64,000 bases of DNA, taken from the NCBI GenBank assembly GCA_017619375.1, contig JAFZSL010000075.1, positions 1 through 64,000 on the forward strand, given 5' to 3'. Below, one piece after another: positions 1-64,000 of the stretch. Within the stretch, counting starts at the first letter, position 1. Each line of letters opens with the position of its first letter. Under the pieces are notes generated by a model, which saw nothing but the letters and a program-made list of their open reading frames with translations, had not been told where the DNA came from and did not search any database. This DNA comes from Prevotella sp. Lineage in GTDB: Bacteria; Bacteroidota; Bacteroidia; Bacteroidales; Bacteroidaceae. A program made the translations under genes and the position numbers.

Positions 1-2
1 AG

Positions 3-1379
3 CCCACCAACCACCTCGACATCGAGAGCATACAGTGGCTCGAGCAGTTCCTCGCCACCTCCTCCAGTGCCGTCGTGCTTGTCAGCCACGACCGTGCCTT
101 CATCAACAACGTCACCTCGCGCACCTTGGAAATCACTTGTGGACAGGTGATAGACTACAAGGTTCGCTACGACCAATATGTCGTGTTGCGAAAGGAGCGG
201 CGCGAGCAACAGCTGCGTGCCTATGAGAACCAGCAGAAGGAAATCGCCGACATGAAGGAGTTCATCGAGCGCTTCAGATACAAACCCACCAAGGCGGTGC
301 AGGTGCAGAGCCGCATCAAGCAACTCGCCAAAATCGTGCCGATAGAAATCGACGAGGTGGACAACTCCGCCATGAGGCTGAAATTCCCTCCCTGCCTGCG
401 CAGTGGAGACTTCCCCGTCATCTGCGACGAGGTGAGAAAGGACTATGGCGAACATACCGTCTTCTCCGATGTCACCTTCACCATCAGAAGAGGGGAAAAG
501 GTGGCCTTCGTGGGAAAGAACGGTGAGGGGAAATCGACTCTCGTGAAATGCATCATGGGAGAGATTCCCTTCGAGGGAAACCTCAAAATCGGCCACAACG
601 TGCAAATTGGCTATTTCGCACAAAACCAGGCACAGCTCCTCGATGAGGAGAAGACGGTCTACGACACCATCGACTATGTGGCGAAAGGAGACATCCGAAT
701 GAGAATCAACGACATCCTCGGGGCTTTCATGTTCGGTGGGGAGAACTCGGAGAAGAAGGTGAAAGTGCTCAGCGGAGGGGAGAGGAGCCGCCTCGCCATC
801 ATCCGGCTGCTTCTCGAACCCGTCAACCTGCTCATCCTCGACGAGCCTACCAACCACCTCGACATGCCTTCGAAAGACGTGCTCAAAGAGGCCGTCAAGG
901 CCTTCGACGGCACGGCCATCATCGTGTCTCACGACCGGGAGTTCCTCGACGGACTGGTCACCAAAGTCTATGAGTTCGGGGGAGGGAAGGTGCGCGAGCA
1001 TCTCGGTGGCATCTACGACTTCCTCCGCGACAGGAAAATAGACTCCCTCAACCAGTTGGGCACCTCTTCGCCTGTCGTGCCCGCCGCTGAAGAGGAAACG
1101 GCTCCCGTGGTCTCTGCCAACAAGCAGAACTATACCGAGCGACGAGAACTGCAGAAACGCATCAGAAAGGCGGAGAAAGAGGTCAAGACCTGCGAGGCGA
1201 AAATAGAGACCATGGAGAAAAGGCTCGCAGAACTCGACGAACTGCTCTGCACACCAGAAGGGGCGTCGGACATGGTCCTCGTCACCGAATACACTTCCAT
1301 CAAGAAAAACCTCGATGAGGAAATATCAAGATGGGAGCAACTCTCGGAACAACTTGAATCATTGAAAATTGAAGATTGA
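3..1379 (+). CDS. ABC-F family ATPase, C-terminal part (cut by window start)
   Basis: ABC-F proteins are soluble twin-cassette ATPases that act on the ribosome rather than in transport. The visible frame opens on the Walker B of the first cassette (PTNHLD) and its H-loop (LVSHDR), passes through the charged inter-cassette linker, and then shows a complete second cassette: Walker A GKNGEGKST, signature LSGGERSRL, Walker B LLILDEPTNHLD and H-loop VSHDR. The last 80 or so residues form a predicted coiled coil, as in Uup-like members. By comparison with the usual 620-650 residues, roughly the first third lies outside the window. The last codons and the stop lie inside a dispersed heptamer repeat, so the extreme C-terminus (SLKIED) is probably not ancestral. 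I cannot decide between a housekeeping and an antibiotic-protection ABC-F. Confidence 0.93.
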   Translation, partial: PTNHLDIESIQWLEQFLATSSSAVVLVSHDRAFINNVTSRTLEITCGQVIDYKVRYDQYVVLRKERREQQLRAYENQQKEIADMKEFIERFRYKPTKAVQVQSRIKQLAKIVPIEIDEVDNSAMRLKFPPCLRSGDFPVICDEVRKDYGEHTVFSDVTFTIRRGEKVAFVGKNGEGKSTLVKCIMGEIPFEGNLKIGHNVQIGYFAQNQAQLLDEEKTVYDTIDYVAKGDIRMRINDILGAFMFGGENSEKKVKVLSGGERSRLAIIRLLLEPVNLLILDEPTNHLDMPSKDVLKEAVKAFDGTAIIVSHDREFLDGLVTKVYEFGGGKVREHLGGIYDFLRDRKIDSLNQLGTSSPVVPAAEEETAPVVSANKQNYTERRELQKRIRKAEKEVKTCEAKIETMEKRLAELDELLCTPEGASDMVLVTEYTSIKKNLDEEISRWEQLSEQLESLKIED

Positions 1380-1382
1380 AAA
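1362..1382 (+). repeat. Heptamer TTGAARA array, three units
   Basis: Three consecutive heptamers (TTGAAAA, TTGAAGA, TTGAAAA) overlap the 3' end of the ABC-F gene and include its TGA stop at 1377-1379. The same sequence recurs at 18656-18679 and, inverted, at 18705-18728 and 52889-52942. Confidence 0.75.
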
Positions 1383-1430
1383 TTATTTTTTTACACGAAT
1401 TACCACGAATTAGTCATTAATTTTTGTGAT

Positions 1431-1877
1431 ATGAAAGCAAAGGGTTTCAGACAATATAAGGACACGGTTTATAAAATCATTGGGGCGGCAATGGACGTCC
1501 ATGGTGAGTTGAGCTGGGGTCTGCTGGAACCTGTCTATAACGAGGCTTTACATCTGGAACTACTCGACAGGAATGTCACCAATGAGCGCAAGATGCAAGT
1601 GCCTTGCTACTATAAACACCATAAATTGGATAAATATTATGAGATGGATCTCGTTGTAGGTGATGTGGTGGTAGAACTAAAGTCCGTGGAGCAGCTGATG
1701 TCAGGTCATCGCGCCCAGCTTTTCAACTACTTGCGACTGACGCGTAAGCCCATAGGTTTGCTCATCAACTTTGGGCAGCCGAGTTTGCAAGGTGAGCGTT
1801 ACGGCTACTGCGAGGAAACCAACGAATGTATCCTGCTTGACAAGAATATGGAGCCAGTCTATGCATGGAAAGTTTGA
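1431..1877 (+). CDS. GxxExxY family protein (PD-(D/E)XK nuclease-like)
   Basis: This is a 148-residue member of the GxxExxY family, whose fold is related to PD-(D/E)XK nucleases and whose function is unknown. The defining motif is present as GLLEPVY at residues 30-36. A nuclease-like core follows: an Asp in YEMDLVV and the ExK pair in VVVELKSV, which would be the metal-binding residues. The length is typical of the family. The gene stands alone, 51 bases after the ABC-F stop, in an AT-rich gap containing the end of the heptamer repeat. Such genes are scattered as singletons through Bacteroidota and other genomes without a fixed partner. The family assignment is firm; DNA cleavage is not shown. 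Confidence 0.85.
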   Translation: MKAKGFRQYKDTVYKIIGAAMDVHGELSWGLLEPVYNEALHLELLDRNVTNERKMQVPCYYKHHKLDKYYEMDLVVGDVVVELKSVEQLMSGHRAQLFNYLRLTRKPIGLLINFGQPSLQGERYGYCEETNECILLDKNMEPVYAWKV

Positions 1878-1980
1878 TTTAGTCGCTTCCCAAAGCAACA
1901 ATTATATGATTATTATATGGTAATTATATGTTAAAAAATACTTTTAAAGAAAATTTATGTGACCAATAACTGAAAACATT

Positions 1981-4020
1981 ATGAAGATAAAAACCATCAT
2001 CACCATTATGGCACTTACAGCAGCCACTTTCCCCGCATTCGGGCAGGGGAACCTCAAGTCGGGCATTCCACTCGACAATCTCGACCGCACTGCACGTCCG
2101 GGCGACGACTTCTACCAGTTCGCTTGTGGCGGATGGGTGAAAAACAACCCGCTCCCTTCCGCGTATTCACGCTTTGGTAGTTTCGACCGGTTGCAGCAAG
2201 ACAACAACGAGCGCATCAACGGCATCCTCACCGAACTCCAGCGCAACCAGTATGCCAAGGGCACCGTGGAGCAGAAACTCAGCGACTTCTACAAACTCGC
2301 CATGGACTCCACCAGGCGCAACAAGGAGGGTGTCAAACCCGTCATGCCGATTATCAAGGAAATCGAAGGGTGCAAGACCAAGTATGCCCTGTTGCAACTC
2401 CAGCAGAAATACGCCGCTTTCGGTTATGGAGTGCCTTTCGGTGCCAGCTTCGGCGCCGATGAGAAGAATGCCAAGCAGAACATCCTCAACATCTACCAAG
2501 GTGGACTCACCCTTGGCATGAAAGACTACTATCTCGACACCGACACTGCCACCACTGCCATCAGGGAGGCTTACAAGAAGCACATCGTCAACATGTTCCG
2601 ACTCTTCGGATTCAAGCAAAGGGTCGCCGTGCTCAAGATGAACGCCATCTTCGACATCGAGTTGCAACTCGCAAAGGTGTCCAGGTCGCGCACCGAACTG
2701 CGTGACGTGGAGGCTAACTACAACAAGATGGTGCTCAGCGACTTTGAAAACCAATACCCCAACCTCTTCCTCACCGACTTGATGGTGGCTGAGGGGGTGA
2801 AGACCGAATACATCCAGGAACTCGTCGTCGGACAGCCCGACTTCCTCAAAGGGGCCGACGAGATTTTTGGCAAGCTCACGCCTGACCAACTCAAGGCTTA
2901 CATGGAGTGGGATGTCATCAACTCCACCGCCAACTACCTCAGCGACGAGGTGGAGGAAGAGCATTTCAACTTCTTCGGAAAGACCATGTCGGGAAGGAAG
3001 GAGAACCACCCGAGATGGAAACGCGCCACAAACATGGTGCAGTCCGTGATGGGCGAGGCGCTCGGCAAAATCTACGTGGAGAAATACTTCCCCGCCGCTG
3101 CAAAGGAACGCATGACCAACCTGGTGAAAAACCTACAGGTGGCTCTCGCGCAACGCATAGAGGCACAGGACTGGATGGACAGCATCACCAAGAAGAATGC
3201 ACTCGACAAACTCTCCACCTTCTATGTGAAAGTGGGCTATCCCGACAAGTGGAAGGACATCAGCGGATTGAAAATCGACCCGTCGAAATCGTTCTGCGAG
3301 AACGTGCTCGACTGCAGGAAATTCTGGGATGAGTGGACCATCGACTACAAGGCTGGAAAACCCGTTGACCGCGACGAGTGGCACATGACACCGCAGACCG
3401 TCAACGCCTATTACAACCCCACCACCAACGAGATATGCTTCCCCGCCGGAATACTCCAGGTGCCTTTCTTCGACATGACGGCCGACGACGCCTTCAACTA
3501 CGGGGCCATCGGAGTGGTCATCGGACATGAGATGACACACGGATTCGACGACCAAGGTCGTCATTACGACAAGGATGGCAACATGACCGACTGGTGGACG
3601 GAGGCCGACGGAAAAAACTTCGCCGAACGCGCAGACAAGTATGCCGACTTCTTCTCCGCCATCAAGGTGCTGCCCGACCTCAACGCCAACGGCAAACTCA
3701 CCCTGGGTGAGAACCTTGCCGACCATGGCGGACTCCAGGTGGCCTTCTACGCCATGCTGAACGCCATGCGTGACAACAATCTGCCCGTCATCGACGGCTT
3801 CACACCGGAGCAACGTTTCTTCCTCGCCTATGCTGGCGTATGGGCCAACAACATCACTGAGGCGGAAATCAGAAACCGCACCAAGAGCGACCCCCACTCA
3901 CTCGGGAAATACCGCGTCAACGGTGCTCTGCCACACATCGACATGTGGTATGACGCTTTCGGCATACAGCCTACAGACAAGATGTTCGTGCCGAAAGAGC
4001 AGCGACTCAGCCTCTGGTAA
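1981..4020 (+). CDS. pepO: M13 family zinc metallopeptidase (PepO/neprilysin-like), exported
   Basis: A 679-residue M13 endopeptidase, a family that cleaves oligopeptides outside the cytoplasm. Residues 1-21 form a signal peptide ending after FPAFG. The mature protein begins with the family's DNLDRTARPGDDFYQFACGG segment. The zinc site HEMTH is at residues 516-520, and the third ligand lies in GENLADHGG near 576. The conserved NAYYNPTTNEICFPAGIL strand lies before the zinc helix. The C-terminus lacks the CxxW ending of mammalian neprilysin, as usual in bacteria. The ATG is chosen because it opens the signal peptide. The 100-base upstream gap holds three AATTATATG-like repeats but no clear promoter pair. 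A hairpin follows the gene. Confidence 0.95.
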   Translation: MKIKTIITIMALTAATFPAFGQGNLKSGIPLDNLDRTARPGDDFYQFACGGWVKNNPLPSAYSRFGSFDRLQQDNNERINGILTELQRNQYAKGTVEQKLSDFYKLAMDSTRRNKEGVKPVMPIIKEIEGCKTKYALLQLQQKYAAFGYGVPFGASFGADEKNAKQNILNIYQGGLTLGMKDYYLDTDTATTAIREAYKKHIVNMFRLFGFKQRVAVLKMNAIFDIELQLAKVSRSRTELRDVEANYNKMVLSDFENQYPNLFLTDLMVAEGVKTEYIQELVVGQPDFLKGADEIFGKLTPDQLKAYMEWDVINSTANYLSDEVEEEHFNFFGKTMSGRKENHPRWKRATNMVQSVMGEALGKIYVEKYFPAAAKERMTNLVKNLQVALAQRIEAQDWMDSITKKNALDKLSTFYVKVGYPDKWKDISGLKIDPSKSFCENVLDCRKFWDEWTIDYKAGKPVDRDEWHMTPQTVNAYYNPTTNEICFPAGILQVPFFDMTADDAFNYGAIGVVIGHEMTHGFDDQGRHYDKDGNMTDWWTEADGKNFAERADKYADFFSAIKVLPDLNANGKLTLGENLADHGGLQVAFYAMLNAMRDNNLPVIDGFTPEQRFFLAYAGVWANNITEAEIRNRTKSDPHSLGKYRVNGALPHIDMWYDAFGIQPTDKMFVPKEQRLSLW

Positions 4021-4032
4021 GCACTCTCTGTA

Positions 4033-4054
4033 GAGACGGGATTCTTCCCGTCTC
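4033..4054 (+). terminator. Hairpin after the M13 peptidase gene
   Basis: A perfect 9-bp stem (GAGACGGGA / TCCCGTCTC) with a 4-base loop begins 12 bases after the stop codon. There is no T-run, so it could be a terminator, an mRNA 3'-end stabiliser or a repeat element. Confidence 0.5.
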
Positions 4055-4137
4055 AGAGTGTCAAGGTGGTCCTGCGCTCGGGCGCCGATGAACACCTGAA
4101 AATTTAAATTATTAATTATAAATTATTAATTTCCTTA

Positions 4138-5055
4138 ATGCCATTAAGAATTCCCGACCGCTTGCCGGCCATCGACATCCTCAAGCAGGAGAACATCTTC
4201 GTGATGGACAACACTCGCGCGCATACGCAAGACATACGTCCGCTGAAGATTGTCATCCTCAACCTCATGCCGCTCAAGATCACCACCGAAACCGACCTCA
4301 TCCGGCTGCTCTCCAACACGCCGCTGCAGTTGGAGGTCAGTTTCATGAAACTCAAGAGCCACACGCCAAAGAACACGCCCATCGAACATATGATGATGTT
4401 TTACAAGGATTTCGACATCCTACGCAAACAGAAGTTCGATGGCATGATCATCACAGGCGCACCGGTAGAGCAGTTCGCCTTCGAGGACGTGAAATACTGG
4501 GATGAATTGAGGGAAATCTTCGAATGGGTGAAGACCAATGTCACCAGTACGCTGTATATCTGCTGGGCGGCACAGGCAGGCCTCTACTACCATTACGGCA
4601 TACCCAAATACCCATTGGGGAAAAAGATGTTCGGCGTCTATCCACAATACCCCATCAGCACCAGGCTGCCCATTTTCAGAGGCTTCGACGACGTCTTCTA
4701 CATGCCTCACAGCAGGCATACCACAACGAAGAAGGAGGACATCCTCAAGGACCCCAGGCTCCAGGTCATCGCCGAGTCGCCGGACAGCGGCGTGAGCATC
4801 GTCATGGCCCGGGAGGGCAGGGAGTTCTTCATCACTGGGCATCTGGAGTATGCGCCCAACACCCTCGACAACGAGTATCGGCGCGACAAGGACATACGCG
4901 ACGACGTCGACGTGCCCAAGAACTATTACCTCGACAACAACCCCGACAACCAACCCTTGGTGACCTGGAGGGCGCATGCCAACCTCCTCTATGCCAATTG
5001 GATCAACTATTACGTCTATCAGCAGACGCCATACAACATCGACGACATCAGATGA
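4138..5055 (+). CDS. metA: Homoserine O-acetyltransferase (MetA family, acetyl-CoA type predicted)
   Basis: MetA transfers an acyl group from acyl-CoA to the hydroxyl of homoserine, the first committed step of methionine synthesis. The protein is 305 residues, full length for the family. The nucleophile is Cys142 (LYICWAAQ) and the His235/Glu237 pair sits in ITGHLEYAP. The acyl-CoA selectivity position is Glu111 in TGAPVEQFAF. In characterised MetA enzymes Glu here goes with acetyl-CoA and Gly with succinyl-CoA, so automatic naming as a succinyltransferase would be wrong. The gene overlaps the next by ATGA, implying translational coupling to the U32 gene. No SAM riboswitch or obvious leader is seen in the 117-base upstream gap. 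Confidence 0.95.
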   Translation: MPLRIPDRLPAIDILKQENIFVMDNTRAHTQDIRPLKIVILNLMPLKITTETDLIRLLSNTPLQLEVSFMKLKSHTPKNTPIEHMMMFYKDFDILRKQKFDGMIITGAPVEQFAFEDVKYWDELREIFEWVKTNVTSTLYICWAAQAGLYYHYGIPKYPLGKKMFGVYPQYPISTRLPIFRGFDDVFYMPHSRHTTTKKEDILKDPRLQVIAESPDSGVSIVMAREGREFFITGHLEYAPNTLDNEYRRDKDIRDDVDVPKNYYLDNNPDNQPLVTWRAHANLLYANWINYYVYQQTPYNIDDIR

Positions 5056-6974
5056 CCCGACTCGAACTGCTCGCACCCGCACGTGACCTGGAATGTGGCC
5101 TCGCAGCCATAGACCATGGAGCCGATGCCGTGTATATCGGGGCTCCGGCTTTCGGAGCAAGGGCGGAGGCGGGCAACAGCATCGACGACATCCGACAACT
5201 CTGCGACCACGCACACCGCTTCCTGGCCAAGGTTTATGTCACCGTCAACACCATCATCTATGAGGAGGAACTGGAAGACGTGGAACATCTCGTCAGACAG
5301 TTGGGCGAGGCGGGCGTGGATGCCATCCTCGTGCAGGACATGGCGGTGCTGGAGATGGTGCAACGCGTGGCAGCCGAACAGCAGCGACCCATCGAGGTGC
5401 ATGCCAGCACGCAGGCCGACAACCGCACGCCTGAGAGGGTGGGGTGGTTGTGGCAGGCTGGATGTTCCAGGGTGGTGCTTGCCCGGGAACTGACGCTCGA
5501 ACAGATGCGGACCATCCACCAGGCGGTGCCCGGCGTGGAACTGGAAGCCTTCGTCCATGGGGCGTTGTGCGTGAGCTTTTCGGGGCTCTGCTATGCCTCG
5601 CAGCATTGCTTCCACCGCAGCGCAAACAGGGGCGTGTGTGCACAGTTCTGCCGCTTGAAGTTCGACTTGGTGGATGGCGACGGGCAATACATCGACCGAC
5701 CGAGATACTGGCTCTCATTGAAAGACATGTGCCGCATCGACTACCTCGGGCAGATGGCGGATGCCGGCATCACCTCGTTCAAGATCGAGGGGAGGCTCAA
5801 AGGCGTGGGATATGTGAAAAACGTCGTGGCGGCATACAGCGAACAACTCGACAAAGTAGTGAAAAGGTCTGGCGGACGCTATCGGCGAAGTGCGCTGGGG
5901 AGGGTTGCGCTCTCTTTCACGCCCGACCTGAGGAAGTCGTTCAACCGTGGATTCACACCCTATTTCATCGATGGCAGGAATGACAACATCGCCTCACCCG
6001 ACACGCCCAAGGCCCTTGGGGAATATGTGGGGAAGGTGAAGGAAATCAGAAAAGACTCTTTCAACGTGGCGGGACTGGCGACCTTCGCCAATGGAGACGG
6101 CCTGTGTTTCTTCGATGACAGCAAGCAACTTTGTGGATTCCGGGTCAACCGGGTGGAGGGCAACCGTATCTTCCCGCTGCAGATGCCGCCACAACTGCGG
6201 AAAGGTTTTCCGCTCTACCGCAACGCCGATGCCACATTCGAAAAACTGCTGGCAAAACCCAGCGCCACGAGGCGCATACCCCTGGACATGAGGCTCGATG
6301 TCACTGAGGCCGGCCTCCGGTTGGAGACGATGGTCTCCGAAGGTGCCGGTGTGTCTGGGACAGCTTTGAGAGTCGGCGTGGAGATGGAGGTGGAGCGCCA
6401 GGAGGCGCGACAACCCCAACAGGAAAACATCTGCCGGCAACTCTCCCGCATGGGTGGCACGGTCTATGAGGCAGTGAGGGTGGAGGTGTCTGAGGAGGCA
6501 GCCCGCTTGTTTGTCCCTTCGAGCATGCTCGCCACCCTCCGCCGCCAGTGTCTGGACGCTCTTGACAAGAGGATGGTCCAGGAAGCCCAGACTTCCATGC
6601 TTCACCGTAAGCAGCAACTTGGCCGCAGCCCTCTCCATTCATCTTCCGTTTCCTCCGTCGCTTCCACTTCCCCCCATGCCCACCTGTCTCCTACCTACCT
6701 CCAGAATCTCGCCAACTCCCAGGCACGTGCCTTTTATGAGCAGCATGGGATTCCCGTCATGGGCGAGGCCTTTGAGTTAGGCGACAGCCACGACCGGCCT
6801 TTGCTGATGCAATGTCGCCATTGCATCAGAAGGTTGTTGGGGTGTTGTCCGAAGGAGAGGCATCGCCCTGTGCCTTGGAAGGAGCCGCTTTTCCTCCAAT
6901 TGCCCGACAAGAGGCGCTTCCGCTTGCAATTTGATTGTCAACAATGTCAGATGAACGTCTATGCTGAGAAATAA
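5052..6974 (+). CDS. U32 family protein, RlhA/TrhP-type RNA hydroxylase predicted
   Basis: A 640-residue U32 family protein. The family is named as peptidases, but characterised long members (RlhA, TrhP of E. coli) hydroxylate rRNA or tRNA pyrimidines. The N-terminal TIM-barrel begins ELLAPARDLECGLAAIDHGADAVYIGA. The family cysteine cluster is CYASQHCFHRSANRGVC followed by QFCR at about residues 177-198. A C-terminal cysteine-rich tail (MQCRHCIRR..CCP, FDCQQCQM) probably completes a metal or Fe-S site. The length matches RlhA (about 650) better than the shorter TrhP. The start is set at 5052 because the ATGA overlap with metA and the MTRLELLAPA opening fit the family; the open frame extends further upstream without family similarity. 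It overlaps the next gene by 14 bases. Confidence 0.88.
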   Translation: MTRLELLAPARDLECGLAAIDHGADAVYIGAPAFGARAEAGNSIDDIRQLCDHAHRFLAKVYVTVNTIIYEEELEDVEHLVRQLGEAGVDAILVQDMAVLEMVQRVAAEQQRPIEVHASTQADNRTPERVGWLWQAGCSRVVLARELTLEQMRTIHQAVPGVELEAFVHGALCVSFSGLCYASQHCFHRSANRGVCAQFCRLKFDLVDGDGQYIDRPRYWLSLKDMCRIDYLGQMADAGITSFKIEGRLKGVGYVKNVVAAYSEQLDKVVKRSGGRYRRSALGRVALSFTPDLRKSFNRGFTPYFIDGRNDNIASPDTPKALGEYVGKVKEIRKDSFNVAGLATFANGDGLCFFDDSKQLCGFRVNRVEGNRIFPLQMPPQLRKGFPLYRNADATFEKLLAKPSATRRIPLDMRLDVTEAGLRLETMVSEGAGVSGTALRVGVEMEVERQEARQPQQENICRQLSRMGGTVYEAVRVEVSEEAARLFVPSSMLATLRRQCLDALDKRMVQEAQTSMLHRKQQLGRSPLHSSSVSSVASTSPHAHLSPTYLQNLANSQARAFYEQHGIPVMGEAFELGDSHDRPLLMQCRHCIRRLLGCCPKERHRPVPWKEPLFLQLPDKRRFRLQFDCQQCQMNVYAEK

Positions 6975-8010
6975 ACATCTTTCCTGTCTTTTGTTCTTCG
7001 CCTTGGCGATGATGCTCACTGGATGCTTTCAAAAGCGGGTGGACGTCAGACAGCCAATGGCAGACACGCTCGCCAAGCAGCAATTGGACTCGCTCATCAA
7101 GCAGCAGTTGGACACGCTCACCAAGCAGCAGTTGGACTCCATCACCTTCGCCCGGACACACCACTACACCAAAAACTACAACTTCGTGGTGTCTGCCGAC
7201 TCACTCGTCTTGACCATCCAGTTGCCGGAAGAGGCCGTCAGCGAATTGCCAACCGACTCCATCGCAGTGATGAAGGACGAGCGGCTGGTGGTGGCCGACA
7301 TCCTCATTCTGCCCAACGACACCGTGGATTCCGTATGGGTGCAATTGGCGGGTGAACTGGGATTGTTCGGATGGGTGCATGAGAGCGAGATGCTCAAGAG
7401 GGTGGAGCCCGACGACCCCATCTCGCAGTTCATCTCCTTCTTCTCCGACGAGCATATCCTCATCTTGTTCGCCATCTTCGTCATCGTCTTCTTCTCCTAT
7501 GCGATGTTCAAGCTTAACAGGAGACAGGCATACATCGTGCACCTCAACGACATCGCCACCTTCTATCCTACGCTCCTCACCATCGTGGTGGCCGTGGCGG
7601 CAACACTCTATTCCAGCATACAGATGTTCGCACCAGACAGTTGGAGGGAGTTCTATTTCCACCCTTCGCTCAACCCCTTCTCGCAAAGCCCGCTCATAGC
7701 AGTCTTCCTCATGTCGGTATGGGCCATGCTCATCGTGGCCATAGCAGCCGTCGACGAGACTTTGCGCCACCTCGCCGTGGGCGACGCCTTCCTCTATCTC
7801 GTCGGGTTGGTGGGGGTCTGCGCTTTCAACTATGTTGTCTTCACCATCTCCACGATGTATTACATCGGCTACCTCCTCCTCATTGCCTATGTGCTCTTCG
7901 CACTCTGGAGATATCTCTACCACACCCGGAGCAATTATGTCTGCGGAAATTGCGGCAAGCAAATCAAGGCCAAGGGCAGATGCCCGCACTGTGGAGCGAT
8001 GAATGAATGA
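6961..8010 (+). CDS. Membrane lipoprotein with SH3-like region and C-terminal zinc ribbon, function unknown
   Basis: 349 residues, not recognised as a named family. The N-terminus is a lipoprotein signal with lipobox LTGC (Cys22). Next comes a spacer made of three 8-residue repeats (KQQLDSLI, KQQLDTLT, KQQLDSIT), then a small beta-rich region (about 85-140; ILPNDTVDSVWVQLAG, GWVHESEML) that resembles bacterial SH3-like modules. About five membrane helices follow (roughly 153-330). The tail is a zinc ribbon, CGNCGKQ..CPHCG. With an odd number of helices, the spacer would be periplasmic and the ribbon cytoplasmic. The 14-base overlap with the U32 gene suggests co-translation. Bacteroidota genomes carry similar zinc-ribbon membrane proteins of unknown role. 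Confidence 0.85.
   Translation: MLRNKHLSCLLFFALAMMLTGCFQKRVDVRQPMADTLAKQQLDSLIKQQLDTLTKQQLDSITFARTHHYTKNYNFVVSADSLVLTIQLPEEAVSELPTDSIAVMKDERLVVADILILPNDTVDSVWVQLAGELGLFGWVHESEMLKRVEPDDPISQFISFFSDEHILILFAIFVIVFFSYAMFKLNRRQAYIVHLNDIATFYPTLLTIVVAVAATLYSSIQMFAPDSWREFYFHPSLNPFSQSPLIAVFLMSVWAMLIVAIAAVDETLRHLAVGDAFLYLVGLVGVCAFNYVVFTISTMYYIGYLLLIAYVLFALWRYLYHTRSNYVCGNCGKQIKAKGRCPHCGAMNE
7075..7146 (+). repeat. In-frame 24-bp tandem repeat, three copies
   Basis: Three near-identical 24-bp units (AAGCAGCARTTGGACWCG.. type) encode an 8-residue repeat in the periplasmic spacer of the zinc-ribbon lipoprotein. Because units are multiples of three, copy-number change would alter spacer length without a frameshift. 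Confidence 0.85.
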
Positions 8011-8079
8011 AAATCGTGATTTTTTCATTTTTTATCCTTCTTTTTTATCCTATAAAAAGCATCATATCTATTTTTTTTA

Positions 8080-8087
8080 TATATTTG
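8080..8087 (+). promoter_or_regulatory. Candidate -7 box (TATATTTG) of the BspA-like gene
   Basis: Matches the Bacteroidota -7 consensus TAnnTTTG, 75 bases before the ATG at 8162. No good -33 TTTG lies at the expected spacing, so support is partial. Confidence 0.45.
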
Positions 8088-8161
8088 CATTTCAAAGGAG
8101 TATCAATGCCTTATACCGATAGAACATCATATATTCATTAACCATAAAAACTGATACAACA

Positions 8162-10930
8162 ATGAAAGCAATTCGCCTTTTCAAACTATTCAGCGTATGG
8201 CTGATGCCGTTCCTGCTTCCTATGGCAGTGACGGCTGCACATGGCTATGTCGACCTCGGTTTGCCGAGTGGCACGCTCTGGGCCGACTGCAACGTGGGAG
8301 CTTCAGCATCCGAACAATACGGCGACTTCTACGCCTGGGGTGAGACACAAACGAAGACTTCCTACACCTGGAGCAACTACCAATATGCCAGCGGTTCGCA
8401 ATCCACCGTGCAGGACATCGGCACGCACATCGCCGGCACATCCTACGATGTCGCCAAGGCGAAATGGGGAAGCGAATGGGTGATGCCCACCCTCGACCAG
8501 GCCAACGAGTTGATCCATTATTGCGACTTGTCCTTGGCAAAGGTGAACAACGTCAAGGGCATCCGTTTCAAGGGGCCCAATGGCAACTCCATCTTCTTCC
8601 CCATGACGGGATACAAGGCTGACTCCGGCTACCAAGGGGAGGGCTCACAGACCTACATCTGGACCGACACCAAGGACATCGTCAACAATGTGGCATACAA
8701 GTCGATGGCGATATTCCTGGACAGAGGTTCATCACCTGTAAATATCAAGACCACGGGGGCCGCGCGCTACTCGGGCTGCGTCATACGTCCCGTCAAGAAA
8801 GATGGAAATGGCGGTGGAGACGTGACCGAGGATACGCCTTACGCTGTGTTCAGCGGTACGACGCTCACTTTTTACTATGATGAAAAGATGGCCACTCGAA
8901 ACGGCACGAAGTACGAACTGAACACAGGGACGAACAAACCGGGATGGAATGCCAAGGCGAGCAGCATCACCAAGGTGGTGTTCGACGCCTCGTTCGCCGA
9001 TGCATACCCCACCACGACTTACTATTGGTTTGGACAAATGAGCAAGTTGACTTCCATCACAGGTTTGGAGAACCTGATGACGGAGGACGTGACCAATATG
9101 GCCTATATGTTCTATGGCTGTTCCCAACTCCAGGCATTGGATTTGGGCACCTTCAAAACCAGCAGTGTGAAGAGCATGGCTTATATGTTCTCGGGATGTA
9201 CGAGCCTCACCAACCTGACGCTATATTATGGTTCTTATGGTCTGGAATATTTCTACTACGATACCAACTTCGTCACAACGGCTGCCACCAACCTGAGCAA
9301 CATGTTTGCAGGTTGCAGCAGCCTGAGTGCACTCGTGCTCGCGGATTTCACCGTGAAGTCGAGCACCAACACCACCGACATGCTCAAAGGTTGCAGCTCC
9401 CTTTATAAACTCTACATCACCACCGACATGAATGCACTCGATGCCAGTGCGTTGGCTGGAGTGGGAACAGCCAGCAACCCTTGCTGCCTGGAGTTCCACG
9501 AATGGGATGCGATGCCCCAACCCAGCAGCATCAAACCCACCTACTATGTGTGGAAAGGTGGATATTTCTACAACTTGCAGACAGGCTATGCTGAGCTGTC
9601 GGAGGACGGAAAGACAATGACCTTCAAATACGACATCTTCGATGATTTGTCATGGACAGGAACGCCCATACCCATCTACAAACTCAACTCAGGGACAGGA
9701 AAACCTGAATGGGTGGACCACGCTGCCAATGTCACCAAGGTTGTCTTTGAGGAGAGATTCGCATTCGTGCGGCCGACATCCTGCTACCAGTGGTTCAATG
9801 GATTGACCAAGTTGGCTTCATTCACGGGATTGAAGTATCTCAACACCAGCGAAGTCACCAACATGGCCTATATGTTCCAGAACTGCAAGAAACTGACATC
9901 CCTCGACATCAGCACCTTCACCTTGAAATCGGGTGTGACTTCCACGAGCATGCTGAAGAATTGCACCGCGCTGAAGAAACTCTCCATTCCTGCCACCGCT
10001 GGGTACTTGAACAATGCTGCATGCACCGGCATAGGCACCACCTCCAGTCCTTGCGAACTCGTCTATCCCTCTGGCTTCACTCCTGAGAGGCAATCGTCGG
10101 GGACAGGATGGTTCCAATGGAAGGGCGGATACTTCAAGGACGATGTACAACCCTCGCAGTACGCGATAGGCGACGTCAACCACGACGGCTCCATCACGGT
10201 GGTTGACGCCACGCTTGTCACCGACTACGTGTTGGGCAACAACCCGCCGAATTTCCACATCGAGAACGCCGATGCCAACTCGGACGGCAGCGTGACCATC
10301 ACCGATGTCACGAAAATCATTGACTTGGTGCTTGGAGGCTCGACGCCTCCCACACCACCCTCCACGCACAATTATGTCGACCTCGGCCTGCCGAGCGGCA
10401 CCCTCTGGGCCGACTGCAACGTGGGGGCTTCCGCACCCGAAGAATACGGCGACTTCTACGCTTGGGGTGAGACGGATACGAAGGCCTCCTACACCTGGGG
10501 CAACTACGAGTATGCCAGCGGCTCGCAATCCACCGTGCAGAACATCGGCACGCATCTTGCAGGCACGTCCTACGATGTCGCCACGGCGAAATGGGGAAGC
10601 GAATGGGTGATGCCCACCCTCGACCAGGCCAACGAGTTGATCAAATATTGCGACTTGTCATTGGCAAAGGTGAACAACGTCCCGGGCATCCGTTTCAAGG
10701 GGTCCAATGGCAATTCCATCTTCTTCCCCATGACGGGATACAAGGCTGACTCCGGCTACCAAGGGGAGGGCTCACAGACCTACATCTGGACCGACACCAA
10801 GGACATCGTCTCCAATGTGGCATACAAGTCGATGACGATATTTATGGACAGAGGTTCGTCACCTGCAAATATCAAGACCATGGCAGCCCTGCGCTGCTCG
10901 GGTTGCGTCATACGTCCCGTGAGGAAATGA
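8162..10930 (+). CDS. BspA-like secreted protein with duplicated end domains and internal dockerin-like module
   Basis: 922 residues. A signal peptide (1-26) is followed by a domain beginning YVDLGLPSGTLWADCNVGAS (about 29-213), common in Prevotella and Bacteroides surface proteins and resembling the Fibrobacter major paralogous domain. The centre (about 288-615) carries DUF285/BspA-type leucine-rich repeats (VTNMAYMFYGCSQLQALDL, MAYMFSGCTSLTNL). Residues 668-728 form a dockerin-like pair of Asp-rich calcium loops (DVNHDGSITVVDATLVTDYV, DANSDGSVTITDVTKIIDLV). A second copy of the first domain closes the protein (738-921). No sorting signal is recognisable at the C-terminus. Role: probably adhesion or carbohydrate/protein binding, inferred from the family. 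It is flanked by its own promoter box and a strong terminator. Confidence 0.9.
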   Translation: MKAIRLFKLFSVWLMPFLLPMAVTAAHGYVDLGLPSGTLWADCNVGASASEQYGDFYAWGETQTKTSYTWSNYQYASGSQSTVQDIGTHIAGTSYDVAKAKWGSEWVMPTLDQANELIHYCDLSLAKVNNVKGIRFKGPNGNSIFFPMTGYKADSGYQGEGSQTYIWTDTKDIVNNVAYKSMAIFLDRGSSPVNIKTTGAARYSGCVIRPVKKDGNGGGDVTEDTPYAVFSGTTLTFYYDEKMATRNGTKYELNTGTNKPGWNAKASSITKVVFDASFADAYPTTTYYWFGQMSKLTSITGLENLMTEDVTNMAYMFYGCSQLQALDLGTFKTSSVKSMAYMFSGCTSLTNLTLYYGSYGLEYFYYDTNFVTTAATNLSNMFAGCSSLSALVLADFTVKSSTNTTDMLKGCSSLYKLYITTDMNALDASALAGVGTASNPCCLEFHEWDAMPQPSSIKPTYYVWKGGYFYNLQTGYAELSEDGKTMTFKYDIFDDLSWTGTPIPIYKLNSGTGKPEWVDHAANVTKVVFEERFAFVRPTSCYQWFNGLTKLASFTGLKYLNTSEVTNMAYMFQNCKKLTSLDISTFTLKSGVTSTSMLKNCTALKKLSIPATAGYLNNAACTGIGTTSSPCELVYPSGFTPERQSSGTGWFQWKGGYFKDDVQPSQYAIGDVNHDGSITVVDATLVTDYVLGNNPPNFHIENADANSDGSVTITDVTKIIDLVLGGSTPPTPPSTHNYVDLGLPSGTLWADCNVGASAPEEYGDFYAWGETDTKASYTWGNYEYASGSQSTVQNIGTHLAGTSYDVATAKWGSEWVMPTLDQANELIKYCDLSLAKVNNVPGIRFKGSNGNSIFFPMTGYKADSGYQGEGSQTYIWTDTKDIVSNVAYKSMTIFMDRGSSPANIKTMAALRCSGCVIRPVRK
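8246..8799 (+). repeat. Long direct repeat, copy 1
   Basis: Encodes the first YVDLGLPSGTLWADC domain. It aligns without any gap to 10373-10926 at a constant offset of 2,127 bases and is highly similar at the DNA level. Confidence 0.92.
10373..10926 (+). repeat. Long direct repeat, copy 2
   Basis: Second copy of the 554-bp repeat within the same gene. The 2,127-base offset is 709 codons, so recombination between copies would delete the leucine-rich and dockerin parts in frame. Confidence 0.92.
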
Positions 10931-10999
10931 TGAACATCAAAAGAATCGGGGGAAAGTGTTTCCTGGGATCCCTGTGGTCCTGGTAACCCTGGCAACCCT

Positions 11000-11043
11000 A
11001 ACCCCGAAGGGGTGACAGACCTTTCAGTCACCCCTTCGGGGTT
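11000..11043 (+). terminator. Strong terminator after the BspA-like gene
   Basis: Perfect 17-bp stem (AACCCCGAAGGGGTGAC and its complement) around a 10-base loop, 70 bases after the stop codon, followed by GTTATGTTTATC. It separates the BspA-like gene from the next operon. The rest of the 336-base gap (10931-11266) holds TTAAGGTCA/C 9-mers near 11098-11120, a degenerate heptamer array at 11123-11147 and a promoter. Confidence 0.85.
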
Positions 11044-11160
11044 GTTATGTTTATCGCCACTAACGGGGGGCTCTCATTTTTCAAGTGGCCCAAGTCTTTA
11101 AGGTCATTAAGGTCCTTAAGTCCAATTTTCAATTTCCAATCTTCAATATTATTCTTTTTT

Positions 11161-11192
11161 TTTGGCTTTTCGCTCATTTCTTTGTACCTTTG
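11161..11192 (+). promoter_or_regulatory. Promoter of the vWA/tubulin-like/actin-like operon
   Basis: TTTG (11161-11164), 20-base spacer, then TACCTTTG (11185-11192): a full match to the Bacteroidota -33/-7 pair. It lies 75 bases before the first start codon of the operon and downstream of the terminator, so the five genes probably form their own transcription unit. Confidence 0.72.
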
Positions 11193-11266
11193 CAACGAAT
11201 GTACCACTTTTTCGAGTGGCGACAATTGAAATGTATATCATCAGTTAATTCAGGAGCTATTTATTT

Positions 11267-12565
11267 ATGACCAGAAAGTTGTTGGCCCTCTTGTTGGTTG
11301 CCTTGCTCGTGGTGGCCGTCATCTTCATCGGACGAGGCGGGGCGCACGACATAGAAAGGGGTCACATCCTACCTGCCGACACTGTCACCACAAAGACTTC
11401 CAAGCCTGTGGTTAGAATCTTCATGGAGAATTCCGGAAGCATGAACGGATATGTCACCACCAACTCCCAGTTCAAGAACGCCCTCGGGCACCTCATCACC
11501 AAGGCCGATGGTTTCTATTCCGGGACTCGTCTCGACTTCATCAACCAGGACATCCATCATACGGAGATGTGCGACGACCTCGACAACTTCGTACTCCAAC
11601 TCAACCCGCAGTCCATGCAGGTGGGGAACACCAGTTCCACAGACATCAACAAAATCTTCAAGATGATTCTCGATCACACCAGCAAGGACACCGTATCCGT
11701 GCTGGTAAGCGACTGCATGTATGACGTGGACAACGTGGGAACGCTGCTCTCCGCCGCCGCCAACAGCACCACAGGCACTTTCATGAAGGCCATACGACGT
11801 GCCAAGGACGCCAAGAAGGAGTTCGCGGCCATCATCATGCAGTGCATGTCGGAGTTCAGCGGCAACTACTACGAAGGAGGGACCGCCATCCCCTGCAACA
11901 CACAAAGGCCTTATTACGTCATTGTCATGGGCAACCTCGAGCAAGTGATGGACTTCAACCGGCACATGGAACTGGAAGACACGCCCACGGGACTTCCCGG
12001 GATGACTCACAAGTACATGCTATCGTCCGAACCCACATGGATGCTCGACCCCGCCACGGCACGCATCTATTCCAGCACCTTCACTAACGCCTTGCGCATA
12101 CAGGCGCAGCACGACGGACTCAATGTGCGGAAACTCACCATCGACAAGGACCAGTCCAACCTCAATTTCGCCTTCGGACTGGGCATCGAACAACTCTTTG
12201 CCGACCGCTCCTATCTCCTCGACAAAGACAACTATGACATCCAACCCTCGCAATACAAAATCACCGACGTCAACGACAATGCCAAGTTCACCGAGTGCGA
12301 TTACTTCAAGCACCCCGTCACCTTGCAGGTCGTGGCACTGGGGCAGCAGTTTGCACCCCAACTCACCATACGCCTGAAGAACGTCATCCCGACGTGGGTG
12401 AAAGAGTGCAGTTACAACGAGAGGATAGGTGCATTGCCACCATCCGAAAAGTCGTATGCCCTCTACGAGATGGTGGAAGGCATCTACAGTGCATTCTACA
12501 ACAACAAGGAGGACGACAGCCGAGACCTCTTCCGGCTGGACGTCCGTTTCGACGCTTACGAATAA
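11267..12565 (+). CDS. Membrane-anchored von Willebrand A-like protein (operon gene 1)
   Basis: 432 residues. A single hydrophobic helix (about 5-23, no lipobox) should anchor the protein, with the rest outside the cytoplasm or, if inverted, inside. A vWA-like fold is suggested from residue 48: a beta strand leading to FMENSGSM, where the metal-site motif DxSxS has Glu in place of the first Asp; a Thr-rich turn (GNTSSTDINKIFKMI); and the strand TVSVLVSDCMYD, matching the VSDG segment of vWA domains. The C-terminal 200 residues are not recognised. It is followed after 24 bases by a small membrane protein and then by a tubulin-like gene; vWA proteins are known neighbours of the FtsZ-like families described by Makarova and Koonin. 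The vWA call is motif-level only. Confidence 0.72.
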   Translation: MTRKLLALLLVALLVVAVIFIGRGGAHDIERGHILPADTVTTKTSKPVVRIFMENSGSMNGYVTTNSQFKNALGHLITKADGFYSGTRLDFINQDIHHTEMCDDLDNFVLQLNPQSMQVGNTSSTDINKIFKMILDHTSKDTVSVLVSDCMYDVDNVGTLLSAAANSTTGTFMKAIRRAKDAKKEFAAIIMQCMSEFSGNYYEGGTAIPCNTQRPYYVIVMGNLEQVMDFNRHMELEDTPTGLPGMTHKYMLSSEPTWMLDPATARIYSSTFTNALRIQAQHDGLNVRKLTIDKDQSNLNFAFGLGIEQLFADRSYLLDKDNYDIQPSQYKITDVNDNAKFTECDYFKHPVTLQVVALGQQFAPQLTIRLKNVIPTWVKECSYNERIGALPPSEKSYALYEMVEGIYSAFYNNKEDDSRDLFRLDVRFDAYE

Positions 12566-12589
12566 AAACAGAAAACACCAACAATAACA

Positions 12590-13006
12590 ATGGATATCAT
12601 CAGTGAGATTCTTGAACTCTTCGGGGTGGCTTACTTCGGCGACTTCTCCAAGTACATGTTCCAGTCGGGGGCCTACAGCCCCGTCTTCTATGTCATGCTG
12701 CTATTGCCCATCATTGTGGCATTCGTCTATTATATCGTACTTGACCACATCCTGCTGGCCAACGTGAAGAAATGGCTGCTCATCGGCGTGACGACAAGCG
12801 CAGTGGCAGCACTGGTGGGCATGTTCATCGCCAACCAGAAAATCAAGGGCTTCACTTTCTCCCAAAGCATCACCGACACGGGGATGGGGTCGGCCGACTT
12901 CCTCTCTTTCGGCTTCATCGTCTTCGCATACAGTGCGCTTTTCTTCTTCCTCGCTTCGCTTATTCTCAAGTCCTTCAGCAGCAGGTCGAGAAACATTCCT
13001 TTCTAA
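12590..13006 (+). CDS. Three-helix membrane protein (operon gene 2), function unknown
   Basis: 138 residues with three strong hydrophobic segments, about 33-53, 62-82 and 105-128, and a short charged C-terminus (SFSSRSRN). The first 30 residues are amphipathic (ISEILELFGVAYFGDFSKYM). No family is recognised. It sits between the vWA-like gene (24 bases before) and the tubulin-like gene (55 bases after), so it may form the membrane part of the predicted complex. The loop between helices 2 and 3 (NQKIKGFTFSQSITDTGMGS) is polar and could be the partner-facing side. This role is inferred from position only. Confidence 0.8.
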   Translation: MDIISEILELFGVAYFGDFSKYMFQSGAYSPVFYVMLLLPIIVAFVYYIVLDHILLANVKKWLLIGVTTSAVAALVGMFIANQKIKGFTFSQSITDTGMGSADFLSFGFIVFAYSALFFFLASLILKSFSSRSRNIPF

Positions 13007-13061
13007 CAACGACAAGGGGTATGGCGAGAAGGCCGACACCCCTGGCAAGCATACATCCATC

Positions 13062-14522
13062 ATGAGCAAACTTTATATCTTTGGCATCGGAGGAACGGGG
13101 GCAAGAGTGATGCGCTCACTCACCATGCTGCTCGCCTCTGGCGTCGAACTCGGTGGGAACATCGACACCATCGTGCCTGTCATCATCGATCCAGACACCA
13201 GCAACGGCGACCTCACGCGCACCATCTCGCTGATGAACCTCTATCGCAAGATCAGGCAACACCTCAACTTCGACAACAGACCCGAGAAAAGAGGCTATTT
13301 CCATATCGACATCGACGATATGAACACCAACTTCAGGCTGCACCTCAACAATGTGGCCAATATGAAGTTCAGCGACTACATCGCATACAACAGGTTCACC
13401 AACCAGGGACAGGCCGACAGCAACCAGGCGCTGCTCAGCCTGCTCTTCTCCGACAAGAACCTCGCCTGTCCGCTCGATGTGGGGTTCAAGGGAAACCCCA
13501 ACATGGGTAGCATCGTGCTCAACGACCCCAAGAACACCGAGGCCATGATACAACTGCTCCAGCATTTCCAGTCGGAAGACCAACTGTTCATCGTCAGCAG
13601 CATCTTCGGAGGGACGGGTGCGGCAGGATTCCCACTCTTGCAGAAAACCTTCCGTGAGGCGGAAAGACTCAACCTGCCCAACTCTTCGGCCATCGCCAAC
13701 GCCGCCATTGGAGCCGTCACCGTGCTGCCTTACTTCGGACTGAAGGAGAACAAGGACAGCGAAATCAACATGGAGACGTTCATTTCAAAGACCAAGGCTG
13801 CACTGAAATACTACATCGGCAACCTCGACGTGGACAACCTCTACTACATCTGCGACACCATCAAGAACAGGTATGACAACGTGGAGGGGGCCACCGACCA
13901 GCGCAACAAGGCGCATTTCGTGGAACTCGCGGCTGCTCTCTCCATCGTAGACTTCGCCAACTCACACGTGGAGCACAACCGCATGCAGACCAGCACGGCA
14001 TACAAGGAGTTCGCCATCAGGGCCGACCAAAACCCCATCACACTCAACGACCTCTGTTCTGCTACGTTTGGTTCCGTGGGAAAGGAGATGATGAGTTTCT
14101 ACCTCTTCTCACGATTCATGATGGAGCATTTCCACCAGACAAGGGAATACGCTTGGGCGAAGATGCCTCAGATGAAGGGTGCAAGTTTCAACGATGCCTT
14201 CTTCGCCGACATCAAGCAGTTTGCCGACGCTTACAAGAACCAATGGCTCAAGGAACTCTCCGACAACCAGAGGAGTTTCCAACCTTTCGACCTCTTCGCC
14301 AACACCGACGACGTCTTCGACACCATCATGCGCATCGAACCCAAGAAGACCTCCATGCTGGGAAGGCTTTTAGGGAAGAACCTCAACGGATACCCCGCCA
14401 TCGACACTGAAATCTCAGACGTGTCCATGAAGAAACTCAGAGGGCTCGACACCTATAACTTCTTCATCACCGTGCATGAGACGGCCATCAACAACGTCAT
14501 CAAGAAGAAGTACAACATCTAA
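13062..14522 (+). CDS. Divergent FtsZ/tubulin-like GTPase-fold protein (operon gene 3)
   Basis: 486 residues. The N-terminus KLYIFGIGGTGARVMRSL has the glycine-rich first loop of the tubulin/FtsZ superfamily. IIDPDTSNGDLTRT (about 41-54) is placed like the T2/T3 region. The signature loop appears as SSIFGGTGAAGFP (GGTGAAG at 183-189), a variant of GGGTGSG. The protein is longer than FtsZ and resembles the Tubulin_2 group rather than cell-division FtsZ; there is no FtsZ-type C-terminal peptide. The ATG at 13062 is used because the conserved glycine loop follows it directly; the open frame upstream overlaps gene 2. It probably binds GTP and may polymerise at the membrane with the vWA-like and ATPase partners. 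Family at fold level is likely; function is unknown. Confidence 0.78.
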   Translation: MSKLYIFGIGGTGARVMRSLTMLLASGVELGGNIDTIVPVIIDPDTSNGDLTRTISLMNLYRKIRQHLNFDNRPEKRGYFHIDIDDMNTNFRLHLNNVANMKFSDYIAYNRFTNQGQADSNQALLSLLFSDKNLACPLDVGFKGNPNMGSIVLNDPKNTEAMIQLLQHFQSEDQLFIVSSIFGGTGAAGFPLLQKTFREAERLNLPNSSAIANAAIGAVTVLPYFGLKENKDSEINMETFISKTKAALKYYIGNLDVDNLYYICDTIKNRYDNVEGATDQRNKAHFVELAAALSIVDFANSHVEHNRMQTSTAYKEFAIRADQNPITLNDLCSATFGSVGKEMMSFYLFSRFMMEHFHQTREYAWAKMPQMKGASFNDAFFADIKQFADAYKNQWLKELSDNQRSFQPFDLFANTDDVFDTIMRIEPKKTSMLGRLLGKNLNGYPAIDTEISDVSMKKLRGLDTYNFFITVHETAINNVIKKKYNI

Positions 14523-14569
14523 AGGGTGGAAACACCTGAAATGAAACCAGAAAAAACAGTTCACCACAT

Positions 14570-17500
14570 ATGTCTTACGTATTCAGATTCCACAAAGGGA
14601 GCGAAACCATCGAGGGGTGGCAGGAGACAGGGCAGATCGGCACAAAGGATGTCGAGGCCATCGAAGACCCCAACGGCGCAAAGGCTTCACTGCCCATCAC
14701 ATCCATTCCCACTCCCTTCGCGGGCTTCGAACTGGCAAAGACGGCATTCGCATACTGTGCCGAGGCCGGAGTGAAAGGCTCATCCATCTATCACAAATTG
14801 GCGGCCAACGCACTCGACGTGTTGGAGATATTCTTCGGCTTCAGGACCAAATACGCACGACTCTTCCAAATCGTCGTCTGGGACAAGGCCAACGACCTGC
14901 AGAGACTCGCAGCCGACGGCGTGCCGGAACATGCCGCCATGGCGGCCACCTTGCAATTGTTCCTCTCTCAAGACGGAAAGAGTTTCAACTTCTCCCGCAT
15001 GCAGTTCATCTACATGCTCAACTACATCGGGGAGGGAGCGCAAGGGCAAATCAACATCGTCGGAGGAACGTCGCCGACATCGGTTTGCATGGCATCGGCC
15101 AACGACCTCTCCTATGTCAGCGATGTGTATCTGAGCAACTACCACCTCGCCTTCCATCCCGACGAGGACGGCACCTACCGCTCGCTTGTGGGAAGGGACA
15201 GGGAATTCCGAGAGTTTGTTTACCTGCTCGCCAAGCAGCCTGAGTTCAACGCTCTCTATAACGAGTTCCACGCCTACGTCGACGCCTGTTTCAGGGCGGA
15301 CAACGATACGGAGTTCAAAAACCGGCTCAACGCCATGCAGCCGGGAATGTATGCCTCCCTCTACCAACCACTCCTCGCCGGCAGTTCGCAGATGATGCTG
15401 CCTGGCGACATCCCGCTGATGTGCCTTGGAGGAGACAGGATAGAGACAGACAGCGACTTCCGCATCCTCTCTGAGAGAAATGACGGTCGACTGCCGTTGG
15501 TGCTGCCGGCGGAACCCTATTTCGAACCGGAGATGCGCTACACCACCTCCTTGTGGAACGCACACCTTATGGCGCCGCTCACCGACAAAAGACCGTTGGA
15601 GGAGCGCACCTTGCCTTTCGACTCCACCCAATACCCATATCTCACCACCGACGATGTCTTCGAACCCTACCTCATCAAGACGGTGTTCCCCATCAACGAG
15701 GCGGCCTTCTTCACCAACCTCTTCAGAGGCAACAACAAGACGGCGGACGAATGTCAGTATCTCCTCCCGCTCAAGCCGGAGGTGATGAAATACCTGTCGG
15801 TGAAAACACTCACCGGGTATGCCGGCAACACCTCCAAACCGGTGTTCCAACTCAACGAGATGCCCGACGGACGCATACAGGCGGTCATCAACATACCTGT
15901 GCAGAAAGGACGATTCGTCACTCTGCACCGCGAATATACGGCGGCGCAAGTGGACCCCGACCCCGACCGCCTCATCTGGCCCATCATGGAATGCCGGTTC
16001 GACCTCTTCCTCTTCCCCTCCTACCATGTCGACGACCCGACGTTGGAAAAGCCCCAGCGCATCTACCTCGTGGACGAGGATACGGCAGGATACAAGAAGG
16101 AGCAGTTCCAATATTCCGTCTCGGCCTATAAGAACAACGATGCTGAACCGCTCAGGCACACCCTCGTCGACAGGGCCGACAAGAGAAGACAGTTCCTCAC
16201 CTCCAAATATTTCTGCCTCAACGAGGAGTTCGACTACATCGTGGTGTCCAACACCATCGCAAGCGGCATACTTGTTCCGCTCTACAAGAACGTGAGGCAG
16301 GGTGGAAAGGTGTTCGACTTCGCCATCGATTTCGGAACCACCAACACCCACGTGGAGTACAAGACCGACACCGACCCGGAGCCGCAACCGCTCACCATCA
16401 CACCCGACGAGGTGCAGGTGCTCTCACTCAACTCCACTTCTCAAAAGGCAGTGGAGATGATCGACCAGGAAGGATTGGAATCCTTCTTTGGAGGACCGGC
16501 GCAGTCGTTCATGCAGGAGTTCGTCCCAGTCACCGTTGGACAAGGAGAAATCGCCCGCTTCCCCATGCGCACCAACCTCTGCTACCGGGCAGGACACAGC
16601 GTGGAGGGAAGGGAAATCTTCCCGCTGGCCGACTACAACATTGGATTCCATTACGAGAAGGAGGACACCTACGACTACAACGAGACAAGACCCGACCTGA
16701 AATGGGACAGCACCAGGGGAAACAACCTGCTCGTGGAGGCCTATTTCGAGGAAATACTCATGCTCATACGCAACAAGGTGCTCCTCTCGGGAGGATTCCT
16801 CAACCGTACGAGCATCACGTGGTTCTACCCGGTGTGCATGCAACCCTACCAAATCGCCAACCTGGAGAATTCGTGGAACAAACTCTGCCAGAAACTCATC
16901 GCACCGCAGGGATACCGCTTGCAGAAGGTGGCGGAGTCGCTCGCACCTTATTATTATTACACCAAGAAGGAGGACGTGGATGCAGAGAGCAGGCCTGTCG
17001 TATCCATGGACATCGGCGGCGGCACCACCGATTTCGTCGTCTACCACACCGGCAACACGGCGGCCCTCATCTCCTCGGTGCGCTTCGCCGGCAACAACAT
17101 CTACGGCGACTTCCTTGGAAGGGGGACGGAATACAACGGCTTCGTCAAGGCCTTCGCTCCTGACTTCGACATGAAACTCAGGGACATCAGCGGAGTGAGC
17201 GATGTCTATGCCAAGTCGAAACGCAACAGCGCGGAGTTCATATCCTTCCTCTACTCTCTCGACAGCAACCCAAGAATGGAGGGTAGGGGAGTGTCCTTCT
17301 CCGAGGAATTGAGGGCGAGGCAGGACCTCAGGGTCGTGCTCCTCCTCTTCTACGCAGCCGAGGTGTATTATGCCGCCAAACTCCTGGAAATGCGCCATCT
17401 GAAGACACCGGCTTACATCACCGTCAGTGGAACGGCGTCCAAGGTGCTTGGACTTATCGGGAGCATCGACGCATTGCAAACTCTCGCCACCCACATCTTC

Positions 17501-17986
17501 AACGACGTATTGGGCGACGACGGGAAGGTGGAACTCAAACTGGTGGACAACCCGAAGGAAATCACCTGCAAGGGCGGACTGAACATGAAGCCGCGATATG
17601 TGGTGGACGACGTGGAGGAAATCACCAAGTTCAGGACCGGTTCCAAAACGTTAGACCAACTTGTCGTGCCACGCTACAAGGATGTCACCGCCCAGGTGAG
17701 GACGGAAGTGCTTGACAGTTACACGAAATTCGTCGATTACTTCTTCTCACTCAACAAGAAATACAGTTTCGCCAAATACCTCGGCGTCTCCAACGAGAGG
17801 GAATTCACCAAGTTCCGCACCGTACTCACAGAAAAGGCGGAGCAGGATTTCAACAAGGCCATCGAGGCTCGTAACGACAGCATGACGGAGGAAGAGAACC
17901 CCGAACTGAAGGACTCCCTCTTCTTCATCCCGCTCACAGGTGGCCTCTGCCGCCTCGCCCTCTACATCGCAGAAAACCCGGCTTAG
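14570..17986 (+). CDS. Giant protein with C-terminal actin/Hsp70-type ATPase domain (operon gene 4)
   Basis: 1,138 residues. The C-terminal half has the three nucleotide-binding motifs of the actin/Hsp70/sugar-kinase fold in order: phosphate-1 FAIDFGTTNTHVEY (about 583-597), phosphate-2 VSMDIGGGTTDFVVY (about 811-825) and an adenosine-type motif ITVSGTASKVLGLIGS (about 950-965). The first 580 residues have no recognised domain and are rich in aromatic and acidic residues; they contain no membrane helix or signal peptide, so the protein should be cytoplasmic. The nearest analogy is to SrfB-like and Hsp70-like ATPases, but I cannot place it in a named family. It follows the tubulin-like gene by 47 bases. 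A role in remodelling or driving assembly of the tubulin-like protein is inference. Confidence 0.82.
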   Translation: MSYVFRFHKGSETIEGWQETGQIGTKDVEAIEDPNGAKASLPITSIPTPFAGFELAKTAFAYCAEAGVKGSSIYHKLAANALDVLEIFFGFRTKYARLFQIVVWDKANDLQRLAADGVPEHAAMAATLQLFLSQDGKSFNFSRMQFIYMLNYIGEGAQGQINIVGGTSPTSVCMASANDLSYVSDVYLSNYHLAFHPDEDGTYRSLVGRDREFREFVYLLAKQPEFNALYNEFHAYVDACFRADNDTEFKNRLNAMQPGMYASLYQPLLAGSSQMMLPGDIPLMCLGGDRIETDSDFRILSERNDGRLPLVLPAEPYFEPEMRYTTSLWNAHLMAPLTDKRPLEERTLPFDSTQYPYLTTDDVFEPYLIKTVFPINEAAFFTNLFRGNNKTADECQYLLPLKPEVMKYLSVKTLTGYAGNTSKPVFQLNEMPDGRIQAVINIPVQKGRFVTLHREYTAAQVDPDPDRLIWPIMECRFDLFLFPSYHVDDPTLEKPQRIYLVDEDTAGYKKEQFQYSVSAYKNNDAEPLRHTLVDRADKRRQFLTSKYFCLNEEFDYIVVSNTIASGILVPLYKNVRQGGKVFDFAIDFGTTNTHVEYKTDTDPEPQPLTITPDEVQVLSLNSTSQKAVEMIDQEGLESFFGGPAQSFMQEFVPVTVGQGEIARFPMRTNLCYRAGHSVEGREIFPLADYNIGFHYEKEDTYDYNETRPDLKWDSTRGNNLLVEAYFEEILMLIRNKVLLSGGFLNRTSITWFYPVCMQPYQIANLENSWNKLCQKLIAPQGYRLQKVAESLAPYYYYTKKEDVDAESRPVVSMDIGGGTTDFVVYHTGNTAALISSVRFAGNNIYGDFLGRGTEYNGFVKAFAPDFDMKLRDISGVSDVYAKSKRNSAEFISFLYSLDSNPRMEGRGVSFSEELRARQDLRVVLLLFYAAEVYYAAKLLEMRHLKTPAYITVSGTASKVLGLIGSIDALQTLATHIFNDVLGDDGKVELKLVDNPKEITCKGGLNMKPRYVVDDVEEITKFRTGSKTLDQLVVPRYKDVTAQVRTEVLDSYTKFVDYFFSLNKKYSFAKYLGVSNEREFTKFRTVLTEKAEQDFNKAIEARNDSMTEEENPELKDSLFFIPLTGGLCRLALYIAENPA

Positions 17987-18003
17987 GCAAGGTTTCTTCG
18001 TAG

Positions 18004-18022
18004 GCGACGGCTCCGCCGTCGC
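18004..18022 (+). repeat. GC-rich hairpin between operon genes 4 and 5
   Basis: Perfect 8-bp stem GCGACGGC/GCCGTCGC with a 3-base loop, inside a stretch reading CTTCGTAGGCGACGG onward. Similar hairpins follow stop codons near 44103 and 47737 and lie in the gap near 28880. In an operon it could tune the level of gene 5. Confidence 0.6.
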
Positions 18023-18050
18023 TTATCAACCATCATTAAAAAAAGCAACC

Positions 18051-18653
18051 ATGGAAGTAGTGATTTCGCTTTTTCTTTTCGCATTGGCCATAGGCTATGT
18101 GGAGTATAGGTTCAGAAGCATCCGTCGTGACACCGACAAGGAACAGTCGGGTGCCTTTGATTTTTTCGCCACCAAGGAGGAGTTGAAGAAAGCGGTGAAG
18201 CAGTTGAAAGAACAGGCCGATGCCGACCGCCTGGCAGTGGAAGAGCGGATGGAGTCCATCGAACAGAAGGCGTTCTATGCCGCTGAGGTGAAGAAGGAGG
18301 AGGAAAAGAAGAAACTGCAGGAGCCTGCGGAAGACCCTGACCCTTCCGTGGTGTATTTCAAATGGCCTGCCGACGATGGCACCTTCGTCGACGCGCAGCG
18401 GCAGCGTTTCCAGACTGAGGACACCTATTACATGTTCCGTCTTGACGACTCGCGCACCAAGGCGGAGTTCACCTTCGTCACCATGAGCGAGACGCAACTC
18501 AGCAAGGCCAACAACAGTTCGAAGAAATACATCGAGAGGGCTTGCTCTTTCGTCAATGCCAAGTCCACCAAGTATTCATGCACACCAGGAAAGGCCCACC
18601 TCGACCGTGGCCGCTGGGTCGTGGACTTGAAGGCGAAAATAGAATACAAGTAA
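18051..18653 (+). CDS. Membrane-anchored coiled-coil protein (operon gene 5), function unknown
   Basis: 200 residues. An N-terminal hydrophobic helix (2-17, VVISLFLFALAIGYVEY) is followed by a long charged coiled coil (about 40-95, KEELKKAVKQLKEQADADRL) and a compact C-terminal domain of about 100 residues (VVYFKWPADDGTFVDA, TFVTMSETQLSKANNSSKKY) that I do not recognise. The ATG at 18051 is chosen because it begins the membrane helix; an earlier in-frame start would run back into gene 4. It is the last gene of the operon and is followed by a 24-bp perfect inverted repeat. A tether or scaffold role is inferred. Confidence 0.8.
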   Translation: MEVVISLFLFALAIGYVEYRFRSIRRDTDKEQSGAFDFFATKEELKKAVKQLKEQADADRLAVEERMESIEQKAFYAAEVKKEEEKKKLQEPAEDPDPSVVYFKWPADDGTFVDAQRQRFQTEDTYYMFRLDDSRTKAEFTFVTMSETQLSKANNSSKKYIERACSFVNAKSTKYSCTPGKAHLDRGRWVVDLKAKIEYK

Positions 18654-18655
18654 TA

Positions 18656-18728
18656 TTGAAAATTGAAGATTGAAAATTATAGTGTGCAAAAGGTGGTGCG
18701 CACTTAATTTTCAATCTTCAATTTTCAA
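18656..18728 (+). terminator. Very long inverted repeat between convergent units
   Basis: A perfect 24-bp stem made of heptamer repeats (18656-18679 with 18705-18728) is extended inward by AGTGTGC/GCGCACT. It starts two bases after the stop of operon gene 5 and lies between that operon and the converging ddh gene, so it probably terminates transcription from both sides. The same heptamers continue at 18806-18829. Confidence 0.72.
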
Positions 18729-18737
18729 TTTTCACAG

Positions 18738-18793
18738 TTGCGATTAAGTGAGAGCAGACCAAGCTTGCTTGGACTCTGCCGAGCGTGAGCAAC
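18738..18793. repeat. Nested-palindrome repeat, copy A
   Basis: Outer arms GTTGC/GCAAC enclose CGATTAAGTGAG on the left and GAGCGTGAG on the right. The inner hairpin pairs GCAGA with TCTGC and CCAAG with CTTGG. It shares primary sequence with 52831-52876 and shares architecture, with different bases, with 35735-35802. Confidence 0.7.
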
Positions 18794-18830
18794 TTCGACC
18801 GAAGGTCAATTTTCAATCTTCAATATTTAA

Positions 18831-19730
18831 TCACACCAAGTGCCCGATGATGCTTTCACGGTCGCCGGGCAGCATGTCGATGACGGGGATTTCAATCATC
18901 GTGTAGCAGCCGGGTTGCTGGCGCAGGGAGGCACGTGCCACGTTGACAAGCACCTGTGCGGTGAGGGCAGGGTTGTTGATGCTCATGGTGAACTCCATGC
19001 GCTGGTTTTGTGTCTGTCCGCTCACGCCTTTGCGCACCAAGTGAACGCCATGGCCCATGTCTTTCACTTCATCCACCGAATCCACTGCGAAGACGTGTGT
19101 CTCGTCGTTGGCGAAATAGGGGTCGGCTTTGATGGCTGCGGTCACCTCATCGAGTGATGCTCCCTCTTCCAGTTCCACATATACCATGCGGCGGTGCAGA
19201 CCCTCGCCTTTGGGGATGGTCATGGAAAGGGCGTCTTTCACGCCGGCTTTGGAACGAACGCATACGGAGTGGCCCATTGACATGCCGGGGCCGAAATTGG
19301 TGTAGGAGAGGCCTTTGGGGGCGAGGCTCTGCATCAACGTGCGCACGATGCTGTCGCTTCCCGGATCCCAACCGGCAGCGATGATGGACACCGTGTTCGT
19401 AGCCTTGTTGATGGGGGTCAAAGAGGCACGGTAGTCGAGGATGTTGGTGTGGATGTCGAAACTGTCGACGGTGTTGATACCCAACGGGAGAATTTTCTTC
19501 GCATATTCCTCACAACTCCTCGTGGGGGTGGCGAGGATGGCCACGTCCACATCCTTCAGTTCGGTGATGTCCTTCACCACATCGTAGGGGGCCAGTTCCG
19601 ACGGCTTGTCGGCACTGCCGTTGCGACGGACGATACCGGCTATCTCAAAGTCGGGTGCGGCCTCCAAGGCCTGGATGGTGAATTTGCCGATGTTGCCATA
19701 GCCCACAACGGCTGCTCTGATTTTCTTCAT
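18831..19730 (-). CDS. ddh: meso-Diaminopimelate D-dehydrogenase
   Basis: Ddh reductively aminates tetrahydrodipicolinate to meso-diaminopimelate with NADPH, a one-step route to the precursor of lysine and peptidoglycan. The 299-residue protein has the Rossmann start IRAAVVGYGNIGKFTIQAL. The family's AAGWDPGSDSIVRT segment and FGPGMSMGHSV dimer/substrate region are intact, and the C-terminal half carries NNPALTAQVLVNVARAS. Length and motifs match the Corynebacterium-type enzyme. A -7 box (TAATTTTG) lies about 75 bases upstream. It is transcribed alone, converging with the tubulin-like operon. Confidence 0.95.
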   Translation of the reverse strand: MKKIRAAVVGYGNIGKFTIQALEAAPDFEIAGIVRRNGSADKPSELAPYDVVKDITELKDVDVAILATPTRSCEEYAKKILPLGINTVDSFDIHTNILDYRASLTPINKATNTVSIIAAGWDPGSDSIVRTLMQSLAPKGLSYTNFGPGMSMGHSVCVRSKAGVKDALSMTIPKGEGLHRRMVYVELEEGASLDEVTAAIKADPYFANDETHVFAVDSVDEVKDMGHGVHLVRKGVSGQTQNQRMEFTMSINNPALTAQVLVNVARASLRQQPGCYTMIEIPVIDMLPGDRESIIGHLV

Positions 19731-19806
19731 ATTGCAAAAATTATAAAAATGATATGATTTTCCTTTGAAATATTGTCTCTTGTCGCACTTTTTGTCTTTC
19801 AGCTTG

Positions 19807-19814
19807 CAAAATTA
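19807..19814 (-). promoter_or_regulatory. Candidate -7 box (TAATTTTG) of ddh
   Basis: Matches TAnnTTTG on the minus strand, about 77 bases before the ddh start. The nearest TTTG upstream is 23 bases away, slightly too far, so the -33 element is uncertain. Confidence 0.45.
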
Positions 19815-19840
19815 CATATTTTCAAAGAAAAACATAACAA

Positions 19841-19975
19841 AATGACAAGTTTTTTTGCGGGGGTTGTCGAAGATTATGAAGATATCGCTTCGTTCGAAGT
19901 CAACGACAATGGTACGATGATGAAGAATACCGCGAAGATTTCGGAGTTATCGAAGTTGCCGATGTTGGTACGTTA
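19841..19975 (+). other. Intergenic segment with a 44-codon open frame of doubtful status
   Basis: The 320-base gap between ddh and the acyl-CoA dehydrogenase holds the ddh promoter, an open frame starting MTSFFAGVVEDYEDIASFEV and a terminator. The frame has no recognised family. A neighbouring frame reads EVADVGTLTSLTSLTSIKIP into the terminator, so this may be a decayed gene end. Coding status is not supported. Confidence 0.25.
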
Positions 19976-19997
19976 ACTTCTCTAACGTCGTTAACTT

Positions 19998-20039
19998 CAA
20001 TAAAAATCCCCAGGCTCCAGTGCCTGGGGATTTTTATTG
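19998..20039 (-). terminator. Terminator of the etf/acyl-CoA dehydrogenase operon
   Basis: Perfect 18-bp stem (CAATAAAAATCCCCAGGC and its complement) with a 6-base loop, 11 bases beyond the stop of the acyl-CoA dehydrogenase. The A/T-rich outer stem gives a U-run on both strands, so it can work in either direction. Confidence 0.9.
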
Positions 20040-20050
20040 AAAAGTCTCTC

Positions 20051-21763
20051 TTACTCAGCCTTGAAATGCTCCAGGTCGGCAGCCTCCAGGCTCTTGATGT
20101 AGGCGTGATGGCCTCTGCACTCGGCTTCGGCGTGGCGCACATACACGTTGGCGCTCTTGGCGAAGAGTTCCGGGGCGCGTGTGGCGTCGTCGAGGATGAG
20201 GAGCGACATGATGATGTCGGCGGTCATCTCGTAGAGGCGGCGTGCCACGAAGTCGGTCTTGTCTTGGTTGTTCTCTTCCTTCACCTCGCCGAGCACCTCC
20301 TCGTAGAGGGCGGCCATCTCTGCCACGCGGGCTTTCAATGCCTTCAGGTCGTCGGCCACCTCGCTGTCGAGCATCTCCTTGATGATGGAGAGGTAGGTGC
20401 CGTTGGTGATATAACGCAAGGCTGCCACCACTTGCAACTGCGTCGTTCCCTCGTAGATGGAGAAGATGCGGGCGTCGCGGTAGAGGCGCTGGCTCTTGTA
20501 TTCCATGATGAAGCCGGAACCACCGTGGATGGAGATGGCGTCGTAGGCGTTCTGGTTGGCATACTCGGAGTTCATGCCTTTCGCCAGCGGCGTGAAGGCA
20601 TCGGCCAGACGAGTGTATTTCTTCAGTTCCTGACGCTCCTCGGGAGTGAGGCTCTTCGTCTCGCGCTGGATGTCCTCAAGGGCTTTGTACACATCCACGT
20701 AGCGGGCGGTTTGGTATAGCAGCGAGCGGCCGGCGTCCAACTTCGCCTTCATCCTTGAGAGCATGTCGTAGACGGCAGGGAAGTTGATGATTTTCTGGCC
20801 GAACTGCTGACGCTCGCGGGCGTATTTCAGGCCTTCGTTGTAGGCTTCCTGCTCCACGCCGACGCTTTGAGCGGCGATGCCCAGGCGGGCGCCGTTCATC
20901 AGGGCCATCACATATTTGATGAGGCCCAGACGGGTGCTGCCGCAGAGTTCGGCCTTGGCGTTCTTGTAGGTCAACTCGCAGGTGGGTGAGCCGTGGATGC
21001 CAAGCTTGTGCTCGATGTGGCGGACGTCGACGCCGCCGTTGCGCTTGTCGTAGATGAACATCGAAAGGCCGCGGCCATCGCGGGTGCCTTCCTCCGAACG
21101 GGCGAGCACAAGGTGGATGTCGCTGTCGCCGTTGGTGATGAAGCGCTTCACGCCGTTCAGGCGCCAGCAGTTCTCCTTCTCGTCGAAGGTCGCTTTGAGC
21201 ATCACGCGCTGCAGGTCGCTGCCGGCATCAGGCTCGGTGAGGTCCATCGACATCGTCTCTCCGGCACATACGCGGGGGATGTATTTCTGGCGTTGCTCTT
21301 CGGAACCGAACTCATAGAGGGTATCGATGCATGACTGGAGGCTCCAGATGTTCTGGAAACCGGCATCGGCGGCGGAAATCACCTCGCTGAGCATGGAGAA
21401 GGTGACATTTGGCAGGTTCAGACCGCCGTAGCGGCGGGGCATCGACACGCCGTGGAGTCCAGCCTTGCGGGTGGCGTCGATGTTCTCGAAGGTCTTCGAG
21501 GCATAGATCATGCGGCCGTTCTCCAGGTGCGGTCCTTCGAGGTCCACGCTCTCGGAGTTAGGCTCGAGGATGTTGGCTGCCACGTCGCCTGTGATGTCAA
21601 GGATGCGCTTGTAATTCTCTATGGCGTCCTCGTAGTCCACGGGGGCGTCGGGATATTCTTTGGCATCGGCATAGCCGCGCTCTTTCAGGTCAACGATGCG
21701 TCTCATCAGGGGATGATCCAAGTGGAACGCAATCTCGGGGTGGTCACTATAATAGTTTGCCAT
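20051..21763 (-). CDS. Acyl-CoA dehydrogenase, long form with C-terminal extension
   Basis: A flavin-dependent dehydrogenase that forms a 2,3-double bond in an acyl-CoA and passes electrons to electron transfer flavoprotein. At 570 residues it belongs to the long group (about 570-600) that carries an extra C-terminal helical domain, unlike the 380-residue short enzymes. Core motifs are present: the FAD/substrate segment MDLTEPDAGSDL, GSPTCELTY, the RERQQFGQKI helix, the GGSGFIMEY segment and the catalytic Glu in IYEGTTQLQ. It is the last gene of a four-gene minus-strand operon with etfB, etfA and a small membrane protein, only 5 bases after the latter. The natural substrate cannot be read from sequence. 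Confidence 0.94.
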   Translation of the reverse strand: MANYYSDHPEIAFHLDHPLMRRIVDLKERGYADAKEYPDAPVDYEDAIENYKRILDITGDVAANILEPNSESVDLEGPHLENGRMIYASKTFENIDATRKAGLHGVSMPRRYGGLNLPNVTFSMLSEVISAADAGFQNIWSLQSCIDTLYEFGSEEQRQKYIPRVCAGETMSMDLTEPDAGSDLQRVMLKATFDEKENCWRLNGVKRFITNGDSDIHLVLARSEEGTRDGRGLSMFIYDKRNGGVDVRHIEHKLGIHGSPTCELTYKNAKAELCGSTRLGLIKYVMALMNGARLGIAAQSVGVEQEAYNEGLKYARERQQFGQKIINFPAVYDMLSRMKAKLDAGRSLLYQTARYVDVYKALEDIQRETKSLTPEERQELKKYTRLADAFTPLAKGMNSEYANQNAYDAISIHGGSGFIMEYKSQRLYRDARIFSIYEGTTQLQVVAALRYITNGTYLSIIKEMLDSEVADDLKALKARVAEMAALYEEVLGEVKEENNQDKTDFVARRLYEMTADIIMSLLILDDATRAPELFAKSANVYVRHAEAECRGHHAYIKSLEAADLEHFKAE

Positions 21764-21768
21764 TGTTC

Positions 21769-21954
21769 TTATTTGTTTTCTTGATTTTTCTTATACTGTC
21801 TTCCTCCCCATCTTGCCCCAAAAACTGCACCACACAAGCATGCGCAGAATGACACTAAAGCACCCAACTCGGCATTGCCAGCGCGATAGACGTAATAGCT
21901 GGCGACGAGTAGTGCGATGGCAGCAATGATGAGCAAAATGTCCAAGATTTTCAT
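21769..21954 (-). CDS. Small membrane protein inside the etf operon
   Basis: 61 residues. It starts MKILDILLIIAAIALLVASYY, one helix, then a second hydrophobic stretch (LGALVSFCACLCGAVFGARW) with three cysteines, ending in a basic tail (GGRQYKKNQENK). No family is recognised. The ATG at 21954 follows the etfA stop by a single base and the stop precedes acyl-CoA dehydrogenase by 5 bases, so the three are co-translated. Upstream in-frame starts would run into etfA. Its fixed position suggests a membrane contact for the flavoprotein system, but that is inference. Confidence 0.75.
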   Translation of the reverse strand: MKILDILLIIAAIALLVASYYVYRAGNAELGALVSFCACLCGAVFGARWGGRQYKKNQENK

Positions 21955-21955
21955 A

Positions 21956-22978
21956 TTACTTGCTGTTTTGTTTATAGTATTTGATGAGTTTCGGCACGAC
22001 CTCCTCCACGGTTCCGGTGATGACATAGTCGGCAATCTTGTTGATGGGAGCGTCGGGGTCGCTGTTCACGGAGATGATGATTCCAGAGTCCTGCATGCCG
22101 GCGATGTGCTGGATTTGTCCGCTGATGCCGCAGGCGATGTACACCTTGGGATGCACGGTGACGCCTGTCTGTCCGATTTGGCGGTCATGGTCGCAGAATC
22201 CAGCGTCGACGGCGGCGCGACTGGCACCCACCTCGGCGTGAAGCACCTTTGCCAGGTCGAAGAGCATGTCAAACCCTTCCTTGCTGCCCATGCCATAGCC
22301 GCCGGCCACGACGATTTGGGCACCCTTGAGGTTGTGCTTGGCGGCCTCCACATGGTGGTCGAGCACTTTCACCACGAATGCCTCCGCAGAGACATACTTG
22401 CCCACTTCGGGATAGGCCACTTCCTTGCGGCACTCACCCTCATAGACGGCTTTCTGCATCACGCCGGAGCGCACTGTGGCCATCTGTGGACGGTGGTCGG
22501 GGTTGACGATGGTAGCCACGATGTTGCCACCAAAGGCGGGACGGATTTGGTAGAGGAGGTTCTTGTAGGTCTTCTCGTTCTTCTTGTCCTCATAGTCGCC
22601 GATTTCCAGTTCGGTGCAGTCGGCGGTGAGGCCGCTGGTGAGCGACGACGACACGCGTGGACCGAGGTCACGGCCGATGACGGTGGCGCCCATCAGGCAA
22701 ATCTGCGGCTTTTCCTCCTTGAAGAGGTTGACGAGGATGTCGGTGTGAGGGGCGGAGGTGTAGGGGAAGAGACCCTCGCCGTCGAAGACGTAGAGTTTGT
22801 CCACACCGTAGGGCAGGATTTGGTCTTCCACTTGGCCCTTGATGCCCGTGCCGATGACGACGGCTTCCAGTTCCACACCCAGTTCGTTGGCCAGTTTGCG
22901 GCCTTTGGTCAGCAATTCCTGTGACACTTCTTGCACTTGTGTGCCTTCTATCTCGCAATATACAAATACGGCCTCCAT
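21956..22978 (-). CDS. etfA: Electron transfer flavoprotein, alpha subunit
   Basis: EtfA with EtfB carries electrons from acyl-CoA dehydrogenases. The 340-residue protein starts MEAVFVYCEIEGTQVQ and has an N-terminal ETF domain followed by the C-terminal FAD-binding domain: VGASRAAVDAGFCDHDRQIG, YIACGISGQIQHIAGMQ and ISVNSDPDAPINKIADY. The ATG at 22978 is two bases after the etfB stop; longer open frame upstream overlaps etfB. Together with etfB and the dehydrogenase it forms a redox module. Whether the ETF is of the bifurcating type is not decided here. Confidence 0.95.
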   Translation of the reverse strand: MEAVFVYCEIEGTQVQEVSQELLTKGRKLANELGVELEAVVIGTGIKGQVEDQILPYGVDKLYVFDGEGLFPYTSAPHTDILVNLFKEEKPQICLMGATVIGRDLGPRVSSSLTSGLTADCTELEIGDYEDKKNEKTYKNLLYQIRPAFGGNIVATIVNPDHRPQMATVRSGVMQKAVYEGECRKEVAYPEVGKYVSAEAFVVKVLDHHVEAAKHNLKGAQIVVAGGYGMGSKEGFDMLFDLAKVLHAEVGASRAAVDAGFCDHDRQIGQTGVTVHPKVYIACGISGQIQHIAGMQDSGIIISVNSDPDAPINKIADYVITGTVEEVVPKLIKYYKQNSK

Positions 22979-22980
22979 GT

Positions 22981-23856
22981 TTATCCTATGATTTTCTCGT
23001 TCAACAATTCTTTCACCAGACCCTCCACGTCGGCGTCGCTGCCGGTGAGGGTCTTGCTCTCCTTGGCCTGGAATACGATGTTTTTCACCGTCTTCACCTT
23101 CGTGGGCGAACCGGCGAGGCCGCACTGGTTGGCGTCGCCTTCCACGTCGGCCACCGACCATTGGTTCAGTGTCAGGTAGTCGCGTTCCTCATAGAGTTTC
23201 GCCATGCGTTCATCGAGGTCGGCGGGACGCTCCATGGGGCAGGTGGCATATTTGTATTTCATCACCATTTTGGCGTTGCAGGGGCGGCAGGGAGCGGCGC
23301 TGCCGTTCACCGTGACCACCACGGGGAGCGGGGCGACGACAGTCTCCACGCCACCGTCGATATGGCGGCGGATGGTGGCCTTGCCGTCTTCAATCTTCAA
23401 TATCTCCTCGGCGTAGGTCACTTGGTTCAACCCCAGTTTCTGGGCTACCTGTGGACCCACCTGTGCGGTGTCGCCGTCGATGGCCTGACGGCCGCCGATG
23501 ACGATGTCCACCTTGCCAATCTTCTTGATGGCGGTGGCGAGGGCGTAGGAGGTGGCCAGCGTGTCGGCGCCTGCGAAGAGGCGGTCGGTGAGCAGCCAAC
23601 CGGTGTCGGCGCCACGGTACAGGCCTTGGCGGATGATTTCACCGGCGCGTGGGGGACCCATCGTGAGCACGCCCACGGTGGTGCCGGGATGTTGCTCTTT
23701 CAGGCGGAGCGCTTGCTCCAGGGCGTTCAAGTCGTCGGGGTTGAAAATGGCGGGAAGGGCGGCGCGGTTGACGGTGCCTTCGGCGGTCATGGCGTCCTTG
23801 CCCACGTTTCGGGTGTCGGGTACTTGCTTGGCAAGTACTACAATGTTCAAACTCAT
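22981..23856 (-). CDS. etfB: Electron transfer flavoprotein, beta subunit
   Basis: 291 residues. It begins MSLNIVVLAKQVPDTRNVG, the usual EtfB opening, and has the NPDDLNALEQALRL segment, the nucleotide-binding stretch DIVIGGRQAIDGDTAQVGP and the family's LPVVVTVNGS. Length is slightly above the usual 250-265 residues because of a longer C-terminal arm (QAKESKTLTGSDADVEGLVK). It is the first gene of the operon, with a consensus promoter 40 bases upstream. The ATG at 23856 is chosen by homology of the start; the open frame continues upstream without family features. Confidence 0.95.
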   Translation of the reverse strand: MSLNIVVLAKQVPDTRNVGKDAMTAEGTVNRAALPAIFNPDDLNALEQALRLKEQHPGTTVGVLTMGPPRAGEIIRQGLYRGADTGWLLTDRLFAGADTLATSYALATAIKKIGKVDIVIGGRQAIDGDTAQVGPQVAQKLGLNQVTYAEEILKIEDGKATIRRHIDGGVETVVAPLPVVVTVNGSAAPCRPCNAKMVMKYKYATCPMERPADLDERMAKLYEERDYLTLNQWSVADVEGDANQCGLAGSPTKVKTVKNIVFQAKESKTLTGSDADVEGLVKELLNEKIIG

Positions 23857-23894
23857 AAAAATAAATAAAATGTTGTATAAGTGTAATTTGGCTG

Positions 23895-23925
23895 CAAAAG
23901 TACTCATTTTCCATCGTGTGGCAAA
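23895..23925 (-). promoter_or_regulatory. Consensus promoter of the etfBA operon
   Basis: On the minus strand TTTG, 19-base spacer, TACTTTTG: an exact Bacteroidota -33/-7 pair, with the -7 box about 39 bases before the etfB start. The remaining 470-base divergent gap (23857-24326) holds this promoter, the promoter of the barrel gene and no supported gene. Confidence 0.78.
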
Positions 23926-24100
23926 GAAAATAAGTGTAAAAGTGCGCCTTTTTGCTAAAACATTGCACATTTCGCCCCTATTTGTGCAATAAGGGTGGGG
24001 CGACAGCCACGTATGCTCTTCACCTTTCCGGTCTTGTTGGTGCCTTTCATCATGCTTTTACCATTTCAAGTGGCGAGCATTGATTTTAAATGACTAATCA

Positions 24101-24132
24101 TTGCGGAAAAATGGAAAAAAGTCGTAACTTTG
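24101..24132 (+). promoter_or_regulatory. Candidate promoter of the outer-membrane barrel gene
   Basis: TTG at 24101-24103, 21-base spacer, TAACTTTG at 24125-24132. The start codon chosen for the barrel gene is about 195 bases further on, which would give a long untranslated leader. Confidence 0.55.
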
Positions 24133-24326
24133 CATACTCAAACATGTGACACAACCCGTCATAGCCACCTGCACAGTGGTGAAAAAACACTCGGCGGCAA
24201 GCGTCTCGTTCCTCTTCCCTGATGGCAAGCGACAAGGACATGCCTACCTCTCAAAACGACACACAAGAATATTCGTACGAACTTCAAGATAGACATAAAA
24301 CTTCATCCAAAACAACATCACAAACA

Positions 24327-24923
24327 ATGAAAAAGTATTTGACATTATTGGCAGTCGCCATGATGACTGTCTTAAGCTTACAGGCTCAGAGCAATGGTTA
24401 TGACACAAAACATGAGGTGGCCGTTAGTTACGGCATAGACTCTAACTCTCAGATTATCGATGCTTTCGAAGAAATCGGCGGAGGCCTTTTTGGTGCTAGG
24501 TTTGATAACGAGAAATACATCGGTCCCATCAGCGCAGAGTATTTCTATCATCTCAAACCGTGGTTAGGCGTGGGTGGTATCTTTGTTTACGGACAGAACA
24601 AACAGGATGTCATGATGGACCACGAAAAGAATGGCGAGAGCAAGAACAGCTACATCACGTTGATGCCTGCCGTGAAGTTCGACTGGCTGCGCAAGAAAAA
24701 CTTCGGCATGTACTCCAAACTGGCCGTCGGTGCCACGTTGCGTAGCGAGAAGTATGACAGCAACATCAACAGCAACAATAGCTATTCTGACTCAGAGGTG
24801 CATGTCAACTGGCAAGCATCATTAATAGGCATCGAGGGTGGCAGTCCCACCGTGCGCGGTTTCGCGGAACTGGGCATGGGCGAGCAGGGCATTATCCTGG
24901 CAGGTGTCAGATATAAGTTCTAA
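24327..24923 (+). CDS. Outer-membrane beta-barrel protein, small
   Basis: 198 residues. The signal peptide MKKYLTLLAVAMMTVLSLQAQ (1-21) is followed by alternating beta strands with aromatic girdles (EYFYHLKPWLGVGGIFVYG, KNSYITLMPAVKFDWL, MYSKLAVGATL) and the C-terminal GIILAGVRYKF, whose final Phe fits the barrel-assembly signal. It resembles the 8-stranded outer-membrane barrels of Bacteroidota, for which no specific role is known. The ATG at 24327 begins the signal peptide; the open frame upstream (from 24222) is non-conserved. It converges with the AmrS gene; a GC-rich hairpin lies between them. Confidence 0.82.
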   Translation: MKKYLTLLAVAMMTVLSLQAQSNGYDTKHEVAVSYGIDSNSQIIDAFEEIGGGLFGARFDNEKYIGPISAEYFYHLKPWLGVGGIFVYGQNKQDVMMDHEKNGESKNSYITLMPAVKFDWLRKKNFGMYSKLAVGATLRSEKYDSNINSNNSYSDSEVHVNWQASLIGIEGGSPTVRGFAELGMGEQGIILAGVRYKF

Positions 24924-24989
24924 CCATAATAGTTTGTGCGTCAAAAACGACAAGAGTGGCGGTGAGCATCTCCCCTTTTCCCTCTGTAC

Positions 24990-25010
24990 GGGCGGGTCTT
25001 GTGCCCGCCC
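24990..25010. repeat. GGGCGGG/CCCGCCC hairpin, copy 1 (acts as terminator)
   Basis: 7-bp GC stem with loop TCTTGTG, between two converging genes and three bases from the AmrS stop. The identical stem and loop recur at 62275-62295, so this is a repeat family that may double as a terminator. Confidence 0.7.
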
Positions 25011-25012
25011 TT

Positions 25013-25885
25013 TCACACGTTGCCTAAGTATATGTGCTGCACACCTTCCTCCAAGGCAACTTCCCGGGCGCGGTACAGCGTTTTGACGGGAGTGGGAGGG
25101 ACGTGTCGCATGCGGTGATGCGGGAAAAAGCGGCTGAGGTGCAGTGGGGCGTTGGAAAAGCCGTGCTCCACCAGCCAGCGACACATGGACCTTACCAATT
25201 CCATGTCATCGTTCACACCGGGGATGACGAGGTTGGTGATTTCCACCCATACGCCGGCGTCGTGCAGGGCGAGGAGGGTGTCGAGCACGGGTTGGAGGTG
25301 TGCACCGCACACCTCTTGGTAGATGTCGTCGGAAAAGGCCTTCAAGTCGATGTTGGCGGCGTCGAGGAAGGGCAGGAAGTCGCGTAGGGGTTCCTGGCAT
25401 ACGTATCCGGCACTCACCAGGATGTTCCATAGTCCCTGTTCGCGGGCGAGGCGGGCGGTGTCGGTGATGTATTCCAGATAGGTGAGGGGTTCGGTGTAGG
25501 TGTAGGCGATGCCGGGGCAGTGGTGCTGCTGACAGAGACGAACCACCTCTGCAGGGGGCAGTTCCACCCGTCTCACGTCATCGGGTCGCACTTGCGAGAT
25601 GTCGTGGTTCTGGCAGTTGAGACACCTCAGGTTGCATCCCGTGCACGCGATGGAAAGGCATCGGGTGCCGGGATGGAATTGGTTGAGGGGTTTCTTTTCT
25701 ATGGGATCGATGGCGATGGCGCAAGGAAGACCATAGACGTCGCTCACCAGACGACCGCCACTGTTGCGCCTGCTGCGGCAGCGGCCGCGCTTGCCCTCTG
25801 CCAACCGGCAGTGGTGGGGGCAGAGCAGACATTCCACCGTGCCGTCCCCCTGCCGTGAATAATAACGACATTCAACTCCTTCCAT
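25013..25885 (-). CDS. amrS: AmmeMemoRadiSam system radical SAM enzyme (AmrS)
   Basis: 290 residues of the PFL-activase-like radical SAM group. The 4Fe-4S motif CNLRCLNC has its cysteines at 84, 88 and 91. A second cysteine cluster lies at the N-terminus (ECLLCPHHC, GRC), a feature of the AmrS type. GIAYTYTEPLTYLEY, NIDLKAFSDDIY and ITNLVIPGVNDD follow as in the family. The start ATG overlaps the stop of the Memo-AMMECR1 gene by one base (TGATG), so the two are translated together. The reaction is not established in any organism; together with Memo and AMMECR1 domains it defines the AmmeMemoRadiSam system. Confidence 0.93.
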   Translation of the reverse strand: MEGVECRYYSRQGDGTVECLLCPHHCRLAEGKRGRCRSRRNSGGRLVSDVYGLPCAIAIDPIEKKPLNQFHPGTRCLSIACTGCNLRCLNCQNHDISQVRPDDVRRVELPPAEVVRLCQQHHCPGIAYTYTEPLTYLEYITDTARLAREQGLWNILVSAGYVCQEPLRDFLPFLDAANIDLKAFSDDIYQEVCGAHLQPVLDTLLALHDAGVWVEITNLVIPGVNDDMELVRSMCRWLVEHGFSNAPLHLSRFFPHHRMRHVPPTPVKTLYRAREVALEEGVQHIYLGNV

Positions 25886-27393
25886 CAGAACACGATGGCT
25901 TCATAGACATACAACTCGGCGTCGCGCCATCCGTTCCATCCCAGACCGGCCTTGTCTTGGGAGCAATGCCCCACAAACTCCTCCTTCGTCCAGTTCACCT
26001 CGTCGGCCACTTGAGGGAGGAAAGTGCCGCTGCGGTAACCTTTCTTGATATAGATGCCATGGCGGTGGAGTTGGAACTCGTCGAGGCTGTGGATACGTCG
26101 CATGGGGGTGAGCACCGACACCTCTATCTCGATGGATGACAGTTCTTCTTTGCGCAGACTGTGGAAACGAGGGTCTTCGAACGCGGCGGCGCGCGCCATC
26201 TCGTGCACCATCTCATAAAGAGGCGTGTCCTGACTGAAACTGCCCATGCAACCGCGCAGGCTGCCTTGTTTCATCAAAGAAACGAAGGCCCCGCAGTGGC
26301 AGCGCAGGGAGGGGGTGAGACGGCTTGGGGTGTATCTGGTGCTGTCGAAAGCGGTGCGGATGCTTCCGAGGGCGATTTCCTTGAGGATGGCCTTCTCCGC
26401 GTCGGTGAGGGTGAAGGATGTGGTGTCTGCGACTTCCGTTCGCTCTCCCGTTGCTTTTTCGGCAGGGTGGAAGACGGCGAAGGCGTGGTAGCCCACCACG
26501 CGGCTGTGGTCGTGGTTGGGGGCGTCGCCGGAGTTTTGGTAGAGCAGGTGGCGGATGTCGTGTTTCTTGTCGAGCATGAGCATCAGCGTGATGATGGCTT
26601 GTTCGCCGCATGCGCTGGTGGCGAGGTTGCGCTTCTTGCTGCGGGCGTTGCTGTCGAGTGTGGCGAGCAGTTGTGCCACGTCGCCGCTTTCGATGGCTTG
26701 TCGCGTCTTGCCATCCACCTCTCTGGCGTCGTCGTAGGAGGGGTAGTGGGAGAAGTCGCTGCTGATGATGAAGAGGTTGTCGCTGTTGAAATAGGGGCGC
26801 AGTGCGTCGGCCATCCGTTGCAAGTGACTGTAGTCGTTGGTGTTGACGATGATGGGTACGATGGGAGGCACATGTCCCAGGCGACGTTGCAGGAAGGGCA
26901 GCTGCACCTCCAGGCAGTGCTCGCGGTCGTGGGCCTCGGCGCGGTAGGTGAAGATGCTGTCTATGGCAGAGAGGTACTTGCCGGTCTCGCGGTCCACCTT
27001 CACTTGTCCGAGTGGCGTGCTGTAGAAGTCGTCTTCGGTGTTCACCGACGCTCCTTCGAGCCATTCGTAGTGACTGGGACCGATGAGGAACACACGTTTG
27101 TAGGTGTGTGCGGGGTCGAGGAGGGCGTAGGCCGCTGCCGCCACGTTGCCGGAGAAATAGTAGCCGGCGTGTGGGACGATGAGTGCGGCGATGTCGTTGC
27201 GTGCCGGTGTGTCGGCGTGGCGTGCGAGCAGGCTGTCCACGTCATGGGTCAGCTGCTTGGGGTCGCTGTCATAGAAACTACCGGCTTGTGTGGCCGGGCG
27301 CACCGTGGGGTCGTGTTGTCGCGGTGAGTCGGTGGTGTTGATGGGTATCATGGTTGTCAACAGGGTTAACAGGGTGATGTAAATGGGTTTCAT
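25885..27393 (-). CDS. AmmeMemoRadiSam proteins B and A fused (Memo-AMMECR1)
   Basis: 502 residues. Residues about 34-315 are a Memo domain: QAGSFYDSDP, IVPHAGYYFSGNVAA, GPSHYEWLEG, AHDREHCLEVQLPFLQ and ISSDFSHYPSYDDA give the His/Asp/Cys metal-site residues of the family. Residues about 335-502 are an AMMECR1 domain with the diagnostic SLRGCMGSFS and AAFEDPRFHSL. The usual two genes are one here. Odd: the first 20 residues (MKPIYITLLTLLTTMIPINT) are hydrophobic like a signal peptide, whereas the partner AmrS is plainly cytoplasmic; Met15 is an alternative start that would remove it. No promoter was identified in the short upstream gap. Confidence 0.92.
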   Translation of the reverse strand: MKPIYITLLTLLTTMIPINTTDSPRQHDPTVRPATQAGSFYDSDPKQLTHDVDSLLARHADTPARNDIAALIVPHAGYYFSGNVAAAAYALLDPAHTYKRVFLIGPSHYEWLEGASVNTEDDFYSTPLGQVKVDRETGKYLSAIDSIFTYRAEAHDREHCLEVQLPFLQRRLGHVPPIVPIIVNTNDYSHLQRMADALRPYFNSDNLFIISSDFSHYPSYDDAREVDGKTRQAIESGDVAQLLATLDSNARSKKRNLATSACGEQAIITLMLMLDKKHDIRHLLYQNSGDAPNHDHSRVVGYHAFAVFHPAEKATGERTEVADTTSFTLTDAEKAILKEIALGSIRTAFDSTRYTPSRLTPSLRCHCGAFVSLMKQGSLRGCMGSFSQDTPLYEMVHEMARAAAFEDPRFHSLRKEELSSIEIEVSVLTPMRRIHSLDEFQLHRHGIYIKKGYRSGTFLPQVADEVNWTKEEFVGHCSQDKAGLGWNGWRDAELYVYEAIVF

Positions 27394-27458
27394 GTCAAGG
27401 GGTCGGAATGTAACTGATGGAAATGCCGCGTCACTAAATCAGGATGGTAGGACACACC

Positions 27459-28715
27459 TTATTTTATTACATGTTTTTTTCCGTTTTTGATGACTATGCC
27501 CTTGGTGGCTTTTGTGGCTTTCGCGCCTCCGATGGTATAGGCATTGGCACAATCCCGTTCATCGGCGTAAGGTGTTTCCACACGGACGGGGTCGGTGATG
27601 AAGTTCTTGAGTGAGAAGAGGGCACTGCACGGCTTGCCGTTGTCGTTGCTCCACAAGCCAGCGTAATACCAGTTGGTGGTCACATTGGTGTTCGTGCCCC
27701 ATTCATTGGCTTCCAGCCACCACCAGTAGAGGCCGTTGACGTTGCTGTAGCGGTTGAGCAGGGTGATGAGGTCGTCGGTGAACGCCTTTTGTCCGGCTTG
27801 AGATATTTCATAGTCCGTGGATCCCGGTCCCCAACGGTAGTAGAAACCGGTCTCCACAATCTGGATTTTCTTCGTGGGGAAGTCGCGGGTCAATGAGTTG
27901 AGCACGTCTTCCAAAACCGACAGTTTGCCATGGTGGTAGGGGTAGTAGCTCAAGCCGATGATGTCGTAGTCCACGTCGTATTTCTTCAGCGTGTTGTAGA
28001 GCGTCTTGGCTCCCCATCCGTTGTTGCTCAGTTCGGTGTGGAGGACGATTTTGGCATTGGGACACACCTGGCGGCAGGCTTCCGCGCTGCGTTTCAGGTA
28101 GAGGGCGAAGTTGGCCATCGTGCCAATGACGTTGCCGGTGGTCACGCTCTCGCCGTTGGCATAGCATTTGCCGGTGGGCCAAAGTTCGCCCACCGTCACC
28201 TCGTTGCCTATTTGGATGTCGTCAGGTTCGGCACCGGCGTCCTTCAGGGCGGAGAGGGTGCTTACGGTGTAGTCGTAGAGGTAGTTGCCCAGCGTGGTGG
28301 GGTCGGTGGTGTTCCAGGCGGAGGGGGTGGAGTGTTGTCCGGGGTCGGTCCACGTGTCGGAGTAGTGGTAGTCGAGCAGGAAGTTGAAACCAGCATCCTT
28401 GATTTGCTTGCCAAGGACCTTCACGTATTCAAGGTCCTGGCGCACCCCTTCCCCTTTGTGGGTGCTGCTGGCCTTCGAGGGATCGACAAAAAGGCGCACG
28501 CGCATGGAGTTGAGACCTTGCGCCTTGAGGTAGGCGAGGAAGGCGGTGGCGGTGGCCAGGGTGTTGCCGTCGGCGTCCATGTAGGTCTTTCCTGCGTTAT
28601 AATATTCAGTGAGCATCGAGATGTCGCCGCCCACCACCTTGGGGTGGTTGGTGGCTGACAGCGTACTTGAAACCAGGCAGAGAAGTGAAAGGTAAAGAAT
28701 GTGGATTCGTCTCAT
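27459..28715 (-). CDS. Arabinogalactan endo-beta-1,4-galactanase, GH53
   Basis: A secreted glycoside hydrolase of family 53 that cuts beta-1,4-galactan side chains of pectin. It has 418 residues. A signal peptide (1-20) is followed by VVGGDISMLTEYYNAG, LNSMRVRLFVDP, FLLDYHYSDTWTDPGQH, the acid/base Glu172 in IQIGNEVTVG and the nucleophile Glu288 in IQIVETGFYY. The C-terminal tail KGIVIKNGKKHVIK resembles the end of Prevotella type IX secretion sorting domains but is short, so the route to the surface is uncertain. A -7 box lies just upstream. It is a single gene without susCD neighbours. Confidence 0.95.
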   Translation of the reverse strand: MRRIHILYLSLLCLVSSTLSATNHPKVVGGDISMLTEYYNAGKTYMDADGNTLATATAFLAYLKAQGLNSMRVRLFVDPSKASSTHKGEGVRQDLEYVKVLGKQIKDAGFNFLLDYHYSDTWTDPGQHSTPSAWNTTDPTTLGNYLYDYTVSTLSALKDAGAEPDDIQIGNEVTVGELWPTGKCYANGESVTTGNVIGTMANFALYLKRSAEACRQVCPNAKIVLHTELSNNGWGAKTLYNTLKKYDVDYDIIGLSYYPYHHGKLSVLEDVLNSLTRDFPTKKIQIVETGFYYRWGPGSTDYEISQAGQKAFTDDLITLLNRYSNVNGLYWWWLEANEWGTNTNVTTNWYYAGLWSNDNGKPCSALFSLKNFITDPVRVETPYADERDCANAYTIGGAKATKATKGIVIKNGKKHVIK

Positions 28716-28762
28716 TTCGCAAGTTGTTGGCAGGTGAATATCGGTTGGCTTGTTTTATGGCG

Positions 28763-28770
28763 CAAATATA
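28763..28770 (-). promoter_or_regulatory. Candidate -7 box (TATATTTG) of the GH53 gene
   Basis: TAnnTTTG on the minus strand, about 48 bases before the GH53 start; no clear -33. The rest of this 325-base divergent gap holds a degenerate copy of the GC hairpin family near 28870-28902 and the dnaG promoter. Confidence 0.5.
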
Positions 28771-28999
28771 GACATTTTTTGGGAATAAACAGCCCCTCAA
28801 ACTGAAAAAACTCAAAAAGCTCCCTCCGACCATTCCGATTAGTCTGGCCATTCCCTCTCCTCGTGAGGTTGTTCTTCGTGGGCGGCTTTGCTGTCGCTTC
28901 TTGTTTTCCGACTATTTGATAGAAACCTTTTCCATCCCTGCTATATCCATTACAAAGGTTATGCAAAACATGAAATTAACAAATCTTATCCCCCTTTTC

Positions 29000-29030
29000 T
29001 TGGGTGGTCGGAATTATTGTCGTATTTTTG
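29000..29030 (+). promoter_or_regulatory. Promoter of dnaG
   Basis: TTG (29000-29002), 20-base spacer, TATTTTTG (29023-29030), with the ATG at 29041. The leader is therefore only a few bases long, unless the start codon is further in. Confidence 0.65.
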
Positions 29031-29040
29031 TCGGTGAGAA

Positions 29041-30978
29041 ATGATAGACAGCCATACCATAGACCGCATCATGGATGCCGCCAACATCGTTGACGTCGTC
29101 TCTGAATTCGTCACGCTGAAGAAGAGCGGGATGAACTACAAGGGTTTGTGCCCTTTCCATGACGACCGCACGCCCTCGTTCTCCGTCTCTCCCTCGCGCG
29201 GCATCTACAAGTGTTTCTCATGCGGGAAGGCCGGCAATGCCGCCAACTTCATCATGGAGCACGAGCAGATGACTTATCCTGAGGCGTTGAAATGGCTGGC
29301 AAGGAAATACAACATCGAGGTGGAGGAGCGCGAACTCACTCCCGAGGAGCGAAAGCAGGAGAGCGAGCGGGAGAGCATCCTCATCGTCAACGAATGGGCG
29401 GCTGACTATTTCAACGACATCCTCCGCAACGACCCCGACGGGCAGGCCATAGGCATGGCCTATTTCCACTCCAGGGGATTCCGCGACGACATCATCAACA
29501 AGTTCCGCCTGGGATTCGCCACCAACCGGCGTGACGCCATGGTTTCTATGGCAAGGAAAAAGGGATATGACGACAACTACCTCGTGAGTAGCGGACTGTG
29601 TGTGCGACGTGACGATGGAAGCCTCTACGACCGCTTCGCCGGCAGGGTCATCTTCCCATGGATAGCTGTCAGCGGAAAGGTGACCGCTTTCGGTGGACGA
29701 CTGCTCGACTCGCGCACGAAGGGGGTGGCGCAGAAATATGTCAACTCTCCCGACTCCGTGGTCTATCACAAGGACCATGAACTATACGGCATCTTCCAAG
29801 CCAAGAAGGCCATCTCGAAAGAGGACTGCGTCTACATGGTGGAGGGGTACACCGATGTCATTTCCATGCATCAGTGCGGGATAGAGAACGTGGTGGCCAA
29901 CTCCGGCACCGCCCTCAGCGTCTATCAGATCAGGCTCCTCCATCGCTTCACGCAGAACGTCGTCCTACTCTACGACGGCGACGAGGCGGGCATACACGCC
30001 GCCCTCAGGGGCACCGACATGATGCTGGCCGAGGGAATGAACATCAAGGTGCTCCTGCTCCCCGATGGAGAAGACCCCGACAGTTTCGCCAGGAAACACA
30101 CCGCTGAAGACTTCCGCGAATACATCGCCAGCCATCAGACGGACTTCATCGAGTTCAAGACCCAGGTGATGCTCAAGGGGGTCACTGACCCCGTCAAGCG
30201 TTCGGAGGCCATCTCCAGCATCGTCAAGAGCATCTCGCAGGTGAAAGACACCATCACAAGGGCCACCTACATCAAGGACTGTGCCATAAGAATCGGATTG
30301 GCCGAACGGACGCTCATCGAACAGATGAACAAGTTCATACGCAGCGACCGTGAGGAGAAGGCGAGGCAGCAGGAACGAGAAGAGGCCAGAAAGGAGCGAC
30401 AGGGTGGTGTCGTTCAACAGATGGGTCCTCCTTCCTACAGCCAAAAGACAAGGATGTTGGAGGAATTCATCGTCCAGATGGTCGTGAGGCACGGGGCGGA
30501 GGTGCCTTTCCACGAAGTGGAAGGGGCCGATGGAGTGACATTCGACCTCTCCGTGGCGGAGTTCATCTATTACGACCTGGCGGCCGATGACATACGGTTG
30601 GAGAATGCCATCTGCCAGAACATCGTCAACGAGGCGGTCGAATTGGTGCAAGGGGGTGAGACGAATCTCATGGAGCATTTCACCAAGCATCCCGACCCGG
30701 AAGTGAGCGGGATGGCATCCAAACTGGGAGAGGATGACTACAAACTCTCAGAGAGTTTGAAATTGAAATTGGGGGAGGAGCGCCTCCGTGCACAAGTGGA
30801 ACACATCTTGCTTGACTATAGGATGAACATGCTTGAAAATCGCAGGGAAGACCTGAGAAAGCAATTTTACGCCGCCACCACCGATGAGGAGCGAAATAAA
30901 GTGATGGAGGAGACAAAACGATTGCAAGACCTGAGAAGCGAAATCGCGAAAAGGACAGGGAAAAGCATCATCTTATGA
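29041..30978 (+). CDS. dnaG: DNA primase
   Basis: DnaG makes RNA primers at the replication fork. The 645-residue protein has the CHC2 zinc finger (CPFH at 37-40, CFSC at 58-61), the catalytic core with the TOPRIM motifs VYMVEGYTDVISMHQCGI and VLLYDGDEAGIHAAL, and a C-terminal region that should contact the replicative helicase. The residues from about 430 (EKARQQEREEARKERQG) form a charged linker before this C-terminal domain. Length is in the normal range. Unlike the rpsU-dnaG-rpoD order of many bacteria, the gene here has its own promoter, with a short leader. Confidence 0.96.
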   Translation: MIDSHTIDRIMDAANIVDVVSEFVTLKKSGMNYKGLCPFHDDRTPSFSVSPSRGIYKCFSCGKAGNAANFIMEHEQMTYPEALKWLARKYNIEVEERELTPEERKQESERESILIVNEWAADYFNDILRNDPDGQAIGMAYFHSRGFRDDIINKFRLGFATNRRDAMVSMARKKGYDDNYLVSSGLCVRRDDGSLYDRFAGRVIFPWIAVSGKVTAFGGRLLDSRTKGVAQKYVNSPDSVVYHKDHELYGIFQAKKAISKEDCVYMVEGYTDVISMHQCGIENVVANSGTALSVYQIRLLHRFTQNVVLLYDGDEAGIHAALRGTDMMLAEGMNIKVLLLPDGEDPDSFARKHTAEDFREYIASHQTDFIEFKTQVMLKGVTDPVKRSEAISSIVKSISQVKDTITRATYIKDCAIRIGLAERTLIEQMNKFIRSDREEKARQQEREEARKERQGGVVQQMGPPSYSQKTRMLEEFIVQMVVRHGAEVPFHEVEGADGVTFDLSVAEFIYYDLAADDIRLENAICQNIVNEAVELVQGGETNLMEHFTKHPDPEVSGMASKLGEDDYKLSESLKLKLGEERLRAQVEHILLDYRMNMLENRREDLRKQFYAATTDEERNKVMEETKRLQDLRSEIAKRTGKSIIL

Positions 30979-31031
30979 CATGACAAAACATAACATCATT
31001 TGACTAACCTAAGTTTAATAGAAAAATATAT

Positions 31032-32768
31032 ATGGAATATATCTTGATCATCTTTATCATCGTTGGTCTTTCGGTCATTGGCTCACTCGTCTATAACAGA
31101 GTGTTTGGGAATGTCTTTGCCAAGACGAATTTTTCTGTCGTAGAACAGAAACTGGCCCCGGATGCCAGGGCCAAACTCTTGGAGAAATGGACCAATGAGG
31201 CGCTGCACGAACTGAATTGCAACGTGCGGTGGGTGGATGAGAATGGCACGCGAGAGGCCCAATACGACTACCAAAGCGGGCATTTCAGGCTGCATCTGGA
31301 TAAATCGACACCCTATGTGAGAATGTCGTTCCTCTTCTGTTTCTCCTCCTCGATGGACAATATTGAAATCGCCAGGGTGGTGGCCAACAAATGCAACATC
31401 AACTCCGACAACGCCAGGGTGGTTTACAGCGTCAACGACGAGAAGCACGAGGTCGACATGCACATCATTTCCGGCTTGATGATACATCCCGACACGGCAA
31501 AAAACACGTTGGCAGAAGCCATGGCGGCCTCCTTCAGTTGGCAGAACGCCATTATCAGGAAATTTGCCGAGATGGAGGATGAGAAGACTGGCACCGGAGA
31601 ACCCGACAGCGAACTTTCCATCGCCAACAGGAAAAGGGAATTATTCATGGCCAGACAGCAAGAGATGAGACTGCAAGAGGGAGATGCACAAGAATTCCGC
31701 TCCGTCAACGGAATGGGCATCACCTTGCAAATGCTGCTCGACAAAGCCATGGGACTGACCAACACGCACCCTACGCGCCTGGAGGTGTATAGCAACGTGG
31801 TGGAGGTGCTCTCTGACGAGAAGAACATCCTGGAATACCATCTTGACGACTTGGCAAAGGAACTCAGAGGGGATGACTCTCACAAATATGCCACGGCGAT
31901 GATGTGGACTTTCCTCCCCGCGGAACCGAAGGTGGAGCGCGCCATCACTTTCACACTCAACGACGAAGGCTCCGACGGCACCACGGCGTGGTTCCGGGTC
32001 AATGCCATGCTCGTACCCATGTCTGTCTCGCCCGCACAGCCTTACAACCAAAGGGGCAACGCCCTTGCTTGCTCCGTGCTCATGGCTCGCGACAGTGTCT
32101 CAAGACAGCAACTGATTGATGAAAGCAACTACATGTGGAAGGAGGCTGTGCAGAAAATCAAAAACGGGGAGGAGGACACCCTTACGCAGGAGCAAGCCCT
32201 CATCTCCTCGTGCACCGACATGGGCATCGCACAAATGCTGTACCAGGGAAAGAAACGATTCCTCGCCAAACGATTCTTCGAAGCGCTTCCTTTCTTCGAG
32301 AACGCATACCACATGATGCTCCCTGACTTCGACAAGATGAGAGGACGACAGAAGGAAACTTTCTATGAGGTCGTCTATCACATCGGTTTCTGCTACTGCG
32401 ACCTCAAGCAATACGACAGGGCGCTGGGGTATCTCGACATGCTGGCGGGGCTCCGACGTATCACATACACCACGGAACAAGTGAATGCCATGGTCAATTC
32501 CGGAGACTTCCGCTCAATGGACATCATCGATCAACTGATAGCTTCCATCAACGAAAGCCTCGACCTGGAGGAGGGGGAGAAACCGGCGGAACACATTCAG
32601 TCTTTCCTCGCGTTCCTGAACAGGAGAAAGGCTTTCATCTTGGTCGACAAGGGAAAACTGGAGGAGGCCAAGGTGCTGCTCAACAAGATGCTGGAAGACC
32701 CTCTCTCTGCCGACTATGCCATCAACGAACTCGCTTATATACAAAAACTGGAGAATAACAAGCCTTGA
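31032..32768 (+). CDS. Membrane-anchored tetratricopeptide protein, function unknown
   Basis: 578 residues. An N-terminal membrane helix (2-20, YILIIFIIVGLSVIGSLVY) is followed by a 200-residue mixed domain (LHELNCNVRWVDENGTREAQ, YVRMSFLFCFSSSMDNIEIA) and then helical repeats of TPR type in the C-terminal third (RFFEALPFFENAYHM, GFCYCDLKQYDRALGYLDML, KAFILVDKGKLEEAKVLLNK). I do not recognise a named family beyond TPR. It is three bases ahead of the cardiolipin synthase gene, so the pair is co-translated; a role in envelope or phospholipid biology is inferred from this alone. Confidence 0.85.
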   Translation: MEYILIIFIIVGLSVIGSLVYNRVFGNVFAKTNFSVVEQKLAPDARAKLLEKWTNEALHELNCNVRWVDENGTREAQYDYQSGHFRLHLDKSTPYVRMSFLFCFSSSMDNIEIARVVANKCNINSDNARVVYSVNDEKHEVDMHIISGLMIHPDTAKNTLAEAMAASFSWQNAIIRKFAEMEDEKTGTGEPDSELSIANRKRELFMARQQEMRLQEGDAQEFRSVNGMGITLQMLLDKAMGLTNTHPTRLEVYSNVVEVLSDEKNILEYHLDDLAKELRGDDSHKYATAMMWTFLPAEPKVERAITFTLNDEGSDGTTAWFRVNAMLVPMSVSPAQPYNQRGNALACSVLMARDSVSRQQLIDESNYMWKEAVQKIKNGEEDTLTQEQALISSCTDMGIAQMLYQGKKRFLAKRFFEALPFFENAYHMMLPDFDKMRGRQKETFYEVVYHIGFCYCDLKQYDRALGYLDMLAGLRRITYTTEQVNAMVNSGDFRSMDIIDQLIASINESLDLEEGEKPAEHIQSFLAFLNRRKAFILVDKGKLEEAKVLLNKMLEDPLSADYAINELAYIQKLENNKP

Positions 32769-32771
32769 CAC

Positions 32772-34196
32772 ATGGATACACGCAATTGGTTCACCTTGGG
32801 CATCTACATCGTGCAGGCCACATTGGCGGTCTCCACGGCAATCGTCGTGCTGAGAGGGAACAGACAACCGGTGAAAACCATGGCGTGGTTGCTCGTGCTC
32901 GGCTTCCTTCCCATATTTGGAGTGGTGCTTTTCTTCTTCTTTGGAAGGGACGTCAGAAAAGAGAAATACATCAACAAGCACAGCCTTGACTTGCTCGAAA
33001 GGCAGACCATGTCGATGCAGGCGGAGACAGGCGGCATCGTGCTCAGGGAGCCGCATGCCGAACTCATCAGGCTGTTTGAGAACCAGAATGTGGCTCTGCC
33101 CCTGGGCGACAACCATGTGGATGTATATACCGATGGGTATGAGTTCTTCCCGGCCTTGCTCAAGGCTGTCAAGGAAGCACGGGAGCATATTCATCTTGTC
33201 ACCTACATCTTCGACGACGACTCCTTGGGAAAGATGGTCGCCGACGCGCTCATCGACAAGGCCAAGGAGGGGGTGACGGTGAGGGTCATCTACGACGACG
33301 TGGGATGTTGGAAAGTGAAAGACAAGTTTTTCAAATACATGAGTAAAAACGGTGTCGAGGTGTTCCCCTTCCTTTCTGTACGGTTCCCGTCGATGACATC
33401 GAAAGTCAACTACCGCAATCACCGGAAGATTTGCATCGTAGACGGAAAGGTGGGATTCATCGGTGGGATGAACATCGCCTTGAGATACGTGAAAGGAGGC
33501 GACCAGCCTTGGAGAGACACCCACCTGCGCGTGGAGGGAAAAGCGGTGTATGGACTGCAGACAGCATTCCTCACCGACTGGTATTTCGTCACGCAGAAAC
33601 ATGTGACAGGGGATGAGTTCTTTCCGCTCATGGAATCTCGGAAGGATGGATGTCTCATGCAAATCGTCACCAGCGACCCCACGACGCGGTGGCCGGAACT
33701 CATGCAGGGGTATGTACGGATATTGTTGGAGGCCAGACAATATGTCTATATCGAAACTCCGTATTTCCTGCCTACCGAACCTGTCTCCTTCGCACTCAGC
33801 ACCTGCGCGCTCGCCGGTGTCGACGTAAGGGTGATCCTGCCCAGGAAAGGGGACTCCAAGATGGTGCAGTATGCGAGCCGCTCATTCATCGAGGACATGC
33901 TCGAGGCTGGAGTGAAATTCTATCTCTATGAAAAGGGGTTCAACCACTCCAAACTATTGGTTTGCGATGACAACCTGTGTTCCTGCGGGTCATGCAATGT
34001 GGACTTCAGAAGTTTCGAGAACAATTTCGAGGCCAATGCATTCATCTATGACACCGAAACCGTGGCAACCGTCAAACAAGTCTTTCTCAATGACTTGGAT
34101 CATTGTCAAATGCTCAATGAGGAAAGATTCCGCCGTAGGTCTTTCCTTGTCAAGTTGTGGGAGTCGGTTCTAAGGCTCTTTTCGCCTTTGCTGTAA
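32772..34196 (+). CDS. cls: Cardiolipin synthase (phospholipase D superfamily)
   Basis: Condenses two phosphatidylglycerols to cardiolipin at the inner membrane. The 474-residue protein has two N-terminal membrane helices (about 7-27 and 37-57) and two HKD motifs: NHRKICIVDG with GFIGGMNIA, and FNHSKLLVCDD with CNVDFRSFENNFE. The conserved YIETPYFLPTE segment lies between them. Length and order match ClsA-type enzymes. It converges with rsmD with only 12 bases between stops and no visible terminator. No unusual residues are seen. Confidence 0.95.
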   Translation: MDTRNWFTLGIYIVQATLAVSTAIVVLRGNRQPVKTMAWLLVLGFLPIFGVVLFFFFGRDVRKEKYINKHSLDLLERQTMSMQAETGGIVLREPHAELIRLFENQNVALPLGDNHVDVYTDGYEFFPALLKAVKEAREHIHLVTYIFDDDSLGKMVADALIDKAKEGVTVRVIYDDVGCWKVKDKFFKYMSKNGVEVFPFLSVRFPSMTSKVNYRNHRKICIVDGKVGFIGGMNIALRYVKGGDQPWRDTHLRVEGKAVYGLQTAFLTDWYFVTQKHVTGDEFFPLMESRKDGCLMQIVTSDPTTRWPELMQGYVRILLEARQYVYIETPYFLPTEPVSFALSTCALAGVDVRVILPRKGDSKMVQYASRSFIEDMLEAGVKFYLYEKGFNHSKLLVCDDNLCSCGSCNVDFRSFENNFEANAFIYDTETVATVKQVFLNDLDHCQMLNEERFRRRSFLVKLWESVLRLFSPLL

Positions 34197-34208
34197 GCGA
34201 TTGTCAGA

Positions 34209-34817
34209 CTATTCCGACACCTCCGATTCCTTCAATTCTTCCAATTCCTTCAATTCTTCCGATTCCACCGCCGTCTCTGATTCCCTTCTCCTGAAGATGC
34301 TGAAGTTCACACTGCCGTAGTTGCGGTGTTCCACAAACCAGGGATGGCTGGAGAAATCATCTTGCTTGCCGTGTTCCAGGACGAACACACCGTCTTCTGA
34401 AAGCAAACCCCTGTCCAATACTCGGTCGGGGAGTTCGCGCAATTGTGGCAGGGCGTAGGGAGGGTCGGCAAAGATGATGTCGAACTGCTGGTGGCATGAG
34501 GAAAGGAATTTGAACACGTCGCCACGAATCACCACCGAACGGTCAGTGCCCAAACGACTCACACACTGCTTGATGAAGGCGTGATGGTCGCGGTCTTTCT
34601 CCACACTGACCACTTGGGCACACCCGCGGGAGAGAAATTCCAATGATATGCTGCCGGTGCCGGAGAAAAGGTCGAGGGCGACGGCACCTTCCAAGTCGAG
34701 GTAGCCGGTGAGCACGTTGAAGATGTTCTCCTTGGCGAAATCGGTGGTGGGGCGGGCCTTGAATGTGCGGGGAATGTCGAAACGGCGACCCTTGTACATG
34801 CCGGTGATGATTCTCAT
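34209..34817 (-). CDS. rsmD: 16S rRNA (guanine966-N2)-methyltransferase
   Basis: RsmD methylates G966 of 16S rRNA with S-adenosylmethionine. The 202-residue protein begins MRIITGMYKGRRFDIP and has the SAM loop ALDLFSGTGSISLEFLSRG and the catalytic DPPY in FDIIFADPPYALP. The ATG at 34817 forms an ATGA overlap with the DUF3822 stop, a pairing typical of this phylum; a longer open frame upstream overlaps DUF3822. The C-terminus ends in a low-complexity acidic run (SEELKELEELKESEVSE) encoded by imperfect repeats, probably dispensable. Confidence 0.94.
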   Translation of the reverse strand: MRIITGMYKGRRFDIPRTFKARPTTDFAKENIFNVLTGYLDLEGAVALDLFSGTGSISLEFLSRGCAQVVSVEKDRDHHAFIKQCVSRLGTDRSVVIRGDVFKFLSSCHQQFDIIFADPPYALPQLRELPDRVLDRGLLSEDGVFVLEHGKQDDFSSHPWFVEHRNYGSVNFSIFRRRESETAVESEELKELEELKESEVSE

Positions 34818-35596
34818 GGCTGTGGGCGGTTGGTGAGAAGGAAGAGGTCCAATGGGAGTGTCTTCTCTGGAAGAGGCTCCACGATGACATGCTCCACATA
34901 TTTGCCTAAATGGTCGGCTATCCATTGCTGATGTGGGACACTGCCGAGAAGCACCACCTCGTCGCGAGAGGACTTCAAACCCAATTGGGTGAAGGCGTTG
35001 AGCAGGAAATAGAGGGTGTCGTGGGAATGGGTGGCACTGAAGGCGTTGCAAAACTTGAAATGGTTGCCGTTGGTGCAGAAGATGTCTATCTTGCCATCGT
35101 GGAAATAACCGTGAAGACGTTGGCGGGTGATGCTGGAAGAGCGACCGTAACGCTCCCAAACAGGAAGGCAGACAGGCAGGTAGGTGCATCGCCGGGTATG
35201 GTCGGAAAGGACTGTCTGGATATCCTTTTCCATGGCGAAGAGGGCGATGGCGTGCAGGTGCTCGAGGGCAGCGTGGCATTTCACATCGCGCTCATGGCCG
35301 GTGAAGGTGTGGTTGAAGAGCAAGTCGGCATCCGACTCTGCAAACTCATCCTCGGGAACGAGCATCGTGGGTGCATCAACCAGGACGACGGCACTGTCGA
35401 ATATGCCGGACAACATCTGCTGGTTCTTGAACGCGTCGCGCAAGTGGGAGGACGCGGAGGCGCCTTCCTTCATGTCAAACAACAGGGGAGGGGAGGGACG
35501 GTCGCCTGCTTCGGTGGCTATGAGGACAAGGGTGCCACGACCGATGCGGATTTCAAGCTTACGTTCTGCAGAGGGGGCGCTGGGGGAATGTTGCAT
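34814..35596 (-). CDS. DUF3822 family protein
   Basis: 260 residues. DUF3822 proteins are restricted to Bacteroidota and often lie next to rsmD; their function is unknown, but the fold has been likened to the actin-like ATPase superfamily. Visible blocks include RKLEIRIGRGTLVLIA near the start, VLVDAPTMLVPEDEF with LLFNHTF, and DIFCTNGNHFKFCNAFSATH near residue 180. No membrane or signal segment. It is translationally coupled to rsmD by an ATGA overlap. Its promoter appears to lie inside a nested-palindrome repeat 140 bases upstream. Confidence 0.85.
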   Translation of the reverse strand: MQHSPSAPSAERKLEIRIGRGTLVLIATEAGDRPSPPLLFDMKEGASASSHLRDAFKNQQMLSGIFDSAVVLVDAPTMLVPEDEFAESDADLLFNHTFTGHERDVKCHAALEHLHAIALFAMEKDIQTVLSDHTRRCTYLPVCLPVWERYGRSSSITRQRLHGYFHDGKIDIFCTNGNHFKFCNAFSATHSHDTLYFLLNAFTQLGLKSSRDEVVLLGSVPHQQWIADHLGKYVEHVIVEPLPEKTLPLDLFLLTNRPQP

Positions 35597-35734
35597 GTCG
35601 CTTTCTTTTCAAAATTTCAGATTCGTACTTGGCGTTGTTGAGACGAACGGGGCCACCGGGCTCAATGTGCCATCTACAAAAAGGCGTGGTTGTCTCTTCA
35701 CACCCCTGTTGTAGATTTTGTCGGATAAGACACT

Positions 35735-35802
35735 GCAAAAGTACGATTAAGCGAGCGAAAAGCCAAATATATTTGGGCTTTTCCGAGTGTGAGTACTTTC
35801 GC
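35735..35802. repeat. Nested-palindrome repeat, copy C (carries a promoter)
   Basis: Outer arms GCAAAAGTAC/GTACTTTCGC (one mismatch) enclose GATTAAGCGAG and CGAGTGTGAG; the inner hairpin pairs GAAAAGCC with GGCTTTTC around the self-complementary AAATATATTT. Sequence differs from copies A and B, but every arm still pairs. Confidence 0.75.
35736..35767 (-). promoter_or_regulatory. Promoter of DUF3822-rsmD inside the repeat
   Basis: On the minus strand TTTG (35767-35764), 20-base spacer, TACTTTTG (35743-35736). The boxes coincide with the inner and outer arms of the nested palindrome. The rest of the 349-base gap (35597-35945) has no supported gene. Confidence 0.62.
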
Positions 35803-35910
35803 AAAGCCAAAAGTAGTCATTTTTCGGATGAAAAACACCCTTTTCCCGCTTTTTTTACTTCTCGCATTTCTTTTCATACTTTATCCACTCTTGCTTATGG
35901 ATTTTTTTTG

Positions 35911-35918
35911 TAACTTTG
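35911..35918 (+). promoter_or_regulatory. Candidate -7 box (TAACTTTG) of trpF
   Basis: TAnnTTTG 28 bases before the trpF ATG; a TTG lies 17 bases upstream of it, a little close for the usual spacing. Confidence 0.5.
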
Positions 35919-35945
35919 CAGCTCAAAAAGAAAACTTCAGAAATT

Positions 35946-36644
35946 ATGATAGTAAAGGTTTGTGGTATGCGTGAGGCCGAAAACTTGCGCCAGGTGGGTG
36001 AACTGGGTGTTGATTGGATTGGATTGGTGTTCTGCCCAGACAGCCCGCGTTTGGTCAAGCAGAGGCGTGCAAGGGGAGGTTTCTATCCCGATTATTCATC
36101 ACTGGCCACCAAAATTAGCGAACTGGGCGGACTGCCTGCTCTCGCTGCTGTGGAAAACAAACCTCGCAGGGTGGGAGTGTTCGTTGATGACATGCCTCAA
36201 AATATTGTCACCAGGGTGTACAATTTCTACCTTGACATAGTGCAACTCCATGGGGAGGAGTCGCCGGTGATGATTGATAACTTGCGCCGCACACTCGCGG
36301 ACATTCGTCCAGTAAAGGTCCTCAAGACCATCAAGGTGGACGGCAAGGAGGATTTTGCCAAGTGCAAGGAATATGAGGGCATGGTGGACTATTTCCTCTT
36401 CCACAACAAATGCCAACAAGGTGGTGGAAGCGGAGAGCAGTTTGATTGGAATATCCTCGATGCATACGACGGCAATGTGCCTTTCCTCATCAGTGGAGGC
36501 ATTGGTATCGACGATGTGGAGCGCATCAAGGCCATCTCGCACCCTCAATTCATGGGTGTGGACATCAATTCCAAGTTTGAAATCGAACCGGGACTGAAAG
36601 ACGTTGAGGCCGTCAGGCTTTTCATGGAAAAAATCAGAGGATGA
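35946..36644 (+). CDS. trpF: Phosphoribosylanthranilate isomerase
   Basis: Catalyses the third step of tryptophan synthesis. The 232-residue TIM barrel begins MIVKVCGMREAENLRQV, with the catalytic Cys7. The general acid Asp should be the one in FVDDMPQNIV. DIVQLHGEE and the phosphate-binding SGGIGIDDVERI are intact, and the end GVDINSKFEIEPGLKD is the family's SSGVE-PG block in a divergent form. The protein is slightly longer than usual because of an insert around 40-60. It is not in a trp operon here; the next genes are a thioesterase and an UpxY protein. The ATG at 35946 is chosen because the family starts there. Confidence 0.93.
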   Translation: MIVKVCGMREAENLRQVGELGVDWIGLVFCPDSPRLVKQRRARGGFYPDYSSLATKISELGGLPALAAVENKPRRVGVFVDDMPQNIVTRVYNFYLDIVQLHGEESPVMIDNLRRTLADIRPVKVLKTIKVDGKEDFAKCKEYEGMVDYFLFHNKCQQGGGSGEQFDWNILDAYDGNVPFLISGGIGIDDVERIKAISHPQFMGVDINSKFEIEPGLKDVEAVRLFMEKIRG

Positions 36645-36719
36645 TATATAGGGCATCCATAAAAACCAGGAAAACAAGGACTATAGGGAAAAACTGCCCC
36701 TTGGGAAAAACCAGGAAAA

Positions 36720-37118
36720 ATGGATTTAAAGGATTATCTCAACCGGTTTGACCGCTTTGCCGCCGCCACGGGAGTTGTGCTCACCGAGGTGGGTGAGGGC
36801 TTTGCAAAAGCCGTCATGGCCGTGGAGGAAAGGCACCTCAATGGGGCGAACGTTTGTCAGGGTGGTGCCATTTACACTTTGGCCGACCTCGCTTTTGCCG
36901 CAGCAGTCAACAGCCATGGACTTATGACCGTGGGCACCAACAACGGTGTCACTTATCTCAGGTCGGCCCTCAAGGGAGATGTTCTCACCGCCGAAGCAAG
37001 GGAGGAGAACCACCACAAACTACCCTTCTGTGAAGTGAGGGTCACCAACCAAAGAGGTGAAATCGTCTGCATCATGACTGGCACGGCATACAGGAGAAAC
37101 CAGCCCCTCGTCCCCTAA
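36720..37118 (+). CDS. PaaI-type hotdog thioesterase
   Basis: 132 residues with the hotdog fold, a family that hydrolyses acyl-CoA thioesters. The central helix reads GGAIYTLADLAFAAAVNS, preceded by LNGANVCQ: the His of the usual HGG motif is Gln here, so the catalytic details may differ. THE strand GTNNGVTYLRSALKGDVLTA is typical of PaaI members. It lies 75 bases after trpF in a gap with two AAAAACCAGGAAAA repeats. Substrate unknown. Confidence 0.87.
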   Translation: MDLKDYLNRFDRFAAATGVVLTEVGEGFAKAVMAVEERHLNGANVCQGGAIYTLADLAFAAAVNSHGLMTVGTNNGVTYLRSALKGDVLTAEAREENHHKLPFCEVRVTNQRGEIVCIMTGTAYRRNQPLVP

Positions 37119-37169
37119 GCCGTTCCATCACATCCTATCCCCTCCTGTCCCCCTAAATCAAAGCATCAT

Positions 37170-37763
37170 ATGTCAGAAGATTCCGTTACACAGCCCGCAT
37201 CGCAACCCATTATAAAGACAGAGGAAGAAGACCAGGCTCCTTGGTATGCCATCAGATTGTTCTCCAATTGTCAGAACAAGGTGGATGAGTATTTCAGAAA
37301 CCATGGGGTGGAATGTTTCATCCCCATGCAGTATCGCGTGTATGAGGATGAGAACGGGAAACCGAAACGGAAACTCAAGCCTGTGGTCAGCAATCTCATT
37401 TTCGTGAAGAAAACCTTGTCACAAGCGGAAATGATGAACCTCGTGTCAAAAGGGCAATTCAAGATGTCTGTCATCACCAAGGAGCGTTCCGGAAGGGATT
37501 ATTATGAGATTCCCGCCAAACAGATGATGGAATTCAAGGCCATGTGCAATCCGGAAATCGAAATGAGGAAGTTCCTCAGTTCCGAGCAGGCCAAATTGAA
37601 ACTGGGTACGCCGGTGCTGGTCTGCCATGGACCATTGAAAGGTCTGACGGGGAGGCTCGTCAGGCAAAGCCACAAGTATTACCTTTTGAAAGAGGTGCCG
37701 GGAATGGGCGTCATGCTGAAGGTCTCCAGATGGTGCTGTCAGCCCTTGGAAGAAAGCAAGTAA
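37170..37763 (+). CDS. UpxY/NusG-family transcription antiterminator
   Basis: 197 residues. It has a NusG N-terminal domain (APWYAIRLFSNCQNKVDEYF, VVSNLIFVKKTL) and a KOW-type C-terminal domain (GTPVLVCHGPLKGLTGRLVR), the layout of UpxY proteins that let RNA polymerase read through long capsule operons in Bacteroides. Here it is not in front of polysaccharide genes: the next gene converges (prfC), so its target is elsewhere. A short acidic N-terminal extension (1-24) precedes the domain. General NusG is less likely because of the insert GKPKRKLKPV. Confidence 0.87.
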   Translation: MSEDSVTQPASQPIIKTEEEDQAPWYAIRLFSNCQNKVDEYFRNHGVECFIPMQYRVYEDENGKPKRKLKPVVSNLIFVKKTLSQAEMMNLVSKGQFKMSVITKERSGRDYYEIPAKQMMEFKAMCNPEIEMRKFLSSEQAKLKLGTPVLVCHGPLKGLTGRLVRQSHKYYLLKEVPGMGVMLKVSRWCCQPLEESK

Positions 37764-37805
37764 AACTGTTTTCTCCCAAGGCCTCCTGCTTGCACCTATC
37801 CCCTC

Positions 37806-39374
37806 CTAAAATTCCGAGGTGAAGTGGAATTTGATGTGCTTGAAGTCCTCTTGCGCCATGCTCAGCACATAGCCACTGTCAGCGAGGAAGACATCGCGCC
37901 CTTCACGGTCCTTGGCCATGTATTGGTATTTGCGCCGTTTGAAATTCTCCAGTTCTTGCTCATCATCCGACTCTATCCAACAGGCTTTGTGAAGATGGAC
38001 GGGCTCCCAACGGCATTTCGCGTTGTACTCGTTCTCCAAACGGTATTGGATGACCTCGAACTGCAGTTGCCCGACGGTGCCGATAATCTTGCGGCCATTG
38101 AACTGGTTGATGAACAATTGGGCGACACCCTCGTCCATCAGTTGCTCGATGCCTTTGGCCAGTTGCTTCGCTTTCATCGGGTCGTCGTTCTCTATGTATT
38201 TGAACATCTCTGGAGAGAAGGAGGGAAGACCGCGGAAATGCAACAGTTCTCCCTCCGTTAGTGTGTCGCCTATCTTGAAGATGCCGTTGTCAGGAAGGCC
38301 GATGATGTCGCCTGCCCATGCTTCTTCCACAGTGGATTTCCTTTGTGCCATGAACTGCGTGGGTGAACTGAAACGCAAGGTCTTGCCCTGGCGGACATGG
38401 AGGTAGGGCTGGTTGCGAACAAACTTCCCGCTGCACACCTTGCAGAAGGCGATGCATGAACGGTGGTTCGGGTCGATGTTGGCTGTGATCTTGAAGATGA
38501 AACCTGTGAATTTGGACTCTTCGGGTTGCACATCGCGTTCTTCCGCCTTCGTGGGACGGGGGCAGGGGGCAATCTCTACAAAGCAGTTGAGCAATTCCTG
38601 GACGCCGAAGTTGTTGAGGGCGCTGCCGAAGAAGACGGGAGCGACGCTGGCGTCACGGTAGTCCTCCACGTTGAAGTCAGGGTAGACACCTTCTATCAGG
38701 TCCAGGTCTTCACGCAACTGATTGGCGTCGTCCTCGCCGATGCGGCTTTCCAATTCATCACTGTCGATGGCCACTTCCACCTTCTCTGTCACACGCTGCT
38801 TGTCGGGTGTGAAGAGGTCGAGTTTCTTCTCGTAGATGTTGTAAACGCCCTTGAAACGTGCTCCTTGGTTGATGGGCCAGGAGAGTGGGCGCACCTTGAT
38901 TTGCAATTCCTGTTCCAACTCGTCCAACAGGTCGAACGGGTCGCGACCCTCGCGGTCCATCTTGTTGATGAAGATGATGACGGGGGTGTTGCGCATGCGG
39001 CAGACGCTCATCAACTTGCGGGTCTGCGTCTCCACGCCTTTCGCACCGTCAACCACGATGATGGCGGAGTCGACGGCCGTGAGCGTGCGGTAGGTGTCTT
39101 CAGCAAAGTCTTGGTGACCCGGGGTGTCGAGGATGTTCACTTTGTAGCCCTCGTAGTCGAATTCCATCACGGAGGTGGATACCGAGATGCCGCGTTGCTT
39201 CTCGATGTCCATCCAGTCGGAGGTGGCGGTTTTGCGAATCTTGTTGCTCTTGACGGCTCCGGCTACCTGGATTTGTCCGCCGAAGAGCAGGAATTTTTCT
39301 GTAAGGGTGGTCTTTCCCGCATCGGGGTGGGAGATGATGGCGAAGGTGCGCCTTCTTTCTATTTCTTGGTTCAT
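37806..39374 (-). CDS. prfC: Peptide chain release factor 3
   Basis: RF3 is a translational GTPase that recycles RF1 and RF2. The 522-residue protein has G1 [14 protein letters not shown]2 region [20 protein letters not shown]3 DTPGHQDF, G4 NKMD and G5-like segments, then the elongation-factor-like second domain and the RF3 C-terminal domain ([21 protein letters not shown]). Full length for the family. It lies six bases after rfbD on the same strand, so the two may share a transcript. Confidence 0.97.
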
Positions 39375-39380
39375 TGTTCT

Positions 39381-40241
39381 TTATTGTTCTTGTTGCAATA
39401 ATGCGATGCACTCGGCGAGGGATTTCTCCCAGTGAGGGATGTCGAGGTGATAGGTACGCTTGATTTTTGTCTTGTCGAGCACGCTGTAGGGAGGACGGCA
39501 TGCCGGCGTGGGGTATTCTTCGGTGTGCAGGGGGCGGACGGTGCAGTTGGTGATGCCTGCCAGGCGGTGGATGGCGGTGGCGAAGTCGTACCAACTGGCA
39601 ACCCCTTCGTTGGTGTAATGGAACACGCCTGGCTCCACTCCTTGTTCTACGATGGCCATAATGGCCTTGGCCAGGTCGCGGGCATAGGTGGGTGATCCTA
39701 TTTGGTCGGCCACCACGCCAAGTTCTTGACGCTCACGGCCCAGGTGGATCATGGTCTTCACGAAGTTGCGGCCGAAACTGCTGTAGAGCCATGCCGTGCG
39801 GATGATCATCGCGCGCCGGCAGAGTTTCGACACGCCCAGTTCCGCTGCAAGTTTGGTGCTCCCGTACACACTGTCGGGTGATGGTGTGGCATCTTCTTCA
39901 TAGGGGGTCCAGGCGTGACCATTGAACACATAGTCTGTGGAAATCTGGACCATCCAACCGCCGCGTTGCTCTATGGCATGGGCCAGATAGGCTGGGGCAA
40001 GGGTGTTGAGGGTGGTGCAAAGTTCCTTGTCTCCCTCTGCTTTGTCCACGGCGGTGTAGGCCGCACAGTTGATGATGCCGTCGATGGCATGTTCGCTGAC
40101 ATAGCGGTCGATGCTTGGCTGGTCGCTGATATCCAATTCTTCGATGTCGGTGTTGTGGAACACGTGTGAGGGATGGGATGGTTGTAGCAAACGCAATTCG
40201 CTACCTAATTGACCATTGCAGCCGGTGATGAGAATATTCAT
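39381..40241 (-). CDS. rfbD: dTDP-4-dehydrorhamnose reductase
   Basis: RfbD makes dTDP-L-rhamnose, a precursor of surface glycans. The 286-residue protein has the NAD(P)H motif GCNGQLGSEL, INCAAYTAVDKAE, the YxxxK pair in VYGSTKLAAE and STDYVFNG. C-terminal substrate-binding blocks (FHYTNEGVASWYDFA, RPPYSVLDKTKI) are intact. The rest of the rfb set is not in the window. It sits between DUF4924 (13 bases upstream) and prfC. Confidence 0.95.
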   Translation of the reverse strand: MNILITGCNGQLGSELRLLQPSHPSHVFHNTDIEELDISDQPSIDRYVSEHAIDGIINCAAYTAVDKAEGDKELCTTLNTLAPAYLAHAIEQRGGWMVQISTDYVFNGHAWTPYEEDATPSPDSVYGSTKLAAELGVSKLCRRAMIIRTAWLYSSFGRNFVKTMIHLGRERQELGVVADQIGSPTYARDLAKAIMAIVEQGVEPGVFHYTNEGVASWYDFATAIHRLAGITNCTVRPLHTEEYPTPACRPPYSVLDKTKIKRTYHLDIPHWEKSLAECIALLQQEQ

Positions 40242-40254
40242 GTCTGATGTGATG

Positions 40255-40803
40255 TTATTCGTCGAATTTCAGTTCGCCTTTCTTGTCCTTGATATAGTAG
40301 TCGGAGAGCATCCCCATCAAGGTGCTCAGTTCGTTGACGGCGTGGTTGGTGTCGGGGGAGATTTCCTTGTTTTGAAGTCGAAGCAGCATCACGCCGTAGA
40401 GCGCGTCGAGGCAAGTCTCCACCTCGCTCTCCGTCTTGTCGCTGCCACGCTTGCGCAACTCCACGATGTAGGGAAGCACCTTGTAGTATTGCGAACGGTA
40501 GAATGGGAACTGCGGGCTGTCGAGCAGGCGAGCGTGAAGCTCGGACATGTCGCTTGCCACGATTTTGTTGATCTGAAGGTGCCCTTTCTCGCGGCAGCCT
40601 TCTTGGGTGAGCATGCGGACGAGATTCGCATACCAGTCGACAAGGTCCTCCTTCTCCTCTGCCGAACACTCGAATTTGTCGAGGTATTCGTGACGAAGCT
40701 TCGACAGGTTGCAGCCATAGGCGCGGATGAGGTCTTCCACCTGCCACATGTAGAGCAGGTATTCGGCGATGCTTTTTTTCCTAAGTTCTTGTGCGATATA
40801 CAT
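40255..40803 (-). CDS. DUF4924 family protein
   Basis: 182 residues, all-helical by composition, no signal or membrane segment. It matches the Bacteroidota DUF4924 family, of unknown function: it starts MYIAQELRKKSIAEYLLYMWQ and contains LDALYGVMLLRLQNKEISPD and SDYYIKDKKGELKFDE. It lies 13 bases before rfbD and 36 bases after the LysE-type gene, in a run of four minus-strand genes. Function cannot be read from the sequence. Confidence 0.82.
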   Translation of the reverse strand: MYIAQELRKKSIAEYLLYMWQVEDLIRAYGCNLSKLRHEYLDKFECSAEEKEDLVDWYANLVRMLTQEGCREKGHLQINKIVASDMSELHARLLDSPQFPFYRSQYYKVLPYIVELRKRGSDKTESEVETCLDALYGVMLLRLQNKEISPDTNHAVNELSTLMGMLSDYYIKDKKGELKFDE

Positions 40804-40839
40804 GGATGTGTGAATATGAGGGGCGGGTCGCTACTCGTC

Positions 40840-41505
40840 TCAGTAATGGAAGGTGAAAAGGTTGAAAATCGTACCAAGGAGCACGATGAGTGAGATGATG
40901 ATGACCACGCTGCCGATGATGCGGTTGATGAGGATGATGCCATAATCCTCGAAGATGTTCTTCACCTTGTCCACGAGCCATGTCAAGCCATACCACCACA
41001 TCAATGCGCCGCCCACGATGCTGAGGTAGCCGATGCACATCTCCAGCGGGCTGTTGGGAATGATGAAGGCCAACTGTGCGAAGGCCGCCATGAAAAGCAG
41101 GATGATAAGGGGGTTGGAGAGGGTGACGATGAAGGCTGTCACGCCGTTGTGGATATAAGAGCCCTTGGTGGTGCCGCTGCGGTGCATGTTGCGGGTGGGG
41201 TTGGAACGGAAGCTGACGATGCCGAAAGCGAGTAGCATCAGGCTGCCGGTGATTTGAAGGAAAAAGCGGTTCTGCGTATTGTTCACCATGTCCATCACGA
41301 AACTCATGCCCACGCCGGTGATGATGGCGTAGATCAAGTCGCTCAACGTCGCTCCGATACCGGTCACCAAGCCATACCAGCGACCTTTGTTCAGCGTGCG
41401 CTGAACACACAGTATGCCGACGGGGCCCATGGGGGCCGAGGCAAGCACACCGATGATCAAACCTTTAAAGATGGTGTCGAGTATGTTGTGGAACTCAAAA
41501 GGCAT
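40840..41505 (-). CDS. LysE family transporter
   Basis: 221 residues with six predicted membrane helices. The family start is FKGLIIGVLASAPMGPVGILCVQRTL, containing the conserved PxGP-type motif, and LSNPLIILLFMAAFAQLAF with Asn-Pro in the middle. LysE proteins export amino acids or related metabolites; the substrate is not predictable here. The ATG at 41505 is chosen because the membrane protein begins with a short amphipathic segment; an upstream in-frame ATG lies in promoter-like sequence. Confidence 0.9.
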   Translation of the reverse strand: MPFEFHNILDTIFKGLIIGVLASAPMGPVGILCVQRTLNKGRWYGLVTGIGATLSDLIYAIITGVGMSFVMDMVNNTQNRFFLQITGSLMLLAFGIVSFRSNPTRNMHRSGTTKGSYIHNGVTAFIVTLSNPLIILLFMAAFAQLAFIIPNSPLEMCIGYLSIVGGALMWWYGLTWLVDKVKNIFEDYGIILINRIIGSVVIIISLIVLLGTIFNLFTFHY

Positions 41506-41560
41506 AACGAATGCAAAATTGCTAATTTTTTCCGAATATAGCAAATTTTACGTTTAAAAC

Positions 41561-41591
41561 TTTGTCCCGTTGCCTTTTTTTCATATCTTTG
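41561..41591 (+). promoter_or_regulatory. Consensus promoter of the ROK kinase gene
   Basis: TTTG (41561-41564), 19-base spacer, TATCTTTG (41584-41591). The start codon is at 41762, so the transcript would have a leader of about 160 bases. I see no known riboswitch in it. Confidence 0.78.
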
Positions 41592-41761
41592 CCAAAACAA
41601 ACCAAAGCAGGAGCGCTGAAAAAGGATAAAGATATTTGATGGTCTTTTTGCATGTTGGTCTTTCTCACGGAAAAAGGAGCAAGACAGACACCTGCCAAGG
41701 GATGAATGCCTGTAATTTTGAATATTTTCTTTACAGTATTAATCTTTTAACATAATTGAAT

Positions 41762-42739
41762 ATGGATGAAAAAACAACTATCAAACCCTATGTGATTGGT
41801 TTGGACCTGGGAGGCACCAACTCCGTGTTTGGAATTGTCGACAGCCGTGGAGACATCAAGGCTACCACCGCCATCAAGACACAAGGATTCGACAAGGTCG
41901 AGGACTATGTCAACGCTTGTGTGGAGGCATTGGAGGTCATCATCGAGCAGGTGGGGGGCATCGACAATATCAAGGCAATGGGTATCGGAGCACCTAACGG
42001 AAATTATTACAATGGAACAATAGAGTTCGCTCCCAACCTCTCATGGGGGCATAACGGCGTAGTGCCTTTGGCACAACTCTTCCAAGACCGTCTCGGAGTG
42101 CCAGTGGCCCTCACCAACGACGCCAATGCGGCTGCAATCGGCGAGATGATCTATGGCGTGGCAAGGGGAATGAAGAATTTCATCGTCATCACCCTTGGCA
42201 CGGGCGTGGGCTCGGGCATCGTCATCAATGGACAACTGGTCTATGGATGCGACGGCTTCGCAGGTGAGTTGGGCCATGTCATCATGGAACGCGAGAACGG
42301 TCGCAGCTGCGGATGCGGCAGGAAAGGATGCCTTGAGGCTTATTGCTCTGCCACCGGCGTGGCACGCTCTGCCAGGGAGTTCCTCCTCAAATCCGACCAA
42401 CCGTCGTTGCTCAGGGAGATGAACCCCGACGACATCACTTCTCTCGATGTCTCCATCGCTGCCGGAAAGGGCGACGAATTAGCCAAGGAGGTCTTTGAGT
42501 TCACCGGAGAGATGTTGGGTGCTGCTTGTGCCGACTTCGCCGCTTTCTCCTCTCCTGAGGCTTTCATCTTCTTCGGTGGACTGGTCAAGGCCGGCGACCT
42601 TATCATGGACCCCATCAAGCGCAGCTACGAGGAGAAAGTCCTCCCCATTTTCAAGGGGAAGGCCAAGTTCCTCATCAGCGGCCTCGATGGCGCTTCAGCC
42701 GCCGTCCTCGGTGCATCTGCCATAGGATGGGAAATCTGA
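41762..42739 (+). CDS. ROK family glucokinase
   Basis: A cytoplasmic sugar kinase of the ROK family, most likely glucokinase, which phosphorylates glucose with ATP. The 325-residue protein has the ATP loop IGLDLGGTNSVFGIVD, the catalytic Asp in LTNDANAAAIGE, the second phosphate motif ITLGTGVGSGIVI and the zinc motif CGCGRKGCLEAY with its flanking His (GELGHVI). The C-terminal IFFGGLVKAGDLI is the adenosine site. There is no helix-turn-helix, so it is not a ROK repressor. The ATG at 41762 is preferred over an in-frame TTG six bases upstream. Confidence 0.95.
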   Translation: MDEKTTIKPYVIGLDLGGTNSVFGIVDSRGDIKATTAIKTQGFDKVEDYVNACVEALEVIIEQVGGIDNIKAMGIGAPNGNYYNGTIEFAPNLSWGHNGVVPLAQLFQDRLGVPVALTNDANAAAIGEMIYGVARGMKNFIVITLGTGVGSGIVINGQLVYGCDGFAGELGHVIMERENGRSCGCGRKGCLEAYCSATGVARSAREFLLKSDQPSLLREMNPDDITSLDVSIAAGKGDELAKEVFEFTGEMLGAACADFAAFSSPEAFIFFGGLVKAGDLIMDPIKRSYEEKVLPIFKGKAKFLISGLDGASAAVLGASAIGWEI

Positions 42740-42762
42740 AACAATTGAAACTGGATAAAATT

Positions 42763-42793
42763 CTATAGGCCCTAGTGTTTCTGGGGCCTATAG
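42763..42793 (+). terminator. Terminator after the ROK kinase gene
   Basis: 10-bp perfect stem CTATAGGCCC/GGGCCTATAG with an 11-base loop, 23 bases after the stop codon. Followed by TCGTTCTT rather than a pure T-run. Confidence 0.75.
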
Positions 42794-42889
42794 TCGTTCT
42801 TGGTCGTTAGTTTTCATGGGGCCGCCAGTTTTCCTGGGGTTATTATCTTTTTTTTTTAGAGAAAGGTGGCGTGTTATAGGTTTTTTTGT

Positions 42890-42897
42890 TAATTTTG
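42890..42897 (+). promoter_or_regulatory. Candidate -7 box (TAATTTTG) of the glycosyltransferase gene
   Basis: TAnnTTTG 49 bases before the ATG at 42947. The -33 region lacks TTTG. Confidence 0.48.
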
Positions 42898-42946
42898 CAT
42901 TTTGATATCCATGGTGGTGGTCTGTCATGGAATGAAATGTTTTGCA

Positions 42947-44080
42947 ATGAAGAAGACTTTGCTCCATATAGCCAAGTATTACCATCCTAACGAGGGCGGC
43001 ATAGAGACCGTCACAAAATACTTGGCTGAAGGACTTTCCGAATATGACAACGTGGTTGTCTGTTTTAGTCAGGACGGCCATGACAGCGAGGAGGAAATCA
43101 ACGGCGTGAGGGTGTACAGGGTGGCTCCACTTGTCAAAGTAGCCAGTCAGGACATCGCCTTGTCCTACCACAAGGTGTTGAGGGGCATCATCAAGGATAC
43201 GCACCCCGACCTGCTTTTGCTCCACTGCCCAAACCCTTTCCTCTATCCCATTACGCTGCACCTCAAACCCAAGAATGCCAAACTCGTGTTGCTTTGGCAC
43301 TCCGACATCCTCGGAAAGGGATTGCTCTACAAGATGGTGAGCAGCATGGAACACAAGTTGCTCAAGAAAGCCGACCTCATCCTTGCCACCAGTGAAAACT
43401 ATGTCCATCCCTCCAGTCCCATCTATCCGTTCAGAGACGAGGTAAGGATTGTGCAGAACGGCATCATTGCCACCGATTTCGTTTTGAAGGATGGCGATGA
43501 TAAGCGCATCGAGGACATCAAGAAGCGTTTTGGCAACAAGAAGATTGTTTTTTACGTGGGAAGGCACATCCCATACAAGGGCATAGACCTCCTCTTGCAA
43601 GCGGAAAGGAAGGTGAAGGCCGACTGTGTCTTCGTCATAGGAGGCACGGGGGCGGTGACAGAGAAACTCAAGGCGATGACCCATTCCGACAGGGTGGTCT
43701 TCATTGGGCGCATTCCCCACGATGATATGAGGTGTTATTACCATGCCGCCGATGTCTTCGGTTTCGCTTCCAACACCAAGCAGGAGGCTTTCGGTATCGC
43801 CTTGGCTGAGGCCATGTATTGCAAATGCGTACCGGTTACCTTCACCCTCGTGGGGTCGGGGGTCAACTGGGTGTCTGTCAAGGGAGAAACAGGAGAGGAG
43901 GTGCCATTGGCGGATGTCGACGCCTATGCTGCCGCCATCGACCGCCTGCTGGCCGACGACCGGCTCCGCGAACGCTATGCCGAAGCCGGCAGGAAGCGGG
44001 TCGCAGAACTGTTCACATGTGACAAGTCGGTGGAGGAGGCAAGGAAGGCCATCCGTGCGCTCTTGAAGCAGTCCGACTAA
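42947..44080 (+). CDS. Glycosyltransferase family 4 protein
   Basis: 377 residues with the two-Rossmann GT-B layout. The N-terminal domain starts KKTLLHIAKYYHPNEGGIETVTKYLAEGL, a GT4 donor/acceptor opening. The C-terminal domain has FYVGRHIPYKGIDLLL, VFIGRIPHDDMRCYYHAAD and the E-x7-E motif in KQEAFGIALAEAM (Glu residues of the nucleotide-sugar site). No membrane helix. It is a retaining transferase of surface-glycan type by family; donor and acceptor unknown. The ATG at 42947 begins the conserved strand; an upstream open frame is not conserved. A GC hairpin follows the stop. Confidence 0.92.
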   Translation: MKKTLLHIAKYYHPNEGGIETVTKYLAEGLSEYDNVVVCFSQDGHDSEEEINGVRVYRVAPLVKVASQDIALSYHKVLRGIIKDTHPDLLLLHCPNPFLYPITLHLKPKNAKLVLLWHSDILGKGLLYKMVSSMEHKLLKKADLILATSENYVHPSSPIYPFRDEVRIVQNGIIATDFVLKDGDDKRIEDIKKRFGNKKIVFYVGRHIPYKGIDLLLQAERKVKADCVFVIGGTGAVTEKLKAMTHSDRVVFIGRIPHDDMRCYYHAADVFGFASNTKQEAFGIALAEAMYCKCVPVTFTLVGSGVNWVSVKGETGEEVPLADVDAYAAAIDRLLADDRLRERYAEAGRKRVAELFTCDKSVEEARKAIRALLKQSD

Positions 44081-44100
44081 CCCGAGGTCGTTCTCCTTAG

Positions 44101-44120
44101 ACGGCGGTTTTGCCACCGCT
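44101..44120 (+). repeat. GC hairpin family member after the glycosyltransferase
   Basis: GCGGT/ACCGC arms in ACGGCGGTTTTGCCACCGCT, preceded by TCGTTCTCCTTAG. Resembles the hairpin at 18004-18022 in position (20-25 bases past a stop codon) and layout. Confidence 0.45.
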
Positions 44121-44145
44121 CATCAGTCAAAGAAAAAAACTATTT

Positions 44146-44724
44146 ATGGAAAATCAACAATACGAAAAGGATGTAAGAAATGCGGTGGAGGTGATGCGCA
44201 AGGGCGGCGTCATCCTCTATCCCACAGACACCATTTGGGGCATAGGGTGTGATGCCACCAACCCTGAGGCGGTGAAGAAGGTGTTCGAAATCAAACAAAG
44301 GGAGGATAGCAAGGCTCTCATATGCCTGGTGGACAGTGATGCCCGACTGCAAAGGTATGTGCGTGACGTGCCGAATGTGGCATGGGACATCATCGAACTA
44401 TCCACCAACCCCGTCACCATCATCCTCGACGATGCCGTCAATCTCGCCCATAACGTGATTGCGGAGGATGGGTCGGTGGCCATGAGGGTAACCAAAGAAC
44501 CCTTCTCCAACCTCTTGTGCTACCGCTTCCAAAAAGCCATAGTCTCCACAAGCGCCAACATCAGCGGACAACCACCGGCTGCCAATTACAGGGATATCGC
44601 ACCTGAACTGCTGGAGGCTGTCGACTACGTCTGTACATCGCGCCGACAGGAGAAGAAACCCCATGCTCCGTCGAGCATCATCAGGCTTAGACCAAACGGA
44701 GAGGTGGAAGTGGTGAGAAAATGA
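44146..44724 (+). CDS. L-threonylcarbamoyladenylate synthase (Sua5/YciO/YrdC family)
   Basis: 192 residues of the YrdC-like fold, which makes threonylcarbamoyl-AMP for the t6A37 modification of ANN-decoding tRNAs. Key blocks: GGVILYPTDTIWGIGCDATN, KQREDSKALICLV, TIILDDAVNLAHNVIAEDGS and VAMRVTKEPF, and the SANISGQP motif. It lacks the extra Sua5 C-terminal domain. The ATG at 44146 replaces an upstream in-frame TTG at 44110, which lies in the hairpin. YciO-type paralogues look similar, so the exact assignment is moderate. Confidence 0.9.
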   Translation: MENQQYEKDVRNAVEVMRKGGVILYPTDTIWGIGCDATNPEAVKKVFEIKQREDSKALICLVDSDARLQRYVRDVPNVAWDIIELSTNPVTIILDDAVNLAHNVIAEDGSVAMRVTKEPFSNLLCYRFQKAIVSTSANISGQPPAANYRDIAPELLEAVDYVCTSRRQEKKPHAPSSIIRLRPNGEVEVVRK

Positions 44725-44749
44725 AAAAAGAATAAAAGTCCTTCAAATT

Positions 44750-44804
44750 CCCCTTTAACTCCCCTTTAACTCCCCTTTAACTCCTCTTTAACTCCCCTTT
44801 AACT
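44750..44804 (+). repeat. 11-bp tandem array before the ClC gene
   Basis: Five copies of CCYCTTTAACT in direct order end 10 bases before the ATG at 44815. A related array with the same unit precedes glpK (49648-49691). Confidence 0.9.
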
Positions 44805-44814
44805 CCTCTTGATA

Positions 44815-46617
44815 ATGGCTGCCACAGTAGAAGCAAGACCGTCGCTCACGGAAAGGATCAACCAATGGAGGACGAAATATGTCTCCGACAGACACTTCCT
44901 GTTGATCCTCAGTTTCTTCGTGGGCTTGCTGGCTGCAGTGGCGGCATTCATCCTGCATGGACTCATCAACCAAATAGAAAGGTTGCTCACCGCCGGATTC
45001 AACATCCGTTCTTTCAACTGGCTATACCTCGTATTCCCCGTTGTTGGCATCTACCTCACTTCACTCTTCGTCAGATATGTCGTCAAAGACAACATCAGCC
45101 ATGGCATCACACGGATACTCTATGCCATCAGCAGGAAACAAAGCAGGCTGAAAGGACATAATTGCTGGAGCTCGGTCATCGCATCCGCCATCACCATCGG
45201 ATTCGGAGGAAGCGTGGGAGCGGAGGCTCCCATCGTGCTCACGGGCTCTGCCATAGGAAGCAACCTGGGGCAGGCTTTCAAACTCGACGGCAAGACCATG
45301 ATGGTGCTCGTGGGGTGTGGGGCGTCTGCCGCCATCGCCGGCATCTTCAAGGCGCCGATGGCAGGTCTGGTGTTCACCATAGAGGTGCTCATGATCGACC
45401 TCACCATGGCTTCCCTCATGCCCATACTCATTTCAAGTGTCACTGCCACTTGCTTCACATACATACTCGTGGGCAGCGACTCGCTCTTCCAATTCACCCT
45501 CGACGCACCTTGGCAGGTGGAGCGTGTGCCGGCAACCATACTTCTTGGCATCTTCTGTGGACTGGTGAGCCTTTATTTCATCAGACTCATGACGGCGTGC
45601 GAGAATGTGTTCGGAAAACTGGGAGAGCACAGGTACCTCAAACTGGCTTTGGGAGGTATGCTGCTCAGCAGTCTCATCTTCCTCTTCCCCTCATTGTACG
45701 GGGAAGGCTATTCCAGCATCAACATCCTCATCAACGGAAGGACAGAGGCCGATTGGAACACCATACTCAACAACTCCCTCTTCTATGGACATGGCGATTG
45801 GCTGATGGCATACATCGGGTTGGTGCTGCTCACCAAGGTGTTCGCCACCTCCGCCACCAACGGTGGAGGAGGATGCGGTGGTACGTTCGCGCCATCGCTC
45901 TTCATCGGCTCTTTTGCCGGATTCTTCTTTTCCAGATTGTGGAACATCAACCGCATCAGCATCTACCTGCCGGAGAAGAATTTCGCCTTGTTGGGCATGG
46001 CGGGTGTCATGGCGGGTGTCATGCATGCGCCACTGACAGGCATCTTCCTCATTGCAGAAATCACCGGAGGATACAAGATGTTCATCCCGCTCATGATTGT
46101 CAGCATCTGCGCATACCTTACCATCATCATCTTCGAGCCGCACAGCATATACGGAATGAGACTCGCAAGGGAGGGAAAGCTCATCACTCACCATACCGAC
46201 AAGGCCGTACTCACATTGATGAACCTCGAAAGCATCATCGACCGTAACTACACTCCCGTGGACAAGGATATGACACTGGGCAAACTTGTCCATGTCATGA
46301 GCATGAGCAACACGGGATTCATGCCTGTCCTCGATAATGCCGGGACGTTGCTTGGCGAGGTGGACATGGCAAAAATCAAGAACGTCATGTTCAGGATAGA
46401 ACTGTACCACCATTTCACCGTGGCACAACTCATGACACCACCGGCCGACACGCTGGGCGTCAACGACCCCATGGAGGATGTCATGAGGAAATTCGACGAG
46501 ACAGAGGCTGCCGTGTTGCCAGTCATCGACAATGAGGCACACCTCATCGGATATATCAGCCGCACAAGGATGTATGCCATGTATCGCAAGATGGTGGCCG
46601 ACATGTCGGCGGAGTGA
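44815..46617 (+). CDS. ClC-type chloride channel/antiporter with CBS domains
   Basis: 600 residues. Around ten membrane helices occupy about 25-440. The selectivity loops are GGSVGAEAPIVLTGSAIGS (equivalent to GREGP) and GGGGCGGTFAPSLFIGS (the GxFAP loop). The external gate Glu of the GREGP loop is present as the Glu of GAEAP. After position 460 come two CBS domains (DRNYTPVDKDMTLGKLVHVM, TPPADTLGVNDPMEDVMRKF) that usually sense adenine nucleotides. Length and layout match bacterial ClC proteins with cytoplasmic CBS regulation. The ATG at 44815 is preferred over the in-frame TTG two codons upstream. Confidence 0.94.
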   Translation: MAATVEARPSLTERINQWRTKYVSDRHFLLILSFFVGLLAAVAAFILHGLINQIERLLTAGFNIRSFNWLYLVFPVVGIYLTSLFVRYVVKDNISHGITRILYAISRKQSRLKGHNCWSSVIASAITIGFGGSVGAEAPIVLTGSAIGSNLGQAFKLDGKTMMVLVGCGASAAIAGIFKAPMAGLVFTIEVLMIDLTMASLMPILISSVTATCFTYILVGSDSLFQFTLDAPWQVERVPATILLGIFCGLVSLYFIRLMTACENVFGKLGEHRYLKLALGGMLLSSLIFLFPSLYGEGYSSINILINGRTEADWNTILNNSLFYGHGDWLMAYIGLVLLTKVFATSATNGGGGCGGTFAPSLFIGSFAGFFFSRLWNINRISIYLPEKNFALLGMAGVMAGVMHAPLTGIFLIAEITGGYKMFIPLMIVSICAYLTIIIFEPHSIYGMRLAREGKLITHHTDKAVLTLMNLESIIDRNYTPVDKDMTLGKLVHVMSMSNTGFMPVLDNAGTLLGEVDMAKIKNVMFRIELYHHFTVAQLMTPPADTLGVNDPMEDVMRKFDETEAAVLPVIDNEAHLIGYISRTRMYAMYRKMVADMSAE

Positions 46618-46706
46618 CATACCCGGGGACTCCCTGGATTTCAGACATCTCTGGTATTCCAGGTCTCCCCATTCTCCCTATAGAACCTATAAAACCCCTA
46701 TACTCA

Positions 46707-47690
46707 ATGATTGAAAAGAAAGAACTAAGAATCGTTTTCATGGGCACGCCGGAGTTTGCCGTTGGCACGCTGAAAGCCCTTGTGGAAGGTGGCTACAACG
46801 TGGTGGCTGTCGTCACGCAACCCGACAAACCCGTGGGGCGACATGGCAGTGTGCTCATGCCTTCGGAGGTGAAGAAATATGCCATGCAGGAAGGCATTCC
46901 CGTGTTGCAGCCCGAGAAGATGAAGGACCCGGAATTTGTGGCACGACTTCAGGAATTCAATGCCGACTTGCAGGTTGTCGTGGCCTTCAGGATGCTTCCC
47001 GAAGTGGTGTGGGCCATGCCGAAATACGGCACTTTCAACGTCCATGCCGCACTCCTCCCACAATACCGGGGGGCGGCGCCCATCAACTGGGCGGTCATCA
47101 ATGGAGAGACAGTCACTGGTGTCACCACCTTCTTCCTCGACCACGACATCGACACCGGAAAAGTCATCTTGAAACGTACCTTCGACATCCCCGATGATGT
47201 CGACGTGCAATATGTGTACGATGGACTGATGAAACTTGGGGCCGAGGCTGCTTTGGACACCATAGAGCGTATCCGCGAGGGTGACGGGCATGTGGATGCC
47301 ATCCCCCAGGATGAGATGATGGGCGGCGACTTGTTGAAACCGGCACCGAAGATTTTCAAGGAGACCTGCCGCATCGACTGGACAATGCCCGCCAAGCGCA
47401 TCTACGATTTCGTCAGGGGACTGAGCCCCTATCCCGGCGCTTGGACCAACATAAGACAAGCGGGCGGCACTGAGGAGGTCGTGGTGAAAATCTACAAGAC
47501 CGCCAAATGCCAGATGCCTAACCCAGGAATGCCCCCGGGAACATTGAAAGTGGAAAAAGGAAAACTCCTGGTGGCCACGGGTGATGGCATGCTCTCTATC
47601 GAACAGTTGCAGAAGGCTGGAAAGAAAAGGATGGATGCGCCTGCTTTCATCAACGGCATGCGCGACATCGAGGCTTGCTCCTTCCTATAA
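46707..47690 (+). CDS. fmt: Methionyl-tRNA formyltransferase
   Basis: Formylates Met-tRNA for translation initiation. The 327-residue protein begins LRIVFMGTPEFAVGTLKALVE, with the folate-binding SLLP-like block here as HAALLPQYRGAAPINWAVING, the catalytic Asn/His/Asp set in FNVHAALLP and FFLDHDIDTGKVI. The C-terminal tRNA-binding OB-like domain (FVRGLSPYPGAWTNI) is present. The ATG at 46707 is chosen by family start; the upstream frame is a proline-rich non-conserved stretch. A def gene is not adjacent. Confidence 0.95.
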   Translation: MIEKKELRIVFMGTPEFAVGTLKALVEGGYNVVAVVTQPDKPVGRHGSVLMPSEVKKYAMQEGIPVLQPEKMKDPEFVARLQEFNADLQVVVAFRMLPEVVWAMPKYGTFNVHAALLPQYRGAAPINWAVINGETVTGVTTFFLDHDIDTGKVILKRTFDIPDDVDVQYVYDGLMKLGAEAALDTIERIREGDGHVDAIPQDEMMGGDLLKPAPKIFKETCRIDWTMPAKRIYDFVRGLSPYPGAWTNIRQAGGTEEVVVKIYKTAKCQMPNPGMPPGTLKVEKGKLLVATGDGMLSIEQLQKAGKKRMDAPAFINGMRDIEACSFL

Positions 47691-47736
47691 GGCCGGCATA
47701 GCCAGTCCTCTCGTCACGTCTTTCGCCTCTCCCTAC

Positions 47737-47755
47737 GCGACGGTTCTGCCGCCGC
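47737..47755 (+). repeat. GC hairpin family member after fmt
   Basis: GCGACGG followed by TTCT and GCCGCCGC: an imperfect arm pair close to the hairpin at 18004-18022, again a few tens of bases after a stop codon. Weak. Confidence 0.4.
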
Positions 47756-47845
47756 CATCCTGCGCCTCTTGCGTATGTTTCGTTTGTTTTTCCGTTCGCG
47801 GCGGTTATGGCCGCCACAACCTATCACTATCACACCCCTCAAAAA

Positions 47846-49588
47846 ATGAAAAAAACTAATCTGCTGGCGCTAATGATGCTGATGACGGCATCCACAGCCT
47901 TTGCACAGTACCCGCAACTCACGGATGAGGCCAAGCACCTCATCGACTCTCTTGAAACATGCTGGAAGGCACATAGTGACTCCGCCTGGCAGGCGGCATT
48001 CCCCATCGTCGTCAAAGAGGCGAAGGAAGGAAGGCCCTACGTGCCATGGGCGGCCAGGCCCTATGACCTGAGACAAGCCAAGATACCCGCATTCCCCGGT
48101 GCAGAGGGGGGCGGGATGTATACCTTTGGAGGACGAGGGGGCAAGGTGCTCACCGTCACCAACCTCAACGATGACGGCCCCGGATCCTTCCGATGGGCTT
48201 GTGAACAAGGTGGGGCACGTATAGTCGTCTTCAACGTCTCAGGAATCATACGACTCAAGTCGCCCATCTTCGTCAGGGCGCCTTATATCACCATTGCCGG
48301 GCAGACCGCTCCGGGCGACGGCATCATCATCGCTGGTGAGTCCTTCCAAGTAGACACCCACGATGTCATTGTCAGGCACATGCGATTCAGGAGAGGGGAG
48401 ACCCTCGTGTGGCACAGGGAGGATTCTTTCGGAGGAAATCCTGTGGGAAACATCATGATCGACCACTGCTCCTGCGAGTGGGGACTCGACGAGAACATCT
48501 CCTTCTACCGACATATGTTCGACCTTGGCGATGGCAAGGATAAAAGGAAGGAACCCACCGTCAACGTCACCATACAGAACACCATTTCGGCAAAGGCCCT
48601 CGACACGTGGAACCACTCCTTCGGCTCCACCATCGGAGGGGAGAACACCACTTTCATGCGCAACCTCTGGGCTGACAACACCGGAAGGAATCCCTCAATA
48701 GGGTGGGGAGGGGTGTTCAATTTCATCAACAACGTGGTCTATAACTGGGTGCACCGCACCGCCGACGGTGGGGAATACACCACCATGTCCAATTTCATCA
48801 ACAACTACTACAAACCGGGACCGCTGACACCAAAGGACACGCCGGTAGGACACCGCATCATCAAGTCGGAGAGCAGAAGCGTCAACCTTTTCCCGTTCAA
48901 GCAGTTTGGAAGGGTCTATGCCACCGGAAACATCATGGAGGGTTTCCCGGAAATCTGCAAGGACAACTGGAACGGTGGCATACAGACCGCCGACAAGGAC
49001 GGGGAGATGGATGAGACCGAATTGGCTCTCATGCGTTCCGACGAACCTTTCGAGATGCCTTTCGTCACCATCATGGGGGCGGAGAAGGCTTTCCAGTGGG
49101 TGCTCGACAACGTAGGGGCTACTGTTCCCTGCCGTGACATCGTAGACCAGCGCATCATCGAGGAGGTGCGCACTGGTGAAGCCTACTATGTGGACAAATA
49201 TGAGAAGAAGGTGAAGGACAACCCCTATGGTGATATGTGGGGATTGCACCAGAAGTCGCAGGACGAGGACGGGCTGTTCAAATACAGACGTCTGCCGAAG
49301 GACTCCTACAAGCAAGGCATCATCACCGACCCAAGACAGATGGGCGGCTATCCCGACTTCAGTGAATGGACGCCTCGCGTAGATACCGATGGTGATGGAA
49401 TGCCCGACGAATGGGAAAAGGAAAACGGTCTCGACCCCAACGACCCATCGGATGCCGTAAAGGATTGCAATGGAGACGGTTACACCAACATCGAGAAGTA
49501 TATCAACGCCATTCCCACCAAGACCAAGGTGGACTGGAGAAACCTCAACAACAATTACGACACATTAGCCGCAAAGGGAAGACTCTAA
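47846..49588 (+). CDS. Pectate lyase-like polysaccharide lyase, PL1 family
   Basis: 580 residues, secreted by signal peptide (1-21, ending TAFAQ). From residue 86 it shows the right-handed beta-helix of family 1 lyases: AFPGAEGGGMYTFGGRGG, IVVFNVSGIIRL, NIMIDHCSCEWGLDENISFY and NFINNVVYNWVHR are the family blocks; the Arg and Asp/Glu calcium residues lie near WGLDENIS. The C-terminus has a calcium-binding TSP3/dockerin-like stretch (DTDGDGMPDEWEKENGLDPN, DCNGDGYTNIEKYIN). A low-similarity N-terminal segment (22-80) may aid anchoring. Role: cleavage of polygalacturonan in plant pectin. Confidence 0.93.
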   Translation: MKKTNLLALMMLMTASTAFAQYPQLTDEAKHLIDSLETCWKAHSDSAWQAAFPIVVKEAKEGRPYVPWAARPYDLRQAKIPAFPGAEGGGMYTFGGRGGKVLTVTNLNDDGPGSFRWACEQGGARIVVFNVSGIIRLKSPIFVRAPYITIAGQTAPGDGIIIAGESFQVDTHDVIVRHMRFRRGETLVWHREDSFGGNPVGNIMIDHCSCEWGLDENISFYRHMFDLGDGKDKRKEPTVNVTIQNTISAKALDTWNHSFGSTIGGENTTFMRNLWADNTGRNPSIGWGGVFNFINNVVYNWVHRTADGGEYTTMSNFINNYYKPGPLTPKDTPVGHRIIKSESRSVNLFPFKQFGRVYATGNIMEGFPEICKDNWNGGIQTADKDGEMDETELALMRSDEPFEMPFVTIMGAEKAFQWVLDNVGATVPCRDIVDQRIIEEVRTGEAYYVDKYEKKVKDNPYGDMWGLHQKSQDEDGLFKYRRLPKDSYKQGIITDPRQMGGYPDFSEWTPRVDTDGDGMPDEWEKENGLDPNDPSDAVKDCNGDGYTNIEKYINAIPTKTKVDWRNLNNNYDTLAAKGRL

Positions 49589-49647
49589 AACGCAACTTTG
49601 GCAAATTAGAGATAATGAGGTTATAAATGTTGTAAAGTGAACATACG

Positions 49648-49691
49648 TCCCTTTAACTCCTCTTTAACTCCCCTTTAACTCCTCTTTAACT
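49648..49691 (+). repeat. 11-bp tandem array before glpK
   Basis: Four copies of the CCYCTTTAACT unit, the first one base different, then decaying A-rich CTCCTAAAAAA units up to the ATG at 49736. Same unit as the array at 44750-44804. Confidence 0.9.
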
Positions 49692-49735
49692 CCTAAAAAA
49701 TACTCCTAAAAAACTCCTCAAAAAACTCCCCAATC

Positions 49736-51205
49736 ATGAAAAGAATCATCGCCATTGACCAAAGCACGTCATCGACTAAGGCCATGCTCTTTGACGAGCA
49801 ATGCCGTATGCTTGACAGGTGCGACGTGGACCACCAGCAGCATTATCCACAAGCAGGATGGGTGGAGCACGACCCCGAGGAGATATACGACAATATGGTG
49901 AAGGCCATAAGCAAATTGGTGAAAGGCAGGGAGCACGATGACTACTCCCTTGCCATCACCAACCAGCGTGAGACCGTCGTGGTGTGGGACAAGGAAACCT
50001 CGAAACCTGTCTATAGGGCGCTCGTATGGCAGGACAACCGGGGAGCGGCACTCTGTCGACAGTTGCGCGAACAAGGTCATGCACCGATGGTGATGGAAAG
50101 AAGCGGACTGCTCATTGACCCCAACTTCTCCGCAACGGGGGTGAGATGGGTGCTCGACAACGTCGAGGGGGCGTCCCAGGCGGCTGAGGAGGGCAGGCTG
50201 TTGATGGGCACCATAGACACTTGGCTCGTGTGGAAACTGACGAAAGGAAAAAGTTTCCTCACCGACACTACCAATGCCTCGCGCACCATGCTCTTCAATA
50301 TTCACACCATGCAATGGGATGACGAGTTGCTCCAACTCTTTGGCATTCCCCGTTCCATGATGGCTGAAGTGGTGCCGTGTGATGCCGTGTTCGGTGAGAC
50401 GACGGTGGAAGGCCTGTTTGAAAAGCCCATCACCATCGCCGGGGTGCTCGGAGACTCCCATGGCGCCCTTGTCGGACAGATGTGCTTCTCTCCAGGCTCG
50501 GGAAAGGTCACTTACGGCACGGGGTCGTCAGTCATGGTCAACATCGGCGAGCGTCCGTTGGAGGCTCCCGATGGATTGGTGACATCGGTGGGATTCTCTG
50601 CATTGGGAAAGCATTTCTACGGCTATGAGGGAAACATCTATAGTACGGGAGCCACTCTTAAGTGGATGGCTGACCAACTGAGACTCATCGACCATCCGAA
50701 AGAGATGGAGAAGGAGGCCGTCACCGTGGATTCCACTGAAGGGGTGTATGTCATTCCTGCATTCGCTGGTCTTGGGGCTCCGTGGTGGAAACCCGATGCC
50801 AAGGCGGCTATCGTCGGTATGACGTTCGCCACCACAAGGGCCCATGTGCTACGTGCAGCATTGGAGTCCATCGCCTATCAGGTGGGGGATCTGGTGGGAG
50901 TGATGGAAAAGGCCACGGGAGGAAAACTCAAGGAAATTTGCGCCGACGGTGGCCCGACGAAGAATCAGTTCCTCATGCAGTTTCAGGCCGACTTGCTCAA
51001 CACGTCGGTCGTGTGCACCGAGGTGGAGGATGCCTCCGCATTGGGAACGGTGGTCATGAACGGCTTCGCTCGCCAGCAATGGACGGATTTTTGTCAAGTG
51101 ACACCCTTCAGAAAGGTTGTCAAGACCTTTGTCCCCAACGCATCCGCACAGATGGATTCCCGTTACCAAGGATGGCGTGAGGCTGTCCGGAGAATCACGG
51201 AATAG
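49736..51205 (+). CDS. glpK: Glycerol kinase
   Basis: Phosphorylates glycerol to sn-glycerol 3-phosphate with ATP. The 489-residue FGGY kinase begins RIIAIDQSTSSTKAMLFD, has the glycerol-binding TNQRETVVVWDKETSKPVYR, the FGGY signature-like GYEGNIYSTGATLKWM region and the ATP-binding ICADGGPTKNQFLMQF. It is full length and has the PWWKPDAKA block that fits GlpK rather than xylulokinase. No glpF or glpD is adjacent. It has the tandem array as its leader. Confidence 0.93.
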   Translation: MKRIIAIDQSTSSTKAMLFDEQCRMLDRCDVDHQQHYPQAGWVEHDPEEIYDNMVKAISKLVKGREHDDYSLAITNQRETVVVWDKETSKPVYRALVWQDNRGAALCRQLREQGHAPMVMERSGLLIDPNFSATGVRWVLDNVEGASQAAEEGRLLMGTIDTWLVWKLTKGKSFLTDTTNASRTMLFNIHTMQWDDELLQLFGIPRSMMAEVVPCDAVFGETTVEGLFEKPITIAGVLGDSHGALVGQMCFSPGSGKVTYGTGSSVMVNIGERPLEAPDGLVTSVGFSALGKHFYGYEGNIYSTGATLKWMADQLRLIDHPKEMEKEAVTVDSTEGVYVIPAFAGLGAPWWKPDAKAAIVGMTFATTRAHVLRAALESIAYQVGDLVGVMEKATGGKLKEICADGGPTKNQFLMQFQADLLNTSVVCTEVEDASALGTVVMNGFARQQWTDFCQVTPFRKVVKTFVPNASAQMDSRYQGWREAVRRITE

Positions 51206-51379
51206 GAGAGTTCATCCCGAATTAGAGAATTGGAGATTTTCTTTGTCTCGTATTCAAAATGTGCAAATCATCAAAAGATGAAAAAGAGGGGGCTCACAAT
51301 TCTCAAATTCGTGATAAAAAAGAGATAATTACAATTCTTGAAAGAGATATGTTAAAAACCTAACGATATAAAGACGAAT

Positions 51380-52801
51380 ATGAAAAACGGAAAGACTTGT
51401 TTCGGCGTGATCATCGGGACACGCGCGTATTTTAATTCAGAACTGGCGAGAGACGTGAGAAAGCAGTTGCTCAAAACCATGGACGACTTGGGCTACGAAT
51501 ACGTCATCCTGCCGGAGGATGCCACACCCACAGGAAGCAGCAGCATCGAGACTCGAGAGGATGGACTGAAGGTGGCCAGGCAGTTTCGTGAACATCGTGA
51601 CGAGATAGACGGCATTGTCGTCTCCTTGCCCAATTTCGGGTTCGAAATCGGCATCATCAATGCCATCAGCGATGCGGAACTCAACGTGCCGGTGCTCGTG
51701 CAGGCTTGTGATGACGATAACGACAAGGTGGACCTCGACAGCAGGAGAGACGCTTTCTGCGGGAAAATCTCCGTATGCAACAACCTTTACCAGTATGGCA
51801 TTCCTTTCACCGACACCACGTTGCACACCTATTCCATCTATAGTCCGCTGTTGGCGAAGGATTTGGAGAAGTTTGCCGCCATCTGCCGGGTGGTCAACGG
51901 GTTGCGCCATTGCCGCATCGGACAGATAGGGACGCGCCCCTTGGGGTTCAACACTTGCAGGGCCAGTGAAAAACTTCTGCAACGTTATGGCATCACCGTC
52001 GTCCCTGCTGACTTGTCGGAGATACTCTTCGCTGCACAGAAAATCAAGGACGACGATCCGGCTTTCATGGAGATGTGCCAACGGGTGAGCCACTATGCCG
52101 AGGTACCGGAGAACTATCGCGAGAAACTCAAACTGCAGGCGAAGTTCGGCGTGGCGGTGGAGCAGTGGATAAAAGCCAACGACGTGCAGGCGGTGGCCAT
52201 TCAGTGCTGGGACTCACTGGAGCAGAACTTCGGCTGTGCCGCATGTGTTACCATGTCGATGCTCAGTGACAAACTCATCCCGGCGGCTTGTGAAACGGAC
52301 ATCGCAGGTGCGGTATCCATGTACGCCCTCGCACTGGCATCGGGAAAGGCACCGGCATTGCTCGACTGGAACAACAATTTCGCAGAGGAAAGAGACAAGT
52401 GTGTCTGCACCCATTGTGGCAACTTCCCCAAGTCGTTCGTACAAAACAACCTCCGATTGGGACCTCTCGGCGTGTTGGGACGCACCTTGGGCAAGGTCAA
52501 CACCTTCGGCGCCGTCTATGCCAAGGTGACCGCGGGTGACTTCACCTTCTTCCGCATCACCACCGACGACCCGAAGGGGTGCATCAAGGCGTATCTCGGA
52601 AAGGGCGTCATCACCGACGAGCCTTATGGCATGGATGGATGCATCGCTGTCACCAAGGTGGAGCATCTGCAGCAACTCATGAAATACATCTGCAAGAATG
52701 GATTCGAGCACCATGTCGCCATGTGCCGCACCGATGTCGTTGACATTCTCAACGAGGCTATCGACACCTACCTCGGATGGAACCTCCATGTGCATGAGTG
52801 A
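51380..52801 (+). CDS. L-fucose/L-arabinose isomerase family protein
   Basis: 473 residues resembling the fucose/arabinose isomerase superfamily, which converts aldoses to ketoses with a divalent metal. Superfamily blocks are IDGIVVSLPNFGFEIGIINA, AIQCWDSLEQNFGCAACVTM and SDKLIPAACETDIAGAVSMY (probable metal ligands Glu and Asp). A cysteine pair CVCTHCGNFPKS is unusual for classical isomerases. The substrate is not predictable; the neighbour glpK suggests a carbohydrate route but they are separated by 174 bases. The family, not the reaction, is supported. Confidence 0.82.
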   Translation: MKNGKTCFGVIIGTRAYFNSELARDVRKQLLKTMDDLGYEYVILPEDATPTGSSSIETREDGLKVARQFREHRDEIDGIVVSLPNFGFEIGIINAISDAELNVPVLVQACDDDNDKVDLDSRRDAFCGKISVCNNLYQYGIPFTDTTLHTYSIYSPLLAKDLEKFAAICRVVNGLRHCRIGQIGTRPLGFNTCRASEKLLQRYGITVVPADLSEILFAAQKIKDDDPAFMEMCQRVSHYAEVPENYREKLKLQAKFGVAVEQWIKANDVQAVAIQCWDSLEQNFGCAACVTMSMLSDKLIPAACETDIAGAVSMYALALASGKAPALLDWNNNFAEERDKCVCTHCGNFPKSFVQNNLRLGPLGVLGRTLGKVNTFGAVYAKVTAGDFTFFRITTDDPKGCIKAYLGKGVITDEPYGMDGCIAVTKVEHLQQLMKYICKNGFEHHVAMCRTDVVDILNEAIDTYLGWNLHVHE

Positions 52802-52830
52802 GATAGATTGAAGATTGAATTTTTGGAGTA

Positions 52831-52876
52831 GCGAGAGCAGACCAAGCTTGCTTGAAGTCTGCCAAGCGTGAGCAAG
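52831..52876. repeat. Nested-palindrome repeat, copy B
   Basis: Inner hairpin GCAGAC/GTCTGC with CAAG/CTTG, flanked by GCGAGA and AAGCGTGAG. The primary sequence is close to copy A; the left outer arm is missing. TTGAAGATTGAA heptamers lie on its left at 52808-52819. Confidence 0.68.
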
Positions 52877-52888
52877 TTCGACCTCAAG

Positions 52889-52942
52889 TCAATTTTCAAC
52901 CTTCAATCTTCAATTTTCAATTTTCAATCTTCAATTTTCAAC
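52889..52942 (-). repeat. Heptamer array, about seven units
   Basis: Run of TTCAATYTTCAA units (TTGAARA on the minus strand) directly after the nested palindrome. Same family as 1362-1382 and 18656-18679. Confidence 0.75.
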
Positions 52943-53004
52943 AATTTTAGGGATTTCCCCCTCACATTTGGGGGATTTCCCTCTGGCACTATAGGGGAAA
53001 AACC

Positions 53005-53035
53005 TTGACGATAGCAAAAAAACTCTTTATTTTTG
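53005..53035 (+). promoter_or_regulatory. Promoter of the macroglobulin-like gene
   Basis: TTG (53005-53007), 20-base spacer, TATTTTTG (53028-53035), 27 bases before the ATG. A CCCCC/GGGGG hairpin lies just upstream (52965-52975 region). Confidence 0.65.
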
Positions 53036-53061
53036 CAAAAAACTATTAAACTAGCAAAGTT

Positions 53062-56000
53062 ATGCGTAAAATTTTCTTCTTTTTAGTGCTGACCATGGCA
53101 CCATTGTTGACTATGGCGCAAGTGGAAGACGAACGCTTGAAACTGGAGGCGCTGCAGACCAATTTTGAACAGTTCGCTAAGAAAAATCCCCAGGAGAGAG
53201 TGTATCTCCATTTCGACAACACCTCTTATTATAAAGGGGAGCATATCTATTACAAGGCTTTCGTGGTGGATGACGCCTCGCTGAAGGCCTCTGACCTCAG
53301 CCGCATCCTCTATGTCGAGTTGGTCAATCCCATCGGCTACCCCGTCGAGACGCAAAAACTGATGGTAAGGAACGGACAGGCCAACGGGTCCTTCCATCTC
53401 AAGGATACCCTCAATGCCGGATTCTACGAGGTAAGGGCCTATACCGCTTGGATGCTCAATTTCGCTCCTGGCAACGGTCATGGCTGGGACGCTTTCACCG
53501 GCATCCTTGTCAAGGAGTTCTATGGCGAGCGTTTCCAACACTACCTGAACGGAAATGCTGGCATCTTCAGCAGGGTGTTCCCCGTCTATGAACAGGTGGA
53601 AAAAGGTCATTATGAGCAAAGGAAAATCCCTGTGTTGCCAAGAATCACCGCACCGGTGGAGGCAGGCACGAAGGACCGCTTGAAAATCGATTTCTATCCC
53701 GAAGGTGGCAACATGGTGCGTGGCGTGCCGACAAGGGTGGCCTTCCAGGCACACACCACGGATGGACGCACGCTCAACATCGAAGGAACCATCCTCCGGA
53801 ATGGCAAGGAAATAGGCACTTTCAAGACCGACTATGCCGGCCGGGGAGTGTTCTCTGTCACCACCGATGAGAGCGACGAGAGCGACGACGAATGGGCAAG
53901 GGGACTGAAACTGAAGACCAACTACAATGGCAAGGACTACACCTTCTCGCTGCCCAAGGCACATAAGCAAGGTGTCGGACTCAACCTGACGAGAACCAAT
54001 GAAGGATGGAAGGCCGTCATCGCCAGGAACGACCAGACCAAAGGGGTGCAACTGGGCATCAGTGTCACCTCCAGGGGACGCACGCTCAAGAGCGGCATCG
54101 TGGACCTGAGGAATGAGAAGAGTCAACAAATGACCGTCAGCGACAATGAGTTGCAGACCGGTGTCAATGTCTTCACCCTCTACAACGCGGAGGGAAAGGT
54201 GGTGGCGCAAAGACTTGTCTTCGTCAACAAGCACGACATGGATGGCATGAGAATCAAGGTGGAGATGCCTGAGAACGAAGACCAACTCACACCCAACCAG
54301 CAGGTTGAAATACAATGCCAGGTGGTGGACAAGGATGGAAACCCCGTCAAGGGAAGGAACCATTTCGCCGTTGCCGTCACCGACAAAAGGTTCCACGACG
54401 ACATTTATGCCGATGACAACATGCTCTCCTATCTCCTCCTCTCCAGCGAGGTGAAGGGCTTCATACCGCATCCCGAATACTATTTCGAGAGCGACGACCA
54501 AGAGCACATGGCGGCTCTCGACATGCTCCTCATGGTGCAGGGATGGACAAGGTATGAGTTTGAGAAAATGATGGACGAGGGCGCGAAATGGGAACCTCTC
54601 TTCGTCGTGGAGCGGGGACTCAATTTCAGGGGAAGGCTCGTGGACGACCACGGCACCTACGACTACGCCCTGTGGAAGAGGGTGGACAAACCCCTATGGG
54701 TGTTCAACGAACTCACCACTCCATACAACGGCAACGTCGAGGCGGAAATCAAAACCGACTCCCTCGGATTCTTCATGTTCAACCTCAATCCTTTCTACGG
54801 GAAAGGAAGGATGTCGTTGACCGTCAACACGGAGAGTGCAGAGAAAATCGGAAAGTCGGCAGCCGGTGTGAGAGGACACAACATCACCGTACACACCAAG
54901 GGCGTACCCATGCATTGGATTGACAAGCACATCATTCCACTCAACCCCTATTCTCCCGTGGCAAGGAACTACGACTACTATGAGACATGGGCGCTTAACG
55001 AGGAGGTGGACAAGAATATCTTCCGCGACGGATGGATGGCAAGGAAAACCCGACAGGACGCCATCACCTACTATGACGAAAAGACCAAGACATACATCCT
55101 CAGCGAGGTCGTCAAGGAGAAGAAACGCCACTGGGCTGACATCTCGGGCAGAAAACCCGTCGCCGTCATCGATGTAAATGACATGATGACCTATCTCTCC
55201 AATATCTTCGGCTCTATCAATGAGTTCCATTACTCGGACACCTATCTTGGAATGAGTCTGGGAGATGAATTCAGTCTCATGGGCAACGATGCACAAAAGG
55301 GTGGATGGTGGAACCCAGGTGCTGAAAGGGATGGCAGCGTGCAAAACAATTTCGCCGACGACCGCTTCTTTGCCGACATGGTACGCTTCAAGAAAGACGA
55401 GGAGGAAAGGATGAAGGCGAATCATGGCCCGATGCCTAACCCCACTCCGTCCTACCTCTCCAAGAAAGTCAATTCACAACGCATCTACAATAGGTTGCAG
55501 GGGCAGGCGGAATACAAGTTCGACCAAACCTATCTGGCTTATAATGGTTTCTACAAACTATTGATGCTCATAGGCATTTATGGAAACGTCTACCCCATGG
55601 TGGATGGAGACTTGCTCGGCCCCAACTCTGGATTCGTGAGCCCGGGAAGCTACGGTTATGATGAGAATTTGCCACCGGGGATGAAGTTCTTCCCGCACGA
55701 TATCAATTTCAAGAACTTGCAGCTCTTTGCAGATGTCGCCGACCGTTCGCTCATTCACAGGGCATGGACGCATCATGACCGACTCGGACACTTTGACCCG
55801 AAGAATGCTGCAAACTTCGACAAGCCATTGACGGCCATCTTGGAGTTCCAGACTGAAGAAGATTTCCCCAACAGCAAACCTGCGCCCAGTCTCTTTGGCT
55901 TCCGCATCAACTTCCAAGGACTGAGCGAACCCGATGAGTTCTACCATGTGGACTATAGCAAGGAGCCGCTGCCCGAACAAGGCGACTACAGGAGGACCAT

Positions 56001-56139
56001 CTATTGGAACCCGGGCGTCGTGACCGATGCGAATGGAAGGGCCACGGTATCTTTCTACAACAACAGCTTCAGCGAAGGCTTGAGTGTATCGGCGGAAGGC
56101 TTGGGTGACAAAGGCTTCATCATGATGGATAAACAATGA
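53062..56139 (+). CDS. Large secreted macroglobulin (MG2)-like protein
   Basis: 1,025 residues. The signal peptide (1-19, ending LTMAQ) is followed by the block ERVYLHFDNTSYYKGEHIYY, the Bacteroidota MG2-type opening found in large envelope proteins. A second beta-rich module is at about 205-330 (KIDFYPEGGNMVRGVPTRVA). The middle (about 395-470) repeats an MG-like strand pattern, and the end (GRATVSFYNNSFSEGLSVSA) resembles the closing macroglobulin-type strands. A TonB plug domain, frequent in this family, is not evident. It overlaps the next gene by ATGA, so the two are made together, probably as partners in the outer envelope. Function unknown. Confidence 0.82.
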   Translation: MRKIFFFLVLTMAPLLTMAQVEDERLKLEALQTNFEQFAKKNPQERVYLHFDNTSYYKGEHIYYKAFVVDDASLKASDLSRILYVELVNPIGYPVETQKLMVRNGQANGSFHLKDTLNAGFYEVRAYTAWMLNFAPGNGHGWDAFTGILVKEFYGERFQHYLNGNAGIFSRVFPVYEQVEKGHYEQRKIPVLPRITAPVEAGTKDRLKIDFYPEGGNMVRGVPTRVAFQAHTTDGRTLNIEGTILRNGKEIGTFKTDYAGRGVFSVTTDESDESDDEWARGLKLKTNYNGKDYTFSLPKAHKQGVGLNLTRTNEGWKAVIARNDQTKGVQLGISVTSRGRTLKSGIVDLRNEKSQQMTVSDNELQTGVNVFTLYNAEGKVVAQRLVFVNKHDMDGMRIKVEMPENEDQLTPNQQVEIQCQVVDKDGNPVKGRNHFAVAVTDKRFHDDIYADDNMLSYLLLSSEVKGFIPHPEYYFESDDQEHMAALDMLLMVQGWTRYEFEKMMDEGAKWEPLFVVERGLNFRGRLVDDHGTYDYALWKRVDKPLWVFNELTTPYNGNVEAEIKTDSLGFFMFNLNPFYGKGRMSLTVNTESAEKIGKSAAGVRGHNITVHTKGVPMHWIDKHIIPLNPYSPVARNYDYYETWALNEEVDKNIFRDGWMARKTRQDAITYYDEKTKTYILSEVVKEKKRHWADISGRKPVAVIDVNDMMTYLSNIFGSINEFHYSDTYLGMSLGDEFSLMGNDAQKGGWWNPGAERDGSVQNNFADDRFFADMVRFKKDEEERMKANHGPMPNPTPSYLSKKVNSQRIYNRLQGQAEYKFDQTYLAYNGFYKLLMLIGIYGNVYPMVDGDLLGPNSGFVSPGSYGYDENLPPGMKFFPHDINFKNLQLFADVADRSLIHRAWTHHDRLGHFDPKNAANFDKPLTAILEFQTEEDFPNSKPAPSLFGFRINFQGLSEPDEFYHVDYSKEPLPEQGDYRRTIYWNPGVVTDANGRATVSFYNNSFSEGLSVSAEGLGDKGFIMMDKQ

Positions 56140-57311
56140 GAATGAAAAATACCAAGCGGCCTAAATGGCTGCTGATTCTGGCGGGGCTGGTGCTGCACGT
56201 GGGTGTGGCATCAGCCCAGTTGCATGTCGAATCGAGAGTCGTCGGCAAGAAAGGCGAAGCTTTGCCGCTGGCGTCTGTCTATGTCGATGGTGAGAAGAAC
56301 ACCATCTCCAACATGGAGGGCGAGTTTGCCATCGATGTCGCCCCCGCCGATGTCCTGCGCATCTCTTACGTGGGATACAAAACCATGAGGATTCCTGCCT
56401 CGAAGGTGGGGAGAAAGGTGATATTGGAAGCTGATACAAACTCTCTCGACGAGGTGCTCGTCCGCAGTTCAGAATACTACGTGGACAAAGTGAGGAGCAA
56501 GCAGCGGAGCGAGTTCCGCAAATGGAGATGGGAGCGATATCAGTTCTTCTATAGGCAGACGACGTTCACCGACAACAGATGCACCACTTTCCTCGAAACC
56601 TTTTTCACCGGCCTTTCTTCCTTGCAGGTGAGGGACCTCATCCTACTCACGGGAAGGTACTGGACGGTGGCCAGTTCGCTTACCACCAATCCGCTCAATT
56701 ACTACACCTTTGCACAGGTGCCGGTGCTTGACAACAATTATAACCAGGGAGAGCAACTCGTGCCACTCGTTGATTTTTACCGCAAGTATTACCAGGTGGA
56801 ATGCCGTGGGATGAGCGTCGGGGAGCGCGACATGTATATGCTGCACTTCGTGCCGAGGAACATGGGGCAATGGTCGGTGGAATGTGACCTATATGTCGAT
56901 GCTGAGACCTTCCAACTGCTGCAATACAAGGGGGTCGGACATAGGGACAACGTGAAAAACACGGTCAGAGGGCAAGTGCATGTGGTGCCCGTCGATTACT
57001 CCTTCGAGGTCAACTACATGCAGGACAACGGCTTCACTGAGGTGCAGAGCGTCCATTTCGATGTGAGTTTCCAAGACTTTGGCAAGAAATACCGCACCTC
57101 CGGCCTTTTGTACAACGTGGGGGAGCGATTCGCCCCGGAAAAGAAAAAATTGGGATTTGACAACAATCTCTTGCGAGAAATCTCTCAAAAAGGCTACGAC
57201 CCGACATTCTGGCGCGAGAATGAGATTGTCAAGCGCACACTCGTGGAGAACGAGGTCATAGAACTTGTCGAAAGCGACAACCTCTTCGGAGTGTATGGAA
57301 ATCAGAAATAA
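56136..57311 (+). CDS. Carboxypeptidase-regulatory-like domain protein
   Basis: 391 residues. Signal peptide 1-27 (ASAQ end), then a CarboxypepD_reg-like fold at about 30-105 (VESRVVGKKGEALPLASVYV, LRISYVGYKTMRI, LDEVLVRS), a module common at the N-terminus of Bacteroidota outer-membrane proteins. The rest (about 110-391) is beta-rich with aromatic strands (YQFFYRQTTFTDNRCTTFLE) and no clear barrel ending. It overlaps the stop of the macroglobulin-like gene (ATGA). A surface or periplasmic partner role is inferred from coupling. Confidence 0.85.
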   Translation: MRMKNTKRPKWLLILAGLVLHVGVASAQLHVESRVVGKKGEALPLASVYVDGEKNTISNMEGEFAIDVAPADVLRISYVGYKTMRIPASKVGRKVILEADTNSLDEVLVRSSEYYVDKVRSKQRSEFRKWRWERYQFFYRQTTFTDNRCTTFLETFFTGLSSLQVRDLILLTGRYWTVASSLTTNPLNYYTFAQVPVLDNNYNQGEQLVPLVDFYRKYYQVECRGMSVGERDMYMLHFVPRNMGQWSVECDLYVDAETFQLLQYKGVGHRDNVKNTVRGQVHVVPVDYSFEVNYMQDNGFTEVQSVHFDVSFQDFGKKYRTSGLLYNVGERFAPEKKKLGFDNNLLREISQKGYDPTFWRENEIVKRTLVENEVIELVESDNLFGVYGNQK

Positions 57312-57429
57312 CCCTTTCATGGCACTTCTAAAAATTCCTTGAACATCCGTTCAGGGGGCGCTTCCTAAAACTTCCTTTGATTTCCTTGAACATTCTTGGC
57401 GCTGCATTTTCCTTGGTGAATAAAAACGA

Positions 57430-57460
57430 AATCCGGGTGGGCAAGACGCCCACCCGGATT
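57430..57460. terminator. Convergent terminator
   Basis: 13-bp perfect stem (AATCCGGGTGGGC-type arms) with a 5-base loop between the converging carboxypeptidase-regulatory-like and pectinesterase genes. Before it lie imperfect repeats of TTCCTTGAACAT (57340-57400). Confidence 0.88.
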
Positions 57461-57489
57461 GTCAACTCTGCCAAAAGATGGCGGTAATG

Positions 57490-60400
57490 TTATTGCTGCG
57501 TATGGGTAAGCACGATGTTCACGATGGTTGTGACATCGGTGATGTTCACTTCGCCATCGCCATTGGCGTCAGCTTCTGTGATGAAGAAGTTATTGTCGCT
57601 GTTGCTGAGGACGTAGTTGACAGTCAGCGTCACGTCGGTGATGTTCACCTCGCCGTCGTGGTTCACGTCACCGATGAGCCAGTTGGCAGAGACGATGGCG
57701 ATGGTAGCCTCGCCGAGTCCGCCCATCTCGTTGGCTGCACGCACGGCGTAGGTGGCATCGGCATCATCCACCTCATAGGTCGGAGTGGTGGTAAAGTCGA
57801 CGACGCTGCCGTCCTTCACGATGGCCCAGCAGAACACATGGTTGCTGTCGTCCCAGGTAAGCGTGGTGCCGGTGAGTTTCACATTCGACGGGGCGCTGGC
57901 TTGCTCGGTGAAGGAGGTGGGGTCCCATTCTCCATACATGTTGGTCATGTCGGCGGCTTCGGCAGCTTCTTCAGCGGTCAGTACGGGGTTGTTGGGATGA
58001 TTGTCGCCGAACACGGTCTTGCGGCCGCTCAGGTCGACAGGTTGACCGCTGGCGGTGGTGGAGTTATACTCGGCGAAGCGCTTGGGCCAACCGTTGCTCA
58101 TCTCGCTCCAGCCGATGGCGGAGGGCACGATCTCCATCTTCGTGTCAATCCACAGGGCGACGGGAGTGCCAGAGCCCCATGGACGGCCGAGGGTGTACTT
58201 CCCGTTGAGGGCGTTGTCCTCACCCTTGATGGTGCAGTCCTTGAAGACGTAGCCGTAGTTGATGCTCTTCGATGGTACGGCGATGTATCCGCCGGTGTTC
58301 ATGCACATCTGGATGTCCACTTGATTGAAGTAGGAGTCGCCCTTGCCGCAGAGGAAGTCGGTGCGGCCGCGCACGAGACCGTTCTCGAAGTAGTAGAGGC
58401 CGTTGTCGTTGTTTGATGTCCAGGTGTCCTGGTAGCCCCAGAGGCAGATGTTCTTGTAGATGGTGTTCGAACCCCTGTCTTGCAAGGCGATGTTGCGGCC
58501 GCGGGCGTCTTCCATGCCGCTCTTCACGGTGAGGTCTTGGAAGTAAGTGTTTCTAACAGCGTTTTGCAGTTGCAGCACGTCGCTCTTGCTGATGCCGTCA
58601 TAGACGCTCGTCGTGCCGTAGGTTCCGGCAAAGGTGGCGCTGGCGGGGATGGTGTTGGTGATGACCACGCCTTCCATGCTCTCTCCGATGAATGAGATGT
58701 TGGAAGCGGAGATCTTGGTGACGGGGCTGGGATAGGTGTTGCCGTCATCGCTGTTGATGGTTTCTGTCGTGCTTTGTGGCAGGGTGTAGGTGCCGTTGTG
58801 GATGAAGATGCGGTAGCGTGTGGCCTTGTCGCTGCGGCTGTTGGCGGCGTTGATGGCGGCCACCAGGTCGTCGTTGCTCTTCACATAGAAGTCATAGAGA
58901 CCCTTGGCGATTTCGGGGACACTCCTCGTGGAGAAGTTGATGGTGACAACCTCTGTCAAGTAGTTGTCGCAAAGGTCGCTCACGCTGTTGGCGGGCAGAG
59001 TGAAGGTGTATGCAGCGGAGTATTCCAGACCCTTGTACTCGAATACCACGGTCTTGCCGCTGGCTGTGCCGTTGAGGGTCTTGCCGTTGAGGGTGGCGGT
59101 GGCATCGTCGGCCAGTTTCACCTTTTCATCGAAGGTGATGACGACCTTGCCGTTGGCGGAGGCGTTGTCAGCCCCTTCTTTCGGAACGGTGGAGACGAGG
59201 ACGGGAGCCGTCTCATCGTCTTCCAACTGCTCCGTGCCGGTGATGAACAGCATGGCGATGGAGTTGCCGTCGTTTTTGGAGGAGGTGCCATCGATGGAGG
59301 AGTTGTAGTCGGGAATCATACGGATGTAGAGGCTGGACTCGTTGTTGACATCGGCGGGCAGAGTGCCTTCATAATGGCAGAGGTTCTTGGCACCAGTGAG
59401 GGTGATGCTCCCGTTGTTGGTCCAGTTTTCGCCGTCGGTGGAATAGTCCACGTTATAGACAGTGTAGGAGTTGTAGTTGTAGAGCATGTCGAACTGAACC
59501 TTGATGTCGGTGAACGCCTCGGCGTTGATCTTGGTCTGCCAGTAGTAATGCCCCACGTCGCCTTCTGTTTCACCAGTGCGCCAATTGACGGCTGCACCGG
59601 CCATCGACTCGTAGCCTCCAGCAGCTTCGGTGCTCTTGTCAAGCCAGGAGACAGATGTGGTGCCGTCGGTCAGGGTGAAGGCTGTCGTCTCGTTGTCCTG
59701 AGAGAAGAAATCGGCCACACGGCCGTTGTTGCCTCGGGTGTAGAAGTCCCAGCCGGCGATGATGTCGTTCTGTGTGAAATAGGCGGTGAGGTCGATGTCT
59801 TCGGTCATCTTCACGCGTATCTCTTGACTTGTCTGTCCGTCGCTCCAGTTGTTGAAGGTCACCAGTCCTTCGTATTGGTTGGCGGTGAGGGTGACATAGG
59901 TGTCTTCCTCATACATTATGTTACCTTCCACCACGGTGGGTTTGGGGTCGAGGGTCACCATGTAGTCGTTGGTGCCGTCGATGGTGAGGTTGAGGGCGTA
60001 GGTGTTCACGGCCTGGAAGTTGGCGGTGAGTGCCGAGGCGGCGTTCACGGTGTAGGTGAATTTGGCATCGGTCGATACCACGTTGTGGTCGCCATCGGTC
60101 CAGTTGATGAAATGGTAGCCGAAGTTCGGTGTGGCGGTAAGGGTCACTTCGCTGCCGGCCTCATACGTCTCGTCGTTGGGGTAGGCGCTCACTGTGCCGC
60201 CTGCCTCTGGACTGGCTGTCAGGGTGAGGGGGAAGGTCTCCACGGCTTGTGTGGTGCCATCCACGGTGCCGGTGATGACCATGTTACCGATGCAGATTTG
60301 CTTGTTGTTGGCGCATTCGGAGATGTAGATGCGGAAGGTGAACTCATCCACGCCGGTGGATGTGATGTCATGGCTGTGGTTGAGTTGTGCCGTGCTGGAG

Positions 60401-61995
60401 TTTCTGCCATCATTGCGCAAAAGGTCTGGTTTCGGGTCGATTCTGGTGATGGTGCTCTCCACGCCGTCGAGGGTGTAGCTCCAGCTGTATGTGGCATTGT
60501 CGGTTCCTACCTTCACTGCGGCATAGGTGACGTTGGTGGGGGTGAACTTGACGCCTTTGGCAGCTTTCACGCGGTACTCAATCATCACGCCTTCCACATT
60601 GCCGGCATTGCTGTTGGCGGGTTGGTATTTCACCATCGGTGTGTCGAAATAAGTGGCTGACCCTACTATCAGTCCTTCGCCCACGCTGACGGAGGCACTG
60701 CTGATGGCGTTGGTGATGTCGGTGGCGATGATGGGTCTCTCCTCGTTGCCCACCGGCCATGTGATGGTGCCGTCCACGTTGTCGAAGGTGTCGCCACCGC
60801 CTTGGCTGGCCACGACGGGAAGGACGGTCTGGATGTAGCGGTAGTATTGTCCGTCGTTGCCTATGACGATGTCGATGGTCTCGGCGGAGTTGGCCACAGT
60901 GTAGGATATGGTCTGTCCGCTTGTGTAGTCGTTTTGTCCGTCGATGGTGAGTTCGTTCAGGTCAGCGTATGCTTCCACGGAGACGACGGCTCCCTTGCAG
61001 GAGGGGATGGTGAAGGTGGTGCCGTTGTTGATTTGACACCAGTCGGTCCAATTGGTGTTGTTGATTTTGCCGGGCGAGGTGGTGAAGTCGAGTTTCACGT
61101 CGATGGTGTTGCCATTGACGTTGCCCTGGGTGACGTAGATGCCGGCTTGGTTCTGGTAGTTGAGCAAGGGTGCGCCATTCTTCCTTTGGAAGTCCCATTT
61201 CAGGGTCACGTCAGAGGTGCGGTCGGCAAGAGCCACGCTGTTCTGTGTGAAGACAGGTGTGAGGGCGAGGTCGCCATCCGGGGTGATGGTGGCACCGGGT
61301 GCGTAGTTGCTGGAGCCGTTGGTCCATCCGGTGAGGGTGTAGCCGTCCTTGTAGAGGGTGCGGTTGAGAGGGATGGTTACCGTCTCGCCTGCGTCGATTT
61401 CGCTGGATGCAGGCAGTACGCCTTCTGCTGTCTCATTGCCCAAGGCGTAGGTGATGGCGTATTTCGACGGGGTTTCGTTGACGGCTTCCACCGCGACGTA
61501 GGGGCAGTAGCCCATGCCGGTGATGGTGAGGGTGGTGGCATCGCCGGTGTAATAGAGCTCGTCCACGTTGCTGTGGCTGTTCTTCCAACAGGCGGGGGAG
61601 GAGGGGGTCTTGCTGACAACCGTTTCGCCGCCGCTGTTGGTGACCTTGATGGTGTTGCTGCTGTAGGTGCATTGACCCACGGTGATTTTCACGGAGCCGG
61701 GTACGGCGACGACGACTTTCAGGCCTGTGCAGCCGTGGTCGCTGTGGAACGTGCCGCTGACGGTGGCCACGGAAGAGGCATCGTCGGCTGCCACGCGGGT
61801 GACAGTGCCGTCGTCGGCTACTGCCACGCCGAAGTTGACGGAGGTGCCTTGCACTTGCTCTTCGCTGGTGAGCAGTGTTCCCGACTGGTTGTTCACCTGG
61901 ACACTGAAGTCCTTGAAGTCGGCGGCCGTCGCGTCAAGTGCCATTCCCAGCATGGCCAGGAAAAGCAGGGTGATGGTTCGGAATTGTTTTGTCAT
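57490..61995 (-). CDS. Multidomain pectin methylesterase (CE8) with dockerin tail
   Basis: 1,501 residues. A signal peptide (1-25) is followed by beta-rich modules, including InlB/Listeria-Bacteroides-type repeats (near 215-250, VSAYPNDETYEAGSEVTLTA at about 600, and NNWSDGQTSQ). An SbsA-like Ig domain lies at about 930-1025 (VKLADDATATLNGKTL). The CE8 catalytic domain is at about 1033-1370: the Gln in IALQDRGS, the acid Asp and Gln in LWGYQDTWTS (about 1185), the nucleophile Asp in GRTDFLCG (about 1211) and the Arg of TLGRPWGSG (about 1267) are all present. The C-terminus has a dockerin-type pair of Ca loops (DVNHDGEVNITDVTLTVNYV). It removes methyl esters from pectin. The ATG at 61995 begins the signal peptide. 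Confidence 0.93.
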   Translation of the reverse strand: MTKQFRTITLLFLAMLGMALDATAADFKDFSVQVNNQSGTLLTSEEQVQGTSVNFGVAVADDGTVTRVAADDASSVATVSGTFHSDHGCTGLKVVVAVPGSVKITVGQCTYSSNTIKVTNSGGETVVSKTPSSPACWKNSHSNVDELYYTGDATTLTITGMGYCPYVAVEAVNETPSKYAITYALGNETAEGVLPASSEIDAGETVTIPLNRTLYKDGYTLTGWTNGSSNYAPGATITPDGDLALTPVFTQNSVALADRTSDVTLKWDFQRKNGAPLLNYQNQAGIYVTQGNVNGNTIDVKLDFTTSPGKINNTNWTDWCQINNGTTFTIPSCKGAVVSVEAYADLNELTIDGQNDYTSGQTISYTVANSAETIDIVIGNDGQYYRYIQTVLPVVASQGGGDTFDNVDGTITWPVGNEERPIIATDITNAISSASVSVGEGLIVGSATYFDTPMVKYQPANSNAGNVEGVMIEYRVKAAKGVKFTPTNVTYAAVKVGTDNATYSWSYTLDGVESTITRIDPKPDLLRNDGRNSSTAQLNHSHDITSTGVDEFTFRIYISECANNKQICIGNMVITGTVDGTTQAVETFPLTLTASPEAGGTVSAYPNDETYEAGSEVTLTATPNFGYHFINWTDGDHNVVSTDAKFTYTVNAASALTANFQAVNTYALNLTIDGTNDYMVTLDPKPTVVEGNIMYEEDTYVTLTANQYEGLVTFNNWSDGQTSQEIRVKMTEDIDLTAYFTQNDIIAGWDFYTRGNNGRVADFFSQDNETTAFTLTDGTTSVSWLDKSTEAAGGYESMAGAAVNWRTGETEGDVGHYYWQTKINAEAFTDIKVQFDMLYNYNSYTVYNVDYSTDGENWTNNGSITLTGAKNLCHYEGTLPADVNNESSLYIRMIPDYNSSIDGTSSKNDGNSIAMLFITGTEQLEDDETAPVLVSTVPKEGADNASANGKVVITFDEKVKLADDATATLNGKTLNGTASGKTVVFEYKGLEYSAAYTFTLPANSVSDLCDNYLTEVVTINFSTRSVPEIAKGLYDFYVKSNDDLVAAINAANSRSDKATRYRIFIHNGTYTLPQSTTETINSDDGNTYPSPVTKISASNISFIGESMEGVVITNTIPASATFAGTYGTTSVYDGISKSDVLQLQNAVRNTYFQDLTVKSGMEDARGRNIALQDRGSNTIYKNICLWGYQDTWTSNNDNGLYYFENGLVRGRTDFLCGKGDSYFNQVDIQMCMNTGGYIAVPSKSINYGYVFKDCTIKGEDNALNGKYTLGRPWGSGTPVALWIDTKMEIVPSAIGWSEMSNGWPKRFAEYNSTTASGQPVDLSGRKTVFGDNHPNNPVLTAEEAAEAADMTNMYGEWDPTSFTEQASAPSNVKLTGTTLTWDDSNHVFCWAIVKDGSVVDFTTTPTYEVDDADATYAVRAANEMGGLGEATIAIVSANWLIGDVNHDGEVNITDVTLTVNYVLSNSDNNFFITEADANGDGEVNITDVTTIVNIVLTHTQQ

Positions 61996-62114
61996 GTTGA
62001 TGTTATAATGGATTAGTAAAAAAGTTTGTTTTTTGAAACGAGGGTGGCTTGAAATGGATAGCCACCATACAGAATGATGATATAGATTAGTTTCGACCAA
62101 TTTGATAGACGGTG

Positions 62115-62122
62115 CAAAGTTA
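62115..62122 (-). promoter_or_regulatory. Candidate -7 box (TAACTTTG) of the pectinesterase gene
   Basis: TAnnTTTG on the minus strand, 120 bases before the start. The leader contains a GGTGGCT/AGCCACC hairpin at 62043-62066. The remainder of the 395-base gap (61996-62390) holds the GC hairpin at 62275-62295 and no gene. Confidence 0.5.
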
Positions 62123-62274
62123 ATGTTTTTTTTCCTTAACGATGATGTTTTTTTGCCATAATGTGTTATTTTTTTGTTTTTAAGGACTTGTTGGCTTCCA
62201 TCCGGAATGTTTGTACGACCTGACCTCGAATTTGTTTGCTACAAGGTATGGGCAAAAATCCCCTAAAGTCGTAG

Positions 62275-62295
62275 GGGCGGGTCTTGTGCCCGCCC
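62275..62295. repeat. GGGCGGG/CCCGCCC hairpin, copy 2
   Basis: Same 7-bp stem and same TCTTGTG loop as 24990-25010. Confidence 0.75.
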
Positions 62296-62390
62296 GAAAA
62301 CAACAAACAAGTAACTTGAAGTTTGGGTCGTTCTTTTAGCAAATCTCTACTTTTCTCAGCCAACCTTGGCATTCATCCTTTGGTAAAATC

Positions 62391-63122
62391 CTACATCGGC
62401 AGGAGTTCTTTCAGACAATACCACCAGGCAGTGAAGATGTTTTTGGACGACCAGAAGGAGACGAGGATGGAGTTGATGTTGAACAGCAGGGCCGTGGCGA
62501 TGAAAGAATATGAGAAGAAGTAGGGATATTGGTTGATGTCCGTCTGGTAGTTTCGTGTGTCATGTGAGAAGTAAACAAAATGGAAGGCGAGTGTAACGCC
62601 AAGCAGGATGTCGTAAATCCACAGTCCATCAGTAGCGATGATGGGTCTTAGCATCAGGAGGAAATAGGAATAGATGGGCAGACAGTAGGGGGCCAGTGAA
62701 ACGAAGATGCCAGAGATTGACCCTCCGGAGGTGTGTATCACTCCGGACCGCTCCCCTGCTTGGAAATTACTCAGTTTCCGCAACATGAGGAGTGAAACGA
62801 CGGCGTGTGTCAACTCGTGAGTGAAGACCTCGAACCATTGCAGGTTCTTGTAAAACCATGAAACCCTCAGCCTTACTAACCTCCCAAGGAAGGTGATGTC
62901 TCGGGACCTGGCATTGCGCTTTGCCAACCATCTCAACACAAGGTATGTCAAAGCACCGACAGCAGTCCACTGATACATCTCCAGATTCCCCCACATCGTC
63001 ATGGGAGGCGTCGGGAAGATGACTGCCTTCACGATGCGAAAGGTCTCATAAGCCAGCAACAAAGCCAGCAGGAACAGTAAGGTGCCGAAAATGTATTTTA
63101 TACCGTTGGCGCTTTTAGACAT
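62391..63122 (-). CDS. Membrane protein with HExxH motif (M50-like), function unknown
   Basis: 243 residues with about five or six membrane helices. HELTH at residues 102-106 lies at the start of a hydrophobic helix, as in site-2-protease-like (M50) and related zinc membrane peptidases. A glycine-rich loop (HTSGGSISGIFVSLAPY) follows where M50 proteins have inner helices, but the third zinc ligand motif (NxxPxxxxDG) is not seen, so peptidase activity is doubtful. A -7 box (TATCTTTG, 63152-63159) lies 30 bases upstream. It is divergent to kdsA. No family name can be given. Confidence 0.72.
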   Translation of the reverse strand: MSKSANGIKYIFGTLLFLLALLLAYETFRIVKAVIFPTPPMTMWGNLEMYQWTAVGALTYLVLRWLAKRNARSRDITFLGRLVRLRVSWFYKNLQWFEVFTHELTHAVVSLLMLRKLSNFQAGERSGVIHTSGGSISGIFVSLAPYCLPIYSYFLLMLRPIIATDGLWIYDILLGVTLAFHFVYFSHDTRNYQTDINQYPYFFSYSFIATALLFNINSILVSFWSSKNIFTAWWYCLKELLPM

Positions 63123-63151
63123 AGACTTCCTTCATTTTTATTTTTCTTTTG

Positions 63152-63159
63152 CAAAGATA
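63152..63159 (-). promoter_or_regulatory. Candidate -7 box (TATCTTTG) of the HExxH gene
   Basis: TAnnTTTG on the minus strand, 30 bases before the start; no clear -33. Confidence 0.48.
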
Positions 63160-63234
63160 ATGCAAAAAAGCATCTTTCATTGACATAAAAACAAATTCTT
63201 TTTTCCAACAAGCTAATAATTCGATATTTTTAAC

Positions 63235-63242
63235 TACATTTG
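63235..63242 (+). promoter_or_regulatory. Candidate -7 box (TACATTTG) of kdsA
   Basis: TAnnTTTG 18 bases before the kdsA ATG; the -33 region is AT-rich without TTTG. Confidence 0.48.
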
Positions 63243-63259
63243 CAGAAAAATCAAAGAAC

Positions 63260-64000
63260 ATGCGACCCATCTTCATTGCAGGCCCGTGCGTGATAGAATC
63301 CATGCACTTGCTTCAAACGGTTGCCGAGGAGTTGGTGGCCATCAATTCCCGTCTGGGCATCGACATCATCTTCAAATCCTCTTTTGACAAAGCCAACCGC
63401 ACGTCGGCCTCCTCGTTCCGGGGACCGGGCATGGACAAAGGCCTTCAGATGCTTTCCGACATCCGCTCTTCATATGGCCTGCGCATTCTCACAGACATCC
63501 ATGAGTCGTGGCAGGCTGCCCCTGCCGGCGACGTCGCCGACGTCCTGCAGATACCCGCCTTCCTCTGCCGTCAGACAGACCTGCTCATCGCTGCTGCACG
63601 CACCGGCCGCACGGTGAATATCAAGAAGGCGCAGTTCCTCAGCGGTCGCGACATGCGCTACCCTGTGGAGAAGGCGTTAGATGCCGGCGCCAGTGAGGTG
63701 TGGCTCACGGAGCGTGGCAACACCTTCGGTTACAACAACCTTGTGGTGGATTTCCGCAACATCGCAGATATGTTGGATATCGTACCCCGCGTGGTGATGG
63801 ACTGCACTCACAGCGTGCAGCGCCCTGGCGGCGACGGCGGAAAGACAGGTGGCGACCGGCGTTTCGTCCCCTCCATGGCACTTGCCGCCAAGGCTTTCGG
63901 TGCCACAGGCTATTTCTTCGAGGTGCACCCCGACCCCGACCATGCACTAAGCGACGGGCCTAACATGCTACCATTGAACCGCTTGGAGGAAGTGGTGAAG
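63260..64000 (+). CDS. kdsA: 3-Deoxy-8-phosphooctulonate synthase (cut by window end)
   Basis: KdsA condenses phosphoenolpyruvate with arabinose 5-phosphate to Kdo-8-phosphate for lipopolysaccharide. 247 codons are visible, with no stop before the edge; the usual length is about 265-285 residues, so only the end is missing. It begins MRPIFIAGPCVIESMHLLQT, then FKSSFDKANRTS, TDIHESWQ, ADVLQIPAFLCRQTDLL, KKAQFLSG, ERGNTFGYNNLVVDFR and MDCTHSVQRPGG, all the KdsA blocks, with Cys in the IAGPC motif (metal-dependent versus metal-independent forms are not resolved). The ATG at 63260 begins the family. Confidence 0.95.
   Translation, partial: MRPIFIAGPCVIESMHLLQTVAEELVAINSRLGIDIIFKSSFDKANRTSASSFRGPGMDKGLQMLSDIRSSYGLRILTDIHESWQAAPAGDVADVLQIPAFLCRQTDLLIAAARTGRTVNIKKAQFLSGRDMRYPVEKALDAGASEVWLTERGNTFGYNNLVVDFRNIADMLDIVPRVVMDCTHSVQRPGGDGGKTGGDRRFVPSMALAAKAFGATGYFFEVHPDPDHALSDGPNMLPLNRLEEVVK

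Follow-up and report, generated by a model that had tools for sequence, protein, structure and literature searches.

Tubulin-type and actin-type NTPases are usually studied in division, shape and plasmid segregation. What is the role of a locus that appears to encode one of each among predicted membrane proteins? We addressed this question for genes A, B, C, D and E, which are co-directional on the + strand at positions 11267-18653 of a 64,000-nucleotide stretch of Prevotella sp. DNA (hereafter, the window).

A conserved five-gene operon

A Bacteroidetes-type promoter (TTTG-N20-TACCTTTG, 11161-11192, + strand) is located some 75 bp upstream of gene A. It follows the TTTG / TAnnTTTG pattern, which we take to be the Bacteroidetes promoter consensus, and which has 6 matches in the 64 kb window versus 0.62 expected, a number reached in 0 of 100 shuffles. 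A hairpin at 11000-11043 corresponds to the end of the gene upstream of the operon. At the end of the operon itself there is an AT-rich inverted repeat (18652-18732, + strand) with 28-nucleotide arms that are 96% complementary, a possible terminator. A first-pass annotation of this DNA had described a five-gene operon with one promoter and one terminator. The operon is borne out by five + strand genes behind a Bacteroidetes-type promoter and by the recurrence of the arrangement in relatives. The promoter stands as well, whereas the terminator is an AT-rich inverted repeat only, with no classical G+C terminator.

We counted gene neighbourhoods in the best 80 named relatives of at least 566 matches, scoring only loci with enough flank. 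Among these 80 relatives, A and B adjoin C wherever upstream sequence exceeds 3 kb (68 out of 68 loci), D lies beside and after C in 71 out of 71 loci, and an E homologue occurs in 67 out of 70. The five genes are commonly adjacent, in clear contradiction to the possibility that they are rarely so. Two cyanobacterial plasmids also carry C (7e-50 and 1e-45), D (1e-22 and 7e-34) and A (3e-14 and 1e-12) together, the A match at 3e-14 being on the opposite strand.

The window's five genes are under purifying selection: dN/dS is 0.04-0.26 in 27 out of 35 comparisons, with each gene represented and the remaining 8 saturated, although these values are rough, as dS exceeds 1 in all but one of the 27 computed comparisons. 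Because it recurs in relatives and shows such dN/dS values, the five-gene arrangement is not due to chance. Judging from these sequence comparisons, the A-B-C-D-E core is an old, co-inherited cassette.

The distribution of the operon is patchy, with 11 of 389 good genomes in a phylum sample and 77 of 225 in a genus sample, and the tree of C contains several separate C lineages within one genus. In the genus, U32-peptidase or membrane-gene neighbours are found upstream in 9 out of 31 loci and in the window. The operon thus often occupies one chromosomal site, which suggests long vertical residence. We rejected a phage origin, as there was no match among 50,697 phage records. In IMG/VR, four putatively viral contigs carry a relative.

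Predicted tubulin-family and actin/Hsp70-family proteins

Gene C (13062-14522, + strand; 486 amino acids) starts at the ATG at 13062 and not at the GTG further upstream in the mechanical open reading frame. Its product carries FGIGGTG (GIGGTG at 13083-13100), a T1-like motif detectable in 61 out of 77 homologues, and the T4-type GTP loop FGGTGAAG (13605-13628, + strand), which is present in all 77. At the family level and a threshold of E ≤ 0.01, Pfam Tubulin (PF00091) matches 50 out of 54 members, with 3.1e-9 as the best value, and Tubulin_2 (PF13809) matches 49 out of 54, with 4.5e-8 as the best. The window protein alone is under both curated cut-offs (17.9 versus 27 bits for Tubulin_2, 19.3 versus 33 for Tubulin). 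A Gloeothece protein that matches C by tblastn at 5e-17 passes the Tubulin_2 cut-off (40.8 versus 27 bits). Among solved structures, C has a single sequence match within E ≤ 0.1, namely 3zid, a tubulin/FtsZ GTPase chain (E 0.059), and profile comparison with Bacteroidales FtsZ returned 0.1-0.6%, which is not significant. From motifs and Pfam profiles, we conclude that C is a tubulin-superfamily protein of the Tubulin_2/FtsZ-like-1 group. This agrees with its earlier description as a divergent FtsZ/tubulin-like protein with GIGGTG and GGTGAAG.

Gene D (14570-17986, + strand) encodes 1,138 amino acids. The N-terminal ~570 residues contain no known domain and are followed by a predicted, diverged ATPase domain of the actin/Hsp70 superfamily. 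The three ATP motifs of this superfamily that had been reported for D were found and are widely kept: the phosphate-1 motif FAIDFGTTNTHVEY (16319-16360, + strand) and the phosphate-2 motif SMDIGGGTTDFVVY (17003-17044, + strand), each in 72 out of 75 homologues, and the adenosine-type motif SGTASK (17426-17443, + strand) in 63 out of 75. At E ≤ 0.05, Pfam FtsA matches 33 out of 41 members, the best of them at 6.6e-5. The best match of D among solved structures is MreB (7bvy, E 6.8e-4), with chains of Hsc70, actin and FtsA behind it. Every one of the 38 PDB matches within E ≤ 0.1 is an MreB, Hsp70, actin or FtsA chain or, for 1qqo, a hydrolase aligned over the same region. The hhalign comparison with MreB depends on the mode: a local alignment of 34 columns gives 80-88%, global mode gives 0.1%, and controls are below 1%. 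Taken together, motifs and profiles identify D as an actin/Hsp70-superfamily ATPase. SrfB gives a sub-threshold match to D, with 6 out of 41 members at E ≤ 0.05.

The remaining three genes account for the predicted association with the membrane. Gene A (11267-12565, + strand; 432 amino acids) has an N-terminal hydrophobic segment, gene B (12590-13006, + strand; 138 amino acids) has three, and gene E (18051-18653, + strand; 200 amino acids, starting at the ATG at 18051) encodes an N-terminal membrane helix, a likely coiled coil recognized by eye and a conserved C-terminal region. No Pfam domain was found in the window's E at E ≤ 0.001. Hydropathy is thus in line with the first-pass annotation of the locus as membrane-associated, of B as a three-helix membrane protein and of A as membrane-anchored. 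The other half of the description of A, its likeness to vWA proteins, is weaker than was implied and comes from a motif: ENSGSM (11426-11443, + strand) resembles a MIDAS motif in which Glu replaces the first Asp of DxSxS. Homologues have E[NR]SGSM in 48 out of 72 cases and DxSxS in 5 out of 72, and E54, D149, G199 and P215 are invariant across 51 members. At E ≤ 0.05, Pfam VWA_CoxE matches only 2 out of 51 members, with 0.011 as the best E-value. Comparison with BatA/B-type vWA profiles returned 0.4-3.5%, which is not significant, with the best alignment in register over the motif, and a search of solved structures with A gave no match. By our own rule, a lipobox is present in 40 out of 76 matches of A.

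A ZorAB-like motor and candidate effectors in relatives

Among the best 80 relatives, the core is followed downstream by both genes of a ZorA/ZorB-like, MotAB-type motor pair in 41 out of 62 loci. The identification of the ZorB-like protein is strong: all 35 members match PADLOC ZorB1 (best 4.6e-17), W-x-S-[YF]-x-D-x-M-T is present in 40 out of 40 proteins, and the top solved structures are the MotB-type chains 8vvn_B (1.4e-16) and 8qyd_F (7e-9). That of the ZorA-like protein is weak, with PADLOC ZorA1 at 1.3e-5 and 0.015 in two members, Pfam MotA_ExbB at 0.017 and the ZorA chain 8qyy_A at 0.014. ZorA-like proteins have a long coiled-coil-type tail, and in 34 out of 46 a membrane helix is predicted within the final quarter. 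Sixty relatives contain four strong matches to the ZorB model: one in a C operon, one elsewhere in genome G035 and two in genomes without C (G007 and G016). Since only one of the four lies in a C operon, the ZorB-like family is not specific to the system.

In the same 62 loci, a protease is found downstream of the core in 30 and a nuclease in 13. The proteases are of retropepsin or trypsin type (one representative of each matches Asp protease at 1.7e-15 and trypsin at 1.8e-22), and single representatives of the nucleases match SNase at 5e-22, Endonuclease_NS at 1e-50 and EEP at 5e-13. One locus has a GH25 lysozyme. The trypsin-type protease also matches proteases of defence systems (RT-Protease_XI 3e-20, LmuA 3e-10). 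Our lipobox rule marks 13 out of 18 Asp proteases, 11 out of 15 trypsins and 9 out of 16 nucleases, compared with 2 out of 81 C and 0 out of 83 D controls. A looser signal/membrane rule also flags 56 out of 81 C matches, and we therefore used the lipobox counts alone. These protease and nuclease effectors are predicted to be mostly lipoproteins. Among 590 co-directional chain genes, 8 that belong to neither the core nor the motor families contain a Walker-A-like string. Some tail genes of the relatives' loci have no assigned family.

The frequencies of motor, protease and nuclease in these loci point to a conflict system. They also bear on the earlier prediction of membrane remodelling or intracellular positioning. 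In such a reading, C and D would form polymers at the membrane, which they would shape or along which they would move cargo. The presence of tubulin- and actin-type NTPases together with membrane proteins in a single operon speaks for it, with FtsZ and FtsA as a precedent. A structural role as a resident element would also agree with the motorless form of the window and with the chromosomal position, which is constant in part of the genus. The operons of FtsZ-like-1 (FtsZl1), vWA and OmpA genes were indeed read in this way in 2010 (PMC2875224). This reading leaves the exchangeable lipoprotein proteases and nucleases and the ZorB-type motor unexplained, however, and the distribution is rare and patchy for a housekeeping organiser. 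Given the genes linked to the core, it is not the best fit and we consider it unlikely.

A second alternative is a housekeeping machine for force transduction or export at the envelope, involved in surface-protein handling, nutrient or DNA uptake, or envelope repair, in which the motor would work at the outer membrane and lipoprotein enzymes would process what arrives. Such motors do so in other systems, and vWA proteins linked to motors have been proposed as force transducers (PMC12204202); the lipobox in many effector genes would fit as well. Nevertheless, the small subunit matches ZorB better than flagellar MotB, whose chains score 1e-4 or weaker, no TolR/ExbD chain was found among its solved-structure matches at E ≤ 0.1, and the core stays while motor and enzymes come and go. 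We therefore find this alternative improbable too.

The genome of the window has no ZorA- or ZorB-like gene that our search could find. Within the window's clade of 13 rows, the motor is present in 0 out of 9 testable rows, with 4 too short to tell. The nearest motor-bearing relative of the window in the tree is Leyella stercorea, which also has effectors, and their absence from the window copy could indicate the decaying remnant of a larger operon. All five frames are intact, however, and the whole clade, as far as testable, shares the motorless form. The selection test, rough as its values are, largely refutes decay, which we regard as very improbable.

A candidate conflict machine of the envelope

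We consider it somewhat probable that a conflict machine spanning the envelope, and probably directed against phages, has the five genes as its conserved core, where the role in defence is inferred. The core would be a nucleotide-driven membrane scaffold, and in our best reading the window copy is a reduced and maintained form of it. Core adjacency, the cyanobacterial plasmids, the motor and effector genes, the patchy distribution and the purifying selection speak for this reading. Against it speak the motorless window genome, ZorB-like genes outside C operons, the limited share of loci with a protease or nuclease, the suggested long vertical residence, the lack of matches in phage records and the non-significant profile comparisons of C and A. 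On the inner side of the membrane, C and D may form a nucleotide-controlled scaffold or switch that B and E hold in place. Disturbances of the envelope, such as phage attachment, local peptidoglycan damage or DNA entry, would be sensed by A and the ZorB-like subunit. Ion-driven rotation, NTP turnover or both would then be passed through the complex, which would release or position the exported protease and nuclease, and these would attack the invader within the periplasm, probably by cutting its DNA. In the window's clade, no motor or effectors are linked to the five core genes, which are all kept under selection. The core there would have to work by itself, rely on partners encoded elsewhere or serve another output.

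A more specific and tentative version, which may well prove wrong, is a 'cytoskeletal Zorya'. Here a tubulin-family GTPase and an actin-family ATPase, as an obligate pair on the membrane, would control the gating of a ZorAB-type rotary motor. Outside the cytoplasm, the machine would deploy nucleases that are under protease control, so that invading DNA is cut on its way across the envelope. The motor would have been lost in the window's clade, where the core would have taken over the whole job. If a role in defence holds true, cytoskeletal proteins would be part of immunity and nuclease action would be placed at the envelope. The tubulin-actin pair is kept together across the examined Bacteroidota and the cyanobacterial plasmids.

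Comparison with known systems

The FtsZ/FtsA pair of the divisome likewise brings a tubulin-family protein and an actin-family partner together at the membrane. C and D are distinct from FtsZ and FtsA, as the window genome has separate genes that match Tubulin at 2e-44 and 6e-39. Zorya (ZorAB with ZorCD or ZorE) shares the ZorB-like and ZorA-like genes, in relatives only, and differs from the present system in the A-E core, the lipoprotein effectors and the membrane helix predicted near the end of most ZorA-like proteins. No PADLOC match to ZorC, ZorD or ZorE was found in the 5 window proteins or in 10 proteins from 4 related loci. We rejected membership in Zorya because the window genome is without a ZorA/ZorB motor.

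In 2020, conflict operons built around a GTPase were predicted that contain either tubulin and vWA genes or HSP70 (Kaur et al., PMC7159879). Like the present genes, these DO-GTPase/GAP1-N2 systems have tubulin and vWA, or HSP70, in membrane-linked predicted conflict operons. In the sections of that paper considered here, however, tubulin and HSP70 are non-overlapping themes, mainly of Firmicutes and Actinobacteria, while here D follows C in all 71 loci with enough sequence. Apart from Tubulin, no Pfam GTPase or GAP1 was found in families A, C, D and E or in sampled tail genes, and a DO-GTPase system was rejected for lack of DO-GTPase or GAP1. 'System 3' (NucA-trypsin) of the same study also pairs a protease with an Endonuclease_NS-type nuclease, but is described there, in the sections considered, without a cytoskeletal core or motor (PMC7159879).

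A close precedent for gene C and its vWA-like neighbour is the FtsZ-like-1, vWA and OmpA operons predicted in 2010 by Makarova and Koonin (PMC2875224). Cyanobacteria and Bacteroides caccae both appear in the legend to their Figure 1, which does not give the family of each row. Both kinds of operon have a Tubulin_2-type protein with a neighbouring gene that is vWA-like, here by motif, and the OmpA/MotB-type gene is found in our relatives. The portion of that paper drawn on here names vWA, GTPase, kinases and OmpA, and no actin/Hsp70 partner, motor pair, protease or nuclease; C has 486 amino acids, compared with the 1,051-residue type of FtsZ-like-1. The first-pass annotation had called the system undescribed. 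This does not hold for FtsZl1 with vWA and OmpA (PMC2875224), nor for conflict operons with tubulin or HSP70 (PMC7159879). It may hold for the lipoprotein effectors, the link to a ZorAB-like motor and the actin-like D, of which we found no earlier description in the open-licence literature. With named cultured hosts at hand, the function of FtsZ-like-1 operons, a question since 2010, becomes testable.

Organisation of the operon and identity of its products

The five genes of the operon, A to E (vWA-like, small membrane, tubulin-like, actin/Hsp70-like and membrane-anchored, respectively), span positions 11267-18653 of the window, all on the plus strand, with the starts of C and E set at the ATGs at 13062 and 18051. 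A Bacteroidetes-type promoter precedes them (11161-11192), the gene upstream terminates in its own hairpin, and the 3' end of the operon is an AT-rich inverted repeat of 28 nt. AT-rich units of the ATTGAAGATTGAAAATT type follow in both orientations (18652-18831), and a similar stretch lies near 11125, ahead of the operon. The upstream neighbour (8162-10930) encodes a BspA-like leucine-rich protein of 922 residues that contains a dockerin domain and DUF285, and nothing indicates that it is part of the operon.

All motifs named in the first-pass annotation are present in the window operon. Taken singly, the window proteins gave only sub-threshold matches to Pfam, no match near cut-off in NCBIfam and no match in PADLOC. 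Homologues of C matched Tubulin (50 of 54) and Tubulin_2 (49 of 54) at E ≤ 0.01, with best Pfam values of 3.1e-9 and 4.5e-8; an excerpt of PMC9871819 equates Makarova and Koonin's FtsZ-like sequences with the Pfam model Tubulin_2. C also matched a 'tubulin-like' protein of a Gloeothece plasmid (tblastn, 5e-17), which itself scores above the Tubulin_2 cut-off. At E ≤ 0.05, homologues of D matched FtsA (33 of 41), Ppx-GppA (19 of 41), MreB (7 of 41) and SrfB (6 of 41), and the solved structures retrieved with D included MreB, Hsc70, actin and FtsA chains (best E 6.8e-4). Aligned to MreB with hhalign, D reached 80-88% in a local alignment of 34 columns and 0.1% in global mode, with controls (FtsZ and vWA) at 0.7% or less; no Pfam family covers the N-terminal 570 residues of D. 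The homologues of A conserve a MIDAS-like ExSxS and a later Asp. Since vWA profiles found support in only 2 of 51 members, no PDB chain matched, and profile comparison with BatA/B-type vWA proteins gave 3.5% at most, with the motif residues aligned, A appears best labelled vWA-like rather than vWA. The window E has no Pfam domain, and nine Pfam families match the E family, each in one or two of 43 members.

Conservation of the core

Matches to the C profile were found in 113 of 397 genomes of the genus sample (77 of 225 of good quality) and in 12 of 392 genomes of the phylum sample (11 of 389 good ones), two of the latter at about 1e-19 only. Eight of the 113 (G459, G465, G490, G607, G658, G696, G752 and G787) match at 1e-18 to 1e-22 only and probably carry a distant second C family. 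In loci L022 and L023, which come from the same taxonomic order, a distant C, perhaps of this same kind, is paired with a D-like gene.

Profile search of genome contigs returned at least 566 relatives. Our neighbourhood counts use the best 80 of these, and are therefore biased to the window's kin; their denominators omit loci too short on the side concerned. On this basis, A and B adjoin C in 68 of 68 loci with more than 3 kb upstream, D is present in 71 of 71 with more than 4.5 kb downstream, and E in 67 of 70 with more than 6 kb downstream.

Six records of a plasmid collection matched C by tblastn, five of them cyanobacterial. Both cyanobacterial plasmids examined carry homologues of C, D and A, together with a small uncharacterised membrane gene in the position of B that the B profile fails to recognise; on the Gloeothece plasmid, A lies on the opposite strand. 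Four IMG/VR contigs contain a relative: three keep A-B-C-D, two of which (L240 and L241) also carry ZorA and ZorB, and in the fourth C and D alone were recognised. L240 has an Endonuclease_NS gene beside the core and motor genes. Some non-Bacteroidota labels (a MAG named Oscillibacter; also L047, L076 and L077) may be binning errors, because the Oscillibacter MAG and a Porphyromonadaceae MAG have an identical C (L063 and L064).

Motor and effector genes in relatives

Again among the best 80 of at least 566 relatives, the 62 loci with more than 9 kb downstream were scored for a MotAB-type motor: 46 have a ZorA-like gene, 41 a ZorB-like gene and 41 both. PADLOC ZorB1 models match 35 of 35 members of the small subunit. 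Among solved structures, its two top-scoring matches are chains of the MotB type, 8vvn_B (1.4e-16, titled MotB-related) and 8qyd_F (7e-9, titled membrane protein). The 8qyd_F sequence is shared by two further entries, 8qyh and 8qyy; chain A of each bears the title 'Anti-phage defense ZorAB system ZorA', and we take 8vvn to be a ZorAB entry too. For the large subunit, PADLOC ZorA1 gave 1.3e-5 in one member, with mostly the tail matched, and 0.015 in another; Pfam MotA_ExbB gave 0.017 and the ZorA chain 0.014, with better E-values for unrelated coiled-coil and transporter chains. Its assignment as ZorA is less certain than that of the small subunit as ZorB. In 34 of 46 ZorA-like proteins of named loci, a membrane helix is predicted in the last quarter, which would anchor the tail.

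The same 62 loci contain a protease in 30 cases and a nuclease in 13; among the 41 with both motor genes, these numbers are 26 and 13. The Pfam families, identified from a single representative each, are retropepsin-type and trypsin-type proteases, SNase, Endonuclease_NS, EEP nuclease and DUF6804. A rule devised for this analysis predicts a lipobox in 13 of 18 Asp-protease, 11 of 15 trypsin and 9 of 16 nuclease matches, and in 2 of 81 C and 0 of 83 D matches as controls; a looser signal/membrane label, which unspecifically flags 56 of 81 C matches, was left out of the counts. One motor-bearing locus has a GH25 lysozyme gene after the protease (L161:17170-17952), a possible peptidoglycan-cutting effector.

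The motorless form of the window

A genome-wide search of the window genome (99.98% complete) detected no ZorA-like and no ZorB-like gene. As a control, the ZorB model gave four strong matches in 60 relatives: in the C operon of G035, elsewhere in G035 (G035:C27:94683-95363), and in two genomes with no C (G007:C37:10858-11538 and G016:C1:472724-473392). The model therefore works, and the ZorB-like family also occurs outside C operons. Nine genomes were treated as window-type, eight mapped as motorless beside C or being the window itself and G609 by C length only; seven have no ZorA, in G666 a ZorA accompanies an additional copy of C, and G770 yields weak matches only; three motor-bearing controls scored about 1e-160.

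In a tree of C (quick method, midpoint root), the window falls in a clade of 13 rows (support 100), nine without motor and four short of flank, beside the motor-bearing Leyella stercorea (support 94). Given this placement, the motor was probably lost in the window's clade; alternatively, it may have been gained in Leyella. That the window copy, motorless as it is, represents a product of decay seems very improbable: dN/dS against seven relatives was 0.04-0.26 in 27 of 35 comparisons, the other eight (four of them in E) being saturated at synonymous sites and dS exceeding 1 in nearly all the rest.

In a second Prevotella-type clade, one or two genes after E replace the motor (L149:14776-16713, L153, L016 and others). 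Their products have a zinc-ribbon-like N-terminus (CPKC...CPRC) and a membrane helix, and the two scanned match no Pfam family.

Possible function and comparison with known systems

The co-inheritance of the core, its motifs and the predicted lipoprotein effectors are the established part of the picture. In the mechanism that we propose, C and D would act as a single nucleotide-driven unit at the membrane, with A, B and E as anchors or sensors, and envelope disturbance would lead, through the ZorB-type motor, to enzyme release or activation. We lean slightly towards a role in conflict along these general lines. Counted against it are the good part of loci without effectors, the ZorB-like genes outside C operons, and the fact that within the genus the operon often stays at one chromosomal site, where 9 of 31 loci, plus the window, share the U32-peptidase or membrane genes on its upstream side. 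Membrane remodelling, put forward in the first-pass annotation, appears unlikely, and we also doubt that the operon is a housekeeping envelope motor.

The nearest published descriptions are PMC2875224 and PMC7159879; excerpts of PMC12204202, PMC12505986, PMC11890865, PMC8195603 and PMC9871819 were also compared. One operon combining a tubulin, an actin-like protein, a ZorAB-like motor and an exported protease or nuclease was not found in the open-licence PubMed Central texts compared. In Zorya, according to an excerpt of PMC11890865, ZorAB and soluble effectors provide protection from phages. The proposed mechanism is analogous to Zorya, from which it would differ in its place of action and in its cytoskeletal core.
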